Assembly: GCA_005883955.1 (NCBI GenBank)
Contig: VAXH01000072.1
Coordinates: 1-62,427, forward strand
Direction of reading: 5' to 3'
Source of the DNA: Actinomycetota bacterium
GTDB taxonomy: Bacteria; Actinomycetota; Thermoleophilia; Gaiellales; Gaiellaceae
Length of the DNA stretch: 62,427 bases
The position numbers and the translations under genes are program-made. The notes under the pieces were generated by a model. The model did not search any database and was not told where the DNA came from. It worked only from the letters and a program-made list of their open reading frames with translations. The number at the start of each line of letters is the position of its first letter. Position 1 is the first letter of the stretch. Of the stretch, positions 1 to 62,427 are shown piece by piece.

Positions 1-159
1 CGACGTCGCCGCCAGTCCGGCGAAGGCTGCAACGAGCGCGCCGGCCACGGCGAGGGTCGCCGTGGTGGCGCGGCGGACCCGGGCGATCGCTGCATCGCGA
101 TCGAGGACCGCGCGCCGCTGTGCTACGGGGAGGGGCTTCGGCTTGCGAGCGGGACTCAT
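1..159 (-). CDS. Small membrane protein, N-terminal part (cut by window edge)
   Basis: Reading leftwards from ATG at 159, 53 codons are open to the window edge. The visible part is a basic N-terminus (many Arg and Lys, residues 3-31) followed by an Ala/Val/Leu-rich hydrophobic stretch (about residues 32-52), i.e. a type II membrane anchor or uncleaved signal. I do not recognise the protein. Its build resembles the small protein encoded at 14706-14957 beside apbE (basic start, then one hydrophobic helix), so it may be a paralogue of that partner of the flavin/ferric-reductase operon; this is inference. It lies downstream of the two-component genes on the same strand, and its upstream region carries the direct repeats described at 184-202 and 207-237. 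Confidence 0.6.
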   Translation of the reverse strand, partial: MSPARKPKPLPVAQRRAVLDRDAAIARVRRATTATLAVAGALVAAFAGLAATS

Positions 160-183
160 CCACGTCGAAGCTGACCAGACGTA

Positions 184-202
184 GATGAGAAGACGATGAG
201 GC
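184..202. promoter_or_regulatory. Direct-repeat operator candidate (GATGAG x2, 11-bp period)
   Basis: The 19-mer GATGAGAAGACGATGAGGC contains two GATGAG half-sites 11 bases apart, the geometry usual for OmpR-family regulators. It sits 25 bases upstream of the start at 159. An almost identical copy (18 of 19) lies upstream of the response regulator gene at 2320-2338. The shared sequence next to a two-component system suggests that this regulator binds here; binding itself is inferred. Confidence 0.55.
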
Positions 203-206
203 GCGA

Positions 207-237
207 CTGAGAGCTTCTTAAGTTCGTTCTGAGAGCT
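207..237. promoter_or_regulatory. Second direct repeat (CTGAGAGCT x2, 22-bp period)
   Basis: CTGAGAGCT occurs at 207-215 and 229-237, exactly two helical turns apart, overlapping the 3' end of the kinase gene. On the other strand this reads AGCTCTCAG; GCTCTCA repeats with an 11-base period also occur at 13955-13973 upstream of the apbE operon. Probably part of the same regulator-binding region as 184-202. Confidence 0.4.
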
Positions 238-1621
238 GTCTCGGCTCCACAAGGACCGAGGAAACCGCTTCCTGGCTTCGCGGCAGGACGATCGCGACAT
301 CGGTGCCGCCGCCCGTGCGGTTTCGCAGCTCGACCCGGCCGCCGTGCCCGCGGGCGATCAGATCGACGATCGCCAGCCCCAGTCCGGCACCGCGGGCGCT
401 TCGCGCCTCGGCGGCGCGGCTGAAACGGTCGAGCGCGCGCGCCGAAAAATCAGCCGGCAGGCCCGGGCCCGAATCGAGCACGTGCAGCGCCACCTCGCCG
501 TCCTGCGACCGGACCTCGAGCACGACCGGGCCGGCTCCGTGCACGAGCGCGTTGTCGACGAGGTTGCCGGTTGCTTGGTCGAGCCTCGCCGGATCGGCGT
601 CGACGAACGCATCCGGCCCGCCGCGAAACGTCAGCGACCGCCCGTGCTCGGACGCACGCGCTGCGAACCGCTCCACTGCCTGCTCGAGCACCGACCGCGC
701 CGACAGGCGCTCCGGTCGAATCGGCAGCTGCCCCTGATCGAACCGCGCGACGAGGAGGAGGTCCTCCGCGAGCCGGACGAGACGGTCGGTGTCCTCCGCC
801 GCCGACTGCAGCGTCTGCTCCAGCTCCTGGCGCGAGCGCGGGTGACGGAGGGCGAGCTCGAGCTCCGTCTTCAGCAGCGCCAGCGGCGTCCGCAGCTCGT
901 GGCTCGCATCGTCGACGAACCGGCGCTCGTGCTCGAGCGCAGCCTCGAGGCGCGTGAGCATGTCGTTCAACGTCTCGGCAAGGCGGGCCAGCTCGTCCCT
1001 GCTCGGCGGAACGGGCAGCCGCTGGCCCGGCGTCGACGCCGTGATCGCCGCGGCCCGGCGGCGCATCGCCTCGACTGGGCGGAGAGCGGCGGCGGCGACC
1101 CCGTAGCCGGCGAGAACCGCGAGCAAGAGCGCAGCGGGGCCTCCGATCAGGAATTCGTTCAAGAGGCGGTCGAGCGCCTCGTCGCGCTGCTCGAGTGAGC
1201 GCCCGATCACCACAACTCCGGGGTGTCCGCTCACCTTGGCGGGCACCGCGAGCGTTCGCCAGTTGCCGTCGAGTCCGCCAATCGAGCCACTCTGCCAACG
1301 GCGTGCCCCGGCCGCGACCGTGCCGATCTGGGCGCGGGACAAGATCGGCGGCAGCCCGCGCGGCGTGGACTCCGCAACAGTGCCGTTGGCGTGCAAGATC
1401 TGTGCGACCTGCGGCGCGTCGGCGCGGTCTCGGTCCGGAGCCTGCGGCCGGTCGGCATGCGTGGCGACCTCCTCCGCCTGGACACGAAGGCTCTGATCGA
1501 CCGAGCCGAGCAGCGCATTGCCCACCCGTGCATCGATGAAGAAGCCGACCGCCGCGAGCACGATCGCCATCCCGACAGCGAACGGAAGCGTTAGGCGGAG
1601 GCGGATCGGAAGGCGGCTCAA
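218..1621 (-). CDS. Sensor histidine kinase
   Basis: 467-residue membrane histidine kinase partnered with the response regulator just upstream. Domains: TM1 about residues 11-29, an extracytoplasmic sensor of about 125 residues, TM2 about 157-180, a HAMP linker, the HisKA H-box with His241 in SHELRTP, then an ATPase domain with N-box (NLVDNA), G1 (DSGPGLP) and G2 (GAGLGLAI) motifs. It is expected to autophosphorylate on His241 and pass phosphate to Asp51 of the regulator. I start it at TTG 1621, which overlaps the regulator stop as TTGA; the open frame continues upstream into the regulator gene, but that part is a shadow. The TTGA overlap implies translational coupling. The signal sensed is unknown. 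Confidence 0.9.
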   Translation of the reverse strand: MSRLPIRLRLTLPFAVGMAIVLAAVGFFIDARVGNALLGSVDQSLRVQAEEVATHADRPQAPDRDRADAPQVAQILHANGTVAESTPRGLPPILSRAQIGTVAAGARRWQSGSIGGLDGNWRTLAVPAKVSGHPGVVVIGRSLEQRDEALDRLLNEFLIGGPAALLLAVLAGYGVAAAALRPVEAMRRRAAAITASTPGQRLPVPPSRDELARLAETLNDMLTRLEAALEHERRFVDDASHELRTPLALLKTELELALRHPRSRQELEQTLQSAAEDTDRLVRLAEDLLLVARFDQGQLPIRPERLSARSVLEQAVERFAARASEHGRSLTFRGGPDAFVDADPARLDQATGNLVDNALVHGAGPVVLEVRSQDGEVALHVLDSGPGLPADFSARALDRFSRAAEARSARGAGLGLAIVDLIARGHGGRVELRNRTGGGTDVAIVLPRSQEAVSSVLVEPRQLSERT

Positions 1622-2298
1622 ACTCCCCCGTCCCTGCGGAGGCGGTAGCCGATCCCGCGCACCGTCTCGATCGAGCGCCGGCCGAACGGCCGGTCGATTT
1701 TGTCGCGCAGGTAGCGGACATAGACATCGACAAGATTCGAGCAGCTCTCGAAGCCGAGCTCCCAGGCGCCCTCGAGCAGTTGCCCGCGCGAAAGAGCCTC
1801 GCCGCGCCGCCGCAAGAGCAGCTCGAGCAGGGCGAACTCCTTCATCGACAGGTCGAGCTCGGCCTCGCCTCGCCAGGCGCGCCGGGCCGCCGGGTCCAGG
1901 CGCAGATCGCCTGCCTCGAGCAGCGTCGGGCGTTCCCCCGGCGCCCTCCGGACCAGGGCCCGCAGGCGGGCCAGCAGCTCGGCGAACGAGAACGGTTTCA
2001 GGAGGTAGTCGTCCGCGCCCGCGTCGAGCCCGTCGACGCGATCGCCGACGGCGTCGCGAGCCGTCAGCATCAGCACCGGCGCCCAAACCCCCTGCTCTCG
2101 CAGCCGCCGGCAGGTCGCGAAACCGTCGAGGCCGGGCAGCATCACGTCGAGCACGATCGCGTCGTACGGGGCCGCGCCGGCCATCCAGAGGGCGTCCTCG
2201 CCGCGCGAAGCAATGTCCGCTGCGTGGCCTTCTTCGCGCAAGCCGCGCGCGACGAGGGTTGCCATCTTCGGCTCGTCTTCGACCACCAGCACACGCAT
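1618..2298 (-). CDS. OmpR/PhoB-family response regulator
   Basis: 226 residues, full length for the family. The receiver domain (about 1-115) has the acidic pair at residues 7-9 (EDE), phospho-acceptor Asp51 in IVLDVMLP, and Lys101 in LLKPF. The C-terminal winged helix (about 130-224) ends with the typical RGIGYRL beta-hairpin. It is expected to bind direct repeats with about an 11-bp period; such repeats lie directly upstream of its own start (2320-2338) and beyond the kinase gene (184-202), so autoregulation is likely. Cotranscribed with the kinase through a 4-base overlap. Diverges from the membrane protein gene at 2378. Confidence 0.92.
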   Translation of the reverse strand: MRVLVVEDEPKMATLVARGLREEGHAADIASRGEDALWMAGAAPYDAIVLDVMLPGLDGFATCRRLREQGVWAPVLMLTARDAVGDRVDGLDAGADDYLLKPFSFAELLARLRALVRRAPGERPTLLEAGDLRLDPAARRAWRGEAELDLSMKEFALLELLLRRRGEALSRGQLLEGAWELGFESCSNLVDVYVRYLRDKIDRPFGRRSIETVRGIGYRLRRDGGV

Positions 2299-2299
2299 C

Positions 2300-2360
2300 G
2301 CCTCATTCTCGCGACCGCGGATGAGAAGGCGATGAGGCCTTCACGCTTTTCTCATCTGGC
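2300..2360. promoter_or_regulatory. Divergent promoter region with response-regulator boxes
   Basis: Between the regulator (start 2298, leftward) and the gene at 2378 (rightward). GATGAGAAGGCGATGAGGC at 2320-2338 repeats the 184-202 box with one change. GCCTCAT at 2300-2306 is the inverse of ATGAGGC at 2332-2338, and another CTCATC lies at 2351-2356. The density of CTCAT/ATGAG sites suggests that one regulator controls both directions. Confidence 0.5.
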
Positions 2361-2377
2361 CTTGCTCGACTTCCTAC

Positions 2378-2998
2378 GTGGAAACGCTCGCTCGCCCACG
2401 TCCCGCGCCTCAGCCGACAAGACGCCGGTCCGTATTCACGGGCGCCGACGGGAACGCTCGTCTAACGGCAACGACCGGGCTGATCCTGCTGGTCCTGCTG
2501 CCGATCGAGGGCTTGACGCTTCTCTCGCTGCACTCGTTTCTGTCTTTGCACATGCTCGTCGGGGTCGCCTTGATCCCGCCGGTCGCGCTCAAGCTGGGCA
2601 GCACCTTCTATCGGTTCTTCCGCTACTACACGGGCAGCGCGATCTTCCGGGAGAAGGGACCGCCGCAACTCGTCATGCGGATCCTGGTCGCGCCGGCCCT
2701 GGTCGCGTCGACGATCGGGCTGTTCGGTAGCGGCGTCGCGCTGATGGTGCTCCAGCATCCAAACTCGCTCATCTTCACGATCCACAAGGGCAGCTTCATC
2801 ATCTGGCTCGGGGCCATCGGCATCCACGTGCTCGCGTACCTGCCGCACCTTCCGAAGCTCGCGGTCGCCGACTGGCTGCGCGCGAGGGGGGAGGCGGTCG
2901 GCCGCCGGTTGCGCCGGCGAGCCGTTGCGGTGTCGCTGCTCAGCGGCGTCGGAGTCGCGCTGGTTGCCCTGCCGCTCGTCGCGGCCTGGCACCGCTAG
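2378..2998 (+). CDS. Integral membrane protein, cytochrome b-like
   Basis: 206 residues from GTG 2378, with four to five hydrophobic helices and a basic N-terminus and C-terminal loop. Histidine pairs inside helices (LHSFLSLHM near residues 51-59, and FTIHKG...GIHVLAYLPHL near 133-157) resemble bis-heme b four-helix proteins (cytochrome b561 / ferric reductase type), so a heme-binding electron-transfer role in the membrane is plausible. No enzyme motif is visible. It faces away from the two-component genes across a shared regulatory region, which suggests that it is a target of that system. Convergent with the next gene with only 6 bases between stops. Confidence 0.65.
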   Translation: METLARPRPAPQPTRRRSVFTGADGNARLTATTGLILLVLLPIEGLTLLSLHSFLSLHMLVGVALIPPVALKLGSTFYRFFRYYTGSAIFREKGPPQLVMRILVAPALVASTIGLFGSGVALMVLQHPNSLIFTIHKGSFIIWLGAIGIHVLAYLPHLPKLAVADWLRARGEAVGRRLRRRAVAVSLLSGVGVALVALPLVAAWHR

Positions 2999-3004
2999 AG
3001 GGAG

Positions 3005-4108
3005 CTACCTCCCCACGTGGAGGGCGGCCGTCGCGCCGTTGAGCACGCCCGTGAGCGCGTCGAGCGGTTCCGCGGCTGCCGGGGGCAGCGCGGCGGGTGC
3101 CTGCACCGCCGGAACGGGCAGGCCGGCGGAATCGGGGGACGGCGCCGCGAGGGGCGGCGGTGGGAGCGCAGGCGCGCTGGGAACCGTCGCTGCCGGCTGT
3201 TGGGAGGGGATAGCTGGTGCGGCGGGACCGGGGGCGGGGGTGGATTCAGCGGCTGCCGATGCGGCGGCGGCCGGCCGCTGCCGTGACTGCTCTTGCCGGG
3301 CGGCCGGCCGCACCGCTTGCGAACCCGGCGCGGTGGCGTGGTGGGGAGTGCGCGTGAGCTGCGGTGCCCCCGCGGGTTCGGCCGGAGCAGCGGAGTGAAG
3401 CGTCACAGCGGGCTCGTCGTGCGCGAGGGCAGGCCCGATCTCGGTGGCGACGACCGGGATCAACGCCACGGTCGCACTCGCGCCGATCAGTCCGAGCTTG
3501 CCGAGGCCGCCCCTGGCGAGCGAGCGGAAGAGCGGAGCCAGCGTGGCCGCGTTGATCGCGGCGGCGCCGCTGCGAACGTGCTGGAGCCGCGATGCCAGGT
3601 TGCGGCGCGCGCGGAAGAGGAGCGTCTCGACTGCTCCGAGGCTCATACCCAGCTCGTCGGCGATCTCCGCGTACGAGAGGCCCTGCCACTCGCGCAGGAG
3701 GATGCCCCGGCGCTGGCGCTCGGGAAGATGTGCGAGCCCATCTCGAAGCGCCGCGAGCCGTTCGCTTCCTTCGTAGCCGGCCGCCTGGGGCGCGGCGAGC
3801 TCGTCCATGTCTTCGACGACCTGGGTGACGGCGGTCTGGCGGCCGCTCGACCGCCGGGTGCCGCGGCAGACGTTGAACGCGATCTTGAGCAGCCACGCGA
3901 GCTCGAACTCCGGCTCGACGCCGCGCTGTAACGACCGCAGCACGTAGATGAAGGTCGTCTGCGTAGCATCCTGCGCCTCCTCGCGGTTGCGCAGGCGGCT
4001 GTAGCAGAACGTGAAGATGCGCTGGCCGTACTTTTCGTACAAGTATTGGGTCAGCTCGGCGGGCTCGGTAGGCCGAGCGACCGGAACGTGGCCGAGCAAC
4101 GTGCTCAT
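3005..4108 (-). CDS. Sigma-70 family (ECF-like) factor with long C-terminal tail
   Basis: 367 residues from ATG 4108 (GGAG seven bases upstream on the coding strand). Residues about 20-90 are sigma region 2 and about 117-180 are region 4, with the helix-turn-helix LSYAEIADELGMSLGAVETLL. This is followed by a hydrophobic stretch (about 203-222) and a roughly 140-residue tail of Ala/Pro-rich low complexity. An ordinary ECF factor ends near residue 180, so the tail is extra. Read literally, the protein would be tethered to the membrane with the tail outside, as in some sigma factors fused to their own control domains; the hydrophobic segment is only moderate, so this is uncertain. No separate anti-sigma gene is adjacent. 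Confidence 0.8.
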   Translation of the reverse strand: MSTLLGHVPVARPTEPAELTQYLYEKYGQRIFTFCYSRLRNREEAQDATQTTFIYVLRSLQRGVEPEFELAWLLKIAFNVCRGTRRSSGRQTAVTQVVEDMDELAAPQAAGYEGSERLAALRDGLAHLPERQRRGILLREWQGLSYAEIADELGMSLGAVETLLFRARRNLASRLQHVRSGAAAINAATLAPLFRSLARGGLGKLGLIGASATVALIPVVATEIGPALAHDEPAVTLHSAAPAEPAGAPQLTRTPHHATAPGSQAVRPAARQEQSRQRPAAAASAAAESTPAPGPAAPAIPSQQPAATVPSAPALPPPPLAAPSPDSAGLPVPAVQAPAALPPAAAEPLDALTGVLNGATAALHVGR

Positions 4109-4259
4109 GCGCGACTCCGCTCACGACGGGTCGACGAAGTGAGCTGACCTGCTGACGCTGGAACGACTTGCGTGCCCACCCTCGCCTCCTCGGGACTCGT
4201 GTCGGCATGGGTGTGGGGCAGCGGAAGCGACAAACTTGCGCTGCTCCGGAAAGCCCGTT

Positions 4260-4868
4260 TCACGGCAGCGCCGGCACCTGAGGGGTCGGGAGGGTCGGTA
4301 CCTCTGGTTTGGGCAGGTCCGGGACCCCCGGCACCGGGACCTGTGGAACCTGGGGAAGCTGCGGCAGACCGATTGGCGGAGGCGGCGGCGAGGGCGGGGG
4401 CGGGGGAGACAGCGGGGGCGGCGGCGAAGGGGAGCCCTTGTCGGCGGGCGGCGTTTCACTCGCTGCCGGTCCGTCGCTGCCGACTGCGGACGGATCGCCC
4501 GCAGCCGGCGGGCCTGGGCTCTTCGTTCCAGGCGCACTCCCGATCGGCTTGCCGGTCCTGCGGGGGGCAGTCTTGGACTCCTGCCGTCTCGGCGCTTTGA
4601 CAGCTCCGCTTCGGCGTGCAGGACGTCCTCCGGTGGGGCGAGTGGTGGCAGTCCGCCGGTGTGATCCGGCGGGTGTGGCCGACTCGAGCGCTGCGATCGC
4701 TTCCGTACGGCGGTTCTTCTGATCGAGCGAGACGTGGTCTCCCGGCAGGACGATCCAGTGCAGCGCGAGGAAGAGCCCGAGCGCGGCGGCGGCCGCGCCG
4801 AGGACGAGGCGCGCCTGGGGGAGGTCCAGTCGGGAGACGGTTGCGGGATGCGGGCCGCGCGGCGTCAT
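4260..4868 (-). CDS. Proline-rich membrane-anchored protein
   Basis: 202 residues from ATG 4868. A single hydrophobic helix (about residues 20-43) is followed by a basic Thr/Arg/Pro stretch and then an extreme proline-rich C-terminus with runs of P and repeats of the LPxxPxVP kind. No catalytic domain. It looks like a cell-wall-spanning or surface stalk protein. It follows the sigma factor gene region on the same strand and precedes it in transcription (stop 4260, sigma start 4108), so the two may be cotranscribed. Function unknown. Confidence 0.65.
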   Translation of the reverse strand: MTPRGPHPATVSRLDLPQARLVLGAAAAALGLFLALHWIVLPGDHVSLDQKNRRTEAIAALESATPAGSHRRTATTRPTGGRPARRSGAVKAPRRQESKTAPRRTGKPIGSAPGTKSPGPPAAGDPSAVGSDGPAASETPPADKGSPSPPPPLSPPPPPSPPPPPIGLPQLPQVPQVPVPGVPDLPKPEVPTLPTPQVPALP

Positions 4869-4993
4869 GCCTACTCGCAGCTAGCCCGATCGTCGGCGTG
4901 CCGGCATCACCCCTTCGAGTAGAGGCTGTTTACAAATTTTTACCAGGTTAGAGCACCTTTTCTTGCCGAACCCCGTCATCTGCTTGTCAGCCG

Positions 4994-6769
4994 TCAACTC
5001 CCTCGTTCGAGGGAATTCTTCTCAGACTGGGGAGCCGACTTTGCGCCCGGCGCACCGGTTTCGGCGGCCGCGCTGACGCAGTTCTTCCCGCGGCTCTTCG
5101 CCTCGTAGAGAGCTTCGTCAGCGGCCCGGACGAGATCGAACGCATCCATCCCCTCCGCGAGCTTCGCGATCCCGAAGCTCGCCGTCATCACCGTTGTGAC
5201 AGCTCCGGCCACGAGCTCCAGCTCGGCCAACGCCGTGCGGATCCGCTCGGCCGCCTCGACCGCCCCCTCGAGAGTCGTTCCGGGCAAGACGATCAGGAAC
5301 TCCTCGCCGCCCCAGCGGCTGCTGAGGTCGATGTCCCTGAGCGTCCCGCGAAGCACGTCGGCGAAGCGCTGCAGGACGAGATCGCCGAAGGCATGGCCGT
5401 GCGAGTCGTTCGCGGCCTTGAACTCGTCGATGTCGCAGAGGATGACCGCGAGCGGTGTCTCGTAGCGCTCGCTCCTGGAGATCTCAGCCACCAGCCGCTC
5501 CTCGCAGTGGCGCCGGTTGGCGAGCCCCGTCAGGCCGTCGGACCTCGCCTGTCGCGCGGCCGCTTCGTGCAGGCAGGCGTTTTCGAGCGCGTTCGCGCCT
5601 TGTGCGACGAGAGCCCTCGTCGCCAGCAGGTTGTCCTCGTCGAGATCGGCGGTGTACAGGATGAGAATCCCGAAACGGGACTCGCGGCTCGCGATCGGGA
5701 GCTCGAAGGTCTTGGCGTCGTCCGCGAGCGTTCCGACCTCGATTACCGCTCCGTTCTCGCCGAGCAGGGCCGCCCCCTCGGCATCGGCAGCCTCGACGGC
5801 GGCCGAGGCGATCAGCGCCAGGAGCTGGTCGATGTCGTGGGTCGCCGTCAGCAGCTCGCCGGTGCGGCTGAGCGATTCTCGGAGCCGTGTCCGCTGCAGC
5901 TCCAGCTCCAGCAGCCGCGCCCGCAGCTGGTCCGCCATCGAGTTGAACGAGCCGGCCAGGTCGGCGAACTCGTCGCGGCCGCGGACGGGGACGCGGCGGT
6001 CGAGCCCGCCGCGGCCGATCTCCAGTGCGGCCTGGGAAAGCTCGCGCAGGGAGCGCATGACCGACCTTGCCTCGGCCGCGGCTATCGCCGCCAGGACGAG
6101 CAATGCTCCGAGCAGGACATAGAGCAGATGCCTCCGCGTCGTGGCCGCCTGTGCCGCGATCGGCTGCGCCGGCGCGAGCACCGCGATCTGGACGTTCGGT
6201 TGCTCGGACAGCGGGCCGGTTGCGAGGGCTCGATATCGGGAACCGGCCACAGAGATCGCCAGCGAGCGGCCGGAAGCGAGCGGGCGACGAGCGGACCTCG
6301 AGCGTGGGACGAAGACAATCCGGTCGCCGTGCGAGAGCCCGCTCTCGAGGCGCAGTTGCCGTAGCAGCGAGCGGTCGAGCGGCAGCACGGCGAGGATCGA
6401 GCCAATCACCCGCCGGCCCGCCTTGACGCGCACCGTCTGGGTCGCCTCGATCGTCCCGCGCCGCCCGACCGCGAGCCGGTGCGGGCCGACGAGCGCAACA
6501 TCGCCCAGGAGCGGGCTGAAACGGCCGACACGCAAGCCCTGTTGAATGTCGCGACGACGGGCGAGGTTGCGTGCGAGGGCCTTGACGTGGTCCGCCCGTC
6601 GTTCGTACGACGCGAAAACGGCGCGCAGCTCGGCTCCGAGGCGGGCATCGACGCGCCGCTCCTCGGCGCGCTTGGCGACCGTGCCGAAACCCCAGAAGGC
6701 CGCCGTCAGCGGCGCGACTGCGAGGAGGAGGAAATAGAGCGCGAGTTTGTGCTTGAAGCTTGCAAGCAT
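4994..6769 (-). CDS. Membrane diguanylate cyclase (HAMP-GAF-like-GGDEF)
   Basis: 591 residues. TM1 about 8-28, an extracytoplasmic sensing region, TM2 about 203-226, HAMP, a GAF-like middle part (about 300-410) and a C-terminal GGDEF domain. The active-site motif is GGEEF at 487-491, which is compatible with cyclase activity. An inhibitory I-site RxxD (R478, D481) lies five residues before it, so product inhibition by c-di-GMP is expected. It should convert two GTP to c-di-GMP in response to an external signal. No EAL or PilZ gene is nearby. The start ATG at 6769 directly precedes the first helix. Confidence 0.9.
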   Translation of the reverse strand: MLASFKHKLALYFLLLAVAPLTAAFWGFGTVAKRAEERRVDARLGAELRAVFASYERRADHVKALARNLARRRDIQQGLRVGRFSPLLGDVALVGPHRLAVGRRGTIEATQTVRVKAGRRVIGSILAVLPLDRSLLRQLRLESGLSHGDRIVFVPRSRSARRPLASGRSLAISVAGSRYRALATGPLSEQPNVQIAVLAPAQPIAAQAATTRRHLLYVLLGALLVLAAIAAAEARSVMRSLRELSQAALEIGRGGLDRRVPVRGRDEFADLAGSFNSMADQLRARLLELELQRTRLRESLSRTGELLTATHDIDQLLALIASAAVEAADAEGAALLGENGAVIEVGTLADDAKTFELPIASRESRFGILILYTADLDEDNLLATRALVAQGANALENACLHEAAARQARSDGLTGLANRRHCEERLVAEISRSERYETPLAVILCDIDEFKAANDSHGHAFGDLVLQRFADVLRGTLRDIDLSSRWGGEEFLIVLPGTTLEGAVEAAERIRTALAELELVAGAVTTVMTASFGIAKLAEGMDAFDLVRAADEALYEAKSRGKNCVSAAAETGAPGAKSAPQSEKNSLERGS

Positions 6770-6846
6770 CGTCCGACCGTTGGCTGGCTTGCACTAGTTG
6801 TCGGCGAGCAGTGCCGTTCACGTGAGGCTCGGGCCGGCCGGCCCCG

Positions 6847-6880
6847 GCCGCGGATGCCGCCCCGCTGCGGCATCCGCGGC
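6847..6880 (-). terminator. Strong hairpin after the small basic gene
   Basis: A perfect 14-bp stem (6847-6860 with 6867-6880) around the 6-base loop CCCGCT, 20 bases beyond the stop of the gene at 6901-7074 and upstream of the cyclase gene. No clear T-run follows in the leftward direction, so this is a likely but not textbook terminator. Confidence 0.5.
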
Positions 6881-6900
6881 TGCCGGTTCGAGGAGACCGC

Positions 6901-7074
6901 TTAGCGCTTCTTGGCGGTGCGGGCCTTCGCGAGGCGGATCGAGGTCGTCTTCGCCGCCTTCGCGGTCGGAGTCCGCGCGACCGTGACCATCACCAGCCGT
7001 TTGCCGAGGATGCGCCGCTTGGATCTTGACCGTCGCTCCGCGCACCAGGTCGCCACGGCTCCCAGGTAGATCAA
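6901..7074 (-). CDS. Small highly basic protein (57 aa)
   Basis: TTG at 7072-7074 is preceded by GAGAAGGG six bases upstream, a good ribosome site. The product is 57 residues: a short hydrophobic start (IYLGAVATW), then an Arg/Lys/Ala/Thr-rich body ending in AKARTAKKR. The composition resembles histone-tail-like nucleoid proteins or short basic membrane peptides. No family recognised. Divergent from the secreted protein gene at 7171. Codon use is like that of its neighbours. Confidence 0.5.
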   Translation of the reverse strand: MIYLGAVATWCAERRSRSKRRILGKRLVMVTVARTPTAKAAKTTSIRLAKARTAKKR

Positions 7075-7170
7075 GACATCCCTTCTCGGACTCGCTATAA
7101 CACCGGCCGCAAGTTTTTCGCCGCTCCGGCTCCGTACCTCCCGACGCTGCAACGCTGAGGAGACGACGAC

Positions 7171-8172
7171 ATGGGCAGGGCCCGCTCGGTTCCCTCCAAG
7201 AACATCCCCCTCGCCGTGTTGGCCCTGTCCGTCTCCTTCGTCGCGGCCCTCGCGGTCGGCGGGCCGGCGTGGGCTTCTCAGCTCGTCGACCGGAACGCGA
7301 CCAACGTCCACCTGGAGGTCAACGCCAAGGGACAGGCGTTGATCACCTACCGGGTGGGCCGCCGGATCCGGCGCGTGCTCGGCTGGGGCGCGATCAACGC
7401 GCGGCCATCCGCGAGTGGAGGCAAGCAGGTCTCGTTTCGGCTCGACTACTCGGGCGGCTGGGGTACCTATCACCGGCGGCTCTGGCAGGCGTTCCCCGAC
7501 ACTTGCCGGCGTTACGACGGGCCCGTCCTGACGCACGTCGTCGCGAGCTGTACGGCAGGAGACGGCACCTACTGGGCGCTGCAGGGCTGGAAGGTCGGGC
7601 TGCCCGATCTCGGGTTCCTGCCCTGGCTGCCGGACCAGAAAGTGCCGTGGCTGACGCTCTCGCACTGGCGGGGCGAAACCGCTGAACTCGAGGTTCACAC
7701 GGACTGGGTGTACGGGGGCCGTTTCCAGCAAGTCTTCGGTCGGCTCACCTATCTCGGCCGTCCGGTGTACGGCTACCGAACGACGCGGGTGGGAGCGCCG
7801 ACAGATCGGTTCGGCCGACTGCTCTACCTCGACACCCTGGATGCGCCGGCCTACGGACGCGGCTGGCGGCGTGAGAACTCGTTCGTCAGCCACAAAGGCA
7901 CCGGCGTCTTCTGCTACGGCTTCTACCGCCATAACCCGACGAGCGGTGGCTACGCCGCACCGCCGCGCTGGCCGCGCCCCCACCCCCGCGGCCCCGGGGT
8001 CGGCAAGCGCTACCGCCTGACCGTGGCGGGACCCGGTGTCACCCCGGACATCAGCTGGGAGGGCCCCGGGTTGCATGCCTACAGCCCGAAGGATCCCGCC
8101 GATGTCGCCTACGAGCAGGCCGAGAACGCGATTCTCGACTCGTACCGCGACCGGCTCTGCCGGCAGCACTAG
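7171..8172 (+). CDS. Secreted protein of unknown function
   Basis: 333 residues with a clear signal peptide: a basic start, a hydrophobic core about residues 13-31, and a probable cleavage after AWA near 35. The mature part is rich in Trp, Tyr, Gly and Arg and has four cysteines at C112, C127, C249 and C330 that could form two disulfides. No catalytic motif recognised. The start ATG has GAGGAG about 9 bases upstream. It stands alone between a divergent small gene and the TrhA gene. Confidence 0.75.
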   Translation: MGRARSVPSKNIPLAVLALSVSFVAALAVGGPAWASQLVDRNATNVHLEVNAKGQALITYRVGRRIRRVLGWGAINARPSASGGKQVSFRLDYSGGWGTYHRRLWQAFPDTCRRYDGPVLTHVVASCTAGDGTYWALQGWKVGLPDLGFLPWLPDQKVPWLTLSHWRGETAELEVHTDWVYGGRFQQVFGRLTYLGRPVYGYRTTRVGAPTDRFGRLLYLDTLDAPAYGRGWRRENSFVSHKGTGVFCYGFYRHNPTSGGYAAPPRWPRPHPRGPGVGKRYRLTVAGPGVTPDISWEGPGLHAYSPKDPADVAYEQAENAILDSYRDRLCRQH

Positions 8173-8207
8173 CTTCTCCTACTGCTACGGCTTGGCTCTT
8201 ACCCTCT

Positions 8208-8213
8208 TAAACT
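8208..8213 (+). promoter_or_regulatory. -10 element of a leaderless transcript (TAAACT)
   Basis: TAAACT ends 8 bases before the GTG at 8222, and there is no Shine-Dalgarno. This spacing places transcription start at or next to the start codon. Confidence 0.5.
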
Positions 8214-8221
8214 CATAAGCC

Positions 8222-8872
8222 GTGGCGGCGACCGCTGAGCGTGTGAAGCCGAAACTGCGCGGTGTCTTCCACGAGCTTGGCTTCTACGCAGCGCTCGGGC
8301 TCGGCGTGGCCCTCGTCGTCACGGCCCACGAGGGTCGGGCGCGCATCGCCGCGGCAGTCTTCGCGGGCTCGGTCGCCTTCTGTTTCGGCGCGAGCGCGCT
8401 CTATCACCGACCGACCTGGAGGCCGCCGGTCCGGGCGTGGCTCGCGCGTCTCGACCACGCCGGCGTCTTTCTGATGATCGCCGGGACGTATACGCCGTTC
8501 GGGTTGCTCGTGATGTCCGAAGACTGGGCGCTGCCCGTCCTGACGATCGTCTGGACCGGAGCTGTCGGCGCGACGCTGTTGAAGCTCTTCTGGTACCGGG
8601 CGCCGAAGTGGCTCTCGGCCGCGATCGGCGTCGCGCTCGGCTGGGTGAGCGCGGCCGCGTTTTCGCAACTGCTCAAGGTGCCGGCTCCAGGGCTGGCGCT
8701 GGTGGTAGCGGGAGGCCTCCTCTACACCCTCGGCGCAATCGTCTATGCCTATCGGCGCCCCGATCCATACCCGCAGGTGTTCGGGTACCACGAGCTCTTT
8801 CACGTGCTCACCCTCGCGGCCGTCGGCTGCCAGTACGCGGCGATTGCCTTCTTCGTCCTGCCACGCGCCTGA
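8222..8872 (+). CDS. trhA: Hemolysin III / TrhA (PAQR) family membrane protein
   Basis: 216 residues and seven hydrophobic helices. Family signatures are present: HELGF near the start, SALYH after the second helix, LDHAGVFLMIAGTYTP, and YHELFHVL near the last helix; the conserved His, Asp and Ser residues of the putative metal site are retained. TrhA proteins influence membrane fluidity and lipid homeostasis; the older name hemolysin III does not imply haemolysis here. GTG start, probably leaderless. Confidence 0.9.
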   Translation: MAATAERVKPKLRGVFHELGFYAALGLGVALVVTAHEGRARIAAAVFAGSVAFCFGASALYHRPTWRPPVRAWLARLDHAGVFLMIAGTYTPFGLLVMSEDWALPVLTIVWTGAVGATLLKLFWYRAPKWLSAAIGVALGWVSAAAFSQLLKVPAPGLALVVAGGLLYTLGAIVYAYRRPDPYPQVFGYHELFHVLTLAAVGCQYAAIAFFVLPRA

Positions 8873-8998
8873 GCAGAAAATTTTCCCCCAGAAATGCCTA
8901 GTCCCTACGAACCCGAGGGCCCGCAGGGACTTGGCAGTCCAACTCTCGCAGGTCGGCGTTCGCGAGTCAACCCACGTCAGTACAGACCGCCTGCTCGA

Positions 8999-9004
8999 TA
9001 ACGT
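8999..9004 (+). promoter_or_regulatory. -10 element (TAACGT)
   Basis: TAACGT ends 9 bases before GTG 9014, supporting that start over the in-frame GTG three codons later. Confidence 0.4.
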
Positions 9005-9013
9005 CGCGGCCGG

Positions 9014-10015
9014 GTGCCGGCCGTGACTCGGAGAGTGACGCTGGAGCAGGCGCGGCGGATTGCCGTTCGGGCTCAGCTGCTGGACGGCTCCGCTCGCGGT
9101 GTGCTCTCGACCGTGCGCCAGCTCGGGTTCCTCCAGCTCGATCCCGTCTCGACCGTGGCGCCGCCGCAGCAGCTCGTCCTCTGGAGCCGGCTGGGCCCGT
9201 TCGACCGGACAGAGCTCGACCGCCTGCTCTGGGTGGAGCGGAAGCTCTTCGAGTGGAACGCCTTCATCTGGCCGATCGAGTCGTTGCCGCTGATCCGTGC
9301 GGAGATGCGGAGGATCCGCCGCGCCAACACATCGGCCCGCGACCGCTGGCGGCGCGAGTTCCTGCAGCGAAACGTGAGTTTCCGCCGCTACGTGCTCCGC
9401 CAGCTCGAAGAGCGCGGGCCGGTCCTCTCGCGCGAGTTGGAGGATCGCTCGACCCCGCGCCGCGGAAGGCACAGCTGGCACGGCAGCCGCCAGGTCGCGC
9501 AGATGCTCGAGCTGCTCCACCGCCGCGGCGAGCTCGCCGTGGTCGGACGCCGAAGCGGCCAGCGGCTCTGGGACCTCGCCGCCCGCTGGTACCCGGAGAC
9601 CGAGGTGGCGCCGCTGCGCGAGGCCGAGCGGATCCTTGCCGAGCAGCGCTTCCGGTCCCTCGGCGTCCGCCTCGAGCAGGGGGAGTGGCACGCCCACCCG
9701 GACGCGAGCGACGCGCCCGTGCCAGACCGGGCGACGCTGCTCTCGCCCTTCGACCGCCTCGTCCACGATCGCGATCGCGCCGAGGCACTCTTTGGTTTCC
9801 GCTACCGCCTGGAGATGTACGTCCCGCCGGCAAAGCGCGAGTACGGCTACTACGTCCTGCCACTGCTCGTCGGCGACCGGCTCGTCGGCCGCGCCGAGCC
9901 GCGGTTCGACCGCAAGACGCGGAAGCTCGAGCTGCTCGGCGCCTGGGGCGACAGCTCTCGGCTTGACCAGGTGCTCGCGGAGCTGGCCCTCTTTCTCGAG
10001 GCGCGCCTTGGTTGA
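9014..10015 (+). CDS. AlkZ/YcaQ-family winged-helix DNA glycosylase
   Basis: 333 residues of the HTH_42 (AlkZ/AlkX) family: tandem winged-helix domains in the first two thirds and a beta-rich C-terminus. The catalytic segment FLQLDPVSTVAPPQ has Q41-x-D43, i.e. the QxD form found in YcaQ/AlkX-type crosslink glycosylases rather than the QxQ form of antibiotic self-resistance AlkZ. It is expected to unhook or excise bulky alkylated purines. No biosynthetic gene cluster is adjacent, so a general repair role fits. Convergent with the GH65 gene (6 bases between stops). Confidence 0.8.
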   Translation: MPAVTRRVTLEQARRIAVRAQLLDGSARGVLSTVRQLGFLQLDPVSTVAPPQQLVLWSRLGPFDRTELDRLLWVERKLFEWNAFIWPIESLPLIRAEMRRIRRANTSARDRWRREFLQRNVSFRRYVLRQLEERGPVLSRELEDRSTPRRGRHSWHGSRQVAQMLELLHRRGELAVVGRRSGQRLWDLAARWYPETEVAPLREAERILAEQRFRSLGVRLEQGEWHAHPDASDAPVPDRATLLSPFDRLVHDRDRAEALFGFRYRLEMYVPPAKREYGYYVLPLLVGDRLVGRAEPRFDRKTRKLELLGAWGDSSRLDQVLAELALFLEARLG

Positions 10016-10021
10016 CCGACT

Positions 10022-12430
10022 TCAGTTCGCGGCGGGGCGCGTCCCGCCCCTACGAGCCCTGCGACGGCGCCGCTTCGCATCCGGCTGGCGGACCATCGGC
10101 TCTCGTCCGGGCGGCTGGGTCGGCGCCGGATCGTCGGAGACGGTCGGCTTAATCTGCTGAGTGACGGGCTTTTGCTGCGAGACCCTGATCCGGTCGCCGT
10201 AGTGTGAGAGCTCGAGGGGCTTGCCCTCGGCGAGCGTGTACGTCGCCTCGGTCTTAGTCGCCTCGACCTTCAGCAGCCGGCCGCGGAAGCGGAGCCCGAA
10301 GGCGAGCCGCTCGAGCCGGGCCGGAAGTTTCGGGGCGAAGCTGAGGAAGCCGTCGTGATCGCGCATGCCGCCCAGGCCGGCGACCGCCGCCAGCCAGGCG
10401 CCGGCGAGCGAGGCGATGTGGACGCCGTCGCGTGTGTTGTGCTCGAGGTCGTGCAGGTCCATCAGCGCGGCCTCGCCGAAGTAGTCGTAGGCCAGCTCGA
10501 GGTGCCCGACCTCGGCGGCCACGATGGCCTGCGTGCAGGCCGAGAGCGAGGAGTCCCGCACGGTCAGCGGCTCGTAGTAGGCGAAATTTCTCGCCTTCTC
10601 CTCGTCGGTGAAGGCGTCGCCGCGCCAGTGCAGCGCAAGCACGAGGTCGGCCTGCTTGACGACCTGTTTGCGGTAGAGGTCGAAGTAGGGGAAGTGCAGG
10701 AGCAGCGGGTACTGGTCGGGCTTCGTGTTCGCGAAGTCCCAGACCTGGTGGTCGGTAAAGCCCTCGGATTGACAGTGAACGCCGAGGGCCTCGTCCCACG
10801 GAACGACCATGTCACGGGCTGCGTCACGCCAGGCGGCCGCTTCCTCGAGGCCGGCGTCGAGCTCGGCCGCTTCGTCGGGATGACGGACGACCGCGTCGGC
10901 GGCTGCGATCAGGTTTCGCTGGGCAAGCAGGTTCGTGAAGACGTTGTTGTCGGCGATCGCGCTGTATTCGTCGGGCCCCGTGACCCCGTCGATGCGGAAG
11001 CGCCCCGCTGGATCGTGGTGGCCGAGCGAAAGCCACAGCCGCGCCGTTTCGACGAGCAGCTCCAGTCCGGCTTCGAGCTCGAAGACCTCGTCCTCGACGG
11101 CCGCCTGGTAGCGGACGACGGCGTCGGCGACATTGGCACTGATGTGAAAAGCCGCCGTCCCGGCCGGCCAGTAGCCGGAGCACTCCTGGCCGCGGATCGT
11201 CCGCCAGGGAAACGCCGCGCCCTTCAGACCGAGCTGGCGCGCTCGGTCGCGGGCCAGCTCGAGCGTCGAGTGGCGCCAGAGCAGCGCGTCACGCGTTGCG
11301 TCCGGGGCCGTGTAGGTGAGCACCGGGAGGACGAAGCGCTCCGTGTCCCAGAAGGTGTGGCCGTCGTAGCCGGGTCCGGTCAACCCCTTGGCGGGAATCG
11401 CCCGCTGCTCGGCGCGCGCGCCTGCCTGGACGGTGTGGAAGAGCGCGAAGCGGACGGCTTGCTGAAGCTCAGTGTCCCCCTCGAGCTCGACGTCGGCGCA
11501 GGCCCAGAAGTCGTCGAGGTATGCCCGCTGCCCTTCGAGGAGTTTGTCCCAGCCCGCGTACTTGGCCTTGGCGACGGCCGCGATCACCTGGTCGCGGATC
11601 GCCGCCAACGAGCGCTGGCTCGACCAGCCGTAGGACAGGAACTTGACCACCGTCAGCCGCTCGCCGACGGCGAGATCGGCGGCGATCGTCACCCGCCCGA
11701 TGTCTTGCTCGCTCTCGGCGAACGAGACTGTCCCGTCGGGGCCTTCGATGACGTGATCCATCGCAGCCGCCATCATGAGCTTGCTGCGCCTAGTCGAGTG
11801 AACGAGCACGACCCTGGAGTCCCGGTCCGAGAAGTCCTCCGACTCCAACGGGGACTCGAGCATCGCCGCCGTCCGCGGGTCGTTCGAGGTCGGCGGCGCC
11901 GGCTCGTTGGCGATCAGCTCGGATTGGATGGCGACGCGTAGCGGCGAATCGACCGGCTCGACCTCGTAGAGGATCGCCGCGGCGGAGCGGTGGGCGAAGG
12001 AGACGAGTCGCGTCGAATCGACCCGGACGACCTTTCCGGCCGGGGATTCCCACTCGACGTGCCGTCGCAGAACTCCGTTGCGGAGGTCGAGCACACGCTC
12101 ATGGGCCAGCAGGCGCCCGTAGCGCACATCGAACGGCTCGTCGTCGGCGAGCAGGCGGATGATCTTGCCGTTGGTGACGTTCAGAACCGTCTGGCCGGAC
12201 TCGGGGAAGCCGTAGCCCGCCTCGGCGTAGGGGAGAGGCCGCTGCTCGTAGAAGGAGTTCAGGTAGGTCCCCGGGATTCCGAAGGGCTCGCCCTCGTCGA
12301 GGTTGGCGCGGAGACCGATGTGCCCGTTCGAGAGCGCGAACACGGACTCCGTCTGGGCGAGTACGTTGAGGTCGAGGTGCGTCTCGCGGACGCTCCAGGG
12401 CTCGACGGCGAAGGCAGGGTGGGTGATCAC
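10022..12430 (-). CDS. Glycoside hydrolase family 65 disaccharide phosphorylase
   Basis: 802 residues, normal length for GH65 maltose, trehalose or kojibiose phosphorylases. It has the N-terminal beta-sandwich, the (alpha/alpha)6 barrel with the catalytic acid Glu near residue 488 in TGPDEY, and the KQADLVLAL segment that helps to bind phosphate. It would phosphorolyse an alpha-glucosyl disaccharide to beta-glucose 1-phosphate plus glucose in the cytoplasm. The beta-phosphoglucomutase gene just upstream (GTGA overlap) would convert that product to glucose 6-phosphate, so the pair is a disaccharide-use module. The exact sugar cannot be told from sequence. The C-terminus is Arg-rich. Confidence 0.92.
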
Positions 12431-13188
12431 TCGTGCTCCAGCAGCTCGGCCAGGTCGTCCACGACCACGTCGGCTCCGTGCTCGAGCAGGGCTTCCCGTT
12501 GCCCCGTCCGGTTGACGCCGACGACGAAGCCGAAGTGCCCGGCGCGGCCGGCCTCGACGCCCGCCAGCGCGTCCTCGAAGACCGCCGCTTCGGCCGGTCG
12601 GACGCCGACCTCCTTCGCCGCGGCGAGGAACGTGTCGGGCGCGGGTTTTCCTTGCAGGCGTCTCTGCTCGACGACGACCCCGTCGATGCGGACCTCGAAC
12701 AGGTCCTCGATCCCGGCGGCGTCGAGCACGTCCTTGCAGTTCGCGCTGGCGGACACGACCGCAGTGTGGAGCCCCGCCTCGCGGACTGCATGCACGTACC
12801 GAACGGAGCCCGCGTAGGCCTCGACGCCGTCGCGCTTCAAGAGCGCGAGCACGAGCTCGTTCTTGCGGTTCCCGAGACCGCGGACCGTCTCCACCGAGGG
12901 CGGGTCGTTCGGATTCCCCTCCGGCAGCGCGATCCCTCGCGAGGCCAGGAACGAGCGCACGCCGTCGTAGCGCGGCTTGCCGTCGACGTACTTGTCGTAG
13001 TCAGCGACCGGATCGAAGGGGACAAAGGGCTCGCCGGTTCGGTTGGCGCGCTCTTGCAGGTACGCGTCGAACATCTCCTTCCACGCGGCGGTGTGGACCT
13101 TGGCGGTCTGGGTGAGGACGCCGTCGAGGTCGAAGAGGCAGGCGCGGATTCCGCTCGGCAACCCGAGCTGCTGCGCGTCGCCGGGCAC
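12427..13188 (-). CDS. pgmB: Beta-phosphoglucomutase (HAD superfamily)
   Basis: About 253 residues from GTG 13188; an alternative TTG at 13209 would add seven residues, and no clear ribosome site decides between them. HAD motif I is FDLDGVLT (nucleophile Asp20, acid Asp22). An alpha-helical cap follows, then the serine motif VVSASAN, the lysine motif QGKPAPDTF and the acidic motif VFEDALAG. It interconverts beta-glucose 1-phosphate and glucose 6-phosphate. Cotranscribed with the GH65 phosphorylase through a GTGA overlap. The upstream region is the unusual repeat-filled gap described next. Confidence 0.9.
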
Positions 13189-13285
13189 AAGCGGACCGTA
13201 CAAAAACAAGGAAACGGGGACCGCTTTAACGCGATGGAGTCTGCCGACGGTCCGCGGAAACCTCTGAACGCAATGCGGCCTTGCT

Positions 13286-13566
13286 CGTTTTAACCCGGCA
13301 GCGGACGAAGACCCCGCTTCTGACCAAACGAAACGGCGGCCCGAGGCATCGCTTGCGATGCCGGCCTGGAGGTCGTGGCGGCTTTTGCCGCCGCGACCGT
13401 TTTAACCCGGCAGCGGACGAAGACCCCGCTTCGGACCAAACGAAACGGCGGCCCGAGGCATCGCTTGCGATGCCGGCCTGGAGGTCGTGGCGGCTTTGCC
13501 GCCGCGACCGTTTTAACCCGGCACCGGACGAAGACCCCGCTTGGACCAAACGAAACGGCGGCCCGA
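13286..13566. repeat. Tandem repeat, 112/111-bp unit, about 2.5 copies
   Basis: Units start at 13286, 13398 and 13509 (each opening CGTTTTAACCCGGC). The first two are nearly identical over their whole length and the third diverges near 13566. Each full unit contains an 8-bp hairpin (GGCATCGC with GCGATGCC, 2-base loop) and a 6-bp hairpin (GGCGGC with GCCGCC, loop TTTT or TTT). Stop codons and the changing period argue against coding. On the minus strand each unit carries GGGTTAAAACGG, which could serve as a -10 region towards pgmB. Confidence 0.85.
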
Positions 13567-13580
13567 AGGCCGCCGTTTCG
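13551..13580. other. Perfect hairpin closing the repeat array
   Basis: A 13-bp stem (13551-13563 with 13568-13580) with the 4-base loop CGAA. It uses the CGAAACGGCGGCC of the repeat unit and replaces the rest of the third copy. No T-run follows on either side. Confidence 0.6.
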
Positions 13581-13819
13581 TTCGCCGAGTCGATTTCGCT
13601 TTCGTCCACCGTTCTCGTTGACCTTCGGCTTCCGCCTACGGCCCTCGGGCTCGGCTTCGTCCTACTTGCGCTCCGTGCTCGGCGCGCGAGGGAATCTAGG
13701 GGGCCTCGGGTCCCGGCACAAGGGGTCCCTGAAACAAAAATGTCGCAATTTGGAGGCTCGGCATCGCGGACCCGGCTCCAGGCGCTGTCGCCGAGGCGGG
13801 TCCTTCACTCGGGTTTAGC
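13581..13819. other. Gene-free stretch with possible structured RNA
   Basis: No convincing coding frame. GGGTCCC occurs twice (about 13708 and 13724), and GGACCCG near 13768 pairs with CGGGTCC near 13797 around an inner GGCG/CGCC hairpin. The stretch ends at a rightward intrinsic terminator (13820-13851), so a small RNA or a leader transcript is possible. I could not match it to a known riboswitch. Confidence 0.3.
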
Positions 13820-13851
13820 GGCCGCGGTGGCAAAGCCGCCTCGGCCTTTTT
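13820..13851 (+). terminator. Intrinsic terminator
   Basis: GGCCGCGGTGGC (13820-13831) pairs with GCCGCCTCGGCC (13835-13846), 10 of 12 positions with the remainder wobble or mismatch, around an AAA loop, followed directly by TTTTT. It faces rightwards, about 170 bases before the next gene, so it ends a transcript that arises in the gene-free region. Confidence 0.65.
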
Positions 13852-13954
13852 GGTCGGCGTCGCAAGCGAGCGCCTTCGCGGCCGGCCTGCTTCCAGAGCC
13901 CGTGCTGGTCGATCGCCGAGGGCTGACCGAGGGATTCTTAGTCCCCTCTTATCG

Positions 13955-13973
13955 CGCTCTCAGGCCGCTCTCA
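13955..13973. promoter_or_regulatory. Direct repeat CGCTCTCA x2, 11-bp period
   Basis: CGCTCTCA at 13955-13962 and 13966-13973, about 50 bases before the start at 14025. Geometry and sequence match the GCTCTCAG repeats near 207-237 and the CTCAT boxes of the two-component locus, so the response regulator at 1618-2298 is a candidate activator of this operon. Confidence 0.45.
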
Positions 13974-14024
13974 CGCCCTGGTGATTCGGTTAGGCGTGTC
14001 AATTCCCAACGAAAGGAACATCCG

Positions 14025-14705
14025 ATGAGCAGCAGGCTCAGGCCCAAGGTGATCGCGGGAGCCGTCGCAGGTCTCGCCGTAGCCGGCGGGGGCGGCGCCT
14101 ACGCGGCGACGCAATTCGGCTCGCCGCAGCAAGAGAACCAAGCAGTGCTGAACGACGCTGCCAAGCAGCTGGGCGTCGAGCCGAGCGCGCTCAGCGCCGC
14201 GCTGAAGAAGGCGGCCGAGAATCGTGTCGACGAGGCCGTCGTGGCGGGCCGGTTGACGCAGGCCCAGGGCGACGAGCTCAAGCAACGGATCGAGTCCGGC
14301 GACGTGCCGCTGTTCGGCGGGCCGGGCTTCGGCTTCCACGAGAGAGGAGCGTTGTTTGGGGGCCTCGACGCCGCGGCGAGCTATCTCGGCCTGACCGACG
14401 CCCAGGTGCGCTCGGACTTCCGGAGCGGGAAGTCGCTCGCCGACATCGCGGACGCACAGGGCAAGTCCGTCGACGGACTCGTCCAGGCGATAGTCGACGC
14501 CGCCAAGACGAAGATCGCCGCCGCCGTGGCCGCCGGCCGCCTGACGCAGTCGCAGGCCGACTCGATTCTGTCCGGACTGAAGTCGCACGTCACCGACTTC
14601 GTCAACAGAACGCCGCCCCGTTTCGGGCTCCATAACGGCTTCCGAGGAGGCGGCGTCCGTGGAGGCCCGCTGGTCGGCCCCGGCTTGGACGGATCGGGGC
14701 TCTAA
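14025..14705 (+). CDS. Secreted helical repeat protein
   Basis: 226 residues from ATG 14025 (GAAAGGAAC upstream). Signal peptide: basic start, Ala/Gly/Val core about residues 9-27, probable cleavage after AYA. The mature part has two related helical segments of the form LGVxxSALxxALKKAxxxxVDxAVxAGRLTQAQGDEL and AAAVAAGRLTQSQADSIL, resembling calcium-binding-like or swarming-motility repeats common in Actinobacteria. The C-terminus is Gly/Arg-rich. First gene of a four-gene operon that leads into apbE and a ferric-reductase-like protein. Its role there is unknown; it could be a periplasmic partner. Confidence 0.75.
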   Translation: MSSRLRPKVIAGAVAGLAVAGGGGAYAATQFGSPQQENQAVLNDAAKQLGVEPSALSAALKKAAENRVDEAVVAGRLTQAQGDELKQRIESGDVPLFGGPGFGFHERGALFGGLDAAASYLGLTDAQVRSDFRSGKSLADIADAQGKSVDGLVQAIVDAAKTKIAAAVAAGRLTQSQADSILSGLKSHVTDFVNRTPPRFGLHNGFRGGGVRGGPLVGPGLDGSGL

Positions 14706-14957
14706 TTGTCCCGCATCGAAGCGGCGAAGCGGCGAGCGGGCGCGGTCAAGCGCACGCTCGCGGTCCTGGCGGCGGCCGGCCTCGTCGTCGTCGGGGGGCT
14801 GGCGCGTGCCACGAACCCCGGTCACGCCGCGACGACGAGCCGGGCTACCGGCTCGTCGCGGTCCGTGACGGGCGCGGAGTCGGATAGCTCGAACTCGGAC
14901 GACTTCTCGATCGCACCCTCCACGGGCCAGTCGCAGGTTCAGACCCATGTCTCCTGA
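14706..14957 (+). CDS. Small membrane protein with Ser/Asp-rich tail
   Basis: 83 residues from TTG 14706, which follows the upstream TAA with no gap. A basic N-terminus, one hydrophobic helix (about 18-33), then a Ser/Thr/Asp-rich outside tail ending in QVQTHVS. Such small proteins often sit next to apbE in Actinobacteria, but I cannot name a function. A TGAE stretch recalls the flavinylation motif (TGAT/S) but lacks the final acceptor Thr/Ser. Overlaps apbE by 11 bases. Confidence 0.65.
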   Translation: MSRIEAAKRRAGAVKRTLAVLAAAGLVVVGGLARATNPGHAATTSRATGSSRSVTGAESDSSNSDDFSIAPSTGQSQVQTHVS

Positions 14958-15801
14958 CCGGTTCGAGGCGATGGGAGTCGACGTGCTCGTCGGCGGCGCG
15001 ACCGAAGCCGAGCTCGAAGCCGTTGGGCTCCTCTTCGAGAAGCTCGATCGGACGTTCAGCCGCTTCCGTGCCGACAGTGAGCTCAACCGCGTCAATGCAG
15101 GAACGGCCGAGTTCGTCCCAGCCTCGCCGATGTTCGCGCAAGTGCTGGCGCTGGCGCTGGATGCGGCGCTGCGGACGGACGGGCTCGTCGATCCAACGCT
15201 CGGTGCGGCGATCGAAGCCGCGGGCTACGACCGCGACTTTGCCGAACTCACAGACGACGAGCGTCCCCCGAGAACCGCTTTCCCAGGAAGTTGGCGCCAC
15301 GTTCGTGTCGCCGGGCCGCTCGTCTTCCGCTATCCCGGCACGAAGCTCGATCTCAACTGCGTCGTCAAGGGCCTCGCCGTCGACGCCGCCCTGCAGCAGC
15401 TCGGCGGGGACGGCTTCGTCGCAGCCGGCGGCGACGTCGCCGTCCGCGGCAGTGCGGTCGTCGGCCTCCCCGGAGGTGGCTCGCTGACGCTCCGGGACGG
15501 CGGCCTGGCGACCAGCGGCACGACGCAGCGGCGCTGGTTGCGCGGCGGCCTCACTCAGCACCACCTGATCGACCCGCGCACCGGCAGGCCGTCCACGTCG
15601 CCGTGGTCCGAGGTCACCGTCGCCGCCGGCAGCTGCCTCGAGGCCGACGTCGCCGCCAAGGCTGCGTTCCTGCTCGCGGACGACGGGCCTGACTGGCTCG
15701 ACGACCGGGAACTGCCGGGTCGTTTCCGCGCCGGAAACGTCGAGGTCGCGAACCGGTCGTGGCGCCGCGCTCTGGAGCCAGAGCCTGCCCAGGCAGCGTG
15801 A
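14947..15801 (+). CDS. apbE: FAD:protein FMN transferase
   Basis: 284 residues of the ApbE family, slightly shorter than typical. Visible features are the N-terminal MG segment (EAMGVDV), SRFRADSELNRVN, the LDLNCVVKGLAVDAA helix and GGDVAVRG for FAD binding, and the C-terminal HHLIDPRTGRP. ApbE moves FMN from FAD to a Thr/Ser of a target protein, usually outside the membrane; this protein has no obvious lipobox or signal peptide, so it may act in the cytoplasm or use a non-classical route. No standard flavinylation target is seen in the operon. Next gene overlaps by GTGA. Confidence 0.9.
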   Translation: MSPDRFEAMGVDVLVGGATEAELEAVGLLFEKLDRTFSRFRADSELNRVNAGTAEFVPASPMFAQVLALALDAALRTDGLVDPTLGAAIEAAGYDRDFAELTDDERPPRTAFPGSWRHVRVAGPLVFRYPGTKLDLNCVVKGLAVDAALQQLGGDGFVAAGGDVAVRGSAVVGLPGGGSLTLRDGGLATSGTTQRRWLRGGLTQHHLIDPRTGRPSTSPWSEVTVAAGSCLEADVAAKAAFLLADDGPDWLDDRELPGRFRAGNVEVANRSWRRALEPEPAQAA

Positions 15802-16358
15802 CCCTTTTCGAGTGGTACCTGGCCCGCGCGAGCGGAATCGTCGCGTTCGTGCTGCTGACGATCGCGGTCGTGCTCGGGTTGACGCTCTCCGGCCGGGCGG
15901 CGCTGCCCGGCTGGCCGCGCTTCGCGCTCGAGGACGTCCACCGGTTTGCCGGCCTGCTCACCGGGACGTTCGTCTCGCTGCACGTGCTGACACTGTTCGT
16001 CGACTTGTACCTGCCCTTCTCCCTGACGCAACTGGTCGCCCCGGGCACGTCGAGCTATCGCCCGCTGTCGACCGCCCTCGGCATCGTCGCCGCAGAGCTG
16101 CTGCTTGCCCTCGCGATCACCAACCGCTACCGGAAGGCGCTCTCGTACCGGTTCTGGCGCCGTGCGCACTATCTGAACTTCGCCGTCTGGGGGCTCGCAC
16201 TCGTCCACGGGATCTTCGCGGGAACCGACCGCGGCGCCCCCTGGGCGGACTTCCTCTACGGCTGCTCGGCCGCCGCGGTGGCTGGCTTCGCCCTCTGGCG
16301 CGCGAGGGCCGGGGTGCGGCCGCCGGCCGCACCCCCCTCTACCGCACGCGCAGGGTGA
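15798..16358 (+). CDS. Ferric-reductase-like transmembrane protein
   Basis: 186 residues from GTG 15798, which overlaps the apbE stop as GTGA. Five to six helices with paired histidines (DVHRFAGLLTG...LHVLTLF, then RRAHYLNFAVWGLALVHGIFAG), the pattern of heme b-binding ferric reductase/MsrQ-type domains. No FAD/NADPH domain is attached. It probably passes electrons across the membrane to a flavoprotein matured by ApbE. Its last 20 bases overlap the end of the convergent gene. Confidence 0.85.
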   Translation: MTLFEWYLARASGIVAFVLLTIAVVLGLTLSGRAALPGWPRFALEDVHRFAGLLTGTFVSLHVLTLFVDLYLPFSLTQLVAPGTSSYRPLSTALGIVAAELLLALAITNRYRKALSYRFWRRAHYLNFAVWGLALVHGIFAGTDRGAPWADFLYGCSAAAVAGFALWRARAGVRPPAAPPSTARAG

Positions 16359-19236
16359 TCCCGGCCGACTGGAAGCCGGACTTCTTCGCGGTGAAGAGGA
16401 CCCGTCCCCGCTTCGTCGGCCGGAGCGTGAACCGCGCGACGCCCCAAATGCTCGTCTTGCGGGTCTGAGCCTTGACGCCGGCGCCGATGACGCGCACCTT
16501 CACTCCCTGCATCCAGTTTCCGCGTGCGTTCTTGACCGTGATGCTGACGGTCGAGCGCCGCCGCTTGCGCAAGCTGCCCTTGGTGGTCAGCTTCAGCCGC
16601 GGAAGCAAGCTGAGCGGCTGTGCGGGCGAGAAGTCGCCGACGTTGTTGTCGGCGTCGACGCCCGCGACGCGCCAGTAGAGCTGGTTGCCGCTCAGGTAGG
16701 CGACATCGGACAGCTTTGGTGCGTAGGCGGTGTTCTCGGTCGTCACGTTCTCGACGGTCGTTGCGAAGTCGGGCCGGCCCGAGATCTGCAACTTGTACTG
16801 CTTCACGCCGAGCTTCGGGCTCCACGAAAGAAGCGCGTGATCGGGTGCCGAATCTGTCTTGAGACCGCCCGGCTCGCCGATTGTGCGCGTGAACGGCATC
16901 GACGCCGACCATGGGCCTGGGGTTTGGCCGCTGCTCTGTTTCGGGAACTCGGCACGGACCCGCCAGTGGAAGACGCCCGTTCCGGTCAGCTCCTGGAACG
17001 AGGTGGCCGGCATCCGGAAGCCGGTGAAGGTCTTCGTCTGGCCGTCGGGTTGGTCAAGCGAGAGGTCATAGGAAACCGCGCCGTTGACCGAATTCCACGA
17101 CCAGACCGGAAGTGACTCGCCGGCGGTCGAGTTCGTCGCGCTCGGAACTGGCATTGCGAGGTTCCGTTGGAACGTGCCCGTCGTCGACCAGGTCAGCCCG
17201 ACACCGTTCTCGTCGTCGGCGCGGACTCGCCAGTACAGCACTGTGTCAGCCGGGTAGGTCGTGTTGCTCGTGTACGAGGTCGAGTCGGTCGTCAGATCGT
17301 CGATCGGGGTGCCGAAGCTCGGATCCTGCGCGACCTGGAACCGGTAGCGGCGCGCGCCCTCGGTCGGCGTCCAGCGGAAGGTCGGCTGGTTGAAGAACTG
17401 CGTGCCGTCCGTCGGACCCAGGCGAGTCGGAGGCGCCGACTGCTTCTGGAAGCTCTGGGCGGCGGCGAGCAGCGGATCACCCACGGCGCCCGTTCCGTTC
17501 AGGTTCGTGGCTGGGAGCACGGCCCAGTAGTAGAGCGTCGTCTCGTCGGGATACGTGCGTGGCGCGGAGCCGGTCCGCGGGGCGTACGCCGGGATCTGCG
17601 TGAAGGCGTAATCGACGAGGTTCGAGAAGGACGGGTCCTTTGCGACGAGCACGAAGTAACTCTGCTTGCCGGACAGCGGCTTCCAGGTGAAATAGGGAAC
17701 GCGGCCCGTGGTCGTCCCGGTCGCCGTTGTGACGTAGTCGGTCGAGCCGAGGTAATTCGCAGCGCACGAAGGGGAACAGGCCCCGCCGGCCGGATAGCCG
17801 GTGAACTCGAAGGCCCAGCCCAGGTTTGCCGGATCCAGGTACGTGTAGTCGCCGTAGACGTCATCCAAACCAGCCCGATCGCTGCGGGCGCGCACGCGAG
17901 CGCAGTACTTGGACGGCACGAGCGTCGGGATATCGGTGCCGACGCTCATCGGGTCGGAGTACGGCTTCGTTGCCGTCAAGCCCGAGCCGAGCGGCGTCCA
18001 GGCATTGACGGCGGTATTGACGCGCCAGTGATTCGAGGTCGAGCTCCAGTCGCAAAGCGTGCCGTTGTACTTGGTCACGTCGACCTCGTAGCTCGAGGCG
18101 CCGGGGACCCAGTCCCAGGTCAGCATCGGGACTTGGGTCTGATAGCCGGGCGTGCCGGGATCGGCGTCGGTTCCCGGGTCGGCGAGGTTGTCACGAAGGT
18201 GCAGGTTCTTGATCGCGGGAGCTGCCACGACCGGAACCTTGTCGAAGGTCTTCGTGAACGACGGGCCGAGGTTCCAGACGCCGGCGTTCTCATCCGGATC
18301 GATCGCGCGAACTCGCCAGTAGTAGGTGTTGTCCTTGAAGACCGTGGTCGGCGAGAGGGAAGTTGCGATGGTCGGCGACGTGCAACAGACCTTCGAGCCG
18401 GCGGCGAAGTCCGACGAGGAGTTGATCTCGACCTCGTAGCGGGCTGCGCCGGCCACTGGGGCCCAGGAGAATTGCGGGTCGTAGACCTCGTCGGATGTGT
18501 TCAGGTCGCTCACCAGGAGGTTGGTCGTCGACGGCCACGTCCAGCTGAACGACGCGGTCGGCGAAGCGGCACCGCGGTTGCCTTCGGCATCGAGCGGAAT
18601 CACGTTCCAGTAGTACGTGCCGGTGGCCAGCGCAATCGAGACCGCGAGGGAGTTCGCCTGCACCTTGGGGATTCCGGTCGGGTCATCCACGAGATGGAAG
18701 GCGAGCGAGCCGAGCGACGGATCGCTCGCAAGCGACACCAGGTAGTTCGAGGCTCCCGGCACCGCCGACCAGGCAAGCTTGAGGGGGTCGGTTCCGAAAG
18801 AGAGATTGGCGCCCCCGGCAGGCGACTGCAGCGCGGTCGCCCCGGTCCACGCCTTGCGGAACGACCGGCCCGTCGTCCACGCCGAGACCGATCCGCCAGA
18901 CGCGATCGCGCGCACACGCCAGTAGTAGGTCCCGTTGGGGATCGTCTTCAGCAGGGTCGCGCGCGTGTTCTGAGTCGTGAAATCGTCGGCGCCACTGCCG
19001 AGCACGGGCGAGTTGAAACCGGCATCTGCGGCAAGCTGGAACTCGTAGTGGTCCGCGGCGGCGACCGGCGACCAGGCAAAGGCCGGGACTGCGTCGACCG
19101 AGGCCCCGGAAGCCGGGGAAAGCGGGGTTGGAGCTGCGAGAGGATTGTTCGGGACTGCCTGCGCGGGAGCGGCGGCGACAGCGACTGCGAGGACTGCGGC
19201 GGTTACGACCGAGAGAAGGGTGAGTTTTGCGGCCAT
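16339..19236 (-). CDS. Large secreted protein with fibronectin-type repeats
   Basis: 965 residues with a signal peptide (cleavage near residue 28 after AQA). The body is about eight repeats of roughly 90-100 residues, each with a WxPVxGAxxYEFQxAxDxxF strand pair and a TYYWRVRAxD strand, typical of bacterial Ig-like/fibronectin III modules. The last 90 residues are a basic beta domain (KGSLRKRRRSTVSITV...) like an invasin-type or carboxypeptidase-regulatory fold. Likely a surface or extracellular binding protein; no enzyme domain seen. Start ATG 19236. Its 3' end overlaps the ferric-reductase-like gene by 20 bases. Confidence 0.85.
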   Translation of the reverse strand: MAAKLTLLSVVTAAVLAVAVAAAPAQAVPNNPLAAPTPLSPASGASVDAVPAFAWSPVAAADHYEFQLAADAGFNSPVLGSGADDFTTQNTRATLLKTIPNGTYYWRVRAIASGGSVSAWTTGRSFRKAWTGATALQSPAGGANLSFGTDPLKLAWSAVPGASNYLVSLASDPSLGSLAFHLVDDPTGIPKVQANSLAVSIALATGTYYWNVIPLDAEGNRGAASPTASFSWTWPSTTNLLVSDLNTSDEVYDPQFSWAPVAGAARYEVEINSSSDFAAGSKVCCTSPTIATSLSPTTVFKDNTYYWRVRAIDPDENAGVWNLGPSFTKTFDKVPVVAAPAIKNLHLRDNLADPGTDADPGTPGYQTQVPMLTWDWVPGASSYEVDVTKYNGTLCDWSSTSNHWRVNTAVNAWTPLGSGLTATKPYSDPMSVGTDIPTLVPSKYCARVRARSDRAGLDDVYGDYTYLDPANLGWAFEFTGYPAGGACSPSCAANYLGSTDYVTTATGTTTGRVPYFTWKPLSGKQSYFVLVAKDPSFSNLVDYAFTQIPAYAPRTGSAPRTYPDETTLYYWAVLPATNLNGTGAVGDPLLAAAQSFQKQSAPPTRLGPTDGTQFFNQPTFRWTPTEGARRYRFQVAQDPSFGTPIDDLTTDSTSYTSNTTYPADTVLYWRVRADDENGVGLTWSTTGTFQRNLAMPVPSATNSTAGESLPVWSWNSVNGAVSYDLSLDQPDGQTKTFTGFRMPATSFQELTGTGVFHWRVRAEFPKQSSGQTPGPWSASMPFTRTIGEPGGLKTDSAPDHALLSWSPKLGVKQYKLQISGRPDFATTVENVTTENTAYAPKLSDVAYLSGNQLYWRVAGVDADNNVGDFSPAQPLSLLPRLKLTTKGSLRKRRRSTVSITVKNARGNWMQGVKVRVIGAGVKAQTRKTSIWGVARFTLRPTKRGRVLFTAKKSGFQSAGITLRVR

Positions 19237-19377
19237 GGGCGGGTGACGCCGGCCGCCGGGCGCCAGAACTCCTTTCTATGCGTGTTGCGGACTGGATCGG
19301 CGTAGCCGGCTGAGCCTCTGCCCCTCAGTCGAGGGGTTTTCGACTTTCGAGATGTAAAACGGCATCCGCTGGCGGCT

Positions 19378-19383
19378 TAAGCT
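19378..19383 (+). promoter_or_regulatory. -10 element (TAAGCT)
   Basis: TAAGCT ends 7 bases before ATG 19391 with no Shine-Dalgarno; a leaderless transcript is likely. A CCCCTC/GAGGGG hairpin lies further upstream at 19321-19336. Confidence 0.45.
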
Positions 19384-19390
19384 GTCCGAC

Positions 19391-20345
19391 ATGCCCGCTG
19401 CGCTCGAGTGGTCGGCTTACAGGGATCCCTCGCTGCCGGCGCTTGAGCGCGAGAGGATCTTCGCGCGAGCCTGGCAGTACGTCGGCCACCTCGGTGAGCT
19501 CGGCCAGGGTGCCGGCTACGTCGCCGGCCGCGTCGGGGACATCCCCGTCGTCGTCACGCGCGACCGTGATCATGCGTTGCGGGCGTTTCTGAACGTCTGC
19601 CGCCATCGCGGCTCCGTCCTCGCGGCGGGAGCCGCGGCCCGCGAAACGCTGCAGTGTCCCTACCACGCCTGGACGTACGGGCTCGACGGTGCGCTCAGGT
19701 CGGCCCCTCGCTCGGACCGCGAGCCGGAATTCGACTCCGGCGGCATCTCGCTGCGGCCTGCCTCGGTGGGTGCCTGGGGCCCGCTTCTTTTCGTCAACCC
19801 GGACCCGGACGCGTCACCGTTGGCCGAGGTCCTCGGCGAGCTACCGCGGCTCGTGGCAGAGGCCGGAGTCGTGGTCGACGAACTGCGTCACAGTGTTCGC
19901 ACAGAGTCGACCGTCGAGGCCGCCCGATGCCTACGAGCTCGCCCCCGGCGATGACTACTCCAGCCAGTTCGGCCCCGTGCGCGAGAACGGCAGCGGGCTC
20001 GACACCGAGGGCGAGGTGACGCGCAGCCAGTTCCACTTCCTCTGGCCGAACACGATGATCAACATCTTCCCGGGCCGGACGAACTTGTCGATTGGCCCGG
20101 TCCTGCCGGCAGGGTCGGCGCGAACGGAACGGTTCCTCGACTACTTCTTCGGGCCCGAGGTCGAAGCGGCGTGGATCGACGAGTTGCTCGAGTTCGACGA
20201 GCAGGTCGGAGCCGAGGACAAAGTCCTGGTCGAGAATGTCCAGCGCGGCGTCGCCACGGGGCTGATCGAGCGCGGGCGCCTGCTGCCAGAGAGCGAGCGT
20301 CTGATCGTCGACTTCCAACAACGGATCCGGGGCTCCCTCGCCTAA
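19391..20345 (+). pseudogene. Rieske oxygenase alpha subunit, internal deletion plus frameshift
   Basis: The first frame (19391 to about 19925) has an intact Rieske domain: Cys70-x-His72 and Cys89-x-x-His92. The second frame (from about 19926 to 20345) continues with the C-terminal half, starting PDAYELAPGDDY and ending in FQQRIRGSLA, and keeps the acidic EDKVLVE segment. Between them about 28 residues expected from homologues are absent, namely the NWK...ExxxxCYHCxxxHP block that carries the histidine ligands of the catalytic iron, and the frame shifts by +1 (lost length is 2 mod 3). As written it cannot be active. It would have been a ring-hydroxylating or amine-demethylating oxygenase; no reductase gene is adjacent. 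Real decay and assembly error are both possible. Confidence 0.85.
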
Positions 20346-21400
20346 CGCGCGCGTCCTCGTGGCGGCCGCTGCGTCCGGCGGCGCTGCCTGGCCTCCTTTC
20401 TGATCTGCTGAGCGTGCTCGGAGCGGGCGCGGGCGTCGAGGCGCCGCTCGAGTCGGCCGAGCTCGCGCTGGAGCTTGCGCCAGCTGTCGAAGCGATCCCG
20501 CGGCAAGGTGCCGGTGCGAAGCGCCTCGCGGACGGCGCAGCCGGGCTCGCTCTCGTGCGCGCAGTCGCCGAAGCGGCAGGTCGACGCCAGCGCGGCCACG
20601 TCCTCGAACGTCTGCTCGAGACCGTGCGAGACGTCCCAGAGCTGCAGCTCGCGGAGGCCTGGGGTGTCGAGCACGAGTCCGCCTCCCGGCAGCGGCAGTA
20701 GCTCGCGGTGACGCGTTGTATGTCGCCCGCGGCCGTCGCTTCCGATTTCGGCGACCGGCATCACGGTTCCGCCCGCGAGGTGGTTCACGATCGTCGACTT
20801 GCCGACGCCGGATGAGCCCAACAACGCGACGGTGCGATGTCCGGCCAGGTAGGGCGACAGCCCGTCGAGGCCTTCGCCGGTGAGGCCGTTCACCGCGTGG
20901 ATGGGGACGCCGAAGGCGACCGCCTCGACCTCGAGCACGGCCGCCTGGACGTCGGCGCAAAGGTCGGTCTTCGTCAGCACGATCACGGGCTGGGCGCCGC
21001 TCTCCCAGGCCGTCGCCAGGTAACGCTCCAGGCGGCGGGGCTTGAAGTCTGCGGGCGTCAGGGCGGTGGTCACGAAGACCGTATCCGCGTTCGCGGCGAG
21101 CACCTGCTCCTTCGCAGCGAGCCACGGCTCCTTGCGGGAGAAGACCGTCCGGCGCGGGAGCACGGCTGCGATCGTTTCTGGCTCGCGGACGCCGACCCAG
21201 TCGCCGACTGCCGGCCAGATCTCCTCGTGGCGAAGCCGCCCCGCCAGCTCGGCGCGGAACTCCCCCTGCTCGCCGTAGAGCACGTAGGCGCTGCGGTGCT
21301 CGACCGCGACGCGTGCCGGCCTGAGCCCTTCTGCTCCGTACTGCTCGAACTCTGTTTCGCGTTCGGGTGTCCACCCGAGCCGCATGAGCGCTTCGCTCAA
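20342..21400 (-). CDS. rsgA: Ribosome small-subunit-dependent GTPase A
   Basis: 352 residues. An OB fold is followed by the circularly permuted GTPase: TKTD (143-146, G4), GSSGVGKS (195-202, G1), HTT (227-229), DTPG (245-248, G3), then the zinc knuckle C275, C280, H282, C288. It acts in late 30S maturation by releasing assembly factors upon GTP hydrolysis. Start TTG 21400, with GAGGAG seven bases upstream; ATG 21385 is the alternative. Upstream is a short ORF whose end is complementary to this ribosome site (see 21407-21493), suggesting translational control. The C-terminus is rich in Arg. Convergent overlap of 4 bases with the Rieske pseudogene. Confidence 0.93.
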   Translation of the reverse strand: MSEALMRLGWTPERETEFEQYGAEGLRPARVAVEHRSAYVLYGEQGEFRAELAGRLRHEEIWPAVGDWVGVREPETIAAVLPRRTVFSRKEPWLAAKEQVLAANADTVFVTTALTPADFKPRRLERYLATAWESGAQPVIVLTKTDLCADVQAAVLEVEAVAFGVPIHAVNGLTGEGLDGLSPYLAGHRTVALLGSSGVGKSTIVNHLAGGTVMPVAEIGSDGRGRHTTRHRELLPLPGGGLVLDTPGLRELQLWDVSHGLEQTFEDVAALASTCRFGDCAHESEPGCAVREALRTGTLPRDRFDSWRKLQRELGRLERRLDARARSEHAQQIRKEARQRRRTQRPPRGRAR

Positions 21401-21406
21401 CTCGAT

Positions 21407-21493
21407 GCTCCTCTCTGGAACAAGCCGACGCGGACCACGCAGCGGCCCGCCTTGCAGACGTCAGCCGGTGTTGAGCGCTGCTACGAGAGGAGC
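21407..21493 (-). promoter_or_regulatory. Candidate translational switch in the rsgA leader
   Basis: GCTCCTCTC in the last codons of the 16-codon leader ORF (mRNA corresponding to 21493-21485) is perfectly complementary to GAGAGGAGC around the rsgA Shine-Dalgarno (21415-21407), with 69 bases between. If paired, the rsgA start would be hidden; a ribosome completing or stalling on the leader would free it. Confidence 0.4.
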
Positions 21494-21531
21494 GCCACGC
21501 GACCGGCGGAGACGAACGGCTCTTTTTTCAT
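21481..21531 (-). CDS. Leader ORF upstream of rsgA (16 aa)
   Basis: ATG at 21531 is preceded by a perfect AGGAGGTG with 6 bases of spacing, the best ribosome site in the neighbourhood. It encodes MKKEPFVSAGRVALLS and stops at TAG 21481, 80 bases before the rsgA TTG. No similarity to a known leader peptide is recognised. Six consecutive A residues follow the start codon. The strong ribosome site and its pairing with the rsgA site suggest a regulatory leader rather than a functional peptide. Confidence 0.5.
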   Translation of the reverse strand: MKKEPFVSAGRVALLS

Positions 21532-21604
21532 CAGGCACCTCCTCGGTCGCGGGTTCCGCCCAGCGTAGGGAACGTGGTCGTCGCGGTCAACCCGGCGGAA
21601 GTTT

Positions 21605-21710
21605 GTAACAGGCTGTTACTTGGATATCGAGCCCGGAAGCGCTCCGGTAACGCCGAATCCATCTATTCCAAGCGCTTCCGCGCTTCGAGGACTTAGTAAC
21701 AGACTGTTAC
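21605..21710. repeat. Paired palindromes GTAACAGRCTGTTAC around an inverted repeat
   Basis: GTAACAGGCTGTTAC at 21605-21619 and GTAACAGACTGTTAC at 21696-21710, both followed by TTG. Between them, CGGAAGCGCT (21634-21643) and AGCGCTTCCG (21671-21680) form a perfect 10-bp inverted repeat. The second palindrome contains the stop codon of the Nudix gene. It could be a double operator (TetR-like dyads) upstream of the rsgA leader, or a REP-type doublet. Confidence 0.75.
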
Positions 21711-22393
21711 TTGTTCGCAGGCGGCCGCAGGACCGCGAACTCGTCGGTCACCTCGAGGCGCCGCGCGCGGAAGCGAAACACCGCGGCCGGGCGGCCGCCG
21801 CCGCGGCCTGGAGCACGGCGCTCGCCGGTCGCTTCGATCACGCCGCGGCGGAGCAGTACGCGCTGCAGGTTCGTCGCCGAGATGTCGTGCCCGAGCGCCG
21901 CAGCGTAGAGCTCCCGCAGCTCCGAGATCGTGAACTCGGCCGGCGCGAGTGCGAAGCCGATGTTCGTATACGAGAGCTTCGCGCGCAGGCGCTCGCGGCC
22001 CGCAAGTGTGATCTCCCGGTGGTCGAACGCGAGCTCCGGCAGTCGCGAGAACGGATGCCAGGCCGTGTCGGCCGGAAGCTCCGGGTCGACGCCGGTCGGG
22101 ACGAGGCCGAGGTAAGCCGTCGCGACCTGCCATTCCTGCGGATGGCGCGCCGGCTCGCTGAGCGTCTCGAGCTGCTCGAGGTGGGCGACCTCGCGCACGT
22201 CGACCTTGGCGGCAAGGTGTGTCCTGATCGAGCGCTCGAGGGTCTCGCCGCGCTCGAGGTAGCCACCCGGCAGCGACCATGCGCCGAGAAAGGGCTCTCG
22301 CGCCCGCTGCCAGAGCAGCGCCTGCAGCGCGCCGTCGCGGATCTGGAGCACCGCCGCGAGGGAGACGTGGGTCGGGTTGGTAGACTGACGCAC
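21707..22393 (-). CDS. Nudix hydrolase with C-terminal winged helix (NrtR-like regulator)
   Basis: 228 residues from GTG 22393; upstream in-frame codons belong to the divergent promoter region. The N-terminal Nudix domain contains GGYLERGETLERSIRTHLAAKV: the family box is GxxxxxExxxxxAxREx2EExGx, and here the REVQEE-like part is altered, so hydrolase activity may be weak or lost. Residues about 150-215 form a winged helix with the ATNLQRVLLRRGVI helix, as in NrtR/COG4111 regulators, in which the Nudix domain senses ADP-ribose-type ligands. Divergent from an MFS transporter, which it may control. The stop codon lies inside a GTAACAG palindrome. Confidence 0.82.
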   Translation of the reverse strand: MRQSTNPTHVSLAAVLQIRDGALQALLWQRAREPFLGAWSLPGGYLERGETLERSIRTHLAAKVDVREVAHLEQLETLSEPARHPQEWQVATAYLGLVPTGVDPELPADTAWHPFSRLPELAFDHREITLAGRERLRAKLSYTNIGFALAPAEFTISELRELYAAALGHDISATNLQRVLLRRGVIEATGERRAPGRGGGRPAAVFRFRARRLEVTDEFAVLRPPANK

Positions 22394-22395
22394 AG

Positions 22396-22418
22396 GTTTT
22401 AGCCTCTCAGTCGAAAAC
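22396..22418. promoter_or_regulatory. Operator candidate between Nudix regulator and MFS gene
   Basis: GTTTT (22396-22400) and AAAAC (22414-22418) form an inverted repeat around 13 bases in the 45-base divergent gap. TAAAAC/TAGCCT hexamers overlap it. It is a natural site for the Nudix regulator, but there is no direct evidence. Confidence 0.3.
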
Positions 22419-22438
22419 TCTAGCGAAGAGGGAGTCGA

Positions 22439-23782
22439 ATGACGGTAATCGAGGCTCAGGCGCCGGCCGCTGTCGGGCGCGATGTGGAGGAGGTCCTGCG
22501 CGCGCGCGGCCTCTCGAGCTTCCACCTCAAGGCGATCCTCGTCACGGGCGCGGCGTGGACGTTCGTGGCAATGGAGATTCTGCTCGTCGGCTTTGTGGCA
22601 CCGGTTTTCGCCGGACTCTGGCATCTGAACGGCGTCATGTTGGGCCTCGTCAACAGCGCCGCGCTCGCCGGCTCGCTCGTCGGCAGCCTCGTCCTCGGGC
22701 GCACTTCCGACCGCATCGGCCGCAGGCGGATCTTTCAGTTCTCGATCCTCTGGTACGCGATCTTCACCGCCGGCACGGCGCTCTCGTGGGGGCCCTGGTC
22801 GGTGATGACCTTCCGCTTCCTGGCCGGGCTCGGGCTCGGCGGCATGCTCGTCGTCGACCCCTCGTTGCTGACGGAGTATCTGCCACCGCAGCGCCGGGGC
22901 CGGTTGCTGGTGACGCTCGACCTCTTCTGGCCGCTCGGCCTCCTGTTTGCGACTGGGCTCTCGTACGTCTTTCTCGTGCAGGTCGGCGGCGCCTGGAGCT
23001 GGCGCTGGCTCTTCCTCGCCGCAGCTTTCCCGGCCTTCATGGCCTTCGTCGCCCGGCTCTCACTGCCCGAGAGCCCGTTCTACCTGGCGCGCAAAGGAAG
23101 GACCAAGGAGGCCGCTGCGGTGCTGGAACAGATCACGGGCGAGCCGGTCGGAACCGAGGCGATCACGACGCCGCCAGAGCCACGTTCGTCGATCACCGAA
23201 CTGCTCGCGCCGGGCCTTCGGCGCACCTCGGCCGTGATGGTCGCGGTCTGGATCGCGCTGAACATCTCGTACTACGGACTCTTCCTCTGGCTGCCGTTCG
23301 TGCTCCAGGGCGAGAAGTCGTTTCAGATCAACGTCTACCTGCTGCTCACGCTGGCGGCGCTGTCCCAGTTCCCGGGCTACGGGGCCGCGATCTGGCTGGT
23401 CGAGCGGATCGGCCGCAAACCGACGCTGGTCATGTTCCTGCTGCTCGGCGGGGTCTCGGCGTACGCGTTCGCGGTTGCCGGCTCCGCCACGGTCTATGTG
23501 ATCGCGCTCTTCTTCGTCGGCTTCTTCAACCTCGGCGCCTGGGGCGCGGTCTATCCGTACACCGCCGAGCTTTTCCCGACGCGCGTCCGCTCGACCGCGT
23601 TCGGGTTGGTGGAGGGCGTCGGCAAGGGCGCGGCGATCGCCGGCCCGTACATCTTCGGGAACCTCAAGGACGCGACCGGGAGCACCACTTGGTCGATCAC
23701 GTTCATCGCGCTCGTGATGGCCGGCGGCGGGATCGTCGCGTCGTTGCTCGGCCGCGAAACGCGCGGGCAGAAGCTGCTGTAA
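22439..23782 (+). CDS. Major facilitator superfamily transporter
   Basis: 447 residues and twelve hydrophobic helices. MFS signatures: the loop 2-3 motif GRTSDRIGRRRIFQ, the matching LVERIGRKPTLV in the second half, PESPFYLARKGR after helix 6 as in the sugar/aromatic-acid porter families (SP/AAHS), and PTRVRSTAFGLVEGVGKGAAI. It likely imports a sugar, polyol or organic acid by proton symport; the substrate is not evident. The start ATG 22439 has GAGGGAG six bases upstream. Possibly controlled by the divergent Nudix regulator. Confidence 0.9.
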   Translation: MTVIEAQAPAAVGRDVEEVLRARGLSSFHLKAILVTGAAWTFVAMEILLVGFVAPVFAGLWHLNGVMLGLVNSAALAGSLVGSLVLGRTSDRIGRRRIFQFSILWYAIFTAGTALSWGPWSVMTFRFLAGLGLGGMLVVDPSLLTEYLPPQRRGRLLVTLDLFWPLGLLFATGLSYVFLVQVGGAWSWRWLFLAAAFPAFMAFVARLSLPESPFYLARKGRTKEAAAVLEQITGEPVGTEAITTPPEPRSSITELLAPGLRRTSAVMVAVWIALNISYYGLFLWLPFVLQGEKSFQINVYLLLTLAALSQFPGYGAAIWLVERIGRKPTLVMFLLLGGVSAYAFAVAGSATVYVIALFFVGFFNLGAWGAVYPYTAELFPTRVRSTAFGLVEGVGKGAAIAGPYIFGNLKDATGSTTWSITFIALVMAGGGIVASLLGRETRGQKLL

Positions 23783-23789
23783 CTCAGGG

Positions 23790-24380
23790 TCAGGGCCAGA
23801 CCGCGCTGCTGGGATGCAGGTCGTACTTCCCGCCGTCGTGGCACTCCGGAGAGCTGTAGAGAGGCGGCATCCGGCCGGGTAGCTGGTCGAACGAGTACAA
23901 CGCGAGCGCTCTGCCCTGCTCGGCCGAGGCACCGAGTCGGCGGGCGACGAAGTCGATCGCCTGCAGCGCGTAGCACTCGGTCTGGGCTTCGTTTCGCACG
24001 CCGGCGAGGTGGTAGGACTCGTGGGCGAGCGTGTTCAGCGACCACGCAATCTCGAGCGGCTGCCCGCACGGCAGCAGGCAGTTTCCGCCGGCCTTCAGCG
24101 ACCGGGTGTAGGCGTGCAGGGTCTGGCAGATCCCCTCCTGCAGATACGAGACCGAGACCGGCTGATTCCCGATGAACCCGGTGCGCCCGGACTCGCCCCG
24201 GGCGCCGGTCAACGCGCCCGAAAGGCCCTCGCAGCGAATCGTCAGGTGCCGGCGGGCCAGTTCGCTCGCGATCGCGCTCAGCCGCAGATCGCCGGGTTTC
24301 GCGGCGGCCGAGGCGCCGCGGTGGAGCAACACCGTCAGCACAGTCAGCAACGCGAGTAGGACGAAAGCAAGGGACCGCAC
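23790..24380 (-). CDS. Small secreted protein with HExxH motif
   Basis: 196 residues with a signal peptide (hydrophobic core about 4-18, cleavage near ASA at 25). The mature part holds TLAHESYHLAGVRNEAQTECYAL: an HExxH metal site followed eight residues later by Glu, the pattern of a gluzincin-like zinc peptidase, and six cysteines that could form three disulfides. No family name recognised; a minimal secreted metallopeptidase, or an inactive relative, is possible. Seven bases separate its stop from the convergent MFS gene. Confidence 0.7.
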   Translation of the reverse strand: MRSLAFVLLALLTVLTVLLHRGASAAAKPGDLRLSAIASELARRHLTIRCEGLSGALTGARGESGRTGFIGNQPVSVSYLQEGICQTLHAYTRSLKAGGNCLLPCGQPLEIAWSLNTLAHESYHLAGVRNEAQTECYALQAIDFVARRLGASAEQGRALALYSFDQLPGRMPPLYSSPECHDGGKYDLHPSSAVWP

Positions 24381-24484
24381 AGCCTTGTTGTCGGCAGATC
24401 CCCGGAAGGGATCAAGATGCGGTCAGCGGGGAAGAAGGCGGCCTACGGAGGCGTTTCCCTCGAGCGAACGACGAAGGAGACTCA

Positions 24485-24889
24485 ATGGCCCAGCTCACAG
24501 ACAGGCAGCGCGAGTTCATCGCCGAGAACCCCTACGTCGGGAGCGTGACGACACTGCGCCCCGACGGCTCGCCGCACAGCACGATCGTCTGGGTCGATGC
24601 CGACGACGGCGTCGTCACGTTCAACACCGCAGTCGGGCGGGCGAAGGAGCGGTATCTCCGCCGGGACCCCCGTGCGGCGATCATGGTCGTCCACCCGGAC
24701 AACGCCTATCAGTGGGTCTCGGTCAGCGGCCCAGTCGAGCTGACGACGGAGGGCGCGGACGCGCAGATCGACCACCTGGCCAAGAAGTACCTGGGGAAGG
24801 ACGAGTACCCGTGGCGCAATCCGGAGGAAACGCGGATCACGGTCCGGATCACGCCCGAGAAGGTCGACTCGGCCGGCTTCGACGAGTAG
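24485..24889 (+). CDS. PPOX-class F420/FMN-binding protein (paralogue 1)
   Basis: 134 residues with the split-barrel flavin/deazaflavin fold: VGSVTTLRPDGSPHSTIVWVD, VTFNTAVGRAKERYLRRDPRAAIMV and a WVSVSGPVEL strand, typical of actinobacterial PPOX-class F420-dependent proteins. Likely a reductase or cofactor-binding protein using F420H2. GAAGGAG lies six bases before ATG 24485. It is a tandem paralogue of the next gene (3-base gap), and fbiC for F420 synthesis lies 9 kb away. Confidence 0.85.
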   Translation: MAQLTDRQREFIAENPYVGSVTTLRPDGSPHSTIVWVDADDGVVTFNTAVGRAKERYLRRDPRAAIMVVHPDNAYQWVSVSGPVELTTEGADAQIDHLAKKYLGKDEYPWRNPEETRITVRITPEKVDSAGFDE

Positions 24890-24892
24890 CGC

Positions 24893-25282
24893 GTGGCGGT
24901 GCTGACAAACGAGCAGGCGCGCCTGCTACTCGAACCGAACTTCGCCACGGTCGGGACGCTGAACCCCGACGGTTCGCCGCAGCTCACCATCGTCTGGGTG
25001 GACTGGGACGGCGAGCACGTCCTCTTCAACACCGCGGCCGGCCGCGCGAAGCCGCGCAACCTCGAGCGCGACCCGCGCGTGACCGTGCTCGTCGTCGACC
25101 ACGAGGACGGCTATCGCTGGGTCGCCGTCCGCGGCACTGCGGAGCTGACGGCAGAGGGCGCGGACGAGCACATCGACAGGCTCGCGCGCAAGTACACGGG
25201 CGGGGGCTGGCAGCCGAAGCCGGGCGAGCAGCGGCTCTTGGTTCAGGTCCGGCCCGAGCATGTCAGTGCGTACGGTTTCTAG
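24893..25282 (+). CDS. PPOX-class F420/FMN-binding protein (paralogue 2)
   Basis: 129 residues from GTG 24893, three bases after the upstream stop. It shares the same blocks as paralogue 1 (VGTLNPDGSPQLTIVWVD, FNTAAGRAKPRNLERDPRV, RWVAVRGTAEL), so the pair arose by tandem duplication and has since diverged. One copy may prefer another substrate or cofactor. The stop is followed directly by the HMG-CoA lyase ATG, which suggests one transcript. Confidence 0.85.
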   Translation: MAVLTNEQARLLLEPNFATVGTLNPDGSPQLTIVWVDWDGEHVLFNTAAGRAKPRNLERDPRVTVLVVDHEDGYRWVAVRGTAELTAEGADEHIDRLARKYTGGGWQPKPGEQRLLVQVRPEHVSAYGF

Positions 25283-26155
<873 letters not shown>

Positions 26156-26685
26156 AGGTCGGTCGGCTTCCGGAAGGGGCCCGGGAGATCCTCGCGCTCG
26201 AGCGTCTCGCCGAGCTTCCGCGCGACGGCGATCGACGGGTCGTTGCCGCGCTGGATCAGCGAGACCAGGCGCCGCAGGCCGAGCTCGTGCAGCGCCCAGT
26301 CTCGTGCGGCTGTGGCGCCCTCCGTTGCGTAGCCGCGGCCCCAGTGCGCGCGGGCGAGCGTCCAGCCGATTTCGGTCTCCCGCCGGCCGCCCGGCGGGCG
26401 CAGCATCGCGTGCAGCCAGGTCTCGGTGTCCCAGATCAGGAACCCGACCCTGCCGAGCATGCGCTCGTCTTCCTTTCGGACGATGCTGAAGAGGCCGACA
26501 CCGTGGTCGTCCCAGTGGCGGATCATCCGCTCGAGCGCGAGCTCGCTCTCGGAGCGGCTCTTCGTGACGCCGCCGGTGTAGCGGACGACTTCCGGGTCGG
26601 CGAAGAGCTCGGCGTAGGCGTCGAGATCGGCGGCGTGCGGCCGGCGCAGGAGGAGCCGCAGCGTCTCGAGCTTCATCGCGGCGAT

Positions 26686-26691
26686 TATCGT
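26686..26691 (+). promoter_or_regulatory. -10 element (TATCGT)
   Basis: TATCGT ends 7 bases before ATG 26699 with no Shine-Dalgarno, in the 22-base divergent gap. Confidence 0.4.
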
Positions 26692-26698
26692 CCTCGGT

Positions 26699-27075
26699 AT
26701 GAGCGGGATCCCGGTCACCGGCGTCAACGAGCTCGTGCTCGAGGTGCTCGACCTCGCCGCAGCCGAGCGCTTCTACGCCGGCGTGCTCGGCCTGCCGGTT
26801 GCGATGCGCTCCGAGAACCGCGTCTGGGTGACGGCCGGGACGCAGACGCGGATCGGGCTCTGGACGCCGCAGGTCGGGATCGCGGAAGGCCGCGGCGGCG
26901 TCCACGTCCACTACGCGCTGCACGTCGACGAGACGGACTACGCCGACGCAGTCACGCGACTGCGCGAGCACGGCCACGAGCCGCACGAGGAGGACTTCGG
27001 CGAGTCCGGCCGCGCCGCGTACGTGACCGACCCGGACGGCAACGTGGTCGAACTCTGGACGTGGGCAGGCCCCCG

Positions 27076-27079
<4 letters not shown>
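26699..27079 (+). CDS. Glyoxalase/VOC-superfamily protein
   Basis: 126 residues forming two beta-alpha-beta-beta-beta modules. [27 protein letters not shown] opens the first, and [17 protein letters not shown] with the metal-ligand Glu closes the second. The family includes lyases, dioxygenases and resistance proteins, and the substrate cannot be told. The stop overlaps the next start as ATGA, so it is cotranscribed with the DUF255 gene. Confidence 0.85.
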
Positions 27080-29007
<1,928 letters not shown>

Positions 29008-29037
29008 CCAGCCGGATTCCCTTGCTCGTCCTGGTCT

Positions 29038-29043
29038 TAAGGT
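29038..29043 (+). promoter_or_regulatory. -10 element of the liv operon (TAAGGT)
   Basis: TAAGGT ends 7 bases before GTG 29051 and there is no Shine-Dalgarno; leaderless start likely. Confidence 0.45.
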
Positions 29044-29050
29044 AGGCGCG

Positions 29051-29770
29051 GTGGCCTTGCTCTCGCTCGAGCACGTGACGAGGCGCTTCGGCGGCGTCGT
29101 CGCAGTCGACGACGTCTCGCTCGGGGTCGAGCGCGGCCAGATCGCCGGCCTGATCGGCCCGAACGGAGCCGGCAAGACAACGCTCTTCAACCTGATCACC
29201 AGGCTCTACCGGCCGGACTCCGGTGAGATCGCCTTCGACGGGGAGAGCCTGCTCGGCACACCGACGCACCGGATCGTTCACAGAGGCATCGCCCGTACGT
29301 TCCAGAACGTCGAGCTCTTCCCGACGATGACCGTGCTCGAGAACGTGCTGGTCGGGAGTCACGCGCGGGGTGAACGGCCCGCGCGGGCCGTGCTCGATGA
29401 GCTTGGCCTCGCGCCCGTTGCGCACCGCCGCGCAGCCGTCCTTCCCTTCGGGACGATGAAGCGCGTCGAGCTCGCGCGGGCGCTCGCCTCGGGCCCGCGC
29501 CTGCTCCTGCTCGACGAGCCGGCCGGTGGCCTGAGCCACGAGGAGGTCGAGGAGCTCGGGACGTTGATCCGCCGGATCCGGAGATCGTTTGGCCTGACCG
29601 TGCTGCTCGTCGAGCACCACATGAACCTCGTCATGGGCATCGCCGACCGGGTCCATGTCCTCGACTTCGGCCGCAAAATCGCTGAGGGCTCGCCGGCGGA
29701 GGTTCAGCGCGACCCCGCGGTGATCGAGGCTTACCTGGGCAGCGAGCGGCCACAGCATGCCCCTGCTTGA
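29051..29770 (+). CDS. livG: Branched-chain amino acid ABC transporter ATPase LivG
   Basis: 239 residues. Walker A GPNGAGKT, Q-loop region ARTFQNVELFPTMT, Walker B LLLLDEPAGGL and an H-loop His in VEHHMNLV. The signature LSxGQ is replaced by LPFGTMKR, which keeps only the Gly; this is unusual but LivG proteins vary here. The insertion typical of LivG is short. It energises uptake of Leu/Ile/Val or a related amide with LivF, LivH, LivM and LivK. Overlaps livF by 14 bases. Confidence 0.9.
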   Translation: MALLSLEHVTRRFGGVVAVDDVSLGVERGQIAGLIGPNGAGKTTLFNLITRLYRPDSGEIAFDGESLLGTPTHRIVHRGIARTFQNVELFPTMTVLENVLVGSHARGERPARAVLDELGLAPVAHRRAAVLPFGTMKRVELARALASGPRLLLLDEPAGGLSHEEVEELGTLIRRIRRSFGLTVLLVEHHMNLVMGIADRVHVLDFGRKIAEGSPAEVQRDPAVIEAYLGSERPQHAPA

Positions 29771-30381
29771 GCTGCGCGGCGTCGCCGCGCGCTACGGGGC
29801 TCTGCAGGCATTGCGCGGAATCGACCTCTCCGTCGACGAGGGCGAGATCGTCGCCGTCCTCGGGGCCAACGGCGCGGGCAAGACGACGACGCTGCGCGCG
29901 ATCTCCGCGACCGTGAAGACGAGCGGCGACCTCGTCTTCGCGGGGAAGCGGCTGCCACGGCGGCCGGAAGCGGTCGCCCGGGCCGGCATCGCTCACGTGC
30001 CGGAGGGCCGCGGCACCTTCGCGCAGCTGTCCGTGGACGAGAACCTGCGACTCGGCGCCCATGTCCGCCGTGACCGGGCCCGGGTCAACGCCGAAGCAGC
30101 TCGCGCTCGCCCGCGCGCTGATGCAGCGCCCGCGGCTGCTGCTGCTGGACGAGCCCTCGCTCGGGCTCGCGCCCCGCGTCGTCGCCGATTTCTTCGCCGT
30201 CGTCGGCGAGTTGAACGAGCAGGAGGGTCTGTCGGTGCTGGTCGTCGAGCAGAACGCAGGCCTCGTCCTCGCCTCGTCCGCCCGCGCGTACGTGCTCGAG
30301 CTCGGACGCGTCGCCGTCGCCGGGGCGAGCGCAGACTTGCAGCGGCACGACTCGGTCCGCCGTTCCTACCTGGGCTATTGA
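29757..30381 (+). pseudogene. livF: LivF ATPase gene, internal deletion plus frameshift
   Basis: The first frame encodes the N-terminal half with Walker A GANGAGKT and the VPEGRGTFAQLSVDENLRLGAHVRRD stretch; after about 30100 the protein continues in the +1 frame as KQLALARALMQRPRLLLLDEPSLGLAP to a proper LivF end (SYLGY, stop 30379-30381). Relative to normal LivF about 25-27 residues are missing, including the ELFPRL helix and the ABC signature LSGGEQQ. The loss is 2 mod 3 in length. Without the signature motif no ATPase dimer can work. All other liv genes are intact, which makes real loss of this one surprising and an assembly error a serious alternative. Confidence 0.85.
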
Positions 30382-31283
30382 TGCTTCTTGCGGTCGACTG
30401 GGCGGGAGTCGCGCAGCAGGTCGTCGCCGGCCTTTCCTCCGGCGGTACTTACGCGACGCTGGCGGTGGCGCTCGTCCTCATCTACCGCGCGACCGGCGTC
30501 GTCAACTTCGCCCAGGGCGAGCTGGCGATGTTCTCGACCTTCGTCGCCTGGACGCTGACCCGGCACGGCTTCGCCTACTGGCCGGCTTTCGTCGTCACCG
30601 TGGTTGCCTCGTTCGCGGGCGGCGTCGCGCTCGAGCGCGTCGTCATCCGGCCCGTCGAGCGCGCATCCGTGCTGACGATCGCGATCGTCACGATCGGCCT
30701 CTTCTTCGTTGTCAACGGGGCCGCGTTCTGGATCTGGTCGCCGGAGGTTAAGTCGATGCCGAACGCCTTCTCGACGCGGCCGATCCACGTCGCCGGAGTC
30801 GCCTTCTCGATCTCCGACCTCGGAATCATCGGCGTCTCGCTGCTCGCGGTACTGCTGCTCTGGCTCTTCTTCCGGTTCACGAAGCTCGGCCTGGCGATGC
30901 GCGCCGCGGCACTAAATCCGGACTCGAGCCGCCTGAGCGGGATCCGGGTTAGCTGGACGATCGCGCTCGGCTGGGGGCTCGCCACCGCGCTCGGCGCGGT
31001 CGCCGGCCTGATGGCGGCGCCGCCGCTCGGGAGCTTCGACCAGAACTTCATGCAGCCGATCCTGCTCTACGCCTTCGCGGGGGCGGTGCTCGGGGGGATC
31101 GACAGCGCACTCGGCGCCGTGGTCGGGAGCCTCGCGCTCGGCGTCTTCCTGAACCTGCTCGGCACCTACGTCTCATGGGTCGGCACCGACCTGCGCCAGG
31201 GCGTCGCGCTGGCGGTGATCCTCGGCGTCCTGCTCGTCAAGCCGGCGGGGCTGCTCGGGACGGCCACGGTGCGGAGCGTATGA
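30381..31283 (+). CDS. livH: Branched-chain amino acid ABC permease LivH
   Basis: 300 residues and eight to nine hydrophobic helices. ATG 30381 overlaps the livF stop as TGATG. Family blocks: LSSGGTYATLAVALVLIYRATGVVNFAQGELAM at the start, RPVERASVLTIAIVTIG, and the cytoplasmic EAA-like segment NPDSSRLSGIRVSWTIALGWGLATALGAVAG. It forms half of the membrane channel with LivM. An open frame joins it to the first half of livF, but this is only a by-product of the livF frameshift. Confidence 0.92.
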   Translation: MLLAVDWAGVAQQVVAGLSSGGTYATLAVALVLIYRATGVVNFAQGELAMFSTFVAWTLTRHGFAYWPAFVVTVVASFAGGVALERVVIRPVERASVLTIAIVTIGLFFVVNGAAFWIWSPEVKSMPNAFSTRPIHVAGVAFSISDLGIIGVSLLAVLLLWLFFRFTKLGLAMRAAALNPDSSRLSGIRVSWTIALGWGLATALGAVAGLMAAPPLGSFDQNFMQPILLYAFAGAVLGGIDSALGAVVGSLALGVFLNLLGTYVSWVGTDLRQGVALAVILGVLLVKPAGLLGTATVRSV

Positions 31284-32269
31284 GCCGCGTCCTGCGGGTC
31301 GTGGTCGCCGCTGCGGCCGTCGCGCTCGTGCTCACGCTGCCGCACTGGCTCAGCGACGCGAAGGCCGCCGAGTTCGCGCGCGCGGGCTGCTTCTTCATCG
31401 CGATCCTCGGTCTCAATCTCGTGACGGGCTACACGGGGCAGATCTCGCTCGGCCATGGCGCGCTGATGGCGATGGGGGCGTATACGACCGCGATCCTGAC
31501 CGCCGACCACGGGTTCGGCGACCTCTGGACGATCCCGCTGGCCGGACTCGTGGCGATGGCGGCCGGCTTCGCGCTCGGTCTGCCCGCGCGGCGACTGTCG
31601 GGCCTCTACCTCGCGCTTGCCACGTTCGCGTTCGCGGTCGCGATGCCGGCGATCCTGAAGCGGTTCTCCGGCCTGACGGGCGGCAGCCAGGGAATCAACC
31701 TCTTCGACAAGGCGCTCAACCGCTCGACGGGCGCGCTCGGACACGTACACGTGCTCGGCCGGGCACTCGCCACGAACGACTTCCTCTTTTACCTGACCTG
31801 GGGAATCGGGCTCGTGCTGGCGGGAGCCGCATGGCTGCTCGTGCGGGGCCGGGTCGGCCGCGCCTTCCGCGCCGTCCGGGACAGCGAGGTCGCGGCAGCC
31901 TCCTCGGGCATCAACACGGGCTTCTACAAGACGCTCGCCTTCGCGATCAGCGGGTTCTATGCGGGAGTGGGCGGCTCGCTGTTCGTGCTCGTCTCGAACT
32001 GGTTCGTCAGCCCGAGCACGTTCGGGTTCGACAAGTCGCTGCTGCTCGTCGTCGGAGCCGTCGTCGGCGGGCTCGGGTCGCTGGCCGGAATAGCGCTCGG
32101 AGCGCTGTTCATCCAGTTCGTCCCGAGCTGGGCGGCGAATCTCTCGAACGCCCCCGGAGCGCCGTCCGTCTTCTTCGGCGCCGCGATCGTGCTGGTGATG
32201 ATTCTGCTTCCGGTCGGGCTAGGCGGCCTGCTCCGGAAGTTGACAGAGCCGCTAACAAGGCGGCTGTAG
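31280..32269 (+). CDS. livM: Branched-chain amino acid ABC permease LivM
   Basis: 329 residues and nine to ten helices, start ATG 31280 in an ATGA overlap with livH. Typical blocks are LNLVTGYTGQISLGHGALMAMGAY, RLSGLYLALATFAFAVAMP, TGGSQGI and the EAA-like RAVRDSEVAAASSGINTGFYKTLAFAISGFYAGVGG. It partners LivH in the transport channel. Ends 12 bases before livK, whose promoter hexamer overlaps its last codons. Confidence 0.93.
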   Translation: MSRVLRVVVAAAAVALVLTLPHWLSDAKAAEFARAGCFFIAILGLNLVTGYTGQISLGHGALMAMGAYTTAILTADHGFGDLWTIPLAGLVAMAAGFALGLPARRLSGLYLALATFAFAVAMPAILKRFSGLTGGSQGINLFDKALNRSTGALGHVHVLGRALATNDFLFYLTWGIGLVLAGAAWLLVRGRVGRAFRAVRDSEVAAASSGINTGFYKTLAFAISGFYAGVGGSLFVLVSNWFVSPSTFGFDKSLLLVVGAVVGGLGSLAGIALGALFIQFVPSWAANLSNAPGAPSVFFGAAIVLVMILLPVGLGGLLRKLTEPLTRRL

Positions 32270-32272
32270 ACT
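32267..32272 (+). promoter_or_regulatory. Internal promoter of livK (TAGACT)
   Basis: TAGACT ends 8 bases before ATG 32281; a perfect TTGACA lies at 32240-32245 but with a long 21-base spacer. An extra promoter for the binding protein is common, as it is needed in excess over the channel. Confidence 0.45.
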
Positions 32273-32280
32273 CGGTCTGA

Positions 32281-33504
32281 ATGAGGGCTATGGGGAAGAG
32301 CCGGGTCCTCTTCGGTGTGCTCAGTGCGCTCGTTGTCGCCTCCGCCGCGTCGGCGGGCGGCTCCGGCACGCCCGGGGTCACCGCGAAGCAGATCCTGATC
32401 GGCGGCACGACCCCGCTCAGTGGTCCGGCCTCCGCCTACGCCTCCGTTGCGAAGGGCGCAGACGCCTACTTCAAGTACGTCGACGACCACGGCGGCGTCT
32501 TCGGCCGCAGCATCAAGTACAAGTACGACGACGACGGCTACGACCCGTCGCAAACGATCGAGAAGACCCGCGAACTGGTCCAGAACGACAAGGTCTTCGC
32601 GATCTACAACACGCTCGGAACCGAGCAGAACCTCGCGGTCCGCTCGTACCTGAACCAGCTCAAGGTGCCGCAGTTGCTCGTCGCGAGCGGCGCGAGCACC
32701 TGGGGCAACGACTACAAGAAGTACCCGTGGACGATCGGCTATCAGCCGAGCTACAGGGGCGAAGCCGCGATCTACGGACGCTACCTCGCCAAGACACGGC
32801 CGAAGGCGCGGATCGGGATCCTCTACCAGAACGACGACTACGGCAAGGAGCTCGTCGCGGGCCTCCAGCGCGGGCTCGGCAAGAAGGCGAAGCTGATCGT
32901 CTCCAAGCAGGGCTACGACGTCACCGACACGGACGTCAAGTCGCAGATCGCGCGGTTGAAGTCGAAGCGGGTGAACACGCTGATGGTCTTTGCGACACCG
33001 AAGTTTGCGATCCAGTCCTATTCGTCCGCCCGCCTGCTCGGCTGGCGCCCGCTCGTCTTCGTCAACGCAGTCGCGAGCGCCTCGAACACGATGACGATCG
33101 CCGCCTTGGCCAGCAGCAAGCGTCAGACCGAAGGGTCGATCTCGATCGCGTTCCTCAAGGACCCGGTCAACCCGCGCTGGAAGGGCGACAAGGCGGTCAC
33201 CCTGTTCCGGTCGATCCTGAAGAAGTACAACGGCGGCGAGGGACTGACGGACGTCTACAACGTCTACGGCATGTCCTCGGCGTTCACGCTTGTCGACGCG
33301 CTCAAGCACGCGGGCAAGAACCCGACCCGGGCCAGCATCATGCGCGCGGTCACCCACCTGAACGAGCACAACAACCCGTTCGTGCTCCCGGGAATCGTGG
33401 TGAAGACGACGCCCACGAGCCGTTTTCCGATCACCCAGGCGAGGCTCGAGCGCTACCACGACGGACGCTGGGTCTACTTCGGATCGCTCGTCAGCGTCCG
33501 TTAG
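32281..33504 (+). CDS. livK: Branched-chain amino acid-binding protein LivK-like
   Basis: 407 residues with a signal peptide (hydrophobic core about 8-22, cleavage after ASA/G near 22). Type I periplasmic-binding fold: GVTAKQILIGGTTPLSGPAS, the VDDHGGVFGRSIKYKYDDDGYDPSQTIEKTRELV block and YQPSYRGEAAIYGRYLAKTRP. It delivers substrate to LivHM on the outer face of the membrane. No lipobox Cys is seen, so it may be free or held otherwise. Overlaps the end of the convergent gene by 14 bases. Confidence 0.92.
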   Translation: MRAMGKSRVLFGVLSALVVASAASAGGSGTPGVTAKQILIGGTTPLSGPASAYASVAKGADAYFKYVDDHGGVFGRSIKYKYDDDGYDPSQTIEKTRELVQNDKVFAIYNTLGTEQNLAVRSYLNQLKVPQLLVASGASTWGNDYKKYPWTIGYQPSYRGEAAIYGRYLAKTRPKARIGILYQNDDYGKELVAGLQRGLGKKAKLIVSKQGYDVTDTDVKSQIARLKSKRVNTLMVFATPKFAIQSYSSARLLGWRPLVFVNAVASASNTMTIAALASSKRQTEGSISIAFLKDPVNPRWKGDKAVTLFRSILKKYNGGEGLTDVYNVYGMSSAFTLVDALKHAGKNPTRASIMRAVTHLNEHNNPFVLPGIVVKTTPTSRFPITQARLERYHDGRWVYFGSLVSVR

Positions 33505-33928
33505 GCCGGGGGTAGACCGAGACCGAGAAACGCGGTGGCAGGTAGGGCTCGCACGGCGGGTAGCCAGGCGCGTGCTCGCGAAACCGCACGGTGACAACGG
33601 CGCGGAGGGTGCCGGGCTCCGTCGACTGGACGAACGTCAGCTGCTGCACCGGGGCCTGCGTGAGCGGAAACGAGACGAGCTGGTGCGGATTCACGGTCCT
33701 GCGAGCGAGCAGCCTGCCGTCGGCGCGCACGCTCACTGACGTCGTCGCGCTCGACCAGAACTCGCGGTAGCCAAGGCCGTAGGCGCCGTACATTCGGCCA
33801 CAGCGCCACGTCACCGAGCCGAGCGCCGGTAGCGCGACGAGCAACGACGACCGGGGCGCCTTGGCCGCTCCGCCGCCGGCCGCGGGCACCGTCGTCGCCA
33901 GGAGCAGGACGAGAGCGATCGCGCGCAT
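33491..33928 (-). CDS. Small secreted protein of unknown function
   Basis: 145 residues from ATG 33928. Signal peptide about 1-18 (ALVLLLATTVPA). The mature part is beta-rich with two cysteines (about C43 and C126) that may form a disulfide, and a WRCGRMYGAYGLGYREFW block. No known domain. Divergent from fbiC with 36 bases between starts. Confidence 0.65.
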   Translation of the reverse strand: MRAIALVLLLATTVPAAGGGAAKAPRSSLLVALPALGSVTWRCGRMYGAYGLGYREFWSSATTSVSVRADGRLLARRTVNPHQLVSFPLTQAPVQQLTFVQSTEPGTLRAVVTVRFREHAPGYPPCEPYLPPRFSVSVYPRPNGR

Positions 33929-33964
33929 GCTCGGGATACGGAGCGACCCGCACGCTGCGTCCCG

Positions 33965-36658
33965 ATGCGTAAGCTCCGCCGGGTGGGAGGGCTCGCGCCA
34001 GAGGAGGCGTTCGCGCTCGTCGCCGAGCCGAGCGAGTCGCTGGCTGGCGAGGCAAGGCGGCTTCGGGAGCTCGGCCATGGCCGGCTCGTGACCTACTCGC
34101 CGAAGGTCTTCATCCCGCTGACGAAGCTCTGCCGCGACGTCTGCGGCTACTGCACGTTCGCGCGGCCGCCACGGCGCGGGGAGCGCGCGTATATGAGCGA
34201 GGACGAGGTGCTCGAGGTCGCGCGCGCGGGGGAGGCAGCCGGGTGCCGCGAGGCGCTGTTCACCCTCGGCGACAAACCGGAGCTTCGCTATCGGCTCGCC
34301 CGCGACGAGCTCGCGGCGCTCGGGTGCTCGACGACGCTCGAGTATCTTGCGCGCTGTGCGCGGCTCGTGCTCGACGAGACGGGCCTGTTGCCGCACGTGA
34401 ACCCCGGCGTGCTCTCGCTCGACGACGCGCTTGCTCTGCGCTCGGTCTCTGCTTCCCAGGGGCTAATGCTCGAGACGACTGCCGCCCGGCTGGCTGAGCG
34501 GCGTGGACCGCACTGGGCCTCGCCGGATAAGCAGCCCGCGACGCGGCTGGCGACGATCGAGGCTGCGGGCGAAGCGCGCGTGCCGTTCACGACGGGGATC
34601 CTGATCGGGATCGGCGAGACGAGGCAGGAGCGGGTCGAGGCCCTGCTCGCGATCCGCGAGCTCGACGAACGCTTCGGCCATGTCCAGGAGGTGATCGTCC
34701 AGAACTTCCGCGCCAAGCCGGGAACCCGGATGGCGGCCGCCCCGGAGCCGCCACTGGCGGAATTGCTCTGGACGTGCGCAGCCGCGCGGCTCGTGTTGGG
34801 GGCCGCGCGGAACATCCAGGCGCCGCCGAACCTGAGCTACGCGGATTTTCCGCGCCTCCTCGAGGCCGGCATCAACGACTGGGGCGGCGTCTCGCCGGTC
34901 ACGGTCGACCACGTCAACCCGGAAGCCCCCTGGCCCGAGCTGGAGCGGCTGGCCGAGGGGACGCGTTCGTGCGGACTCGAGCTGGCGCCGCGACTCACTA
35001 TCTATCCCGAGTACATCGCCGAGCTCGGTCGCTGGGCCGACACCGCCATCGCCCCGCACGTCCTCGCGCTCGCCGACGGAGAAGGCCTTGCGCGCGAGGA
35101 CGAGTGGGCCGCCGGCCAGGCCGAGAGCTTCCAGGGCGCCTTGAGCTCGCGGGGGCACGGCTTGAGTTCCCCGGGCCACGCTTTGAGCTCCTGGGGCCAC
35201 GCCTCGAGCTCCTGGGGCCGGCCCGACAATCCGCACAGTCCGAACGGCGCCGACAGCCTCGAGAACCCGTCGCCGCGGGCTACGGCGTCTTTTCAAGGCG
35301 CACCCAACCTCCTCCCCGCGGCGAGCCTATCGAGCAAACGCGCGCGGGAGGAAAACGGCTCCGTGCCGGAAGTGTCACGATCGGAAGCGGTTCCGCCTCG
35401 GGGAGTGGGATCCCACGGTCTGCCGGTCTCGCCTCCGATCGCCCAAGCGCTGGCGAAGGTGCGCGAAGAGGTCGAGCTGGGCGAAGACGACGTCGCGGAG
35501 CTCTTCCGCGCTCACGGCGACGACTTCGCTGCGGTGGTGGCGGCTGCCGATGCGCTTCGCCGCGAGGTCTGTGGCGACACCGTCACCTACGTGGTCACGC
35601 GGAACATCAACTACACGAACGTCTGCTACTTCCGTTGTGGGTTCTGCGCCTTCTCCAAGGGCAAGCTGGCGGCCAACCTGCGCGGCGCGCCGTACCTCGT
35701 TCCGGTCGACGAGATCGTCCGCCGCTGCGAGGAGGCCTGGGAGCGCGGCGGCACCGAGGTCTGCCTGCAGGGCGGCATCCATCCCGCCTTCACCGGCGAC
35801 TTCTACGTCGACATCTGCCGTGCGATCAAGGAGGTCCTGCCTGACCTGCACGTGCATGCATTCTCCGCGCTCGAGGTCTGGCAGGGCGCCGCGACGCTGG
35901 AGCTGCCACTGCGCGACTACCTGGCACGGCTGCAGGCGGCCGGCCTCGCCTCCTTGCCCGGGACGGCGGCGGAGATCCTCGACGACGTGATCCGCGCCCT
36001 CATCTGCCCGGACAAGGTGACGACCGAGCAGTGGCTGCAGGTGCACGAGACCGCGCACGAGGTCGGCCTGCGCTCGACGACGACGATCATGTTCGGGCAC
36101 GTCGACGGACCGCGGAACTGGGCCAGGCACCTGCTGCGCCTGCGTGAGCAACAGCAGCGTTCGGGCGGCTTCACCGAGTTCGTTCCGCTGCCGTTCGTCC
36201 ACATGGAGGCGCCGATCTACCTCCACGGCCGGGCTCGCCGCGGGCCGACCTTCCGCGAGTCCGTGCTCATGCACGCGGTCGGAAGGCTCGCCCTTCACCC
36301 CGCCATCACGAACATCCAGGCCTCGTGGGTGAAGCTCGGCGTCGCCGGCGCCCAGGCGGCGCTGCGGGCCGGTGCCAACGATCTCGGCGGGACGCTCATG
36401 AACGAGTCGATCTCCCGCGCCGCCGGTGCGAGCCACGGCCAGGAGTTGCCGCCCGAGGCGATGGAGGCGGCGATTCGCGCCGTCGGCCGGGCGCCGCGCC
36501 AGCGGACGACGCTCTACGGGGAGCCTGCGCTGGAGCGACGGCAGGCCTCGTTCGGCGCGCCTCCGCTCGCGGAGCCGCTCAACCCGAGCGTCAACGACGC
36601 GAACCTGAAGCCGCCCTCCCGGCTCGTCAGACCGGGCATGGCTGCGGCGACTTCGTAG
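33965..36658 (+). CDS. fbiC: Bifunctional FO synthase (CofG-CofH fusion)
   Basis: 897 residues with two radical SAM halves. The CofG-like N-half has the iron-sulfur motif C56xxxC60xxC63 (CRDVCGYC) and PNLSYADFPRLLEAGINDWGG; the CofH-like C-half has C554xxxC558xxC561 (CYFRCGFC) and LGGTLMNESISRAAGASHG. It makes FO (7,8-didemethyl-8-hydroxy-5-deazariboflavin), the chromophore of F420, from 5-amino-6-ribitylamino-uracil and tyrosine. The linker (about residues 393-490) is long and low in complexity and starts with four copies of a seven-residue repeat. Supports the presence of F420-dependent PPOX proteins nearby. No clear ribosome site at ATG 33965. Confidence 0.95.
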   Translation: MRKLRRVGGLAPEEAFALVAEPSESLAGEARRLRELGHGRLVTYSPKVFIPLTKLCRDVCGYCTFARPPRRGERAYMSEDEVLEVARAGEAAGCREALFTLGDKPELRYRLARDELAALGCSTTLEYLARCARLVLDETGLLPHVNPGVLSLDDALALRSVSASQGLMLETTAARLAERRGPHWASPDKQPATRLATIEAAGEARVPFTTGILIGIGETRQERVEALLAIRELDERFGHVQEVIVQNFRAKPGTRMAAAPEPPLAELLWTCAAARLVLGAARNIQAPPNLSYADFPRLLEAGINDWGGVSPVTVDHVNPEAPWPELERLAEGTRSCGLELAPRLTIYPEYIAELGRWADTAIAPHVLALADGEGLAREDEWAAGQAESFQGALSSRGHGLSSPGHALSSWGHASSSWGRPDNPHSPNGADSLENPSPRATASFQGAPNLLPAASLSSKRAREENGSVPEVSRSEAVPPRGVGSHGLPVSPPIAQALAKVREEVELGEDDVAELFRAHGDDFAAVVAAADALRREVCGDTVTYVVTRNINYTNVCYFRCGFCAFSKGKLAANLRGAPYLVPVDEIVRRCEEAWERGGTEVCLQGGIHPAFTGDFYVDICRAIKEVLPDLHVHAFSALEVWQGAATLELPLRDYLARLQAAGLASLPGTAAEILDDVIRALICPDKVTTEQWLQVHETAHEVGLRSTTTIMFGHVDGPRNWARHLLRLREQQQRSGGFTEFVPLPFVHMEAPIYLHGRARRGPTFRESVLMHAVGRLALHPAITNIQASWVKLGVAGAQAALRAGANDLGGTLMNESISRAAGASHGQELPPEAMEAAIRAVGRAPRQRTTLYGEPALERRQASFGAPPLAEPLNPSVNDANLKPPSRLVRPGMAAATS
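35141..35224 (+). repeat. Four 21-nt tandem repeats in the fbiC linker
   Basis: Units begin at 35141, 35162, 35183 and 35204, each opening TTGAG or TCGAG, and encode LSSRGHG / LSSPGHA / LSSWGHA / SSSWGRP. They lie between the CofG and CofH halves. In-frame repeat expansion would lengthen the linker without harming either domain. Confidence 0.85.
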
Positions 36659-36661
36659 TCG

Positions 36662-37054
36662 CTAGTCGCTCCACCAGTCCTGAATCGTCTCAGCGTCACC
36701 GGGACCGGTGTTCGGGGCGCCGACGGCGAGGACCTCCGCCCCTCCGGGACCGCCCTCGAACGTGCGCACCGTGTCCTTGTCGACGCGAAGCACGTCCCAT
36801 TGTCCGAGCTCGATGACGTCGTCGCCGACCTTCGCCCGCATGCTGCCGCTGACGACGATGTAGGCCTCCTCCTGATTCTTGTGCTTGTGCGCGAACGGGA
36901 GGCGAAAGTTCGGTGCGATCCGCTGATAGCTGAGCCCGAAGTGCTCGAGCTCGAGCGGCACACGCGCCATCCTCGCTTCGAGGTCAGGGGCGAGACCGAA
37001 ATTCGGCGCCTGGTCTTCGACCTCCTTCAGGTTCAGGGTCGTGTATCCAGCCAT
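36662..37054 (-). CDS. Cupin-domain protein
   Basis: 130 residues from ATG 37054, with GAGGAGG seven bases upstream. Single cupin barrel: RLPFAHKHKNQEEAYIVVSGSMR carries the HxHx4Ex6G metal motif, and the second motif region is near RVDKDTVRTFEGG with the usual His replaced, so the metal site may be incomplete. Function unknown; likely binds a small molecule or sugar. Ends 3 bases from the fbiC stop (convergent) and diverges from the leuS leader. Confidence 0.8.
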   Translation of the reverse strand: MAGYTTLNLKEVEDQAPNFGLAPDLEARMARVPLELEHFGLSYQRIAPNFRLPFAHKHKNQEEAYIVVSGSMRAKVGDDVIELGQWDVLRVDKDTVRTFEGGPGGAEVLAVGAPNTGPGDAETIQDWWSD

Positions 37055-37098
37055 TGGTTTCCTCCTCGAATTGACGTGACGTGACGCTACTGCGTTGC

Positions 37099-37104
37099 TA
37101 CAGT
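37099..37104 (+). promoter_or_regulatory. -10 element of the leuS leader transcript (TACAGT)
   Basis: TACAGT ends 8 bases before the ATG of the leader ORF at 37113, so that ORF would be translated as a leaderless message. A TTGACG lies at 37071-37076, too far for standard spacing. Confidence 0.45.
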
Positions 37105-37112
37105 CCGTCGCA

Positions 37113-37133
37113 ATGGAGCAGCTGCTTCTGTAG
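37113..37133 (+). CDS. Leucine-rich leader peptide of leuS (M-E-Q-L-L-L)
   Basis: ATG GAG CAG CTG CTT CTG TAG: six residues, the last three all leucine, directly followed by hairpins and an intrinsic terminator before leuS. The arrangement matches amino-acid attenuation leaders, here for the enzyme that charges tRNA-Leu. Part of the leucine codons (37123-37128) is complementary to 37140-37145, which also pairs within the next hairpin, giving two exclusive structures. Confidence 0.6.
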   Translation: MEQLLL

Positions 37134-37137
37134 TCCA

Positions 37138-37172
37138 GGGAAGCAACGCGGCGGCAAGCCGCGGAACTTCCC
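37138..37172 (+). other. Hairpin in the leuS leader (candidate regulatory stem)
   Basis: GGGAAG (37138-37143) pairs with CTTCCC (37167-37172), enclosing a 6-bp CGCGGC/GCCGCG stem with loop GGCAA. The 5' arm can instead pair with the leucine codons of the leader ORF. The stem ends 3 bases before the terminator. Confidence 0.55.
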
Positions 37173-37175
37173 ACG

Positions 37176-37199
37176 GCCTCTCGATCGAGAGGCTTTTTT
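37176..37199 (+). terminator. Intrinsic terminator before leuS
   Basis: GCCTCTCGA/TCGAGAGGC (37176-37193) followed by six T. It stands 15 bases before the leuS ATG and on the same strand, so it must be read through or prevented for leuS expression; this fits attenuation. Confidence 0.8.
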
Positions 37200-37214
37200 G
37201 TTTCTGGAGGCGCA

Positions 37215-39650
37215 ATGGATCGGTACGAGCCACAACAGGTCGAGGCCAAGTGGCAGAGGGTCTGGGAGGACGCGCGCGCGTTCTACGTGTCGAATCCGGA
37301 TCTGCGCGACGCGCCGGAACGCAGGAAGTTCTACATGCTCGAGATGCTCCCCTATCCCTCGGGCAACCTGCACATGGGGCACGTGCTCAACTACACGCTT
37401 GGCGACGTGGTCACGCACTTCCGGCGCCGGCAGGGCTACACCGTCCTGCGACCGATGGGTTTCGACTCGTTTGGGCTGCCGGCCGAAAACGCCGCCATTC
37501 GCGGCGGCGGGCATCCGCGGGAGATAACCGAGCGGAACATCGCCGCGATCCGTGCCCAGATGCACAGGCTCGGCTGGGCGATCGACTGGGACCGCGAGGC
37601 CTCGGCCCACGAGCCGGAGTACTACCGCTGGACGCAGTGGCTGTTCCTGAAGTTCTACGAGGCCGGGCTCGCCTACCGGAAAGCGGCGCCGGTCAACTGG
37701 TGCCCGAACGACCAAACGGTGCTCGCGAACGAGCAGGTGATCGACGGCCGCTGCGAGCTCTGCGGCACCGAGGTCGAGGCGCGAAATCTCGAGCAGTGGT
37801 TCTTCAGGATCACGGCGTATGCCGACGCCTTGCTCGACGACCACGTGACGATCGACTGGCCGGAGCGTACGAAGGCGATCCAGCGCAACTGGATCGGGCG
37901 CTCCGAGGGGGCGGAGGTGCTCTTCCGGGTCGGGGAGCTCGATCTCGACCTGCCTGTTTTCACGACACGGGCGGACACGCTCTTCGGCGCCACGTTCATG
38001 GTGCTCGCGCCTGAGCACCCCCTCGTCGAGAAGCTCGCCGTCGGAACCGAGGAGGAGGGGGCGGTGCGCGAGTACGTCAAGCGCACCGCTGCCCGATCGA
38101 CGGAGGAGCGCGAGACGAAGGAGAAGGACGGTGTCTTCACCGGGCGTTACGCCGTCAACCCGGCGACCGGCGAGCCGGTCCCGATCTGGGTCGCCGACTA
38201 CGTCCTGATGGAGTACGGCACCGGCGCGATCATGGCGGTGCCCGCGCACGACGAGCGCGACTTCGAGTTCGCGCAGCGCTACGAGCTGCCGGTCGTCGGC
38301 GTCGTCGAGCCGGCGGACGGTTCGGCCGAGGAGGCCGAGGGCCCCTTCTCCGCGCACACCGAGGACGAGCGGCTGGTCAACTCAGGGCAGTTCTCCGGCC
38401 TGCCGGCGCCCGAGGGCGCGCGCGAGATCGTCGCGTGGCTGGGCGAGCGCGGACGCGGACGGCCGGCGGTCAGCTACCGGCTGCGCGACTGGGGCTTCTC
38501 CCGGCAGCGCTACTGGGGGTGCCCGATTCCGATCGTCTACTGCGACGTGTGCGGGATCGTCCCCGTCCCCGAGGACGAGCTGCCCGTGCTGCTGCCGGAG
38601 GTCGAGGACTACAGGCCGAAGGGGATCCCGCCGCTTGCGTCCAACGAGGAATGGCTGCACGTGCCCTGTCCTCGCTGCGGTCGCGAAGGGCGACGCGAGG
38701 CCGAGACGATGGACACCTTCGTCGACTCGTCGTGGTACTTCCTACGCTACTGCGATCCGCACAACGACCAGGCGCCGTTCGATCGCGCGCTCGCGGACTA
38801 CTGGATGCCGGTCGATCAGTACATCGGCGGCATCGACCACGCGACCGGCCACCTGCTCTACTCGCGCTTCTTCGTCAAGGTCATGAACGAGCTCGGCCTC
38901 ATCGGCGTTCGTGAGCCCTTCGCGCGCCTGTTTCACCAGGGCTGGGTACGCCTCGGCGGCTCGAAGATGTCGAAGTCGCGCGGCAACGTGGCCGCGCCCG
39001 ACCAGCTGGCCGAGATGTACGGCGCCGACGCCGTCCGCCTCTTCATCCTCTTCATGGGCCCGGCCGACCAGGACATGGAGTGGACCGAGGAGGGAGTCGA
39101 AGGGATCGCGCGCTTCTTGCGACGGCTGTGGCGGATCGTCACCGAGGTGGCGGTGCAAGCTCCCGGCGACGGTCCCGGAGACGGGTCGCTCGCGCGGAAG
39201 ACCCACGAGACGATTGCGAAGGTCACCGACGACATCGGCCGGCGATTCGTCTTCAACACGCCGATCGCCGCCGTGATGGAGCTCGTCAACGAGCTGGCGC
39301 CGGCGACCAGCGATCCCGCCGCACGGTTTGCGTCCGAGACGGTGGTGTCGCTGATCCAGCCGTACGCCCCGCACATCGCGGAGGAGCTCTGGGAGCGCCT
39401 CGGCCACGAGCGTCTCTGGGAGCAGCCCTGGCCCGTCGCCGAAGACGCACTGCTCGAGCGGGACACGTTCGAGCTCGTGATTCAGGTCAACGGCAAGGTG
39501 CGCGACCGGCTCGAGGTCTCCGTCGATCTGCCTGAGGCAGAGCTGATCGAGCAGGCAAAGGCGTCGCCCCGCGTGCAGGCGCAGCTCGACGGCCGGGAGA
39601 TTCGCCACGCGATCGTCGTTCCACGCAAGCTGGTCAACTTCGTCGTCTGA
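37215..39650 (+). CDS. leuS: Leucyl-tRNA synthetase
   Basis: 811 residues, class Ia synthetase. [16 protein letters not shown] holds the HIGH motif and SKMSKSRGN the KMSKS loop. A CP1 editing domain is present ([43 protein letters not shown]), and a zinc-ribbon-like C-x2-C pair lies near [10 protein letters not shown] and CELC. It charges tRNA-Leu and removes mischarged Ile/Val products. CTGGAGG seven bases before ATG 37215. Preceded by a leader ORF, hairpin and terminator, so it is probably controlled by leucine or charged tRNA-Leu supply. Confidence 0.96.
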
Positions 39651-39824
39651 CGCGCCGGCCGGTCAAGCGGACGCGCGCCTCGAGGGCGCGCGCGGCCAAG
39701 GTTGGAGCGAGCCTGCGGCTTGGGAAGACACGGTCGGAACGCGACGGGTGCGAAACGTCCGGGTGTAGACGATTTGTTCCAATTTCGGCGCGATCTCGTC
39801 ACACTTTCGTCGCGGTTTTGGCGA

Positions 39825-39872
39825 TAGCGTCCCGCCGAGGGCGGCGGGTTTGAGCCCCACCCTTGGGTGGGG
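39825..39872 (+). promoter_or_regulatory. Repeated intergenic module, copy A (TANNNT + CCCCACCC hairpin)
   Basis: TAGCGT at 39825-39830 is followed by a GAGGG/GCGG-rich stretch and the hairpin CCCCACCC-TT-GGGTGGGG at 39855-39872. Related copies lie at 45127-45179, 54885-54922 (reverse) and 57614-57661. Copies A and B also share upstream sequence (GTTCCA..TCGGCGCG). The module lies within a gene-free gap of 39651-39967, which otherwise holds a GCGCGC hairpin after leuS and another perfect hairpin at 39896-39926. Confidence 0.5.
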
Positions 39873-39895
39873 GATGAAGGCGGGGCAGACAAGCA

Positions 39896-39926
39896 CTGCC
39901 CGGACACGGCTTCATCAGCCGGGCAG
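39896..39926. other. Perfect 8-bp inverted repeat before the ECF sigma gene
   Basis: CTGCCCGG (39896-39903) and CCGGGCAG (39919-39926) with a 15-base loop, in the probable upstream region of the sigma gene. Could be an operator or a hairpin of the 5' region. Confidence 0.35.
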
Positions 39927-39967
39927 CGGGACGCAAAAGCGACGCCCGCACGTAGGACAATGTGCTC

Positions 39968-40498
39968 ATGCGCATGCGCAGCGACGCCAAGCTCGTCGAG
40001 CTCGCGCGCCGCGGCTCGCGGGACGCGGCGGCGGAGCTCTTCACCCGCCACTGGCGCGCTGCCTGGCGCGCGGCCTACGTGGTCACAGGGCGGCGCGAGC
40101 TCGCGGACGACGTAGCCCAGGACGCGTTCGAGCGGGCGTTCGCAGCGCTGGCACGCTTCGACGAGCGACGCCCTTTTGGTCCCTGGCTGCACCGGATCGT
40201 TGTCAACCGCTGCCTCGATCTGCTCCGGACCGAGCGGCGGCTCGTCGCCGGAGACGCCGGGCTCGCGCGGCTCGAGTGGCACGATGTCCCTGACGGCGAT
40301 CGAGAGCTCCTCGACGCGGTAGCCGGGCTCTCGCTCCAACGTCGCGTCGTCGTCGTGCTGCGCTACGGGCTCGGCTACACCCCGACCGCGATCGCCGACT
40401 TGCTCGACATCCCGACCGGGACGGTCAACTCCCGGCTTGCGCGCGCGCTCGAAGAGTTGCGCGCCGACTACGAGGTGAACGATGTCGACCGAGCTTGA
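39968..40498 (+). CDS. ECF RNA polymerase sigma factor
   Basis: About 176 residues from ATG 39968; GTG 39962 and ATG 39974 are alternatives. Region 2 (AAELFTRHWRAAWRAAYVVTGRRELADDVAQDAFERAF) and region 4 (LSLQRRVVVVLRYGLGYTPTAIADLLDIPTGTVNSRL) are both complete. It directs RNA polymerase to a small regulon. It overlaps by 17 bases the next gene, a membrane protein that starts in the cytoplasm and is the likely anti-sigma partner. Confidence 0.9.
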   Translation: MRMRSDAKLVELARRGSRDAAAELFTRHWRAAWRAAYVVTGRRELADDVAQDAFERAFAALARFDERRPFGPWLHRIVVNRCLDLLRTERRLVAGDAGLARLEWHDVPDGDRELLDAVAGLSLQRRVVVVLRYGLGYTPTAIADLLDIPTGTVNSRLARALEELRADYEVNDVDRA

Positions 40499-41645
40499 GC
40501 GGCAGCTGCGAGCGGGGTTCGGGCGCTTGCCCAAGCCGACGCGGGAGGCAACCAACCAGGCCCGGTCCGCGGCTCTCGCCGCCCTCGGATCGACCCATCG
40601 TCGGTCCCGCGGGGGCCTACTCCTCGTCGCATTCGCCGTCGCGTTCGTGGTGGGCGCCGGCGCAGCGGCGCTGGCTGCGACGGGGAACCTTCATGTCCGC
40701 ATCGGGGCCGTAACGCCGCCCGCGCGTCCGTTTCCGACCCGGCTCTCGGTGCCGGCCGGCTCACACGGCGTCGCGGTCGTCGCCGGCGGAAAGCTCTGGC
40801 TTGCAACTCGCCACGGCCTCCGAATCGAAGGCATGCCCGTGTCGGCCGCGGAGCTCTCGCCGCGGGCGCTCTACGCGGTGGTGGGCATCGGCTCGTCGCT
40901 CGTCGCCCTCGCCCCCGGAAACCGGCGGCCGTGGGTTCACCAGACCGACGGACGCGTGATCAGCGTGGCGTGGTCGCCGGACGGGCTGAAGATCGCCTAC
41001 GTCGTCGCCCGGCCGGGCGACGACGAGCTCCGTCTGATCGAGGGCGACGGCTCGCCCGACCGCCTGCTCATCCGCGGCGTCAGGCCGGTGAGGCCGTCGT
41101 GGCGCGCCGACTCGCTCGCAGTCGCATACGTGGACGAGCGTGGACGCGCAGCGGTCTTCGATCTGAGCGCCGGCCTCCGCCGCACGTTCGACACGCGGCG
41201 CTGCGGCGGTGTTACTCGCGCCGTTGCGTACGACCGGCGCGAGCCCGCGCTCGCCGTCGTCTCGGCGCATGGGATCGCCGTCGTGCGTCGCTGGAGCCGG
41301 CCGGCCACATGCGCAATGCTCGACGTCTCGGCTTCACCCTTCGCTGCTGCGTGGCTGCAAGGCGGGCGAGTCCTGCTTGCCGTCAATCGTGCCCTCGGGA
41401 GCTCGCTCGAGCGCCTCTCGGGGACGAGCCTGGACGAGGAGGGAGCCGCCTCTGGACGCCAGGCTCTGCGGGGTTTGGCGGCTGCCCCGGCGGGCTCCTC
41501 CGTCGCAATCGCCGTGCGGCGATCTGCGGGCGTGGTCGACATTGGAATCGTCTCCAGCCTGGATCCGCGGGCGAGGCTGCAGCTCAACCGGCCTCTGCTC
41601 CGCATCAGGACCGCAGCAAAGGCGGTCTCGATCACTTGGCGCTGA
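40482..41645 (+). CDS. Membrane protein with extracytoplasmic beta-propeller; putative anti-sigma factor
   Basis: 387 residues. A cytoplasmic N-terminus of about 45 residues (STELERQLRAGFGRLPKPTREATNQARS) is followed by one TM helix (about 46-65) and a large outside domain with WD40/PD40-like strands such as ISVAWSPDGLKIAYVV and VRPSWRADSLAVAYVDERGRAAVFDL. The position directly behind and overlapping the ECF gene argues for an anti-sigma role in which the propeller senses an outside signal. No classic zinc-binding ZAS motif (HxxxCxxC) is seen in the short cytoplasmic part, so this would be a non-standard anti-sigma. Confidence 0.75.
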   Translation: MSTELERQLRAGFGRLPKPTREATNQARSAALAALGSTHRRSRGGLLLVAFAVAFVVGAGAAALAATGNLHVRIGAVTPPARPFPTRLSVPAGSHGVAVVAGGKLWLATRHGLRIEGMPVSAAELSPRALYAVVGIGSSLVALAPGNRRPWVHQTDGRVISVAWSPDGLKIAYVVARPGDDELRLIEGDGSPDRLLIRGVRPVRPSWRADSLAVAYVDERGRAAVFDLSAGLRRTFDTRRCGGVTRAVAYDRREPALAVVSAHGIAVVRRWSRPATCAMLDVSASPFAAAWLQGGRVLLAVNRALGSSLERLSGTSLDEEGAASGRQALRGLAAAPAGSSVAIAVRRSAGVVDIGIVSSLDPRARLQLNRPLLRIRTAAKAVSITWR

Positions 41646-41699
41646 TTAGGCGCAAAGGCGTCGCCCACTCGTAACGGTTTCCAGGGCACGCTCCGCGAT

Positions 41700-42308
41700 G
41701 TGCCCGAGTTGCCGTTCGAGCTCTCGCGCCGGCGCATCCTGGTCGCGGCCGGTTGCCTCGCCCTGCTGCTGTTGGTCGGCAGCAAGCTCCTCGCTCGGCC
41801 GCAGACGAGCGCGGCTCTGGCGCCACCTGCCGCTGCGCCGACGGAGACGGCAGCGGCCGCCCCGACGGTGGTCGTCGTCGACGTCGTCGGGGCTGTGCGC
41901 CGACCCGGTCTCTACCGGCTCGCGCAGGGCGCTCGTATCGCGGATGCGGTTTCGCGCGCAGGCGGCGCGACGCAGAAGGCCGACCTTGCTCTGATCAACC
42001 TTGCCGCGCCGCTCGCGGACGGCGAGCAGGTCGTCGTGCCCCGTCGCGGCTCGGCGGCTCTCGGCGCGCCGGCAGGCCCCGCCGGATCGAGCTCCTCGAG
42101 CGGCACTCCGCCCACCGGTCCGGTGCACCTGAACACCGCGACGCTCGAGCAGCTCGATTCGCTGCCTGGCATCGGCCCGGTGACCGCGCAGAAGATCCTC
42201 GACTACCGCCAGAAGCACGGCGCGTTCACCTCCGTCGACGAGCTGGACGCAGTCCCGGGCATCGGCCCGGCGCGGCTTGACCAGCTCAAGGACCTCGTCG
42301 CGCCCTGA
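41700..42308 (+). CDS. comEA: ComEA-type DNA-binding protein
   Basis: 202 residues from GTG 41700. One TM helix (about 12-30), an SLBB domain (VVVDVVGAVRRPGLYRLAQGARIADAVSRAGG) and two helix-hairpin-helix motifs at the C-terminus (LNTATLEQLDSLPGIGPVTAQKILDYR; VDELDAVPGIGPARLDQL). It binds incoming DNA outside the membrane for uptake through ComEC, encoded next. Full length. Confidence 0.93.
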   Translation: MPELPFELSRRRILVAAGCLALLLLVGSKLLARPQTSAALAPPAAAPTETAAAAPTVVVVDVVGAVRRPGLYRLAQGARIADAVSRAGGATQKADLALINLAAPLADGEQVVVPRRGSAALGAPAGPAGSSSSSGTPPTGPVHLNTATLEQLDSLPGIGPVTAQKILDYRQKHGAFTSVDELDAVPGIGPARLDQLKDLVAP

Positions 42309-43819
42309 TCCCGGCTGCACTCCGCTCACCGCCGCACTCGCTGCTCGCTTCGCTCTGCCTCGGGATCGCGTTGGCCAATCTCGTCCGCCTGCCGACGCTC
42401 GTCGCGCTCGCTTGCGCGGCCGCTATCGGCCTCGCCGCGAGCTCCTGGCGGAGCGTCGGGACGATCGCCTGCCTGCTGGCACTGGTGGGCTGGTGGTGGG
42501 GGAGCGCGCGGCTCGACCGCCTCGACCACAGCGCCCTGCGCGCCGAGGTCGGACGCGCCGAGACCGCGCTCGTCGTCGTGACGTCGGCACCGCGCCGAGG
42601 CAAGTTCGACTTGAAGATGGCCGTTCGCGTCCGGCGCTTCGGGCTGCTGGCACTCGACGAGGCGGCTCAGCTCGAGCTCCCGCTCGGGCGAGCGCCGCCG
42701 CAGGGCGGCGTCCTCGAGGTGCGGGCGGAGGCGAAGCTTCCCCACGGCCCCAGTCACGGCTTCGACGAGCGAACCTGGCTCAGGCGCCACGGCATCCACG
42801 TCGTGCTGGCCGGAGACCGCTGGCGGCTGGTCGGGCATCGCCATGGCCTCGGCGGCTTCGGCGACCGGCTACGAGCCTGGCTTGCAAGCTCGGTCGCGGG
42901 TGGGCTCCACGGCGAGCGGCGGGGAGTGCTCCTCGGGGTCGTGCTCGGTGACGAGGAGGGGCTAAACGACCGGCTGCGAACGGATTTCCGAGCGTCGGGC
43001 CTCTACCACCTCCTGGCCGTGTCCGGCCAGAACGTGGCTCTGGTCGCGGGCGGAGCGCTCGTGCTTGCCTGGCTGCTTGGGATCCCGCGCTGGCTTGGTC
43101 AACTCGGCGCCCTCGCGTCGATCGGCGGCTACGTCCTCGCCGTCGGGGCGCAGCCTTCCGTCCTACGGGCGGGCGTCGCCGGAGCGCTCGGCTCGCTGGC
43201 GTGGCTGACCGCTCGGTCGACCGACAGGTGGTACTTCCTGCTCCTCGGGGCGCTCGCGCTGCTCGCGTGGAACCCGTACGTGCTCTTCGACGCCGGCTTC
43301 CAGCTCTCGTTCGCCGCGGTCGTCGCGATCTTCACGCTTGCTCCGCGCCTCGAGCAACGCCTCGAGGGCTACCCCCTGCCAAGGTGGCTCCGTCAAGCGA
43401 TTGCGATCTCGACCGCCTGCGGCCTGGCGACGGCGCCGATCCTCTGGCTTCAGTTTCACGCGATTCCGCTGCTCGCCGTGCCGGCGAACGCGGCCGCCGC
43501 GCCTGCCGTCGTCCCCCTGCTCGGCCTGGCGATGTCGGCGGCGGTGGTCCATCCGCTCGCACCGGGTGTCTCGGCGCTGCTCGCACAGGCCGACGGGCTC
43601 TGTGCGACCTACCTCGCAGCCTGCGCGAAGGGCTTCGGCGGGCTGCCGCTCGCACAGATCCGCTCCGGCTGGGCGGCCGCGGCGCTGCTGCTGCTCGCCG
43701 GCGGAGCGTGGGCCTATGCTTGCCGCGATGGCCGAGCTGAAGGCCGCCTACCTGATCACCGGTACAGACCGGCCGAAAGTGAACCGGGCCGTGCGCAGGC
43801 TCCGCGACCGAATCGGTGA
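42305..43819 (+). CDS. comEC: ComEC/Rec2 DNA-uptake channel protein
   Basis: I place the start at CTG 42305, which overlaps the comEA stop as CTGA; the first standard codon is TTG 42371, which would remove 22 residues of the first hydrophobic segment. About 504 residues: an N-terminal soluble part after the first helices (LDRLDHSALRAEVGRAET...), then the competence domain with 8-10 helices (RTDFRASGLYHLLAVSGQNVALVAGG is the hallmark). The C-terminal metallo-beta-lactamase domain found in longer homologues is absent. It forms the channel for single-stranded DNA entry. The last 92 bases overlap holA. Confidence 0.85.
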   Translation: MIPAALRSPPHSLLASLCLGIALANLVRLPTLVALACAAAIGLAASSWRSVGTIACLLALVGWWWGSARLDRLDHSALRAEVGRAETALVVVTSAPRRGKFDLKMAVRVRRFGLLALDEAAQLELPLGRAPPQGGVLEVRAEAKLPHGPSHGFDERTWLRRHGIHVVLAGDRWRLVGHRHGLGGFGDRLRAWLASSVAGGLHGERRGVLLGVVLGDEEGLNDRLRTDFRASGLYHLLAVSGQNVALVAGGALVLAWLLGIPRWLGQLGALASIGGYVLAVGAQPSVLRAGVAGALGSLAWLTARSTDRWYFLLLGALALLAWNPYVLFDAGFQLSFAAVVAIFTLAPRLEQRLEGYPLPRWLRQAIAISTACGLATAPILWLQFHAIPLLAVPANAAAAPAVVPLLGLAMSAAVVHPLAPGVSALLAQADGLCATYLAACAKGFGGLPLAQIRSGWAAAALLLLAGGAWAYACRDGRAEGRLPDHRYRPAESEPGRAQAPRPNR

Positions 43820-44726
43820 CGACGCGACCGAGCTGATGTCGGCCTTCGAGGCCGGTGGGGCCGAGGTCGTCGCGTCGTGCAACGCCCTCGGGCTCTTCGT
43901 CAGCGAACGGAGGCTCGTCGTCGTCGAGCACGTCGAGAGCTGGAAGGCTGCCGAGGCCGAGCCGGTCGTCGACTACCTGAAAGCCCCCTCGCCAGAGACG
44001 GTCCTGGCGCTCGTCGGTGACGGACTACGCAAAGACTCGGTGCTGGGCAAGGCCGTCGCGAAGGCCGGAGAGCTCCTCCTTTACGACTTGCCGAAGCGGG
44101 GCACTCGCGCCGATCTGCCCGCCTGGGTCGGACGGCAGTTCGCCGCGCTCGGAATCAAGATCGATCCGGCGGTCTCCCGGCTGCTCGTCGACCTCGTCGG
44201 AGACAATCTCGACGAGCTCGCGGGCGAGGTCGAGAAGCTCGCCGCTTGGGCGAACGGTGACCCCATCGGCGAACGAGAGGTCGAGCTGCTCGTCGCCCCG
44301 CGAGGTGAGGTCCCGCCCTTCGCGATGACCGACGCCTGGGGGCGGCGCGACGTCGCCGGAGTGCTCGAAGCGAGCGAGCGCTTGCTCGCCCGCGCCGGCG
44401 GACCCGCGCGCGACTCGCTGCCACGGATCGTCGGGCTAATGACCAGCCACGTCGCCCGCGTGGCCGAGTGCCAGTCGCTCGCCGCCGAGGGAGTCTCGCC
44501 ACGCGAGGCCGCGGAGCGGCTGAAGAAGAACCGCTTCTACGTCGAGAAGCTGTTTGAGCAGGCAGCGAACTTCGCGCCCGACGAGCTCAGGCACGCGATC
44601 GTCCGGCTCGCCGAGCTCGACCTGGCACTCAAGGGCGGCAGCCGGCTGGCGGGCGAGCTCGAGTTCAGCCGCGCCCTCGTGGACCTGACCCGCCCGCGCG
44701 AAGTCGCTTCGTCTACGAGCCGCTGA
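43728..44726 (+). CDS. holA: DNA polymerase III delta subunit
   Basis: 332 residues from ATG 43728 (ATG 43716 is an alternative). Typical opening MAELKAAYLITGTDRPKVNRAVRRLRDRI, then the AAA-like VDYLKAPSPETVLALVGDG block and the C-terminal clamp-loader domain with LARAGGPARDSLPRIVGLMTSHVARVAECQSL. It opens the sliding clamp during loading. Standard neighbour of comEC and rpsT. Convergent with rpsT, 14-base overlap. Confidence 0.92.
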   Translation: MAELKAAYLITGTDRPKVNRAVRRLRDRIGDDATELMSAFEAGGAEVVASCNALGLFVSERRLVVVEHVESWKAAEAEPVVDYLKAPSPETVLALVGDGLRKDSVLGKAVAKAGELLLYDLPKRGTRADLPAWVGRQFAALGIKIDPAVSRLLVDLVGDNLDELAGEVEKLAAWANGDPIGEREVELLVAPRGEVPPFAMTDAWGRRDVAGVLEASERLLARAGGPARDSLPRIVGLMTSHVARVAECQSLAAEGVSPREAAERLKKNRFYVEKLFEQAANFAPDELRHAIVRLAELDLALKGGSRLAGELEFSRALVDLTRPREVASSTSR

Positions 44727-44973
44727 GCAGGCGGGCCGCCTGCGCCTTCTTGCGCGCGGCGGTGTTGCGGTGCAGCGCTCGGCGGGAGGTCGCCTTGTCG
44801 ATCGCGCGCACGAGTTCGCGATGCTCGGCGGACGCACGCTCCTGGTCGCCATCGGCGACCGCGGTCTGCAGGCGCTTCGTCAATGTCTTGACCGTTGAGC
44901 GGTAGCGGAGGTTCTCGAGCCGCTCCCGAGTCGCGGTCCGAACGCGTTTTTTCTGCTGTTTGATGTTCGGCAT
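44713..44973 (-). CDS. rpsT: 30S ribosomal protein S20
   Basis: 86 residues, full length. MPNIKQQKKRVRTATRERLENLR is the typical S20 start, and the C-terminus KATSRRALHRNTAARKKAQAARL is diagnostic. It binds 16S rRNA early in 30S assembly. There is no Shine-Dalgarno: an intrinsic terminator (44979-45000) ends only five bases before the ATG, so expression control at this site is likely. Upstream lies a 294-base gap shared with murJ, which holds repeat module copy B. Confidence 0.95.
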   Translation of the reverse strand: MPNIKQQKKRVRTATRERLENLRYRSTVKTLTKRLQTAVADGDQERASAEHRELVRAIDKATSRRALHRNTAARKKAQAARLLSGS

Positions 44974-44978
44974 GACGT

Positions 44979-45000
44979 AAAAAAGGCCCGCTACGCGGGC
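44979..45000 (-). terminator. Intrinsic terminator directly before rpsT
   Basis: Leftward reading: GCCCGC-GTA-GCGGGC followed by C and a run of six T, then ACGT and the rpsT ATG. No leftward gene lies upstream for it to serve, so it may attenuate rpsT's own leader transcript. Confidence 0.6.
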
Positions 45001-45126
45001 TGCGCGATCGTAGCAAAGGGCTCGTCGCACCTTCGGCTGCGCTCCCGAGCTCGCTGCCGTGGGCATCCCCCACGATCGACACGCTTTCGGCGCAAATCCG
45101 TTCCACATCGGCGCGGATTTCGTCGC

Positions 45127-45179
45127 TAGGCTCGGTCGCAGAGGGAGGTGGGAAGGAGCCCCACCCGGGAGTGGGGGCT
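45127..45179 (+). promoter_or_regulatory. Repeated intergenic module, copy B
   Basis: TAGGCT at 45127-45132, then GAGGGAGGTGGG and the hairpin AGCCCCAC / GTGGGGGCT (45157-45179). The flank GTTCCACATCGGCGCG matches copy A upstream of the ECF sigma gene. About 110 bases upstream of murJ. Confidence 0.5.
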
Positions 45180-45255
45180 GGACCCCGAGCCGGCGCGGCA
45201 GCCGCTGCAGAGAGAAAACCGTCGGCGCTTCGCGGGAGTCGGCTGACGCCCTTCT

Positions 45256-45261
45256 TATACT
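45256..45261 (+). promoter_or_regulatory. -10 element of murJ (TATACT)
   Basis: TATACT ends 6 bases before GTG 45268, without a Shine-Dalgarno. Confidence 0.5.
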
Positions 45262-45267
45262 CGCCAC

Positions 45268-46842
45268 GTGGACGGGCGAGACGCGGGCCGGCGCCTGGCC
45301 TGGTCGACAGCGATTTTCTCGCTCGCAACCGGACTCTCCCGAATCCTCGGGCTCGTCCGCGAGATCGTCGCCGCCTACTACTTCGGCGCGCGCGGACGGA
45401 TCAACGCGTTCACGGTCGCGTTCCAGGTCCCAAACCTCGTCCGCGCCCTGCTCGCCGACGCCGCGATCTCATCCGCCTTCGTGCCGGTCTTCAGCGAGCT
45501 GCTCGAGAAGGGCGAGCGCAAGCGCGCCTGGCGCGTCGCCTCGAGCCTCTTCTGGCTGATCCTGCTCGGGCTCGGTGGCCTGACGGCGCTCTGCATCGTG
45601 CTCGCTCCCTGGCTCATCACTCCCTTCGGAAACCCGGGCGGCGACAAACCGCTTGCGGTCGGGCTGGCCCGCGTCCTGTTTCCGATCGTCGTCCTGCTCG
45701 GGCTCTCGGGCGTGGTCGTCGGAATCCTGAACAGCTACGAGGAGTTCGCAATCCCGGCGCTGACGCCCGTCTTCTGGAACGTCGCGATCATCGTCGGCCT
45801 CGTCCTCGGCGTTCCGAGCGCCCACACGATCAACGCCAAGCTCTACGTCTACGCGGTCGCGATCGTGATTGCGACCCTGATCCAGTTCCTACTCCCGTTG
45901 CCGTGGTTACGAGGCCGCGACGGCCGCCTCCAGCTCGTGATCGACTGGCACGACCCTGCCGTGAAGCAGGTCTTTGTGCTGATGCTGCCGGTCACGCTCG
46001 GGCTCGGGCTGATCAACTTCAACGCGGTCGTCGACTCCGTCTTCGCCTCGCGTCTGATCGACCCCGAGCTGGCGCCGACCGCGATCGACCGCGCCTTCAG
46101 GATCTACATGCTCCCGCAGGGGATGTTCTCGGTCGCCGTCGCGACGGTGCTCTTTCCCTCGCTCTCTCGTCTGGCCACGCGCGGCGATCTGGACGGTTTT
46201 CGCGCAACCGTCGGGCTCGGCCTACGACAGATCGCCTTCCTGCTGATTCCGGCGAGCGTGTTCGCGGCCGTGCTCGCGGAGCCGATCGTCCGGCTCGTCT
46301 ACCAGCGCGGGCATTTTGGGCCCGGGCAGACGCCCGTCGTCGCGGGCGCCTTGGCTGCCTTCTCGCTCGGGCTGACCTTCAACGGCGCGATGCTGATGCT
46401 GAACCGGGCCTTCTTCAGTCTCCAGTCGCCCTGGCTCCCCACCGTGATCGCGGTCGCCAACCTGGCACTGAACGCGGCGCTCGACGGGGCGTTTTACCGC
46501 TTCGGAACTTGGGGGATCCCGCTTTCGACCTCGCTGGTGAACATCGCGGGCACGGCTCTGCTGCTGGTCCTCCTCCGCCGACGGCTGCGACGGATCGAGT
46601 TCGCTCGGACAGCCGACGCGACCCTGCGGATCGTCATCGCGGCCGCCGTGCTCGCGGGTGTCTCCTACGGCGTTTGGCGGGGGCTCGACCAGGCGCTCGG
46701 CCGCGCGCTCTGGGCCCAGCTCATCTCGGTCGGGGCGGCCTTCGCCGTCGGCACAGCCGCCTACCTCGTTTCGTGCCGTTTGCTGGGAGTTCGGGAGCTG
46801 AACGCGTTGCTAGCCTTGCGAGGGCGCCTTCGACGGCGCTAA
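45268..46842 (+). CDS. murJ: Lipid II flippase MurJ (MviN)
   Basis: 524 residues and fourteen hydrophobic helices. Family blocks: LATGLSRILGLVREIVAAYYFGAR, AFQVPNLVRALLADAAISSAFVPVF and YMLPQGMFSVAVATVLFPSLSR. It moves lipid II across the membrane for peptidoglycan synthesis. GTG start behind a -10 element. Inserted here between rpsT and lepA; it ends 6 bases before lepA. Confidence 0.95.
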   Translation: MDGRDAGRRLAWSTAIFSLATGLSRILGLVREIVAAYYFGARGRINAFTVAFQVPNLVRALLADAAISSAFVPVFSELLEKGERKRAWRVASSLFWLILLGLGGLTALCIVLAPWLITPFGNPGGDKPLAVGLARVLFPIVVLLGLSGVVVGILNSYEEFAIPALTPVFWNVAIIVGLVLGVPSAHTINAKLYVYAVAIVIATLIQFLLPLPWLRGRDGRLQLVIDWHDPAVKQVFVLMLPVTLGLGLINFNAVVDSVFASRLIDPELAPTAIDRAFRIYMLPQGMFSVAVATVLFPSLSRLATRGDLDGFRATVGLGLRQIAFLLIPASVFAAVLAEPIVRLVYQRGHFGPGQTPVVAGALAAFSLGLTFNGAMLMLNRAFFSLQSPWLPTVIAVANLALNAALDGAFYRFGTWGIPLSTSLVNIAGTALLLVLLRRRLRRIEFARTADATLRIVIAAAVLAGVSYGVWRGLDQALGRALWAQLISVGAAFAVGTAAYLVSCRLLGVRELNALLALRGRLRRR

Positions 46843-46848
46843 ACGCGT

Positions 46849-48636
46849 ATGGACCTAGGCCGCATCCGCAACTTCTCGATCATCGCCCACATCGACCACG
46901 GCAAGTCGACGCTCGCCGACCGGATTCTCGAGCTGACGAAGACCGTGTCCGGGCGAGAAATGCGCGCGCAGGTGCTCGACACGATGGAGCTCGAGCGCGA
47001 ACGGGGGATCACGATCAAGGCGCAGGCCGTGCGCGTCAACTGGAAGGACAACGAGCTCAACCTGATCGACACGCCGGGCCACGTCGACTTCACCTACGAG
47101 GTGTCGCGCTCGCTGCAGGCCTGCGAGGGGGCGGTGCTCGTCGTCGACGCCGCGCAGGGCGTCGAGGCCCAGACGGTCGCCAACGCCTACCTGGCGATCG
47201 AGAACAACCTCGAGATCGTCCCTGTCGTGAACAAGATCGATCTACCCCAGGCCGACCCCGACGGGGCCGCGGCCGAGCTGGCCGAGCTCGTCGGCGGGAA
47301 GCAGGAGGATGTGTTGCGGATCTCGGCCAAGACCGGGGAGGGGGTGGCGGAGGTTCTCGACGCGATCGTCGAGCGGATCCACTCGCCCTCCGGCGAGCCG
47401 GCGGCGGCGTCCAGGGCGCTCGTCTTCGACTCTTCCTACGACCAGTACCGCGGGGTCGTCGCCTTCGTCCGCATGGTCGACGGCGCGTTTGCCGCCGGCG
47501 AGCCGCTGCAGGCGATGGCTCAGGGGACACGCTTCGAGGCCGAGGAGGTGGGCTTCTTCTCGCCGACGATGAAGGCCGCGGAGACGCTCGGCGCCGGCGA
47601 GGTCGGCTACGTGATCACCGGCCTCAAGGACGTCAGCCGCCTCCGTGTCGGCGACACGCTGACCTCAGAGCGCAAGCCGGCGGCCGAGCCGCTGCCCGGC
47701 TACAAGGACGTCAAGCCGATGGTCTTCGCCGGCCTCTTCCCGACCGACTCGGACGACTACCCCGACCTCCGCGACGCGCTCGAGCGGCTGAAGCTGAACG
47801 ACGCCGCGCTCTTCTACGAGCCGGAGACGAGCCAGGCGCTCGGATTCGGCTTCCGCTGCGGCTTCCTGGGGCTGCTGCACATGGAGATCGTGCGCGAGCG
47901 GCTCGAGCGCGAGTTCGACCTCGACCTGCTCGTAACCGCGCCGAACGTCGCCTACCGCGTGCTCGAGCGAAACGGCGAGTGGCTGGAAGTGCATAACCCC
48001 GCCGAGATGCCGCGGGAGCTCGACGCCGTCGAAGAGCCGTACGTCCGCGCCTCGATCATCGTTCCGAAGGACTACGTCGGGCCGGTGATGGAGCTGAACA
48101 ACGACCGCCGCGGCCGCTTCGACCACATGGAGTACCTCTCGCCGGAGCGCGTGCTGCTCGCCTACGAGCTGCCGCTGGCGGAGATCGTGCTCGACTACTA
48201 CGACCAGCTGAAGTCGCGCACGCGCGGCTACGCAAGCTTCGACTATGACGTGGCGGGCTTCCGCGAGGGCGCGCTTGCGCGCGTCGACATCCTGATCGGC
48301 GACGAGCCGGTGGACGCGCTCTCGATGATCGTCCATCGCGACGCGGCCTATGCACGCGGCAAGGCGCTGGTCGAGCGCCTCCGAAAGGAGATCCCGCGCC
48401 AGTACTTCGATGTCGCAGTCCAGGCGGCGATCGGCTCGCGGGTGATCGCGCGGGAGACGGTCAAGGCGAAACGGAAGGACGTGCTCGCGAAGTGCTACGG
48501 CGGCGACATCAGCCGCAAGCGGAAGCTGCTCGAAAAGCAGAAGGCGGGCAAGCGGCGAATGAAGCAGGTCGGCGCGGTCGAGGTGCCGCAGGAGGCCTTC
48601 CTCGCCGTGCTCAACCTGAACGACGGCAAGAAATGA
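46849..48636 (+). CDS. lepA: Elongation factor 4 (LepA)
   Basis: 595 residues, canonical length. G1 HIDHGKST, G3 DTPGHVDF, G4 NKID, switch [11 protein letters not shown], and the LepA-specific C-terminal domain ([34 protein letters not shown]). A ribosome-binding GTPase that can back-translocate stalled ribosomes. First of a long rightward block; its stop overlaps the hemW start (ATGA). Confidence 0.96.
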
Positions 48637-49829
48637 TTCCTAGGCCGTTCGGCAGCGAACAAGTTCCGGCGTTCGAGGAATCTCCAAGCGATGCCTTGGT
48701 CGTCCGACACCTCTACGTCCACCTGCCCTTCTGCGCGCACCGTTGCGGCTACTGCGACTTCGTTACCGTCGTCGGGCGCCGCGGGCAGCATGCCGCCTAC
48801 GTGGACGCGTTGTTGGCCGAGCTCGAGCTCGAGCGCGGGCTGCTCGCGCCGGAGCTCGAGACCGTCTTCCTCGGCGGCGGCACGCCGACCTTCACCGAGC
48901 CGCGCGAGCTGGAGCGCCTGTTGGCCGTGCTGCCGGACGCCGCCGAGGTCACCGTCGAGGCGAATCCGGAGACGGTGACTTCGGCGCTCGCGGCGCTCCT
49001 GCGCCGCCACGGGGTCAGCCGCGTCTCGCTCGGCGCGCAGACCTTTCGGCCGGAGTTGCTCGGCGTCCTCGACCGCGTTGCCGGACCAGACGACGTCCGG
49101 CGCTCCTTCTACCATCTCCGCGATGCCGGTTTTGACAACATCTCGCTTGACCTCATCTACGGGATTCCGGGGCAGAGGCCCTCCGATCTCGCTGCCGACA
49201 TAGAGGAGGCGCTCGCGCTTCGGCCCGAGCACCTCTCTTGCTACGAGCTCGAGGCCAAGCCCGGGACGCGGTTCACGCACGCACACGGCGAAGAACTCCG
49301 TCGCCAGGCGGAGGCGCTGGAGGGCTACTTCGAGTCGGTTGTCGAGAGACTCGTCGCCGCGGGCTACCGGTGGTACGAGACGGCGAACTTCTGTCGTGCC
49401 GCGTTGGCTGATGCGGACGGGCGCGATCTGCGCTCGCGTCACAATCTCGCCTACTGGCGCGGGCGCGATTACCTCGGTCTCGGAATCGGCGCGGTTTCGA
49501 CGATTGGCGGGGAACGCTGGCGCACGACGCCCCGGCTCGGGCCCTACCTCGCGGCGCTCCGCGAGGACCGGCTGCCGCCGCGCGAGTTGGAGCCGCTTCC
49601 GGAGTCGGTGCAGCGAGAGGAGCGCGTCATGCTCGGGCTGCGGCTGGACGAGCCGCTGCCGGTCGCAACCGTCGCCGGCGCCCTCGACGAGAAGGCGCTG
49701 GCGCGGCTGGAACGGCTCGGCCTCGCCCAACTGGTGCCGCTTGGCCCGCAGCACGCCCGCGGCGCGCTGACCCTGACGCCTCGTGGCCGGCTGCTCGGGG
49801 ACGCGGTGACGGCTGACCTCCTCGCCTAA
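48633..49829 (+). CDS. hemW: Radical SAM heme chaperone HemW
   Basis: 398 residues from ATG 48633. The radical SAM cluster motif [10 protein letters not shown] (CxxxCxxC), GGGTPT, and the HemW C-terminal domain ([18 protein letters not shown]). HemW inserts heme into respiratory proteins; older annotation as coproporphyrinogen oxidase is usually wrong for this clade. Cotranscribed with lepA; hrcA begins 13 bases after its stop. Confidence 0.93.
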
Positions 49830-49842
49830 AATCCCTGCAGAG

Positions 49843-50886
49843 ATGCCGAATGTCACCCCGACCGACTTGACCGACAGGCAGCGCTCGCTCCTGCGCGGCC
49901 TCGTCGAGGAGCACATCGCGACCGGCCAGCCCGTCGGTTCGAAGACGCTCGTCGAGCGAACCGGCCTGCGCGTCTCGTCGTCCACGGTCCGTGCCGAGCT
50001 CGCGGAGCTCGAGGCACTCGGCCTGCTCACCCACCCGCATACCTCGGCGGGACGCGTGCCGACGGAGGCGGCCTACCGCTACTACGCGGGCGGGCTGCTC
50101 GAGCGGCTGGAGCCGAACCCCGGGCCGTTCCCGCTCGACCTGAGCGCCGCGCAGGCAGAGGTCGAGTCCGCGCTGCAGGCGACGACCGAGATGCTCTCTG
50201 CGGTCACACGCTTGCTCGCGCTCGTGTCCGCGCCGCGGCTCGAGAGCGCCACCATCCGCCACGTCGAGGTACTCCTCCTGCAGCCGCAGGTCGTGATGAT
50301 CGTCGTCATCACCTCCACTGGCGCGGTCACGAAGCGGATCTACGCCTTTGCCGCGCCCGTCGATCCGGGGCTCGCAAACTGGGCCGGCCAGTACCTGAAC
50401 GACACACTCGCAGGTCTGCAGCCGGGGACGCACCAGCTGCGGCAGCGGTTCGAGGATTCGAGCCTCTCCGAGCGCGAGTCCGCTTTCCTCGCGACGCTTC
50501 GGCCCACGTTCACGGAGTTGCTCGAGGAGGGTCAGAGCCTCTTCGTCGGGGGCACGGCCGGGCTGCTCGAGAGCGCCCGCGGCGACGAGCTCGAGGCCTA
50601 TCAGCGGCTGCTCGAGCTGCTCGAGAAGCGCGCCGCGCTGCTCGGCGTGCTCGGCCAGGCGCTCGACCCTCGTCGGCCGTTCGTTCGCGTCGGCGTCGAG
50701 CTGGACCATCCCGATCTGCAGCGGCTCTCGCTCGTCGGTGCGGCCTATGGAGTCGCGAACAGGACCCTCGGCGCCGTCAGTCTGCTAGGCCCGGTGCGGA
50801 TGGACTATGAGAAGGCGCTGCGGTCGGTGCGAGGGGCGGCCTCCGAGCTGTCCCGTTTCGTCGAGGAGATCTACGAGAGCAATTGA
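49843..50886 (+). CDS. hrcA: Heat-inducible transcription repressor HrcA
   Basis: 347 residues: an N-terminal winged helix (LTDRQRSLLRGLVEEHIATGQPVGSKTL; SSSTVRAELAELEALGLLTHPHTSAGRVPT) and the GAF-like HrcA domain. It normally binds the CIRCE inverted repeat to repress groESL/dnaK. I see no CIRCE element in this window, so its targets are elsewhere. A TAAAAT hexamer lies 11 bases before the ATG. dnaJ follows. Confidence 0.95.
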   Translation: MPNVTPTDLTDRQRSLLRGLVEEHIATGQPVGSKTLVERTGLRVSSSTVRAELAELEALGLLTHPHTSAGRVPTEAAYRYYAGGLLERLEPNPGPFPLDLSAAQAEVESALQATTEMLSAVTRLLALVSAPRLESATIRHVEVLLLQPQVVMIVVITSTGAVTKRIYAFAAPVDPGLANWAGQYLNDTLAGLQPGTHQLRQRFEDSSLSERESAFLATLRPTFTELLEEGQSLFVGGTAGLLESARGDELEAYQRLLELLEKRAALLGVLGQALDPRRPFVRVGVELDHPDLQRLSLVGAAYGVANRTLGAVSLLGPVRMDYEKALRSVRGAASELSRFVEEIYESN

Positions 50887-50902
50887 CAGGGGGAGCCGGC
50901 GC

Positions 50903-50908
50903 TAGTCT
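50903..50908 (+). promoter_or_regulatory. -10 element of dnaJ (TAGTCT)
   Basis: TAGTCT ends 6 bases before ATG 50915. A perfect TTGACA at 50883-50888 overlaps the hrcA stop, but the spacer is only 14 bases. Suggests that dnaJ can be made independently of hrcA. Confidence 0.45.
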
Positions 50909-50914
50909 GGGCTG

Positions 50915-52033
50915 ATGGCGACCACGCAGAGGGACTACTACGAGGTGCTCGGCGTTGCCCGCACGGCCGACGGGGGAGAGATCAAGCGGGCCTTCCGGAA
51001 GCTTGCGCGCGAGCTGCATCCCGACGTCTCGGAGGCGCCCGATGCGCAGGAGCGCTTTCGCGAGGCGGTCGAGGCCTACGAAGCGCTCTCGAAGCGCGAG
51101 ACGCGCGAGCTCTACGACCGCTTCGGGCATGCGGGGCTGCGCGGCGGCGGCTTCACGCCCACCCAGTTCGACTTCGGCAGCCTCAACGACCTCTTCGCGG
51201 CCTTCTTCGGTGACGACCTCTTCGGCGTCGGTGGCCGTGCGTCGCGCTCGCGAGGGGCGGATCTCGCCGTTCAGGTCGAGATCGAGCTGGTCGAGGCTGC
51301 GAACGGAGTCAAGCGGGAGGTTCCGTTTCCGGTTGCGGTCAGGTGCGGCACGTGTGCAGGCAGCGGCGCGGCGCCAGGCACGAGCCCGGTCACCTGCGAG
51401 ACGTGCGGCGGCTCGGGCCGACTGCAGCGCGTCTCCCGGAGCGCCTTCGGCGAGTTCGTCCGCACCCAGACATGCCCAGCCTGCCGGGGCGCCGGCCAGA
51501 GGATCGAGGAGGCTTGCCCCGACTGCCGCGGCGAGGGCCGCAGGGTCGAGGAGCGAACGCTCGAAGTCGAGATCCCGCCCGGGATCCATGACGGCCAGCA
51601 GATTCGGATCTCGGGCGAGGGCCATGCAGGCGGCGGCGGCGCCCGCGCCGGGGATGTCTACGTCGAGGTTCGCATCAAGCCCGACCCGCGCTTCGTGCGC
51701 GAGGGCGACGACATCTTCTCGACCGTCGACCTGACGATCACCGAGGCGGCCCTCGGGGCGAAGGTGTCCGTGCCGACGCTGGACGGGGAGACGGAGCTCG
51801 AATTCCTCGAGGGGACGCAGGCCGGCGAGATCCGGGTTCTGCGCGGGCGTGGGATGCCGGTCCTGCAGGGCTTCGGACGCGGGGACCAGCGGGTGCTCGT
51901 CAACGTTGCGGTTCCGCGCCGGCTGAACGACGAGCAGCGGCGGCTGCTCGAGGAGTTCGCCCGCTCGACGGACGACGAGACCTACCGCGTCGACGAAGGC
52001 TTCTTCGAGAAGCTGAAGAGCGCGTTCCGCTGA
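50915..52033 (+). CDS. dnaJ: Chaperone DnaJ
   Basis: 372 residues. J domain with HPD in ELHPDVSEA, a short Gly/Phe part, four zinc-finger CxxCxGxG-type repeats (CGTCAGSG, CETCGGSG, CPACRGAG, CPDCRGEG), then the peptide-binding domain. It stimulates DnaK ATPase and delivers unfolded clients. Standard neighbour of hrcA. Its stop overlaps the probable CTG start of prmA. Confidence 0.96.
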   Translation: MATTQRDYYEVLGVARTADGGEIKRAFRKLARELHPDVSEAPDAQERFREAVEAYEALSKRETRELYDRFGHAGLRGGGFTPTQFDFGSLNDLFAAFFGDDLFGVGGRASRSRGADLAVQVEIELVEAANGVKREVPFPVAVRCGTCAGSGAAPGTSPVTCETCGGSGRLQRVSRSAFGEFVRTQTCPACRGAGQRIEEACPDCRGEGRRVEERTLEVEIPPGIHDGQQIRISGEGHAGGGGARAGDVYVEVRIKPDPRFVREGDDIFSTVDLTITEAALGAKVSVPTLDGETELEFLEGTQAGEIRVLRGRGMPVLQGFGRGDQRVLVNVAVPRRLNDEQRRLLEEFARSTDDETYRVDEGFFEKLKSAFR

Positions 52034-52791
52034 TCGGGCTGCGACGCGTCTCCGTCACGGTCGCCGGCGAAGCCGCGGAGACCGCGCGAGCCGAGATGCT
52101 GGCCCTCTTTCCCGAGGGTTTCGAGGAAGCCGAGCGGGGCGAGGAGTTCGAGCTCTCCGCCTACACCGACGCGGCCGGCGAGGCGCGGATGTCCGCCGTC
52201 TTCGGAGCGGTTGCAGCGAAGGAGGTGCCCGCCGACTGGGAGGAACGCTGGAAGCACTTCCACCGGCCGGTGCGTGCCGGACGCATCTGGATCGTGCCGC
52301 CGTGGGAGCAGCCGCCGGACGACCAGGAGTCGATCACGATCGACCCCGGTCGCGCCTTCGGGACGGGGGCTCATCCGACGACGAGGCTCTGTCTCGAGCA
52401 CCTGAGCGAGCTCGAGCCGGGCTCCCTCCTCGACGTGGGCTGCGGCTCAGGGGTGCTTTCGATCGCGGCGGCGAAGCTCGGCTTTGCTCCGGTGGTTGGG
52501 GTCGACAGCGATCCGCACGCGGTCGTGGCGGCGAGGTCGAACGCTGCGGCGAATGGGGTCGAGCTCGACCTTCGGCCGGCGGATGCCCGCGTCGACCCGC
52601 TGCCGGAGACCGATGTCGGGGTCGCGAACATCAGTGAAGCGCTCGTCGCCGCCGTCGGACCGCGACTGAAATGCGCGCTGCTCATCACCTCGGGCTACTT
52701 CGAGCCGCACGTACCGCGGGTGCCAGGTTTCCACACAGTCGCTCGCCGGCGCCTCGACGGGTGGGCTGCCGATTTGCACGCTCCGGAGTAG
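52030..52791 (+). CDS. prmA: Ribosomal protein L11 methyltransferase (PrmA-like)
   Basis: About 253 residues if started at CTG 52030 (CTGA overlap with the dnaJ stop). The first ATG in frame is 52096 and would cut off the first strand (LRRVSVTVAGEAAETARAEM) of the conserved N-terminal domain. The methyltransferase domain shows GRAFGTGAHPTTRLCL, the SAM motif LLDVGCGSGVLSIAAA and VANISEAL in place of the usual NI-L motif. It trimethylates L11. The rsmE gene usually found after it is not present; mtaB follows. Confidence 0.85.
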   Translation: MIGLRRVSVTVAGEAAETARAEMLALFPEGFEEAERGEEFELSAYTDAAGEARMSAVFGAVAAKEVPADWEERWKHFHRPVRAGRIWIVPPWEQPPDDQESITIDPGRAFGTGAHPTTRLCLEHLSELEPGSLLDVGCGSGVLSIAAAKLGFAPVVGVDSDPHAVVAARSNAAANGVELDLRPADARVDPLPETDVGVANISEALVAAVGPRLKCALLITSGYFEPHVPRVPGFHTVARRRLDGWAADLHAPE

Positions 52792-52794
52792 CAT
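52789..52794 (+). promoter_or_regulatory. -10 element of mtaB (TAGCAT)
   Basis: TAGCAT overlaps the prmA stop codon and ends 8 bases before GTG 52803, which has no Shine-Dalgarno. Confidence 0.4.
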
Positions 52795-52802
52795 CCCGCG
52801 CC

Positions 52803-53990
52803 GTGGCGCGCTTCTCGATTCGCTTTCTCGGCTGCAAGGTCTCGCAGACGGACGCTCAGGCGGTGCGTGAGCGGCTGCTCGCAGACGGTCACCTCGAGTC
52901 GCGCGACGCGGACATCGCCGTCGTCAATACCTGTTGCGTGACGCATGAGGCGGTGCGCAAGTCGCGTCACGCCGTCTCGCGGGCTGCGCGAACGCACGAG
53001 CGCGTGTACGTGACGGGCTGCGGCGCCAATCTCGCCGGTGATGTGTTCGCGGGGATGCCGGCCAACGTGAGGGTGATTGCCCGGCCGAGCGAGCAGACGC
53101 CGGAGCTCGTCGCGGGCGATGTCGGCGCGATCGGGTGCGTGCAGGCCGACGCGCGACTCGAGCGCGTGCGCGCCTTCGTGAAGGTGCAGGACGGCTGCAG
53201 TTTCTCGTGCAACTTCTGCGTCGTCCCCCTCGTGCGCGGCCCTTCCCGCAGCCGGCGCGCGGCCGCGGTGCTCAGCGAAATCCGGCGCCGCGTCGACCAG
53301 GGCCACCGGGAGGTGGTGATGACCGGGATCAACCTCGGCTGCTATCGCGACCGGGAAGCGGGATACACGCTCGCCCGCCTGTTGCGCGAGGCAGGAGCGA
53401 TTCCCGGCCTCGCGCGACTACGGCTCTCGTCGATCGAGATCAACCACGTCAACGACGAGCTCGTCGCGGCACTGCGCGAGACACCGGCGCTCGCGCGACA
53501 CCTGCACGTGCCGCTGCAATCTGGCGACGACCGCGTCCTCCGCGCGATGGCCCGCCGCTACACGAGCGCGACCTACCTGCGGCGCCTCGAAGCGCTCGGT
53601 GACTTCAACCTGACGACGGACGTGATCGTCGGCTTTCCGGCCGAGGACGAGCTCGCCTTTCGTCGCACGGTCCGGCTCGTCCGCGCGGCCGGGATCACAA
53701 AGGTGCACGTCTTCCCCTACTCGCCGCGTCCGGGAACTCGGACCGCCGCCGAGGACCCCGTTCCGACCGCGATCAAGAAGGAGCGAAGCGCGCGCCTGCG
53801 CGCCGTCTCCCACGAAGCCTGCCTCGAGCGCTGGCGCTCGAAGCTCGGGAGGGACGACGTCGTCCTCGTCGATCGTCCCGGCCGCGGCTACGGCGACGAC
53901 TATTCCCCGTGGCTCGTCGACGCGCCGGTCGGCGAGCTCGTCCGTGTCCGCGCGGCGGCGGTCTCGGAGGAGGGGATCCTCGCTGCCTGA
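52803..53990 (+). CDS. mtaB: tRNA methylthiotransferase MtaB-like
   Basis: 395 residues. An N-terminal UPF0004 domain with three cluster cysteines (GCKVSQTD, NTCCVTHEA, GCGAN), the radical SAM motif CSFSCNFC, LPLQSGDD-like HVPLQSGDDRVL, and a reduced C-terminal TRAM part. It converts t6A37 to ms2t6A in tRNAs. GTG start. A strong hairpin (54018-54044) follows the stop. Confidence 0.9.
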   Translation: MARFSIRFLGCKVSQTDAQAVRERLLADGHLESRDADIAVVNTCCVTHEAVRKSRHAVSRAARTHERVYVTGCGANLAGDVFAGMPANVRVIARPSEQTPELVAGDVGAIGCVQADARLERVRAFVKVQDGCSFSCNFCVVPLVRGPSRSRRAAAVLSEIRRRVDQGHREVVMTGINLGCYRDREAGYTLARLLREAGAIPGLARLRLSSIEINHVNDELVAALRETPALARHLHVPLQSGDDRVLRAMARRYTSATYLRRLEALGDFNLTTDVIVGFPAEDELAFRRTVRLVRAAGITKVHVFPYSPRPGTRTAAEDPVPTAIKKERSARLRAVSHEACLERWRSKLGRDDVVLVDRPGRGYGDDYSPWLVDAPVGELVRVRAAAVSEEGILAA

Positions 53991-54017
53991 GGCGTCGACT
54001 CGGCGACGCCGCCCGGA

Positions 54018-54044
54018 GGCCGTGCGGGCTTCGCCCGTGCGGCC
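54018..54044 (+). other. 12-bp hairpin between mtaB and HIT gene
   Basis: GGCCGTGCGGGC (54018-54029) pairs with GCCCGTGCGGCC (54033-54044) around loop TTC; all 12 positions pair as RNA, two of them G-U. No T-run follows, so it may be an RNA processing or stabilising element rather than a terminator. Confidence 0.5.
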
Positions 54045-54086
54045 GTCCAACTCCGGCTCAATCATGGCGCCGGGAGGTCCTACGCC

Positions 54087-54419
54087 TTGAATTCTCAGAA
54101 CGACTGTCTCTTCTGCCGCCTGTACAAGGAGGGCGACCACGTGCGCGAGGCGGACGGCTTCGTCGCGATCGAGGACATCAACCCGCGTGCCGACGTGCAT
54201 CTGCTCGTGATTCCGGAACGCCATGTCCCGAGCTTCCGGGAGATCGGCGCTTTCGAGCCGGACGAGGCGAAGCGGATGCTCGAATTCGTCGCCGACACCG
54301 CTCGCGAGGCCGGGCTCGAGGACTACCGAGTGGTTGTCAACGTCGGCGAAGGAGCGGGCCAGACGATCTTCCATCTCCACTGGCACGTGCTCGGCGGCCA
54401 TACGGCGGGGTTGCCGTAA
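54087..54419 (+). CDS. HIT-family (histidine triad) nucleotide-binding protein
   Basis: 110 residues from TTG 54087, with GGGAGG nine bases upstream. CLFCRLYKEG at the N-terminus and the histidine triad HLHWHVLGG near the C-terminus. HINT-type phosphoramidase acting on AMP-linked substrates. Typical neighbour of yqeY and phoH. Its TAA overlaps the next ATG by one base. Confidence 0.94.
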   Translation: MNSQNDCLFCRLYKEGDHVREADGFVAIEDINPRADVHLLVIPERHVPSFREIGAFEPDEAKRMLEFVADTAREAGLEDYRVVVNVGEGAGQTIFHLHWHVLGGHTAGLP

Positions 54420-54792
54420 TGAGCTTGATCGCGCGCCTCGAGGACGAGCTCAAGCAGGCCATGGTCGCGCGCGGCCCCTGCACGATGACGAGGAGCTGCA
54501 GGTGCTCCAACGCGAGCGCAAGCGCCGGCTCGAGGCGGCGGAGGCGTTCCGCGGCGGCGGCCGCGAGGAGCAGGCGCTCGGTGAAGAACAGGAGCTGGCC
54601 GTGCTCGAGGAGTTCATGCCCGAGCCGCTCTCGGAGGACGAGCTCGAAGAGATCATCGACGACGCGATCGCGGAAGTGGGCGCAACGAGTATCCGCGACC
54701 TCGGCCGCGTGATGGCCGACGTGATGCCGCAGGTCTCGGGCCGCGCCGACGGCTCGGTCGTCAGCCAGCTCGTGCGCGAGAAGCTCGCCTGA
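54419..54792 (+). pseudogene. yqeY: GatB/YqeY-domain gene, internal deletion plus frameshift
   Basis: Frame one from ATG 54419 gives MSLIARLEDELKQAMVARG, the standard YqeY start; after about 54472 the family sequence resumes in the +2 frame as PLHDDEELQVLQRERKRRLEA and runs to a normal end (SQLVREKLA). Compared with YqeY about 21-22 residues are missing, and the lost length is 1 mod 3. The junction lies in a GCGCGCGG stretch. YqeY proteins are about 147 residues and resemble the tail of amidotransferase GatB. As written only a 98-residue scrambled product would form. Same type of defect as in livF and the Rieske gene. Confidence 0.82.
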
Positions 54793-54884
54793 GCCGGTGC
54801 GGCACTCCTGCCCTGCAAGCTCCCGCCCCTCCAAAATCTGTCGCCTGTTCTAGGTACATGCGCGCACACCCCCTCCCTCTATTT

Positions 54885-54922
54885 GGGTGGGGCTCCACCC
54901 TCCTCCCTCGTCCTCGACGCTA
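54885..54922 (-). promoter_or_regulatory. Repeated intergenic module, copy C (reverse)
   Basis: Reading leftwards: TAGCGT (54922-54917), then a GAGGG-rich run and GGGTGGAGCCCCACCC (hairpin, 54900-54885). It points into the end of the yqeY region, away from phoH, so it would give antisense RNA if it acts as a promoter. The rest of the 54793-55062 gap holds no gene. Confidence 0.45.
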
Positions 54923-55048
54923 TTGCGGAAAGGCTGGCGCGGGTGCGACGGCGGGGTGACGATTGTGGATCTTTTGCGCCGCTACCTGGGGTCGCTCAGC
55001 CTGCGCTGGGCTCCTGGCCCGCAACGGCCGAAGCGCACGTGCGGTCCC

Positions 55049-55054
55049 TACACT
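55049..55054 (+). promoter_or_regulatory. -10 element of phoH (TACACT)
   Basis: TACACT ends 8 bases before GTG 55063; no Shine-Dalgarno precedes the start. Confidence 0.5.
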
Positions 55055-55062
55055 GAGGCCCG

Positions 55063-56022
55063 GTGCAGGAGGTTTTCTCCGTCTCGAACGAGGTCGCGGC
55101 CGAGCTGGCCACGATCGGCGACGGCGTGCTCGGGGCGTTGCGCGAACGGCTTCGGTGCACGATCCTGCTGCGCGGAAACCGGCTCACGATCGAGGGCGAC
55201 GAGCCCCATGTCGAACAAGCCAGGGCCGTCGTCGACGAGCTCGCGGATCTGGTCGAAGGCGGCCACGAGATCAGCCCGACGACCGTCGACGCCGTCCTCT
55301 CGGCGCTCGAGCAGACGGAAGACATCCGCGAGGTCTTCGACGACGTCGTCTGGCGCCATCGCGGCAAGAAGATCGCCCCCAAGACAGTGACCCAGAAGCG
55401 CTACGTCGACTCGATCCGCAATCACACCGTGACCTTCGGGATCGGCCCGGCCGGGACGGGCAAGACGTATCTCGCGATGGCGCTCGCGGTCGCGTCCCTG
55501 TCGAACCGCGAGGTCGGGCGGATCATCCTGACGCGGCCTGCGGTCGAGGCAGGCGAGCGGCTCGGCTTCCTACCCGGAACGCTGTTGGAGAAGGTCGATC
55601 CTTACCTGCGGCCGCTCTTTGACGCGCTCTACGACATGCTCGAGCCCGACAGGTTGACGGCGCACATGGAGAAGGGCGTGATCGAGGTCGCGCCACTCGC
55701 CTTCATGCGAGGCCGGACGCTCAACGACTCGTTCATCATCCTCGACGAGGCCCAGAACACGAGCCCCGAGCAGATGCAGATGTTTCTCACCCGCCTCGGG
55801 TTCGGCTCGAAGGTGGTCGTCACCGGCGACGTCACCCAGGTCGACCTGCCGCGCGACCAGGCCTCCGGCTTGATCCAGGTGCAGGACATCCTCGGCTCGC
55901 TCGACGGTGTCGCCTTCGTCCGTTTCGGGCACGAGGACGTCGTCCGGCACAAGCTCGTCCAGCGAATCGTCGAGGCGTACCGGCTGCACGCGGAGGAGAC
56001 CGGCACCGAGCGGAGCAGATAG
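55063..56022 (+). CDS. phoH: PhoH-like ATPase
   Basis: 319 residues. An N-terminal KH-like part ([28 protein letters not shown]), Walker [26 protein letters not shown], Walker B IILDEAQN and [11 protein letters not shown]. An ATPase linked with RNA metabolism, encoded next to ybeY in most bacteria. ybeY follows four bases after the stop. Confidence 0.95.
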
Positions 56023-56026
56023 GAAC

Positions 56027-56404
56027 GTGATCGCGGTCGAAGTCTCGAATCGCAGCGGCGTCGTAGTAGACGAGGACGGCGCGACCGAACTCGCCCGGAG
56101 GCTGCTCGCGGCGGAGGGTGTTGACGAGGGCGAGCTCGGCCTCGTCTTCGTCGGCCCGACGGAGATCCGCTCGCTGAAACGCGAGCATCTCGGGGTCGAC
56201 GAGGCCACGGATGTGCTCTCCTTTCCGATCGACGGACGGGAAAGCCTGCCCGGAGGTGTGCCGCGCCAGCTCGGCGACGCCGTTCTTTGCCCGCAGGTCG
56301 TCGGCGAGGCTTGGCGGCAGCCGCTCGTGCATGGCCTCCTGCATCTGCTCGGCTACGAGCATGGGCCGGAGATGGAGGCGAAGGAGCAGTCGTGGCGCGG
56401 CTGA
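56027..56404 (+). CDS. ybeY: Endoribonuclease YbeY
   Basis: 125 residues from GTG 56027 (AGGAAC close upstream). The zinc motif [12 protein letters not shown] (HxxxHxxxxxH) and [10 protein letters not shown] are diagnostic. It matures 16S rRNA 3' ends and takes part in ribosome quality control. Slightly short for the family. Overlaps the next gene by 13 bases. Confidence 0.93.
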
Positions 56405-57183
56405 TCAGCCCGCGGACGCGCCTGCGAGGCAACGGAGACGGCGCGGGCGAGCGGGAGCGCTTGCGCAGACCCCTCGGTCGTGCGCCCTCGGTCCTCGACA
56501 GCTTCAACTTCGCGACCGAGGGGATCATCCACGTACTGCGCACGCACCGGAATATGCGCGTGCACTTCGCGGTCGCAATCGTCGTGCTCGTGGCGGCCGT
56601 CTGGGTCGGAGTCTCGAAGCTCGAACTGATCGCGCTGCTGCTCGCGATCGCCTTCGTCTTCATCACCGAGATGATCAACTCGGCGCTCGAGCAGGCGATC
56701 GACGTGGCGACGACTTCGTTCGATCCGCTGGCGAAGCTGGCAAAGGACGTCGCCGCGGGCGCAGTCCTGATCGCGACGGTGAATGCGGTCGCGATCGGCT
56801 ACCTCGTCTTCTCGGGCGAGGTCGCCGAGCGGAGCACGCGTCTGCTCGACCGGCTCCGTGACGCGCCGGCAAACCTGACGCTGATCGCCCTCGTCCTGAC
56901 GATTCTGGTCGTGATCGCGACCAAGGCCTACACCGGCCGCGGCACGCCGCTTCGAGGCGGCCTGCCCTCGGGACACGCTGCGCTCGCCTTTGCGGGCTGG
57001 ATGGCCGCGACGTACGTCGTCGGCGCTCAGCACCGCTTCCTGATCTCGTCGATCGCGCTTCTGATGGCGTTTCTCGTCGCGCAGACGCGGATCGAGGCAG
57101 GCGTTCACTCGGCGGTCGAGGTCGCCTATGGAGGCGTCCTCGGCGCGCTCGTCACCCTCGCGGTGTTCCAGTTCTTCTCGTGA
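56392..57183 (+). CDS. dgkA: Diacylglycerol/undecaprenol kinase fused to PAP2-type phosphatase domain
   Basis: 263 residues from GTG 56392. Residues about 36-150 are the small integral-membrane kinase (SFNFATEGIIHVLRTHRNMRVH; ITEMINSALEQAIDVAT; KLAKDVAAGAV with the catalytic acidic residues). Residues about 165-262 are a PAP2/PgpB-like domain with PSGHAALAF and RIEAGVHSAVEV. The first half phosphorylates a lipid alcohol and the second would remove phosphate, so the fusion joins opposed activities or acts on different lipids. The first PAP2 motif (KxxxxxxRP) is degenerate. Usual neighbour of ybeY and cdd. Confidence 0.9.
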   Translation: MARLISPRTRLRGNGDGAGERERLRRPLGRAPSVLDSFNFATEGIIHVLRTHRNMRVHFAVAIVVLVAAVWVGVSKLELIALLLAIAFVFITEMINSALEQAIDVATTSFDPLAKLAKDVAAGAVLIATVNAVAIGYLVFSGEVAERSTRLLDRLRDAPANLTLIALVLTILVVIATKAYTGRGTPLRGGLPSGHAALAFAGWMAATYVVGAQHRFLISSIALLMAFLVAQTRIEAGVHSAVEVAYGGVLGALVTLAVFQFFS

Positions 57184-57548
57184 GCGACGACCTGCTCGCT
57201 CAGGCGAAAGCGGTTGCGGCCAAGGCCTACTCGCCGTACTCGGACTACCTCGTCGGCGCCGCCGTTCGTGCGCGCGACGGGCGGATTTACGAGGGTGTAA
57301 ACGTCGAGAACGCGGCGTACCCGCTCGGAATCTGCGCCGAGCGGACGGCGATCGCCTGCGCCGTCGTCGACGGTTGCCGTCCGGGGGACCTGGTCGAAAT
57401 CGCGATCACGACGGCCCCCTGTGGAGGTTGCCGCCAGTGGCTGCACGAGTTTCGCCTCGAGCAGGTGACGTTCCCGAAGCCGGACGGCGAGGTTGTCTCC
57501 TATACGCCCGACGAGCTGCTGCCGGAGTCCTGGGACCTGCCCGCGTGA
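57180..57548 (+). CDS. cdd: Cytidine deaminase
   Basis: 122 residues, GTG 57180 in a GTGA overlap with the upstream stop. Zinc site: CAERTA (Cys ligand and catalytic Glu) and PCGGCRQW (two Cys), i.e. the three-Cys tetrameric type. It deaminates cytidine and deoxycytidine. Followed by a gap with repeat module copy D before era. Confidence 0.94.
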   Translation: MSDDLLAQAKAVAAKAYSPYSDYLVGAAVRARDGRIYEGVNVENAAYPLGICAERTAIACAVVDGCRPGDLVEIAITTAPCGGCRQWLHEFRLEQVTFPKPDGEVVSYTPDELLPESWDLPA

Positions 57549-57613
57549 CGAATCGGCACCGTCCGGTCACATCCCGGCACGCCGGCGCCACACGTTGGTA
57601 CGCCTTTGGCTTC

Positions 57614-57661
57614 TAACGTTTTGCCCGGGACGAACGTTTGGACCCCACCCCCGGGGGTGGG
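57614..57661 (+). promoter_or_regulatory. Repeated intergenic module, copy D
   Basis: TAACGT at 57614-57619 and the perfect palindrome CCCACCCCC/GGGGGTGGG at 57644-57661. More diverged from copies A-C in the stretch between. About 110 bases upstream of the era start. Confidence 0.4.
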
Positions 57662-57675
57662 CGCTTGAAACGCTA

Positions 57676-57747
57676 CGGCCCGATCGGCCCGATCGGCCAA
57701 AGCGGCCCGAGGGGCCCGAGCAGCCCCAGCGGCCCCGGCGGGCCAAG
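57676..57747 (+). repeat. Eight 9-nt tandem repeats before era
   Basis: The consensus CGGCCCGAG is repeated eight times with drift, first two copies identical (CGGCCCGAT). In frame with era it would read RPx triplets, and in other frames G-P-x; no in-frame start codon exists upstream, so it is probably untranslated leader. Confidence 0.8.
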
Positions 57748-57771
57748 ACGCCCGAGCGCCTCGAGCCGCCG

Positions 57772-58632
57772 ATGAAGAGCGGCTTCGTCGCCGTTGCGGG
57801 GCGCCCGAACGTCGGCAAGTCGACGCTCGTGAACGCTCTCTGCGGCGGGAAGGTCGCGATCGTCTCCGACAAGCCGCAGACGACGCGGCAGCGGATCTTC
57901 GGGATCGCGAACGGGGACGATTACCAGCTCGTGCTCGCCGACCTGCCGGGCTTCCAGCGGCCCCGCGACCCTTTGACGGAGCGAATGCAGCGAACCGTCG
58001 ACCACTCCTTCGAAGAGGTCGACGCCGTCCTCTTCGTTCTGTCGGCACGCGAGCGGATCGGTGCCGGTGACCGGTTCATCGCCGAGCGCGTCTTCTCGCT
58101 GGGGATGCCGGTGGTGATCGCGCTCAACAAGGTCGACCGGCTGAAGCCGGGCCACATCGCCGGACAGATGCAGACCGCCTCGCAGCTGGGCGAGTTCCAC
58201 GCCCTGCACCCGGTCAGCGCCGTCACCGGCGACGGCATCGCGGAGCTCTGCGAGGAACTCGTCGGCCTTCTCCCGGAAGGCCCGCTCTACTTCCCCGCCG
58301 ACCAGCGCACCGACCTCGTTGCCGAGCTGCAGATCGCCGAGCTGATTCGCGAGAAGGCTCTCCAGCTGACCCGCGACGAGGTGCCGCATGCGATCTCGGT
58401 CGAGGTCGACGAGCTGGGCGAGAAGGTCGTTCACGCGACTGTCTTCGTCGAGACCGAGTCGCAGAAGCAGATCGTGGTCGGCCGCGGCGGCTCCGTCGTC
58501 AAGCAGATCGGCACGCGCGCGCGGCCGGAGGTCGAGCACCTGCTCGGCCGGCAAATCTACCTCGAGCTCCAGGTCAAGACGCGGCCGAAATGGCGCCGCG
58601 ACGCGGCGATGTTGGAGCGGCTCGGGATTTGA
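57772..58632 (+). CDS. era: GTPase Era
   Basis: 286 residues from ATG 57772. G1 GRPNVGKS, switch DKPQTTR, DLPG in place of the usual DTPG, NKVD, and the KH domain with GRGGSVVKQIG. It binds the 3' end of 16S rRNA in 30S maturation. Ends the conserved block; its stop overlaps the next gene (TTGA). Confidence 0.95.
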   Translation: MKSGFVAVAGRPNVGKSTLVNALCGGKVAIVSDKPQTTRQRIFGIANGDDYQLVLADLPGFQRPRDPLTERMQRTVDHSFEEVDAVLFVLSARERIGAGDRFIAERVFSLGMPVVIALNKVDRLKPGHIAGQMQTASQLGEFHALHPVSAVTGDGIAELCEELVGLLPEGPLYFPADQRTDLVAELQIAELIREKALQLTRDEVPHAISVEVDELGEKVVHATVFVETESQKQIVVGRGGSVVKQIGTRARPEVEHLLGRQIYLELQVKTRPKWRRDAAMLERLGI

Positions 58633-59345
58633 CTGCGCTGCTGGCGCTCTTCGACCTCGACGGAACGCTCTTCCTCACCCACGATCCGCTCAGCGGCCGA
58701 GCCCTCGTCGAGACGCTCGCGCGGGTCTACGGCGTCGAGGTCTCCGCCGATGCGCCGGCGAACGTCGAGCATCGCGGCCTGACGGCGAAGCGCATCGCCC
58801 GCAACGTCCTCCGCGCCGCTGGCCTGGCCGGCGCGGCAGTGGACCAGCGCCTGGATGCGTGGTGCGCCGCATTCGCCGAGTCCTACCTCGAGCTGCTCAG
58901 CGAAGCCGACACGAGCGGCTGGCAGACGCGCCCGGGCGCCGCCGAGGGCCTCGCTCGCCTGCAGACCGAAGGTATCCGCCTCGCGCTCGTGACAGGCAAT
59001 CCCGAGCCGGTGGCCAGGGCAAGGCTGCAAAGACTCGGGCTCGCACGCTTCTTTCCTCCCGGCGAGGGCGCCTTCGGCTGTGAGGCAGAAGAGCGAGCCG
59101 CGCTGCTCGAGCTTGCGCGCGTGCGGGCAGGCGACTGGCCCGCTGCCGCTACCGCCGAGATCGGCGACACCCCGACGGACGTCGTCACGGCGAAAGCGGC
59201 GGGCTTCCGGTCGATCGCGGTCAGCTCCCCCCGCACCCGCGATCGCGCCGAGCTCGCCGGCGCAGACCAGATCGTCGACGACATGGACGGCATCGTCCGG
59301 GCCCTGCTCGAGGCCGACCGCTACCGCTCGGCGCGTGGCGCGTAG
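58629..59345 (+). CDS. HAD-superfamily hydrolase
   Basis: 238 residues from TTG 58629 (TTGA overlap with era). Motif I FDLDGTLF, motif II LVTGNP, motif IV IGDTPTDVVTAKAAG. Resembles phosphoglycolate-phosphatase-like phosphatases; the substrate is uncertain. Convergent with the FRG-domain gene, 25-base overlap. Confidence 0.88.
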   Translation: MTALLALFDLDGTLFLTHDPLSGRALVETLARVYGVEVSADAPANVEHRGLTAKRIARNVLRAAGLAGAAVDQRLDAWCAAFAESYLELLSEADTSGWQTRPGAAEGLARLQTEGIRLALVTGNPEPVARARLQRLGLARFFPPGEGAFGCEAEERAALLELARVRAGDWPAAATAEIGDTPTDVVTAKAAGFRSIAVSSPRTRDRAELAGADQIVDDMDGIVRALLEADRYRSARGA

Positions 59346-60118
59346 TAGCGCGCCAGCCAGCGCGAGAGACCGTCGAGACCGGGGAAGAGCACGCGCTCGG
59401 TGACGTTCGCCTGGTCGAGCTTGTCGCGGATCTCCCACTTCAGCTCGGCTGGGATCACGAGCTTGCGCGCGCCCACGGCCCGCCGCTCCAGCCACTCGTC
59501 GAGCCGGGCCTGGGGTCGGGACATCAGGGCGAAGAGGGCGTACTGGTTCACGATCCGCTCGTCCAGCGACGGCGGCTCGAGAAAGAGGACGTAGTCGTCG
59601 TCCGCCAGCGCCTCGAGCTCCCGCAGTCCGCCGACTGCCTCCGCGAGCAGCTCGGCCGTGAAGACGTTCATCTCCTGCGCGCCAAGGAGATCCCGAAGCT
59701 GCGCGGGCGCCTGCTCCTGAGCCTGGACGTAGTCGACCATCCAGACGACGCCGTCGCGGTCGAAGAGCTTGACCTGCGCGGTCGCGAAGTGAACGGCGAC
59801 GTACGGCGAGTATGTCCAGTCGAGCAGGCGGGTCGGCAGCCCGTGATGCTGGGCGAGGGCGAGCCAGTTCCAGAGCGAGTCGAAGGGAACGTCGGCGCGC
59901 TGCGCGTACTTGCGGAAGTTCCGGAGCAGGTGGCCCTCGACCGAGGCCGGGTTGCCGCCCAGCCGGAGCAGGCTCGTCTGCAGGTCTTCGTTCGCATCGT
60001 TTCGGCCCCGAAACGCGAAGTTGGAGCGGAATCGCCGCAGCTCCGGGTGCCACGAGTCGGCGAACAGCTGCTCCTGCAGCTCGCCCCAGCTCGAGACCCG
60101 AATCTCTTCCACGGCCAT
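59321..60118 (-). CDS. FRG-domain protein
   Basis: 265 residues from ATG 60118. The N-terminal half is an FRG domain: FAFRGRNDANEDLQTSL with the conserved F-R-G and LAQHHGLPTRLLDWTYSPYVAVHFA. The rest has no recognised fold. FRG proteins appear in phage-defence and unknown contexts; some are thought to handle nucleotides or NAD-like substrates. Here it stands alone between housekeeping genes, with no partner and only 35 bases to the divergent deoC start. Function unknown. Confidence 0.82.
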   Translation of the reverse strand: MAVEEIRVSSWGELQEQLFADSWHPELRRFRSNFAFRGRNDANEDLQTSLLRLGGNPASVEGHLLRNFRKYAQRADVPFDSLWNWLALAQHHGLPTRLLDWTYSPYVAVHFATAQVKLFDRDGVVWMVDYVQAQEQAPAQLRDLLGAQEMNVFTAELLAEAVGGLRELEALADDDYVLFLEPPSLDERIVNQYALFALMSRPQARLDEWLERRAVGARKLVIPAELKWEIRDKLDQANVTERVLFPGLDGLSRWLARYYAPRAER

Positions 60119-60141
60119 GCGTTTGCCCTTCGCACGAGGGC

Positions 60142-60147
60142 TACACT
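60142..60147 (+). promoter_or_regulatory. -10 element of deoC (TACACT)
   Basis: TACACT ends 6 bases before ATG 60154; leaderless start likely. Confidence 0.5.
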
Positions 60148-60153
60148 CATCGC

Positions 60154-61092
60154 ATGGCGCAGGCGCCGGCCCTCCCCACGGGCTTCGAGCTTCCGCTCGA
60201 GCCCAGACTCCCCCGGATCGGCTCCGTCGACCAGGTCGCGGTCGAGGCCCGCGCGACAGACCTCTCGCGCCGGTCGATCAAGCGCGACGCGAAGCTGTTC
60301 GCCCTCGATCTCGCCGTCCGGATGATGGATCTGACCACGCTCGAGGGAGCCGACACGCCCGGCAAGGTCGCTGCACTCGCTTCGAAGGCGGTGCGACCCG
60401 ACCCCTCGGACGCGACCATCCCCTCGGTCGCCGCCGTCTGCGTCTACCCGAACCTTGTCCAGACGGCCCGCGAGCGGGTCGGCGACAGCGGCGTCAAGGT
60501 CGCCTCCGTCGCGACCGCCTTTCCATCCGGGCAAAGCCCGACCGACCTCAAGGTCGCCGAGGCCCGGCGCGTGGTCGAGCTCGGCGCCGACGAGGTCGAC
60601 ATGGTGGTCGACCGTGGCGCCTTCCTGGCGGGCCGCTACGCGAAGGTCTACGACGAGATCGTCCAGGTCAAGGAGGCGGTCGGCGAGACCCACCTGAAGG
60701 TGATCCTCGAGGTCGGCGAGCTTGGCACGTACGACAACGTCCGCCGCGCCTCGCTGCTCGCAATCGCAGCAGGCGCCGACTTCATCAAGACCTCGACCGG
60801 CAAGCTGTCCTCGTCGGCGACGCTGCCCGTGACGCTCGTGATGCTCGAGGCGATCCGCGACGTCTTCGACGAAACCGGACGCCGCGTCGGCATGAAACCG
60901 GCCGGCGGGATCCGCAACGCGAAGCAGGCGGTGCAGACGCTCGTGCTCGTCCACGAGACCCTGGGGCTCGACTGGCTCACACCCGATCTCTTCCGCTTCG
61001 GCGCCTCCTCGCTCTTGAACGACGTCCTGATGCAGATCCGCAAGCAGAAGACCGGGCGCTACCAGTCTCCCGACTACTTCACGATCGACTGA
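60154..61092 (+). CDS. deoC: Deoxyribose-phosphate aldolase
   Basis: 312 residues, TIM barrel. Schiff-base Lys in DFIKTSTGK, LKVILEVGEL with the second Lys, and GMKPAGGIRNAKQA. An N-terminal extension of about 60 residues is as in eukaryote-like/long DeoC forms. It splits deoxyribose 5-phosphate into glyceraldehyde 3-phosphate and acetaldehyde. The downstream aldehyde dehydrogenase (TGATG overlap) could oxidise the acetaldehyde, so the pair is a deoxynucleoside-salvage unit. Confidence 0.93.
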   Translation: MAQAPALPTGFELPLEPRLPRIGSVDQVAVEARATDLSRRSIKRDAKLFALDLAVRMMDLTTLEGADTPGKVAALASKAVRPDPSDATIPSVAAVCVYPNLVQTARERVGDSGVKVASVATAFPSGQSPTDLKVAEARRVVELGADEVDMVVDRGAFLAGRYAKVYDEIVQVKEAVGETHLKVILEVGELGTYDNVRRASLLAIAAGADFIKTSTGKLSSSATLPVTLVMLEAIRDVFDETGRRVGMKPAGGIRNAKQAVQTLVLVHETLGLDWLTPDLFRFGASSLLNDVLMQIRKQKTGRYQSPDYFTID

Positions 61093-62427
61093 TGGCAGAG
61101 CTCGAACAGCGCGGCGACCGGACGCCGGTTCCGTCCAAGTGGGATTACGCGAGCGCGCCCGAGTCGCGCGAGATCGTCACGCTCGCGGAGCGCTACGGCC
61201 TTTTCATCGGCGGCGAGTTCGTCGAGCCGCGTTCGGGTGACTACTACGAGACGATCGCTCCCGCGGACGAGGAGCCGCTCGCGGAGATCCCGCAGGCCGG
61301 GGCCGAGGACGTCGCGCTCGCCGTCAGCACCGCGCGGGAGGCCTTCGAGGACGGCTGGTCGGCGGCGGCCCCCGCCGTGCGGGCCAAGTACCTCTTCCGG
61401 ATCGCCCGGATCCTGCAGGAACGCTCGCGCGAGTTCGCGGTGCTCGAGTCGCTGAACGGTGGCAAGCCGATCCGCGAGTCCAGGGACGTCGATCTGCCGC
61501 TCGCCGCCGCGCACTTCTTCTACTACGCCGGCTGGGCCGACAAGCTCGAGTACGCCTTTCCGCACCGCCGGCCGAAGCCGCTGGGCGTCGCCGGGCAGAT
61601 CATCCCCTGGAACTTCCCGCTTTTGATGCTGGCCTGGAAGATCGCGCCGGCCCTGGCGGCCGGGAACACGGTCGTGCTGAAGCCGGCGGAGACGACACCG
61701 CTCTCGGCGCTTCTCTTCTGCGACGTCCTCCGCCAGGCGGAGCTGCCGCCGGGCGTCGTCAACATCGTCACAGGTGACGGCGCGACCGGCGCGTCGCTGG
61801 TCAAGTCGGACGTGGACAAGATCGCCTTCACAGGCTCGACCGAAGTCGGCAAGGCAATCCAGCGCGAGCTCGCCGGAACCGGAAAGAAGCTGACGCTCGA
61901 GCTCGGCGGCAAGGCCGCGAACATCATCTTCGACGACTGCGCGCTCGACCAGGCGATCGAAGGAATCGTCAACGGGATCTACTTCAACCAAGGCCACGTC
62001 TGCTGCGCCGGCTCGCGGCTGCTCGTCCAGGAGTCGATCTACGAGCCGCTGATCGAGAAGCTGAAGCGCCGGCTGACGACGCTGCGGGTCGGCGATCCGC
62101 TCGACAAGAACACCGACGTCGGCGCGATCAACTCGCGCCAGCAGCTCGACAAGATCGAGGAGCTCGTCGCGGCCGGCAACGAGGAAGGCGCCGAGATCTA
62201 CCAGCCGCCCTGCCGCCTGCCGGAGAAGGGCTACTGGTTCGTGCCGACCGTCTTCACGAACGTCGCGCAGAGCTACCGGATCGCGCAGGAGGAGATCTTC
62301 GGGCCGGTGCTGTCGGTGCTTACCTTCCGGACGCCGGACGAAGCGGTCGAGAAGGCGAACAACACGCCCTACGGGCTGTCGGCCGGCGTTTGGACGGAGA
62401 AGGGCTCGCGGATTCTTTGGATGGCGC
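61092..62427 (+). CDS. Aldehyde dehydrogenase (C-terminus beyond window)
   Basis: 445 residues are visible from ATG 61092; a full ALDH has about 490-500. NAD(P)-binding IPWNFPLLM, FTGSTEVGK, catalytic Glu in LELGGKAANI and catalytic Cys in GHVCCAGSRL are all present. It oxidises an aldehyde to an acid with NAD(P)+, here probably acetaldehyde from DeoC. The reading frame is open at the window edge. Confidence 0.92.
   Translation, partial: MAELEQRGDRTPVPSKWDYASAPESREIVTLAERYGLFIGGEFVEPRSGDYYETIAPADEEPLAEIPQAGAEDVALAVSTAREAFEDGWSAAAPAVRAKYLFRIARILQERSREFAVLESLNGGKPIRESRDVDLPLAAAHFFYYAGWADKLEYAFPHRRPKPLGVAGQIIPWNFPLLMLAWKIAPALAAGNTVVLKPAETTPLSALLFCDVLRQAELPPGVVNIVTGDGATGASLVKSDVDKIAFTGSTEVGKAIQRELAGTGKKLTLELGGKAANIIFDDCALDQAIEGIVNGIYFNQGHVCCAGSRLLVQESIYEPLIEKLKRRLTTLRVGDPLDKNTDVGAINSRQQLDKIEELVAAGNEEGAEIYQPPCRLPEKGYWFVPTVFTNVAQSYRIAQEEIFGPVLSVLTFRTPDEAVEKANNTPYGLSAGVWTEKGSRILWMA

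Follow-up and report, generated by a model that had tools for sequence, protein, structure and literature searches.

The gene rsgA in the window, i.e. the whole stretch of 62,427 nucleotides that was analysed, is preceded by a 16-codon ORF with a strong Shine-Dalgarno sequence (SD), and leaders of the same kind stand in front of rsgA in 27 genera. With moderate confidence we interpret this region as a cis-acting leader that would couple the translation of rsgA to the translation of the short ORF irrespective of the encoded peptide, a reading which rests on the comparison of sequences. Two predicted RNA helices are central to it: in helix A the SD of the leader ORF pairs with the interior of the ORF, and in helix B the partner of the rsgA SD lies at the end of the leader ORF or shortly past it. 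The output of rsgA probably depends on the ability of ribosomes to translate the short ORF.

Anatomy of the leader in the window

The first-pass annotation, made from the letters of the window, had described the short ORF with an AGGAGG six bases 5' of its ATG as well as two complementary 9-base arms, one in the last codons of the ORF and the other holding the SD of rsgA. All positions given for the ORF and its SD proved exact, the complementarity of the arms is perfect, and a Pfam match identifies the downstream gene as rsgA (Table 1). The leader TAG is separated by a gap of 80 bases from the TTG of rsgA at 21400. Besides the leader, the 62-kb window contains no other ORF of 11–22 codons with a strong SD.

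Table 1. Features of the rsgA leader region in the window (positions of the window)
Feature	Position	Strand	Remarks
-35 hexamer TTGACC	21585..21590	-	17-base spacer to the -10 hexamer; read from sequence
-10 hexamer TACGCT	21562..21567	-	predicted transcript start ~21555
Helix A outer 5' arm CGCGACCG	21544..21551	-	8 bp with 21498-21505 in the predicted fold
Leader ORF SD AGGAGG	21538..21543	-	within helix A, pairs with ORF interior; 6-base spacer to ATG
Leader ORF MKKEPFVSAGRVALLS	21481..21531	-	ATG 21531-21529, 16 sense codons, TAG 21483-21481
Helix A 3' arm, TCTCC GC CGGTCGCG	21498..21512	-	ORF interior; partners are the leader SD and the outer 5' arm
Helix B 5' arm GCTCCTCTC	21485..21493	-	last ORF codons; inverted repeat
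GC-rich hairpin GCGGGCCGC TGC GTGGTCCGC	21430..21450	-	gap between leader and rsgA; local hairpin, -14.9 kcal/mol
rsgA SD region GAGAGGAGC, helix B 3' arm	21407..21415	-	invariant within the genus; family-wide swap test
rsgA, TTG start, 352 aa	20342..21400	-	PF03193 RsgA_GTPase, E 4.9e-50

Taken alone, the match of the two arms in the window is weak evidence, because 1.3% of Markov shuffles of the leader also yield a perfect complement of at least 9 bases linking leader and rsgA SD region (P = 0.013) and dinucleotide shuffles fold as well as the whole leader does (z = -0.16). The 9-bp helix is also predicted by folding of the leader RNA, though as a minor form with a probability of 0.15 in the window ensemble, where local pairing competes with it; we did not take it as decisive by itself. 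Since CCTCC-like complements are common to any pair of SD-bearing stretches, these window values would even fit chance complementarity among GC-rich, SD-like sequences without any regulation. We regard this explanation as very improbable in view of the swap tests with negative controls, the conservation in 27 genera and the matches of a covariance model across genera presented below. The leader itself lies far above chance, being the sole short ORF with a strong SD in the window and recurring before rsgA in relatives. Furthermore, the stronger hairpin of the region is helix A, which closes the SD of the leader ORF and was missing from the earlier reading.

Two further observations concern the neighbouring genes. 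Just upstream of the rsgA leader lies a gene with a NUDIX domain and an NrtR winged helix (21707-22390, minus strand), which is divergent from a gene for a sugar-type MFS transporter (22439-23782, plus strand). A Rieske-type gene (19391-20345, plus strand) is apparently split: its N-terminal part (PF00355) stops at 19954 and the apparent continuation is open in another frame, so that a frameshift or an assembly error is likely.

Distribution among relatives

We collected the upstream regions of rsgA from 103 sampled genomes of the wider family, 78 of which gave a match, and added the sister family; the sampled genomes are mostly metagenome assemblies. An ORF of 12–23 codons with a strong SD was found before rsgA at 70 loci from 27 genera of the window's family and the sister family, so that the short ORF is conserved in relatives as the first-pass annotation would have it. 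The carriers are a large group of uncultured soil actinobacteria. Their leader ORFs start with ATG in 69 cases and with GTG in one. The leader stop is TAG in 53 of the 70 and the start of the following rsgA is TTG in 65 of the 70, both counts standing without a comparison to genome-wide usage.

Three sister species possess a near-identical leader with the promoter hexamers, AGGAGG, ATGAAAAAAGAG and both arms of helix B, encoding the peptide MKKELFV(S/A)AGRVAFLS. The rsgA arm GAGAGGAGC is unchanged in them, and the 5' arm reads GTTCCTCTC in all three, a single C to T change which leads to a G-U pair. The exact arms proposed earlier, with the 5' arm in the last codons, are thus kept in the window's genus with the sole change from C-G to U-G, whereas in many other genera this arm lies after the stop codon.

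The leader ORF is absent at three loci of the main rsgA lineage (L160, L185, L186), and rsgA can therefore do without it. Two of these species (L185, L186) have a -10-like element and an SD immediately 5' of rsgA, an arrangement that looks like a deletion of the leader. Second rsgA copies and more distant RsgA genes are mostly without a leader. When named genomes were scanned, most of the RsgA obtained came from other phyla and the range of the leader was not extended, and a search at the level of the class revealed related leaders in another family and none in most families. A longer leader ORF of 24 codons occurs at three loci of another family of the class (L231, L232, L238), where the peptides have VS(I/T)PV(R/H)R in common at the C-terminus; here, too, the leader SD pairs with the ORF (GTCTCC). 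As a side observation, the RsgA of two Phenylobacterium MAGs (L041, L047) is 52–54% identical to the actinobacterial query in the best segment, which is unusually high for different phyla and makes a transfer possible.

Two helices covary across genera

To compare pairing between leaders we used an alignment-free swap test, in which the duplex energy of a leader's own arms is set against that of arms swapped between genera. One leader per genus was used to lessen phylogenetic dependence. For helix A (leader SD with ORF interior) the own arms paired better than swapped ones, with 0 of 5000 permutations reaching the observed value for 66 leaders as well as for 26 genus representatives; a coarser version of the swap gave p = 6.7e-6 over 27 genera. 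For helix B the segment tested against the rsgA SD comprised the last 18 bases of the ORF and 30 bases past its stop, and the observed value was reached in 0 of 5000 permutations (66 leaders) and 1 of 5000 (26 genus representatives). Two negative-control pairings gave no advantage of own over swapped arms in the same test. Pairing of the rsgA SD with the interior of the ORF was rejected as a general rule, its own arms being no better than swapped ones.

Helix B is the helix of the first-pass annotation in a generalised form. Covariation, which had been named as a check on the two 9-base arms, is found across genera between the rsgA SD and the segment at or just past the leader end. The pairing solutions are distinct by genus (e.g. 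GCUCCUUC:GAAGGAGC, GCGAGUCUC:GAGACUCGC, CUCAUCUCC:GGAGAUGAG, GCUCCUUGCGC:GCGCAAAGGAG), and the position homologous to the 3' arm of helix A reads GCCTCC in most of them. Helix A appears in the minimum-energy folds of most genera and is often accompanied by an outer helix; the folds of several genera also have a third hairpin, located where the ORF ends. The sequestration of a downstream SD near the end of an upstream ORF, by which coupling leaders are recognised, is thus seen family-wide and is weakly predicted in the window itself.

In addition, nine leaders of a single genus were used to build a covariance model. The model matches the leader in several other genera, and within its source genus the leader is the only clearly significant match per genome. 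Pairs changed on both sides number 17 versus 6.5 in shuffles, in an alignment that was fitted to the model and is biased toward structure. We did not detect second copies elsewhere: the best model matches inspected (own genome and one relative; two weaker) lie inside genes, and among five short-ORF matches inspected in the own genome, of 41 pattern matches, there was no comparable leader before a gene.

The frame is kept and the peptide is free

Frame 0 from the ATG closes within 12–23 codons in 70 of 70 leaders; this is partly a selection effect since short ORFs were sought, yet only three loci of the main lineage were without a candidate. Codon differences within genera comprise 425 nonsynonymous and 65 synonymous ones, and differences between same-genus relatives amount to 239, 299 and 167 at codon positions 1, 2 and 3 (in both counts the pairs are not independent). 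Between genera the leader peptides differ. The pattern indicates that selection keeps the frame, the start, the stop and the RNA structure and does not keep the identity of the peptide. An arrest peptide or an amino acid sensor is unlikely because the peptide drifts freely, and we discarded both candidates on the basis of the substitution pattern. Conserved stalling peptides or codons, the mark of an arrest-peptide attenuator of the erm type, were accordingly not found among the leaders compared. A conserved, putatively translatable short ORF in the same predicted transcript, as belongs to an upstream-ORF coupling leader, is present throughout the 70 leaders, with the promoter upstream.

The covarying structure, which buries both SDs, would also suit a structured leader that is bound by a protein or ligand, e.g. 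RsgA itself or a ribosomal protein, or that senses temperature, the ORF then being incidental; SD-anti-SD hairpins are a usual form of RNA thermometers. We consider this improbable, as the frame, the nearly invariant ATG and the short length in every one of the 70 leaders are hard to explain if the ORF is untranslated, and Rfam gave no credible match for the window leader or for the leaders of 20 relatives.

Promoter and hairpin between leader and rsgA

A transcription start downstream of 21493, which would have counted against the leader, is not indicated, and the predicted promoter lies upstream of the ORF. A strict -35/-10 pair upstream of the leader ORF is found in 31 of 70 leaders, versus approximately none in shuffles, and a TANNNT ending 55–25 bases before the leader ATG occurs in 57 of 70, where 9.6 are expected. 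The region upstream of the leader contains two copies of a 15-bp palindrome, GTAACAGNCTGTTAC, at 21602-21622 and 21693-21713. The own genome has 51 such sites (0 for a reversed-pattern control), mostly paired at a distance of 70–128 bases and apparently often at gene ends, so that the palindrome is a dispersed and paired one, either a REP-like element or a paired operator. With 51 sites genome-wide we rejected these GTAACAG palindromes as an rsgA-specific operator.

The GC-rich hairpin between leader and rsgA is present in all four species of the window's genus. Only two genera have a clear T-run behind the pre-rsgA hairpin (7 T in 9 bases), resembling that of an intrinsic terminator; hairpin tails with 4 or more T occur in 14 of 70 leaders, and neither the window's genus nor most other genera show a T-run. 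A general intrinsic terminator was therefore rejected: the terminator between leader and gene that characterises transcription attenuators is not the rule among the 70 tails and is absent in the window. Transcription attenuation may be added in the lineages with T-runs. At three loci (L021, L144, L025) we noticed a GC hairpin and then a T-run between leader and rsgA, resembling an intrinsic terminator, together with a third arm, GAGGCTC, that is complementary to the anti-SD arm of the ORF.

The T-runs of the two genera, and an anatomy that fits the topAI/toiL model (PMC12121999), would agree with a stall-sensing attenuator of the ermC or toiL kind, in which a ribosome stalled by antibiotic or stress shifts the fold and thereby opens the rsgA SD or avoids a terminator. 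Such a sensor seems unlikely to us, given that no stalling peptide is conserved outside single genera and that most genera, including the window's, are without terminator-like tails.

Accessibility of the two ribosome-binding sites

We computed the accessibility of both SDs in silico. The probability that the leader SD is unpaired is 0.05 in the window, with a median of 0.02 over 66 leaders. For the rsgA SD the mean is 0.21, and shuffling of the upstream part gives 0.34. When the footprint of a ribosome terminating on the leader was masked, the mean accessibility of the rsgA SD rose from 0.21 to 0.26 (22 increases, 9 decreases, p = 0.005), and masking by an initiating ribosome gave no rise. 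In the window the rsgA SD has an accessibility of 0.04 without a ribosome and of 0.20 with one at the stop. The probability of helix B is low in the window because a local partner competes; it reaches 0.95 in one sister species and 0.05–0.07 in the other two. In 44 of 65 leaders the footprint of the terminating ribosome covers the partner of the rsgA SD core, and in several genera the helix B arm is located 14–28 bases past the stop, at or beyond the edge of the ribosome. The earlier claim that the rsgA site is closed unless a ribosome occupies the leader end is thus borne out as far as the pairing of the rsgA SD in this place is concerned, whereas in silico a terminating ribosome opens the site only modestly.

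These values also bear on a negative design, in which the leader ORF acts as a ribosome decoy or its translation keeps rsgA closed, in either case lowering rsgA. It could be suggested by the ATG and strong SD of the leader in nearly all genomes combined with the TTG of rsgA. We think it quite unlikely, since the leader SD is itself buried, unlike that of a good decoy, and the partner of the rsgA SD is positioned near where the leader ribosome ends.

A model for rsgA expression

In the translational-coupling reading, which we prefer, the elements would act in the order promoter, short ORF with its SD in helix A, rsgA SD in helix B and weak TTG of rsgA. A 30S subunit would first have to capture the leader SD in competition with helix A. 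The translating ribosome would unfold helix A and so aid the next initiation, and on reaching the leader stop it would disturb helix B, thereby exposing the rsgA SD and allowing rsgA to be translated by coupling. The sequence of the peptide would be irrelevant and only the presence of a translatable ORF would matter. With a gap of at least 47 bases, one ribosome is unlikely to re-initiate at rsgA after finishing the leader. Comparison across genera shows the ORF, the promoter, helix A and helix B; translation of the leader, a positive effect of this translation on rsgA and the signal behind the rate are steps we infer. Most likely rsgA output would follow the status of initiation and translation and no particular amino acid or arrest peptide. 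Possible signals are the general capacity for translation or initiation, or stalling anywhere in the ORF; feedback from ribosome state, as envisaged in the first-pass annotation, is conjectural.

We tentatively put forward a narrower version, possible though doubtful, in which the leader is a double lock that gauges free, initiation-competent 30S subunits: the 3' end of 16S rRNA and the internal anti-SD would compete for the leader SD, the outcome would set leader translation, and only then would RsgA, the 30S-finishing GTPase, be made. If this were true, a late 30S maturation factor would be wired to the supply of 30S through base pairing alone.

To our knowledge little is established on how the levels of ribosome assembly GTPases are adjusted in bacteria. 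The rsgA leader offers a concrete case, open to test, of the expression of an assembly factor being coupled to translation status. It also suggests that a short upstream ORF can be strongly selected without conservation of its peptide, and searches for leader ORFs that rely on the peptide would miss such cases.

Comparison with known systems

The first-pass annotation knew of no described case for rsgA, and we likewise found no description of an rsgA leader in the open-access literature searched, the coverage of which is incomplete and some of the searches broad. A coupling leader of this kind would be new for rsgA. In translational attenuators of the ermC type a leader peptide ORF and hairpins control a downstream SD, and control in erm leaders relies on an arrest peptide that senses a drug. 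The rsgA leader shares with them the ORF and the hairpins over the downstream SD and differs in that its peptide is free to change between genera.

In E. coli the fold of the toiL leader of topAI-yjhQ hides the downstream ribosome-binding site, and several classes of antibiotics relieve the hiding (PMC12121999). Both leaders have a short upstream ORF and a fold over the downstream site that is opened, or in our case would be opened, by events of leader translation. Unlike toiL with its antibiotic stalling (PMC12121999), the rsgA leader has no conserved stall peptide and no known inducer, its own SD is sequestered, and the controlled gene is a different one. iraD is reported to be coupled to a short upstream ORF and repressed by CsrA via this ORF (PMC5574718); coupling through a short upstream ORF would be common to both, whereas the SD of the rsgA leader ORF is predicted to be closed by an intramolecular hairpin. 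Autoregulated leaders of ribosomal proteins such as rplJL are reported to be bound by the encoded protein (PMC4538822). They resemble the rsgA leader as structured mRNA leaders before a ribosome-related gene, and the rsgA element is set apart from them by being centred on a short ORF.

Follow-up and report, generated by a model that had tools for sequence, protein, structure and literature searches.

A probable leucine-sensing transcription attenuator with a six-residue leader upstream of leuS in the Gaiellaceae

Leucine attenuation of leuS, the gene for leucyl-tRNA synthetase, is already known in Actinomycetota. Attenuators upstream of leuS were predicted in 2005 for Streptomyces coelicolor and S. 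avermitilis by Seliverstov et al., who regarded them as classical, with a leader ORF followed by antiterminator and terminator hairpins 5′ of the gene (PMC1262725). In S. lividans, the leader leuL2 (MRAVRLLLSEPR, followed by a stop codon) was mapped upstream of leuS in 2021 and is leaderless according to 5′-end RNA-seq (PMC8079986). The LEU element of leuA in Actinobacteria likewise involves a leader with Leu codons; it differs, however, in that a pseudoknot is formed at leuA, whose Shine-Dalgarno sequence is the partner of the Leu codons, and the authors doubt classical attenuation in that case (PMC1262725). The accessible part of Naville and Gautheret 2010 (PMC2965389) does not mention leuS. 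Synthetase genes are also controlled, often through termination, by T-box riboswitches (RF00230).

The locus described here lies in a window of 62,427 nucleotides, the whole stretch of DNA that was analyzed, from a 2.56 Mb draft genome of the family Gaiellaceae (class Thermoleophilia). All of the following features are on the plus strand, and between 37099 and 37200 a TANNNT box, a start codon 8 nt further on, a tiny ORF, a hairpin and a terminator follow each other, with leuS next. The −10 box TACAGT occupies 37099 to 37104, and a −35-like GTGACG (37076 to 37081), 17 nt 5′ of it, is a weak candidate by sequence. The leader ORF (37113 to 37133, ATGGAGCAGCTGCTTCTGTAG) encodes MEQLLL followed by a stop, with the Leu codons CTG (37122), CTT (37125) and CTG (37128). 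Downstream, GGGAAGC (37138 to 37144, strand 2) is able to pair either with CTTCCC (37167 to 37172, strand 3) or with the Leu codons; the hairpin of strands 2 and 3 (2:3) encloses an inner stem, CGCGGC/GCCGCG (37147 to 37163), seen in the fold. The intrinsic terminator (37175 to 37200) consists of GGCCTCTC-GATC-GAGAGGCT (37175 to 37194) and six T (37194 to 37199), and its stem begins 41 nt beyond the leader stop codon. A Shine-Dalgarno GGAGG (37206 to 37210) precedes leuS (37215 to 39650, ATG at 37215, 811 aa), which was identified by its ORF and a match to TIGR00396. The 102 bases from the leader ATG to the gene (37113 to 37214) fold with −46.6 kcal/mol (z = −2.8 against 200 shuffles), and the terminator scan returned one site versus 0.3 in shuffled sequences. 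The parts that the preliminary description had listed, from the TANNNT box and leaderless ATG to the terminator, are thus all in place. Since they recur by strict rules in 46 of the 71 distinct leuS upstreams from the family, the arrangement is not due to chance.

Two neighboring reading frames were observed as well. A divergent ORF on the minus strand (36662 to 37249), cupin-like by eye, has its intergenic region in common with the leader promoter, and similar sequence lies 5′ of the leader in several relatives. Further upstream, an ORF of 897 aa (33965 to 36658) has two CxxxCxxC-type motifs and resembles a fused FO synthase (CofG/CofH, cofactor F420).

Compared with leuL2, the window carries the same elements directly 5′ of leuS, namely a leucine leader (leaderless as judged by its spacing to the −10 box) whose Leu run includes CTT, a hairpin and a terminator with its U run. 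The leuL2 leader differs in several respects: it has 12 residues, its strand 2 lies within the final part of the ORF, its 2:3 stem is longer and its terminator has another sequence (PMC8079986). The two do not fall under a common model of sequence and structure either, as a covariance model of the Streptomyces type (R2, see below) has no match in the window genome. As had been proposed from the start, the region is not a T-box: no Rfam family matched in the window, and RF00230 had no match in the window or the whole genome.

A gene matching leuS was found in all 103 genomes of the family, in 90 of them above the family cut-off. Upstream regions were taken only where the start of leuS was in the match list, and the 90 loci together with the window yielded 71 distinct regions. 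By a strict rule, demanding a terminator, an ATG or GTG, two successive Leu codons (LL) and a stop, 46 of these 71 regions qualified, so that LL is present in the 46 by selection. Without the two-Leu requirement, and with the sequences read by eye, LL occurs in 53 of the 58 terminator-bearing upstreams; five loci (L009, L027, L065, L069 and L079) combine an LL leader and a terminator in forms outside the strict rule. The preliminary description had stated that relatives keeping the terminator but not the Leu codons would speak against it. While the 53 regions bear it out, five of the 58 do not: two keep the terminator with a leader lacking consecutive Leu codons (a single Leu in L003, Leu-Ala-Leu in L021), and three (L018, L034 and L038) keep it without any Leu leader. 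This loss seems to stem from a deletion or a draft-assembly join. In L034 and L038 (genomes G004 and G009), the coding part of the divergent cupin-like gene seems to be joined to the terminator directly 5′ of leuS.

The remaining regions include L013, with leader and hairpin but no terminator, perhaps owing to an assembly gap, and L030, which has a Streptomyces-type leader on a foreign-looking leuS. Leader and terminator are both absent in 11 of the 71 upstreams. Neither is found in genus g8 (L023, L026, L029 and L050 to L055), where most loci share a block like GCTGAGGTAG.TTTCTAGA approximately 50 nt 5′ of leuS, which probably represents another promoter arrangement.

The preliminary description had suggested a survey of leuS upstreams in Thermoleophilia for short Leu-codon ORFs with terminators. 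Beyond the 46 regions found by the strict rule, a covariance model built from these 46 leaders (R1) found matches in 74 of the 103 family genomes, located 5′ of leuS where checked; the number rises to 75 among the 129 genomes of the order and to 76 among the 399 of the class. Each matching genome had one match, save for a second place in G075, a tRNA with a terminator that was dropped as chance. Outside the family, G121 is the single convincing case, situated 5′ of leuS with the leader start cut off by the contig end; a weak match in G236, a terminator without a Leu leader, was likewise dropped as chance.

With regards to the leader itself, the LL pair is encoded by eight different hexamers in the 46 leaders (CTTCTT, CTGCTT, CTTCTC, CTGCTC, CTGCTG, CTCCTC, CTCCTT and TTGCTT), which differ at third positions and once by a change from CTG to TTG. 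The residue following the first LL is variable (L, P, E, A, T, R, Q or I). As LL is kept with a nearly free choice of codons while the next residue is free, selection appears to act on the amino acids. The codons are also unusual: of the 110 Leu codons in these short MxxLLx ORFs, 62 are CTT, as opposed to 27 of 798 in 15 leuS genes or matched parts (Fisher p = 4 × 10−44).

In all 46 relatives, the TANNNT box ends 7 to 11 nt 5′ of the leader start (7, 8, 9, 10 and 11 nt in 16, 14, 9, 5 and 2 leaders, respectively), while in control positions of the same upstreams TANNNT stood at 6 to 10 nt for only 5 of 1150. Only 10 of 46 have an nTGACn motif within the range of 15 to 20 nt 5′ of the −10 box, in each case at a distance of 17 or 18 nt. 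The spacing of the TANNNT box to the start fits a leaderless leader, as judged from sequence. A transcription start between 37176 and 37214, which would have been at odds with the preliminary description, is unsupported since no TANNNT occurs there. Taken together, the retention of LL, the preference for CTT and the −10 spacing fit a leaderless leader that is read by ribosomes and senses leucine by a poorly used codon, and the proposal of a leucine attenuator with a leaderless six-residue leader is backed by conservation, synonymous third-base change, rare-codon use and promoter spacing.

Hairpin 2:3 was followed across the 46 leaders by exchanging strands between genomes. The complementarity of strand 2 to its own strand 3 was 15.4, compared to 13.7 ± 0.3 for swapped strands (best of 200 swaps 14.6), and pairing with the own strand 3 exceeded the mean of other genomes' in 35 of 46, in a test that does not remove shared ancestry. 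RNAalifold on alignment A1 returned 15 pairs only, two with double changes, because gaps shift strands 2 and 3, and therefore the swap test was used instead. The distance from LL to the start of strand 2 is 9 to 11 nt in 33 of 46 leaders when taken from a free fit, a version with the fold barred up to the ribosome edge being circular. Three leaders (L021, L027 and L079) are longer, with a stop inside or past strand 2, and in these the last Leu codon is still 10 to 11 nt from strand 2 (by eye). In E. coli, the ribosome extends approximately 15 nt past the first base of the P-site codon. With such a footprint, a ribosome with a Leu codon in its A site would end just 5′ of strand 2, whereas one that has reached the stop would cover it. 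Constrained folding predicted 2:3 in 45 of 46 leaders with the ribosome on the Leu codons and in none of 46 with the ribosome at the stop, a loss that is largely built in because the ribosome was set to cover strand 2; by a looser count, strand-2 pairing above 0.5 persists at the stop in 13 of 46.

The terminator, situated between leader and gene, was predicted in 46 of 46 leaders in both ribosome states. The gap from the 2:3 stem to the terminator stem is 2 or 3 nt in 30 of 46 folds and 0 to 6 nt in 45 of 46, and hairpin and terminator have no base in common. An antiterminator sharing bases with the terminator stem, as in the classical form, is thus absent, and with the terminator folded in both states, base pairing alone cannot account for a switch. 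The preliminary description had looked in vain for an arm overlapping the terminator stem; its absence is confirmed and proves to be conserved across the family, where the 2:3 stem ends 5′ of the terminator. Moreover, the terminator arms are near-invariant across the 46 relatives, beyond structural need alone. The sequence is present in a single copy in the window genome, which rules out a genome-wide repeated terminator as the cause.

We consider it highly probable that the leuS leader in the window is a leucine-sensing, ribosome-mediated transcription attenuator, in which the response to starvation and the direction of the effect would be as follows. Transcription would start at or just 5′ of the ATG, so that ribosomes load directly at the 5′ end with no need of a Shine-Dalgarno sequence. 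When charged tRNA-Leu is scarce, the ribosome would stall on the Leu codons with its front edge just 5′ of strand 2. Strand 2 would be freed to pair with strand 3, and the resulting hairpin would end 2 to 5 nt 5′ of the terminator stem. This nearby helix would then keep the base of the terminator from closing in the exit channel of RNA polymerase, leading to readthrough into leuS. With ample leucine, the ribosome would reach the stop (in longer leaders, pass through strand 2) and cover strand 2; strand 3 would stay unpaired, the terminator would close and transcription would end. That abutting 2:3 blocks closure by steric means is a tentative step, to which we give somewhat less than an even chance; from both leader types, the one described here and that of Streptomyces, we infer that the abutment may be functional. 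However, if 2:3 stacks coaxially on the terminator, termination could be favored instead.

A reduced arrangement was observed in L020 and L024/L084, with a leader VQDLL.. and no 2:3 hairpin directly 5′ of leuS. In L020 and L024, strands 2 and 3 are lost and LL lies about 5 nt 5′ of the terminator arm (by eye). The same logic may apply here with the stalled ribosome as the obstacle over the terminator arm, and these loci possibly represent a minimal form of attenuator, with the terminator masked by the stalled ribosome and not by a hairpin.

Several other explanations were weighed against a leucine-sensing attenuator. Classical attenuation could have been missed if strand 2 paired with the terminator arm T5, or the Leu codons with T3. 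The mean duplex energies of these pairings are appreciable (−6.1 and −8.5 kcal/mol, respectively), and in untranslated RNA the probability of the terminator is at most 0.5 in L010, L025, L039, L057, L059 and L067 (L089 was discounted for misplaced arms). Yet 2:3 (−10.4 kcal/mol) is stronger than 2:T5 in 44 of 46 leaders and T5:T3 (−12.8 kcal/mol) is stronger than the pairing of T3 with the Leu codons in 46 of 46, while the Leu codons are beneath the ribosome in both translated states, which makes such a hidden antiterminator unlikely. Conserved LL with synonymous changes and one TTG, the frequency of the rare CTT and a parallel leader in Actinomycetes speak against a constitutive partial terminator behind an inconsequential mini-ORF, with a fixed leuS level and no leucine control. 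This reading draws on the terminator being predicted in every translated state and on the three of 58 relatives that retain it without a leader, and we regard it as very unlikely.

A ribosome close behind RNA polymerase might also suppress the terminator directly, without a role for 2:3. Termination at tR2 in E. coli is reported to be almost abolished by a stop codon lying a few bases 5′ of it (PMC4824070), and the LL codons adjoin the terminator in L020 and L024. According to the same paper, however, attenuators keep more than 20 bp to avoid such an effect, and the leader stop in the window is well beyond this distance; a direct effect would moreover predict readthrough in plenty rather than in starvation and leave the conserved 2:3 pairing over, so that its probability is, if anything, slightly lower still. 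The least probable of these readings is that the near-invariant palindrome GCCTCTC-N4-GAGAGGC is recognized by an unknown regulator, either as an operator in the DNA or as a site bound by protein in the RNA: its arms hardly vary and it has one copy in the genome, but a T run follows it directly, the upstream leader features would be left over, and the Streptomyces type has a different, equally constant terminator.

For the Streptomyces type, leuS upstreams from elsewhere were considered (160 loci, of which 152 were placeable with enough upstream sequence). The leader was found in three genomes of 8 to 9.5 Mb as MRAVRLLLSEPR or MRAVRLLLSGPR, with L283 and L285 carrying the leuL2 peptide of S. 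lividans, MRAVRLLLSEPR, and L284 differing from it by one residue; L290 has VRTGLLLTEPR, and a leader match in L200 was chance-like. Four leaders of this type were combined into the covariance model R2, which matched 114 of 296 genomes of the Streptomyces class, spread over 50 of 114 genera, and 13 of 246 in a set covering the phylum, all counted as matches to the model regardless of the gene downstream. In the class of the window, one of 299 genomes matched, on a contig of G006; the leuS of G006 is only 40% like that of the window over an N-terminal query, and it was therefore taken as foreign and the match rejected as native.

In 20 diverse folds of the Streptomyces type, the gap between 2:3 and the terminator was 0 in 18 and 1 in two, and the distance from strand 3 to CCCTC was exactly 3 in 37 of 41 distinct leaders (from 44 of 50 loci). 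TANNNT ends 6 to 7 nt 5′ of the start in 39 of these 41, under a script that required TANNNT within 3 to 12 nt. As folded here, the antiterminator of these sequences does not overlap the terminator, whereas the 2005 authors spoke of classical attenuation, their prediction being compared by its text (PMC1262725). The preliminary description had deemed it unusual that so minimal a leaderless leader should control a synthetase; this does not hold, given the published Streptomyces precedent (PMC8079986, PMC1262725).

Two leader types without a common model thus share a leaderless start, a CTT-rich Leu run and a ribosome-gated hairpin flush with a terminator that it does not overlap. They may, although we put this at rather less than even, exemplify a general class of attenuators in Actinomycetota, with two sequence-unrelated leuS forms, whose antiterminator is always separate from the terminator and in which a flush (0 to 5 nt), ribosome-controlled hairpin blocks closure sterically. 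So far as the literature found shows, neither the six-residue form and its spread nor the conserved lack of overlap has been described before, and no work on leader peptides in Gaiellales was found in a search that covered few subscription journals. Leucine attenuation of a synthetase gene would hereby be extended to a Thermoleophilia family that is known from draft genomes, with a leader that is among the shortest buildable, LL and one codon before the stop. Its many natural variants suggest that an attenuator is possible without a strand common to hairpin and terminator, and make sharply testable the question of whether a helix abutting a terminator can stop termination.
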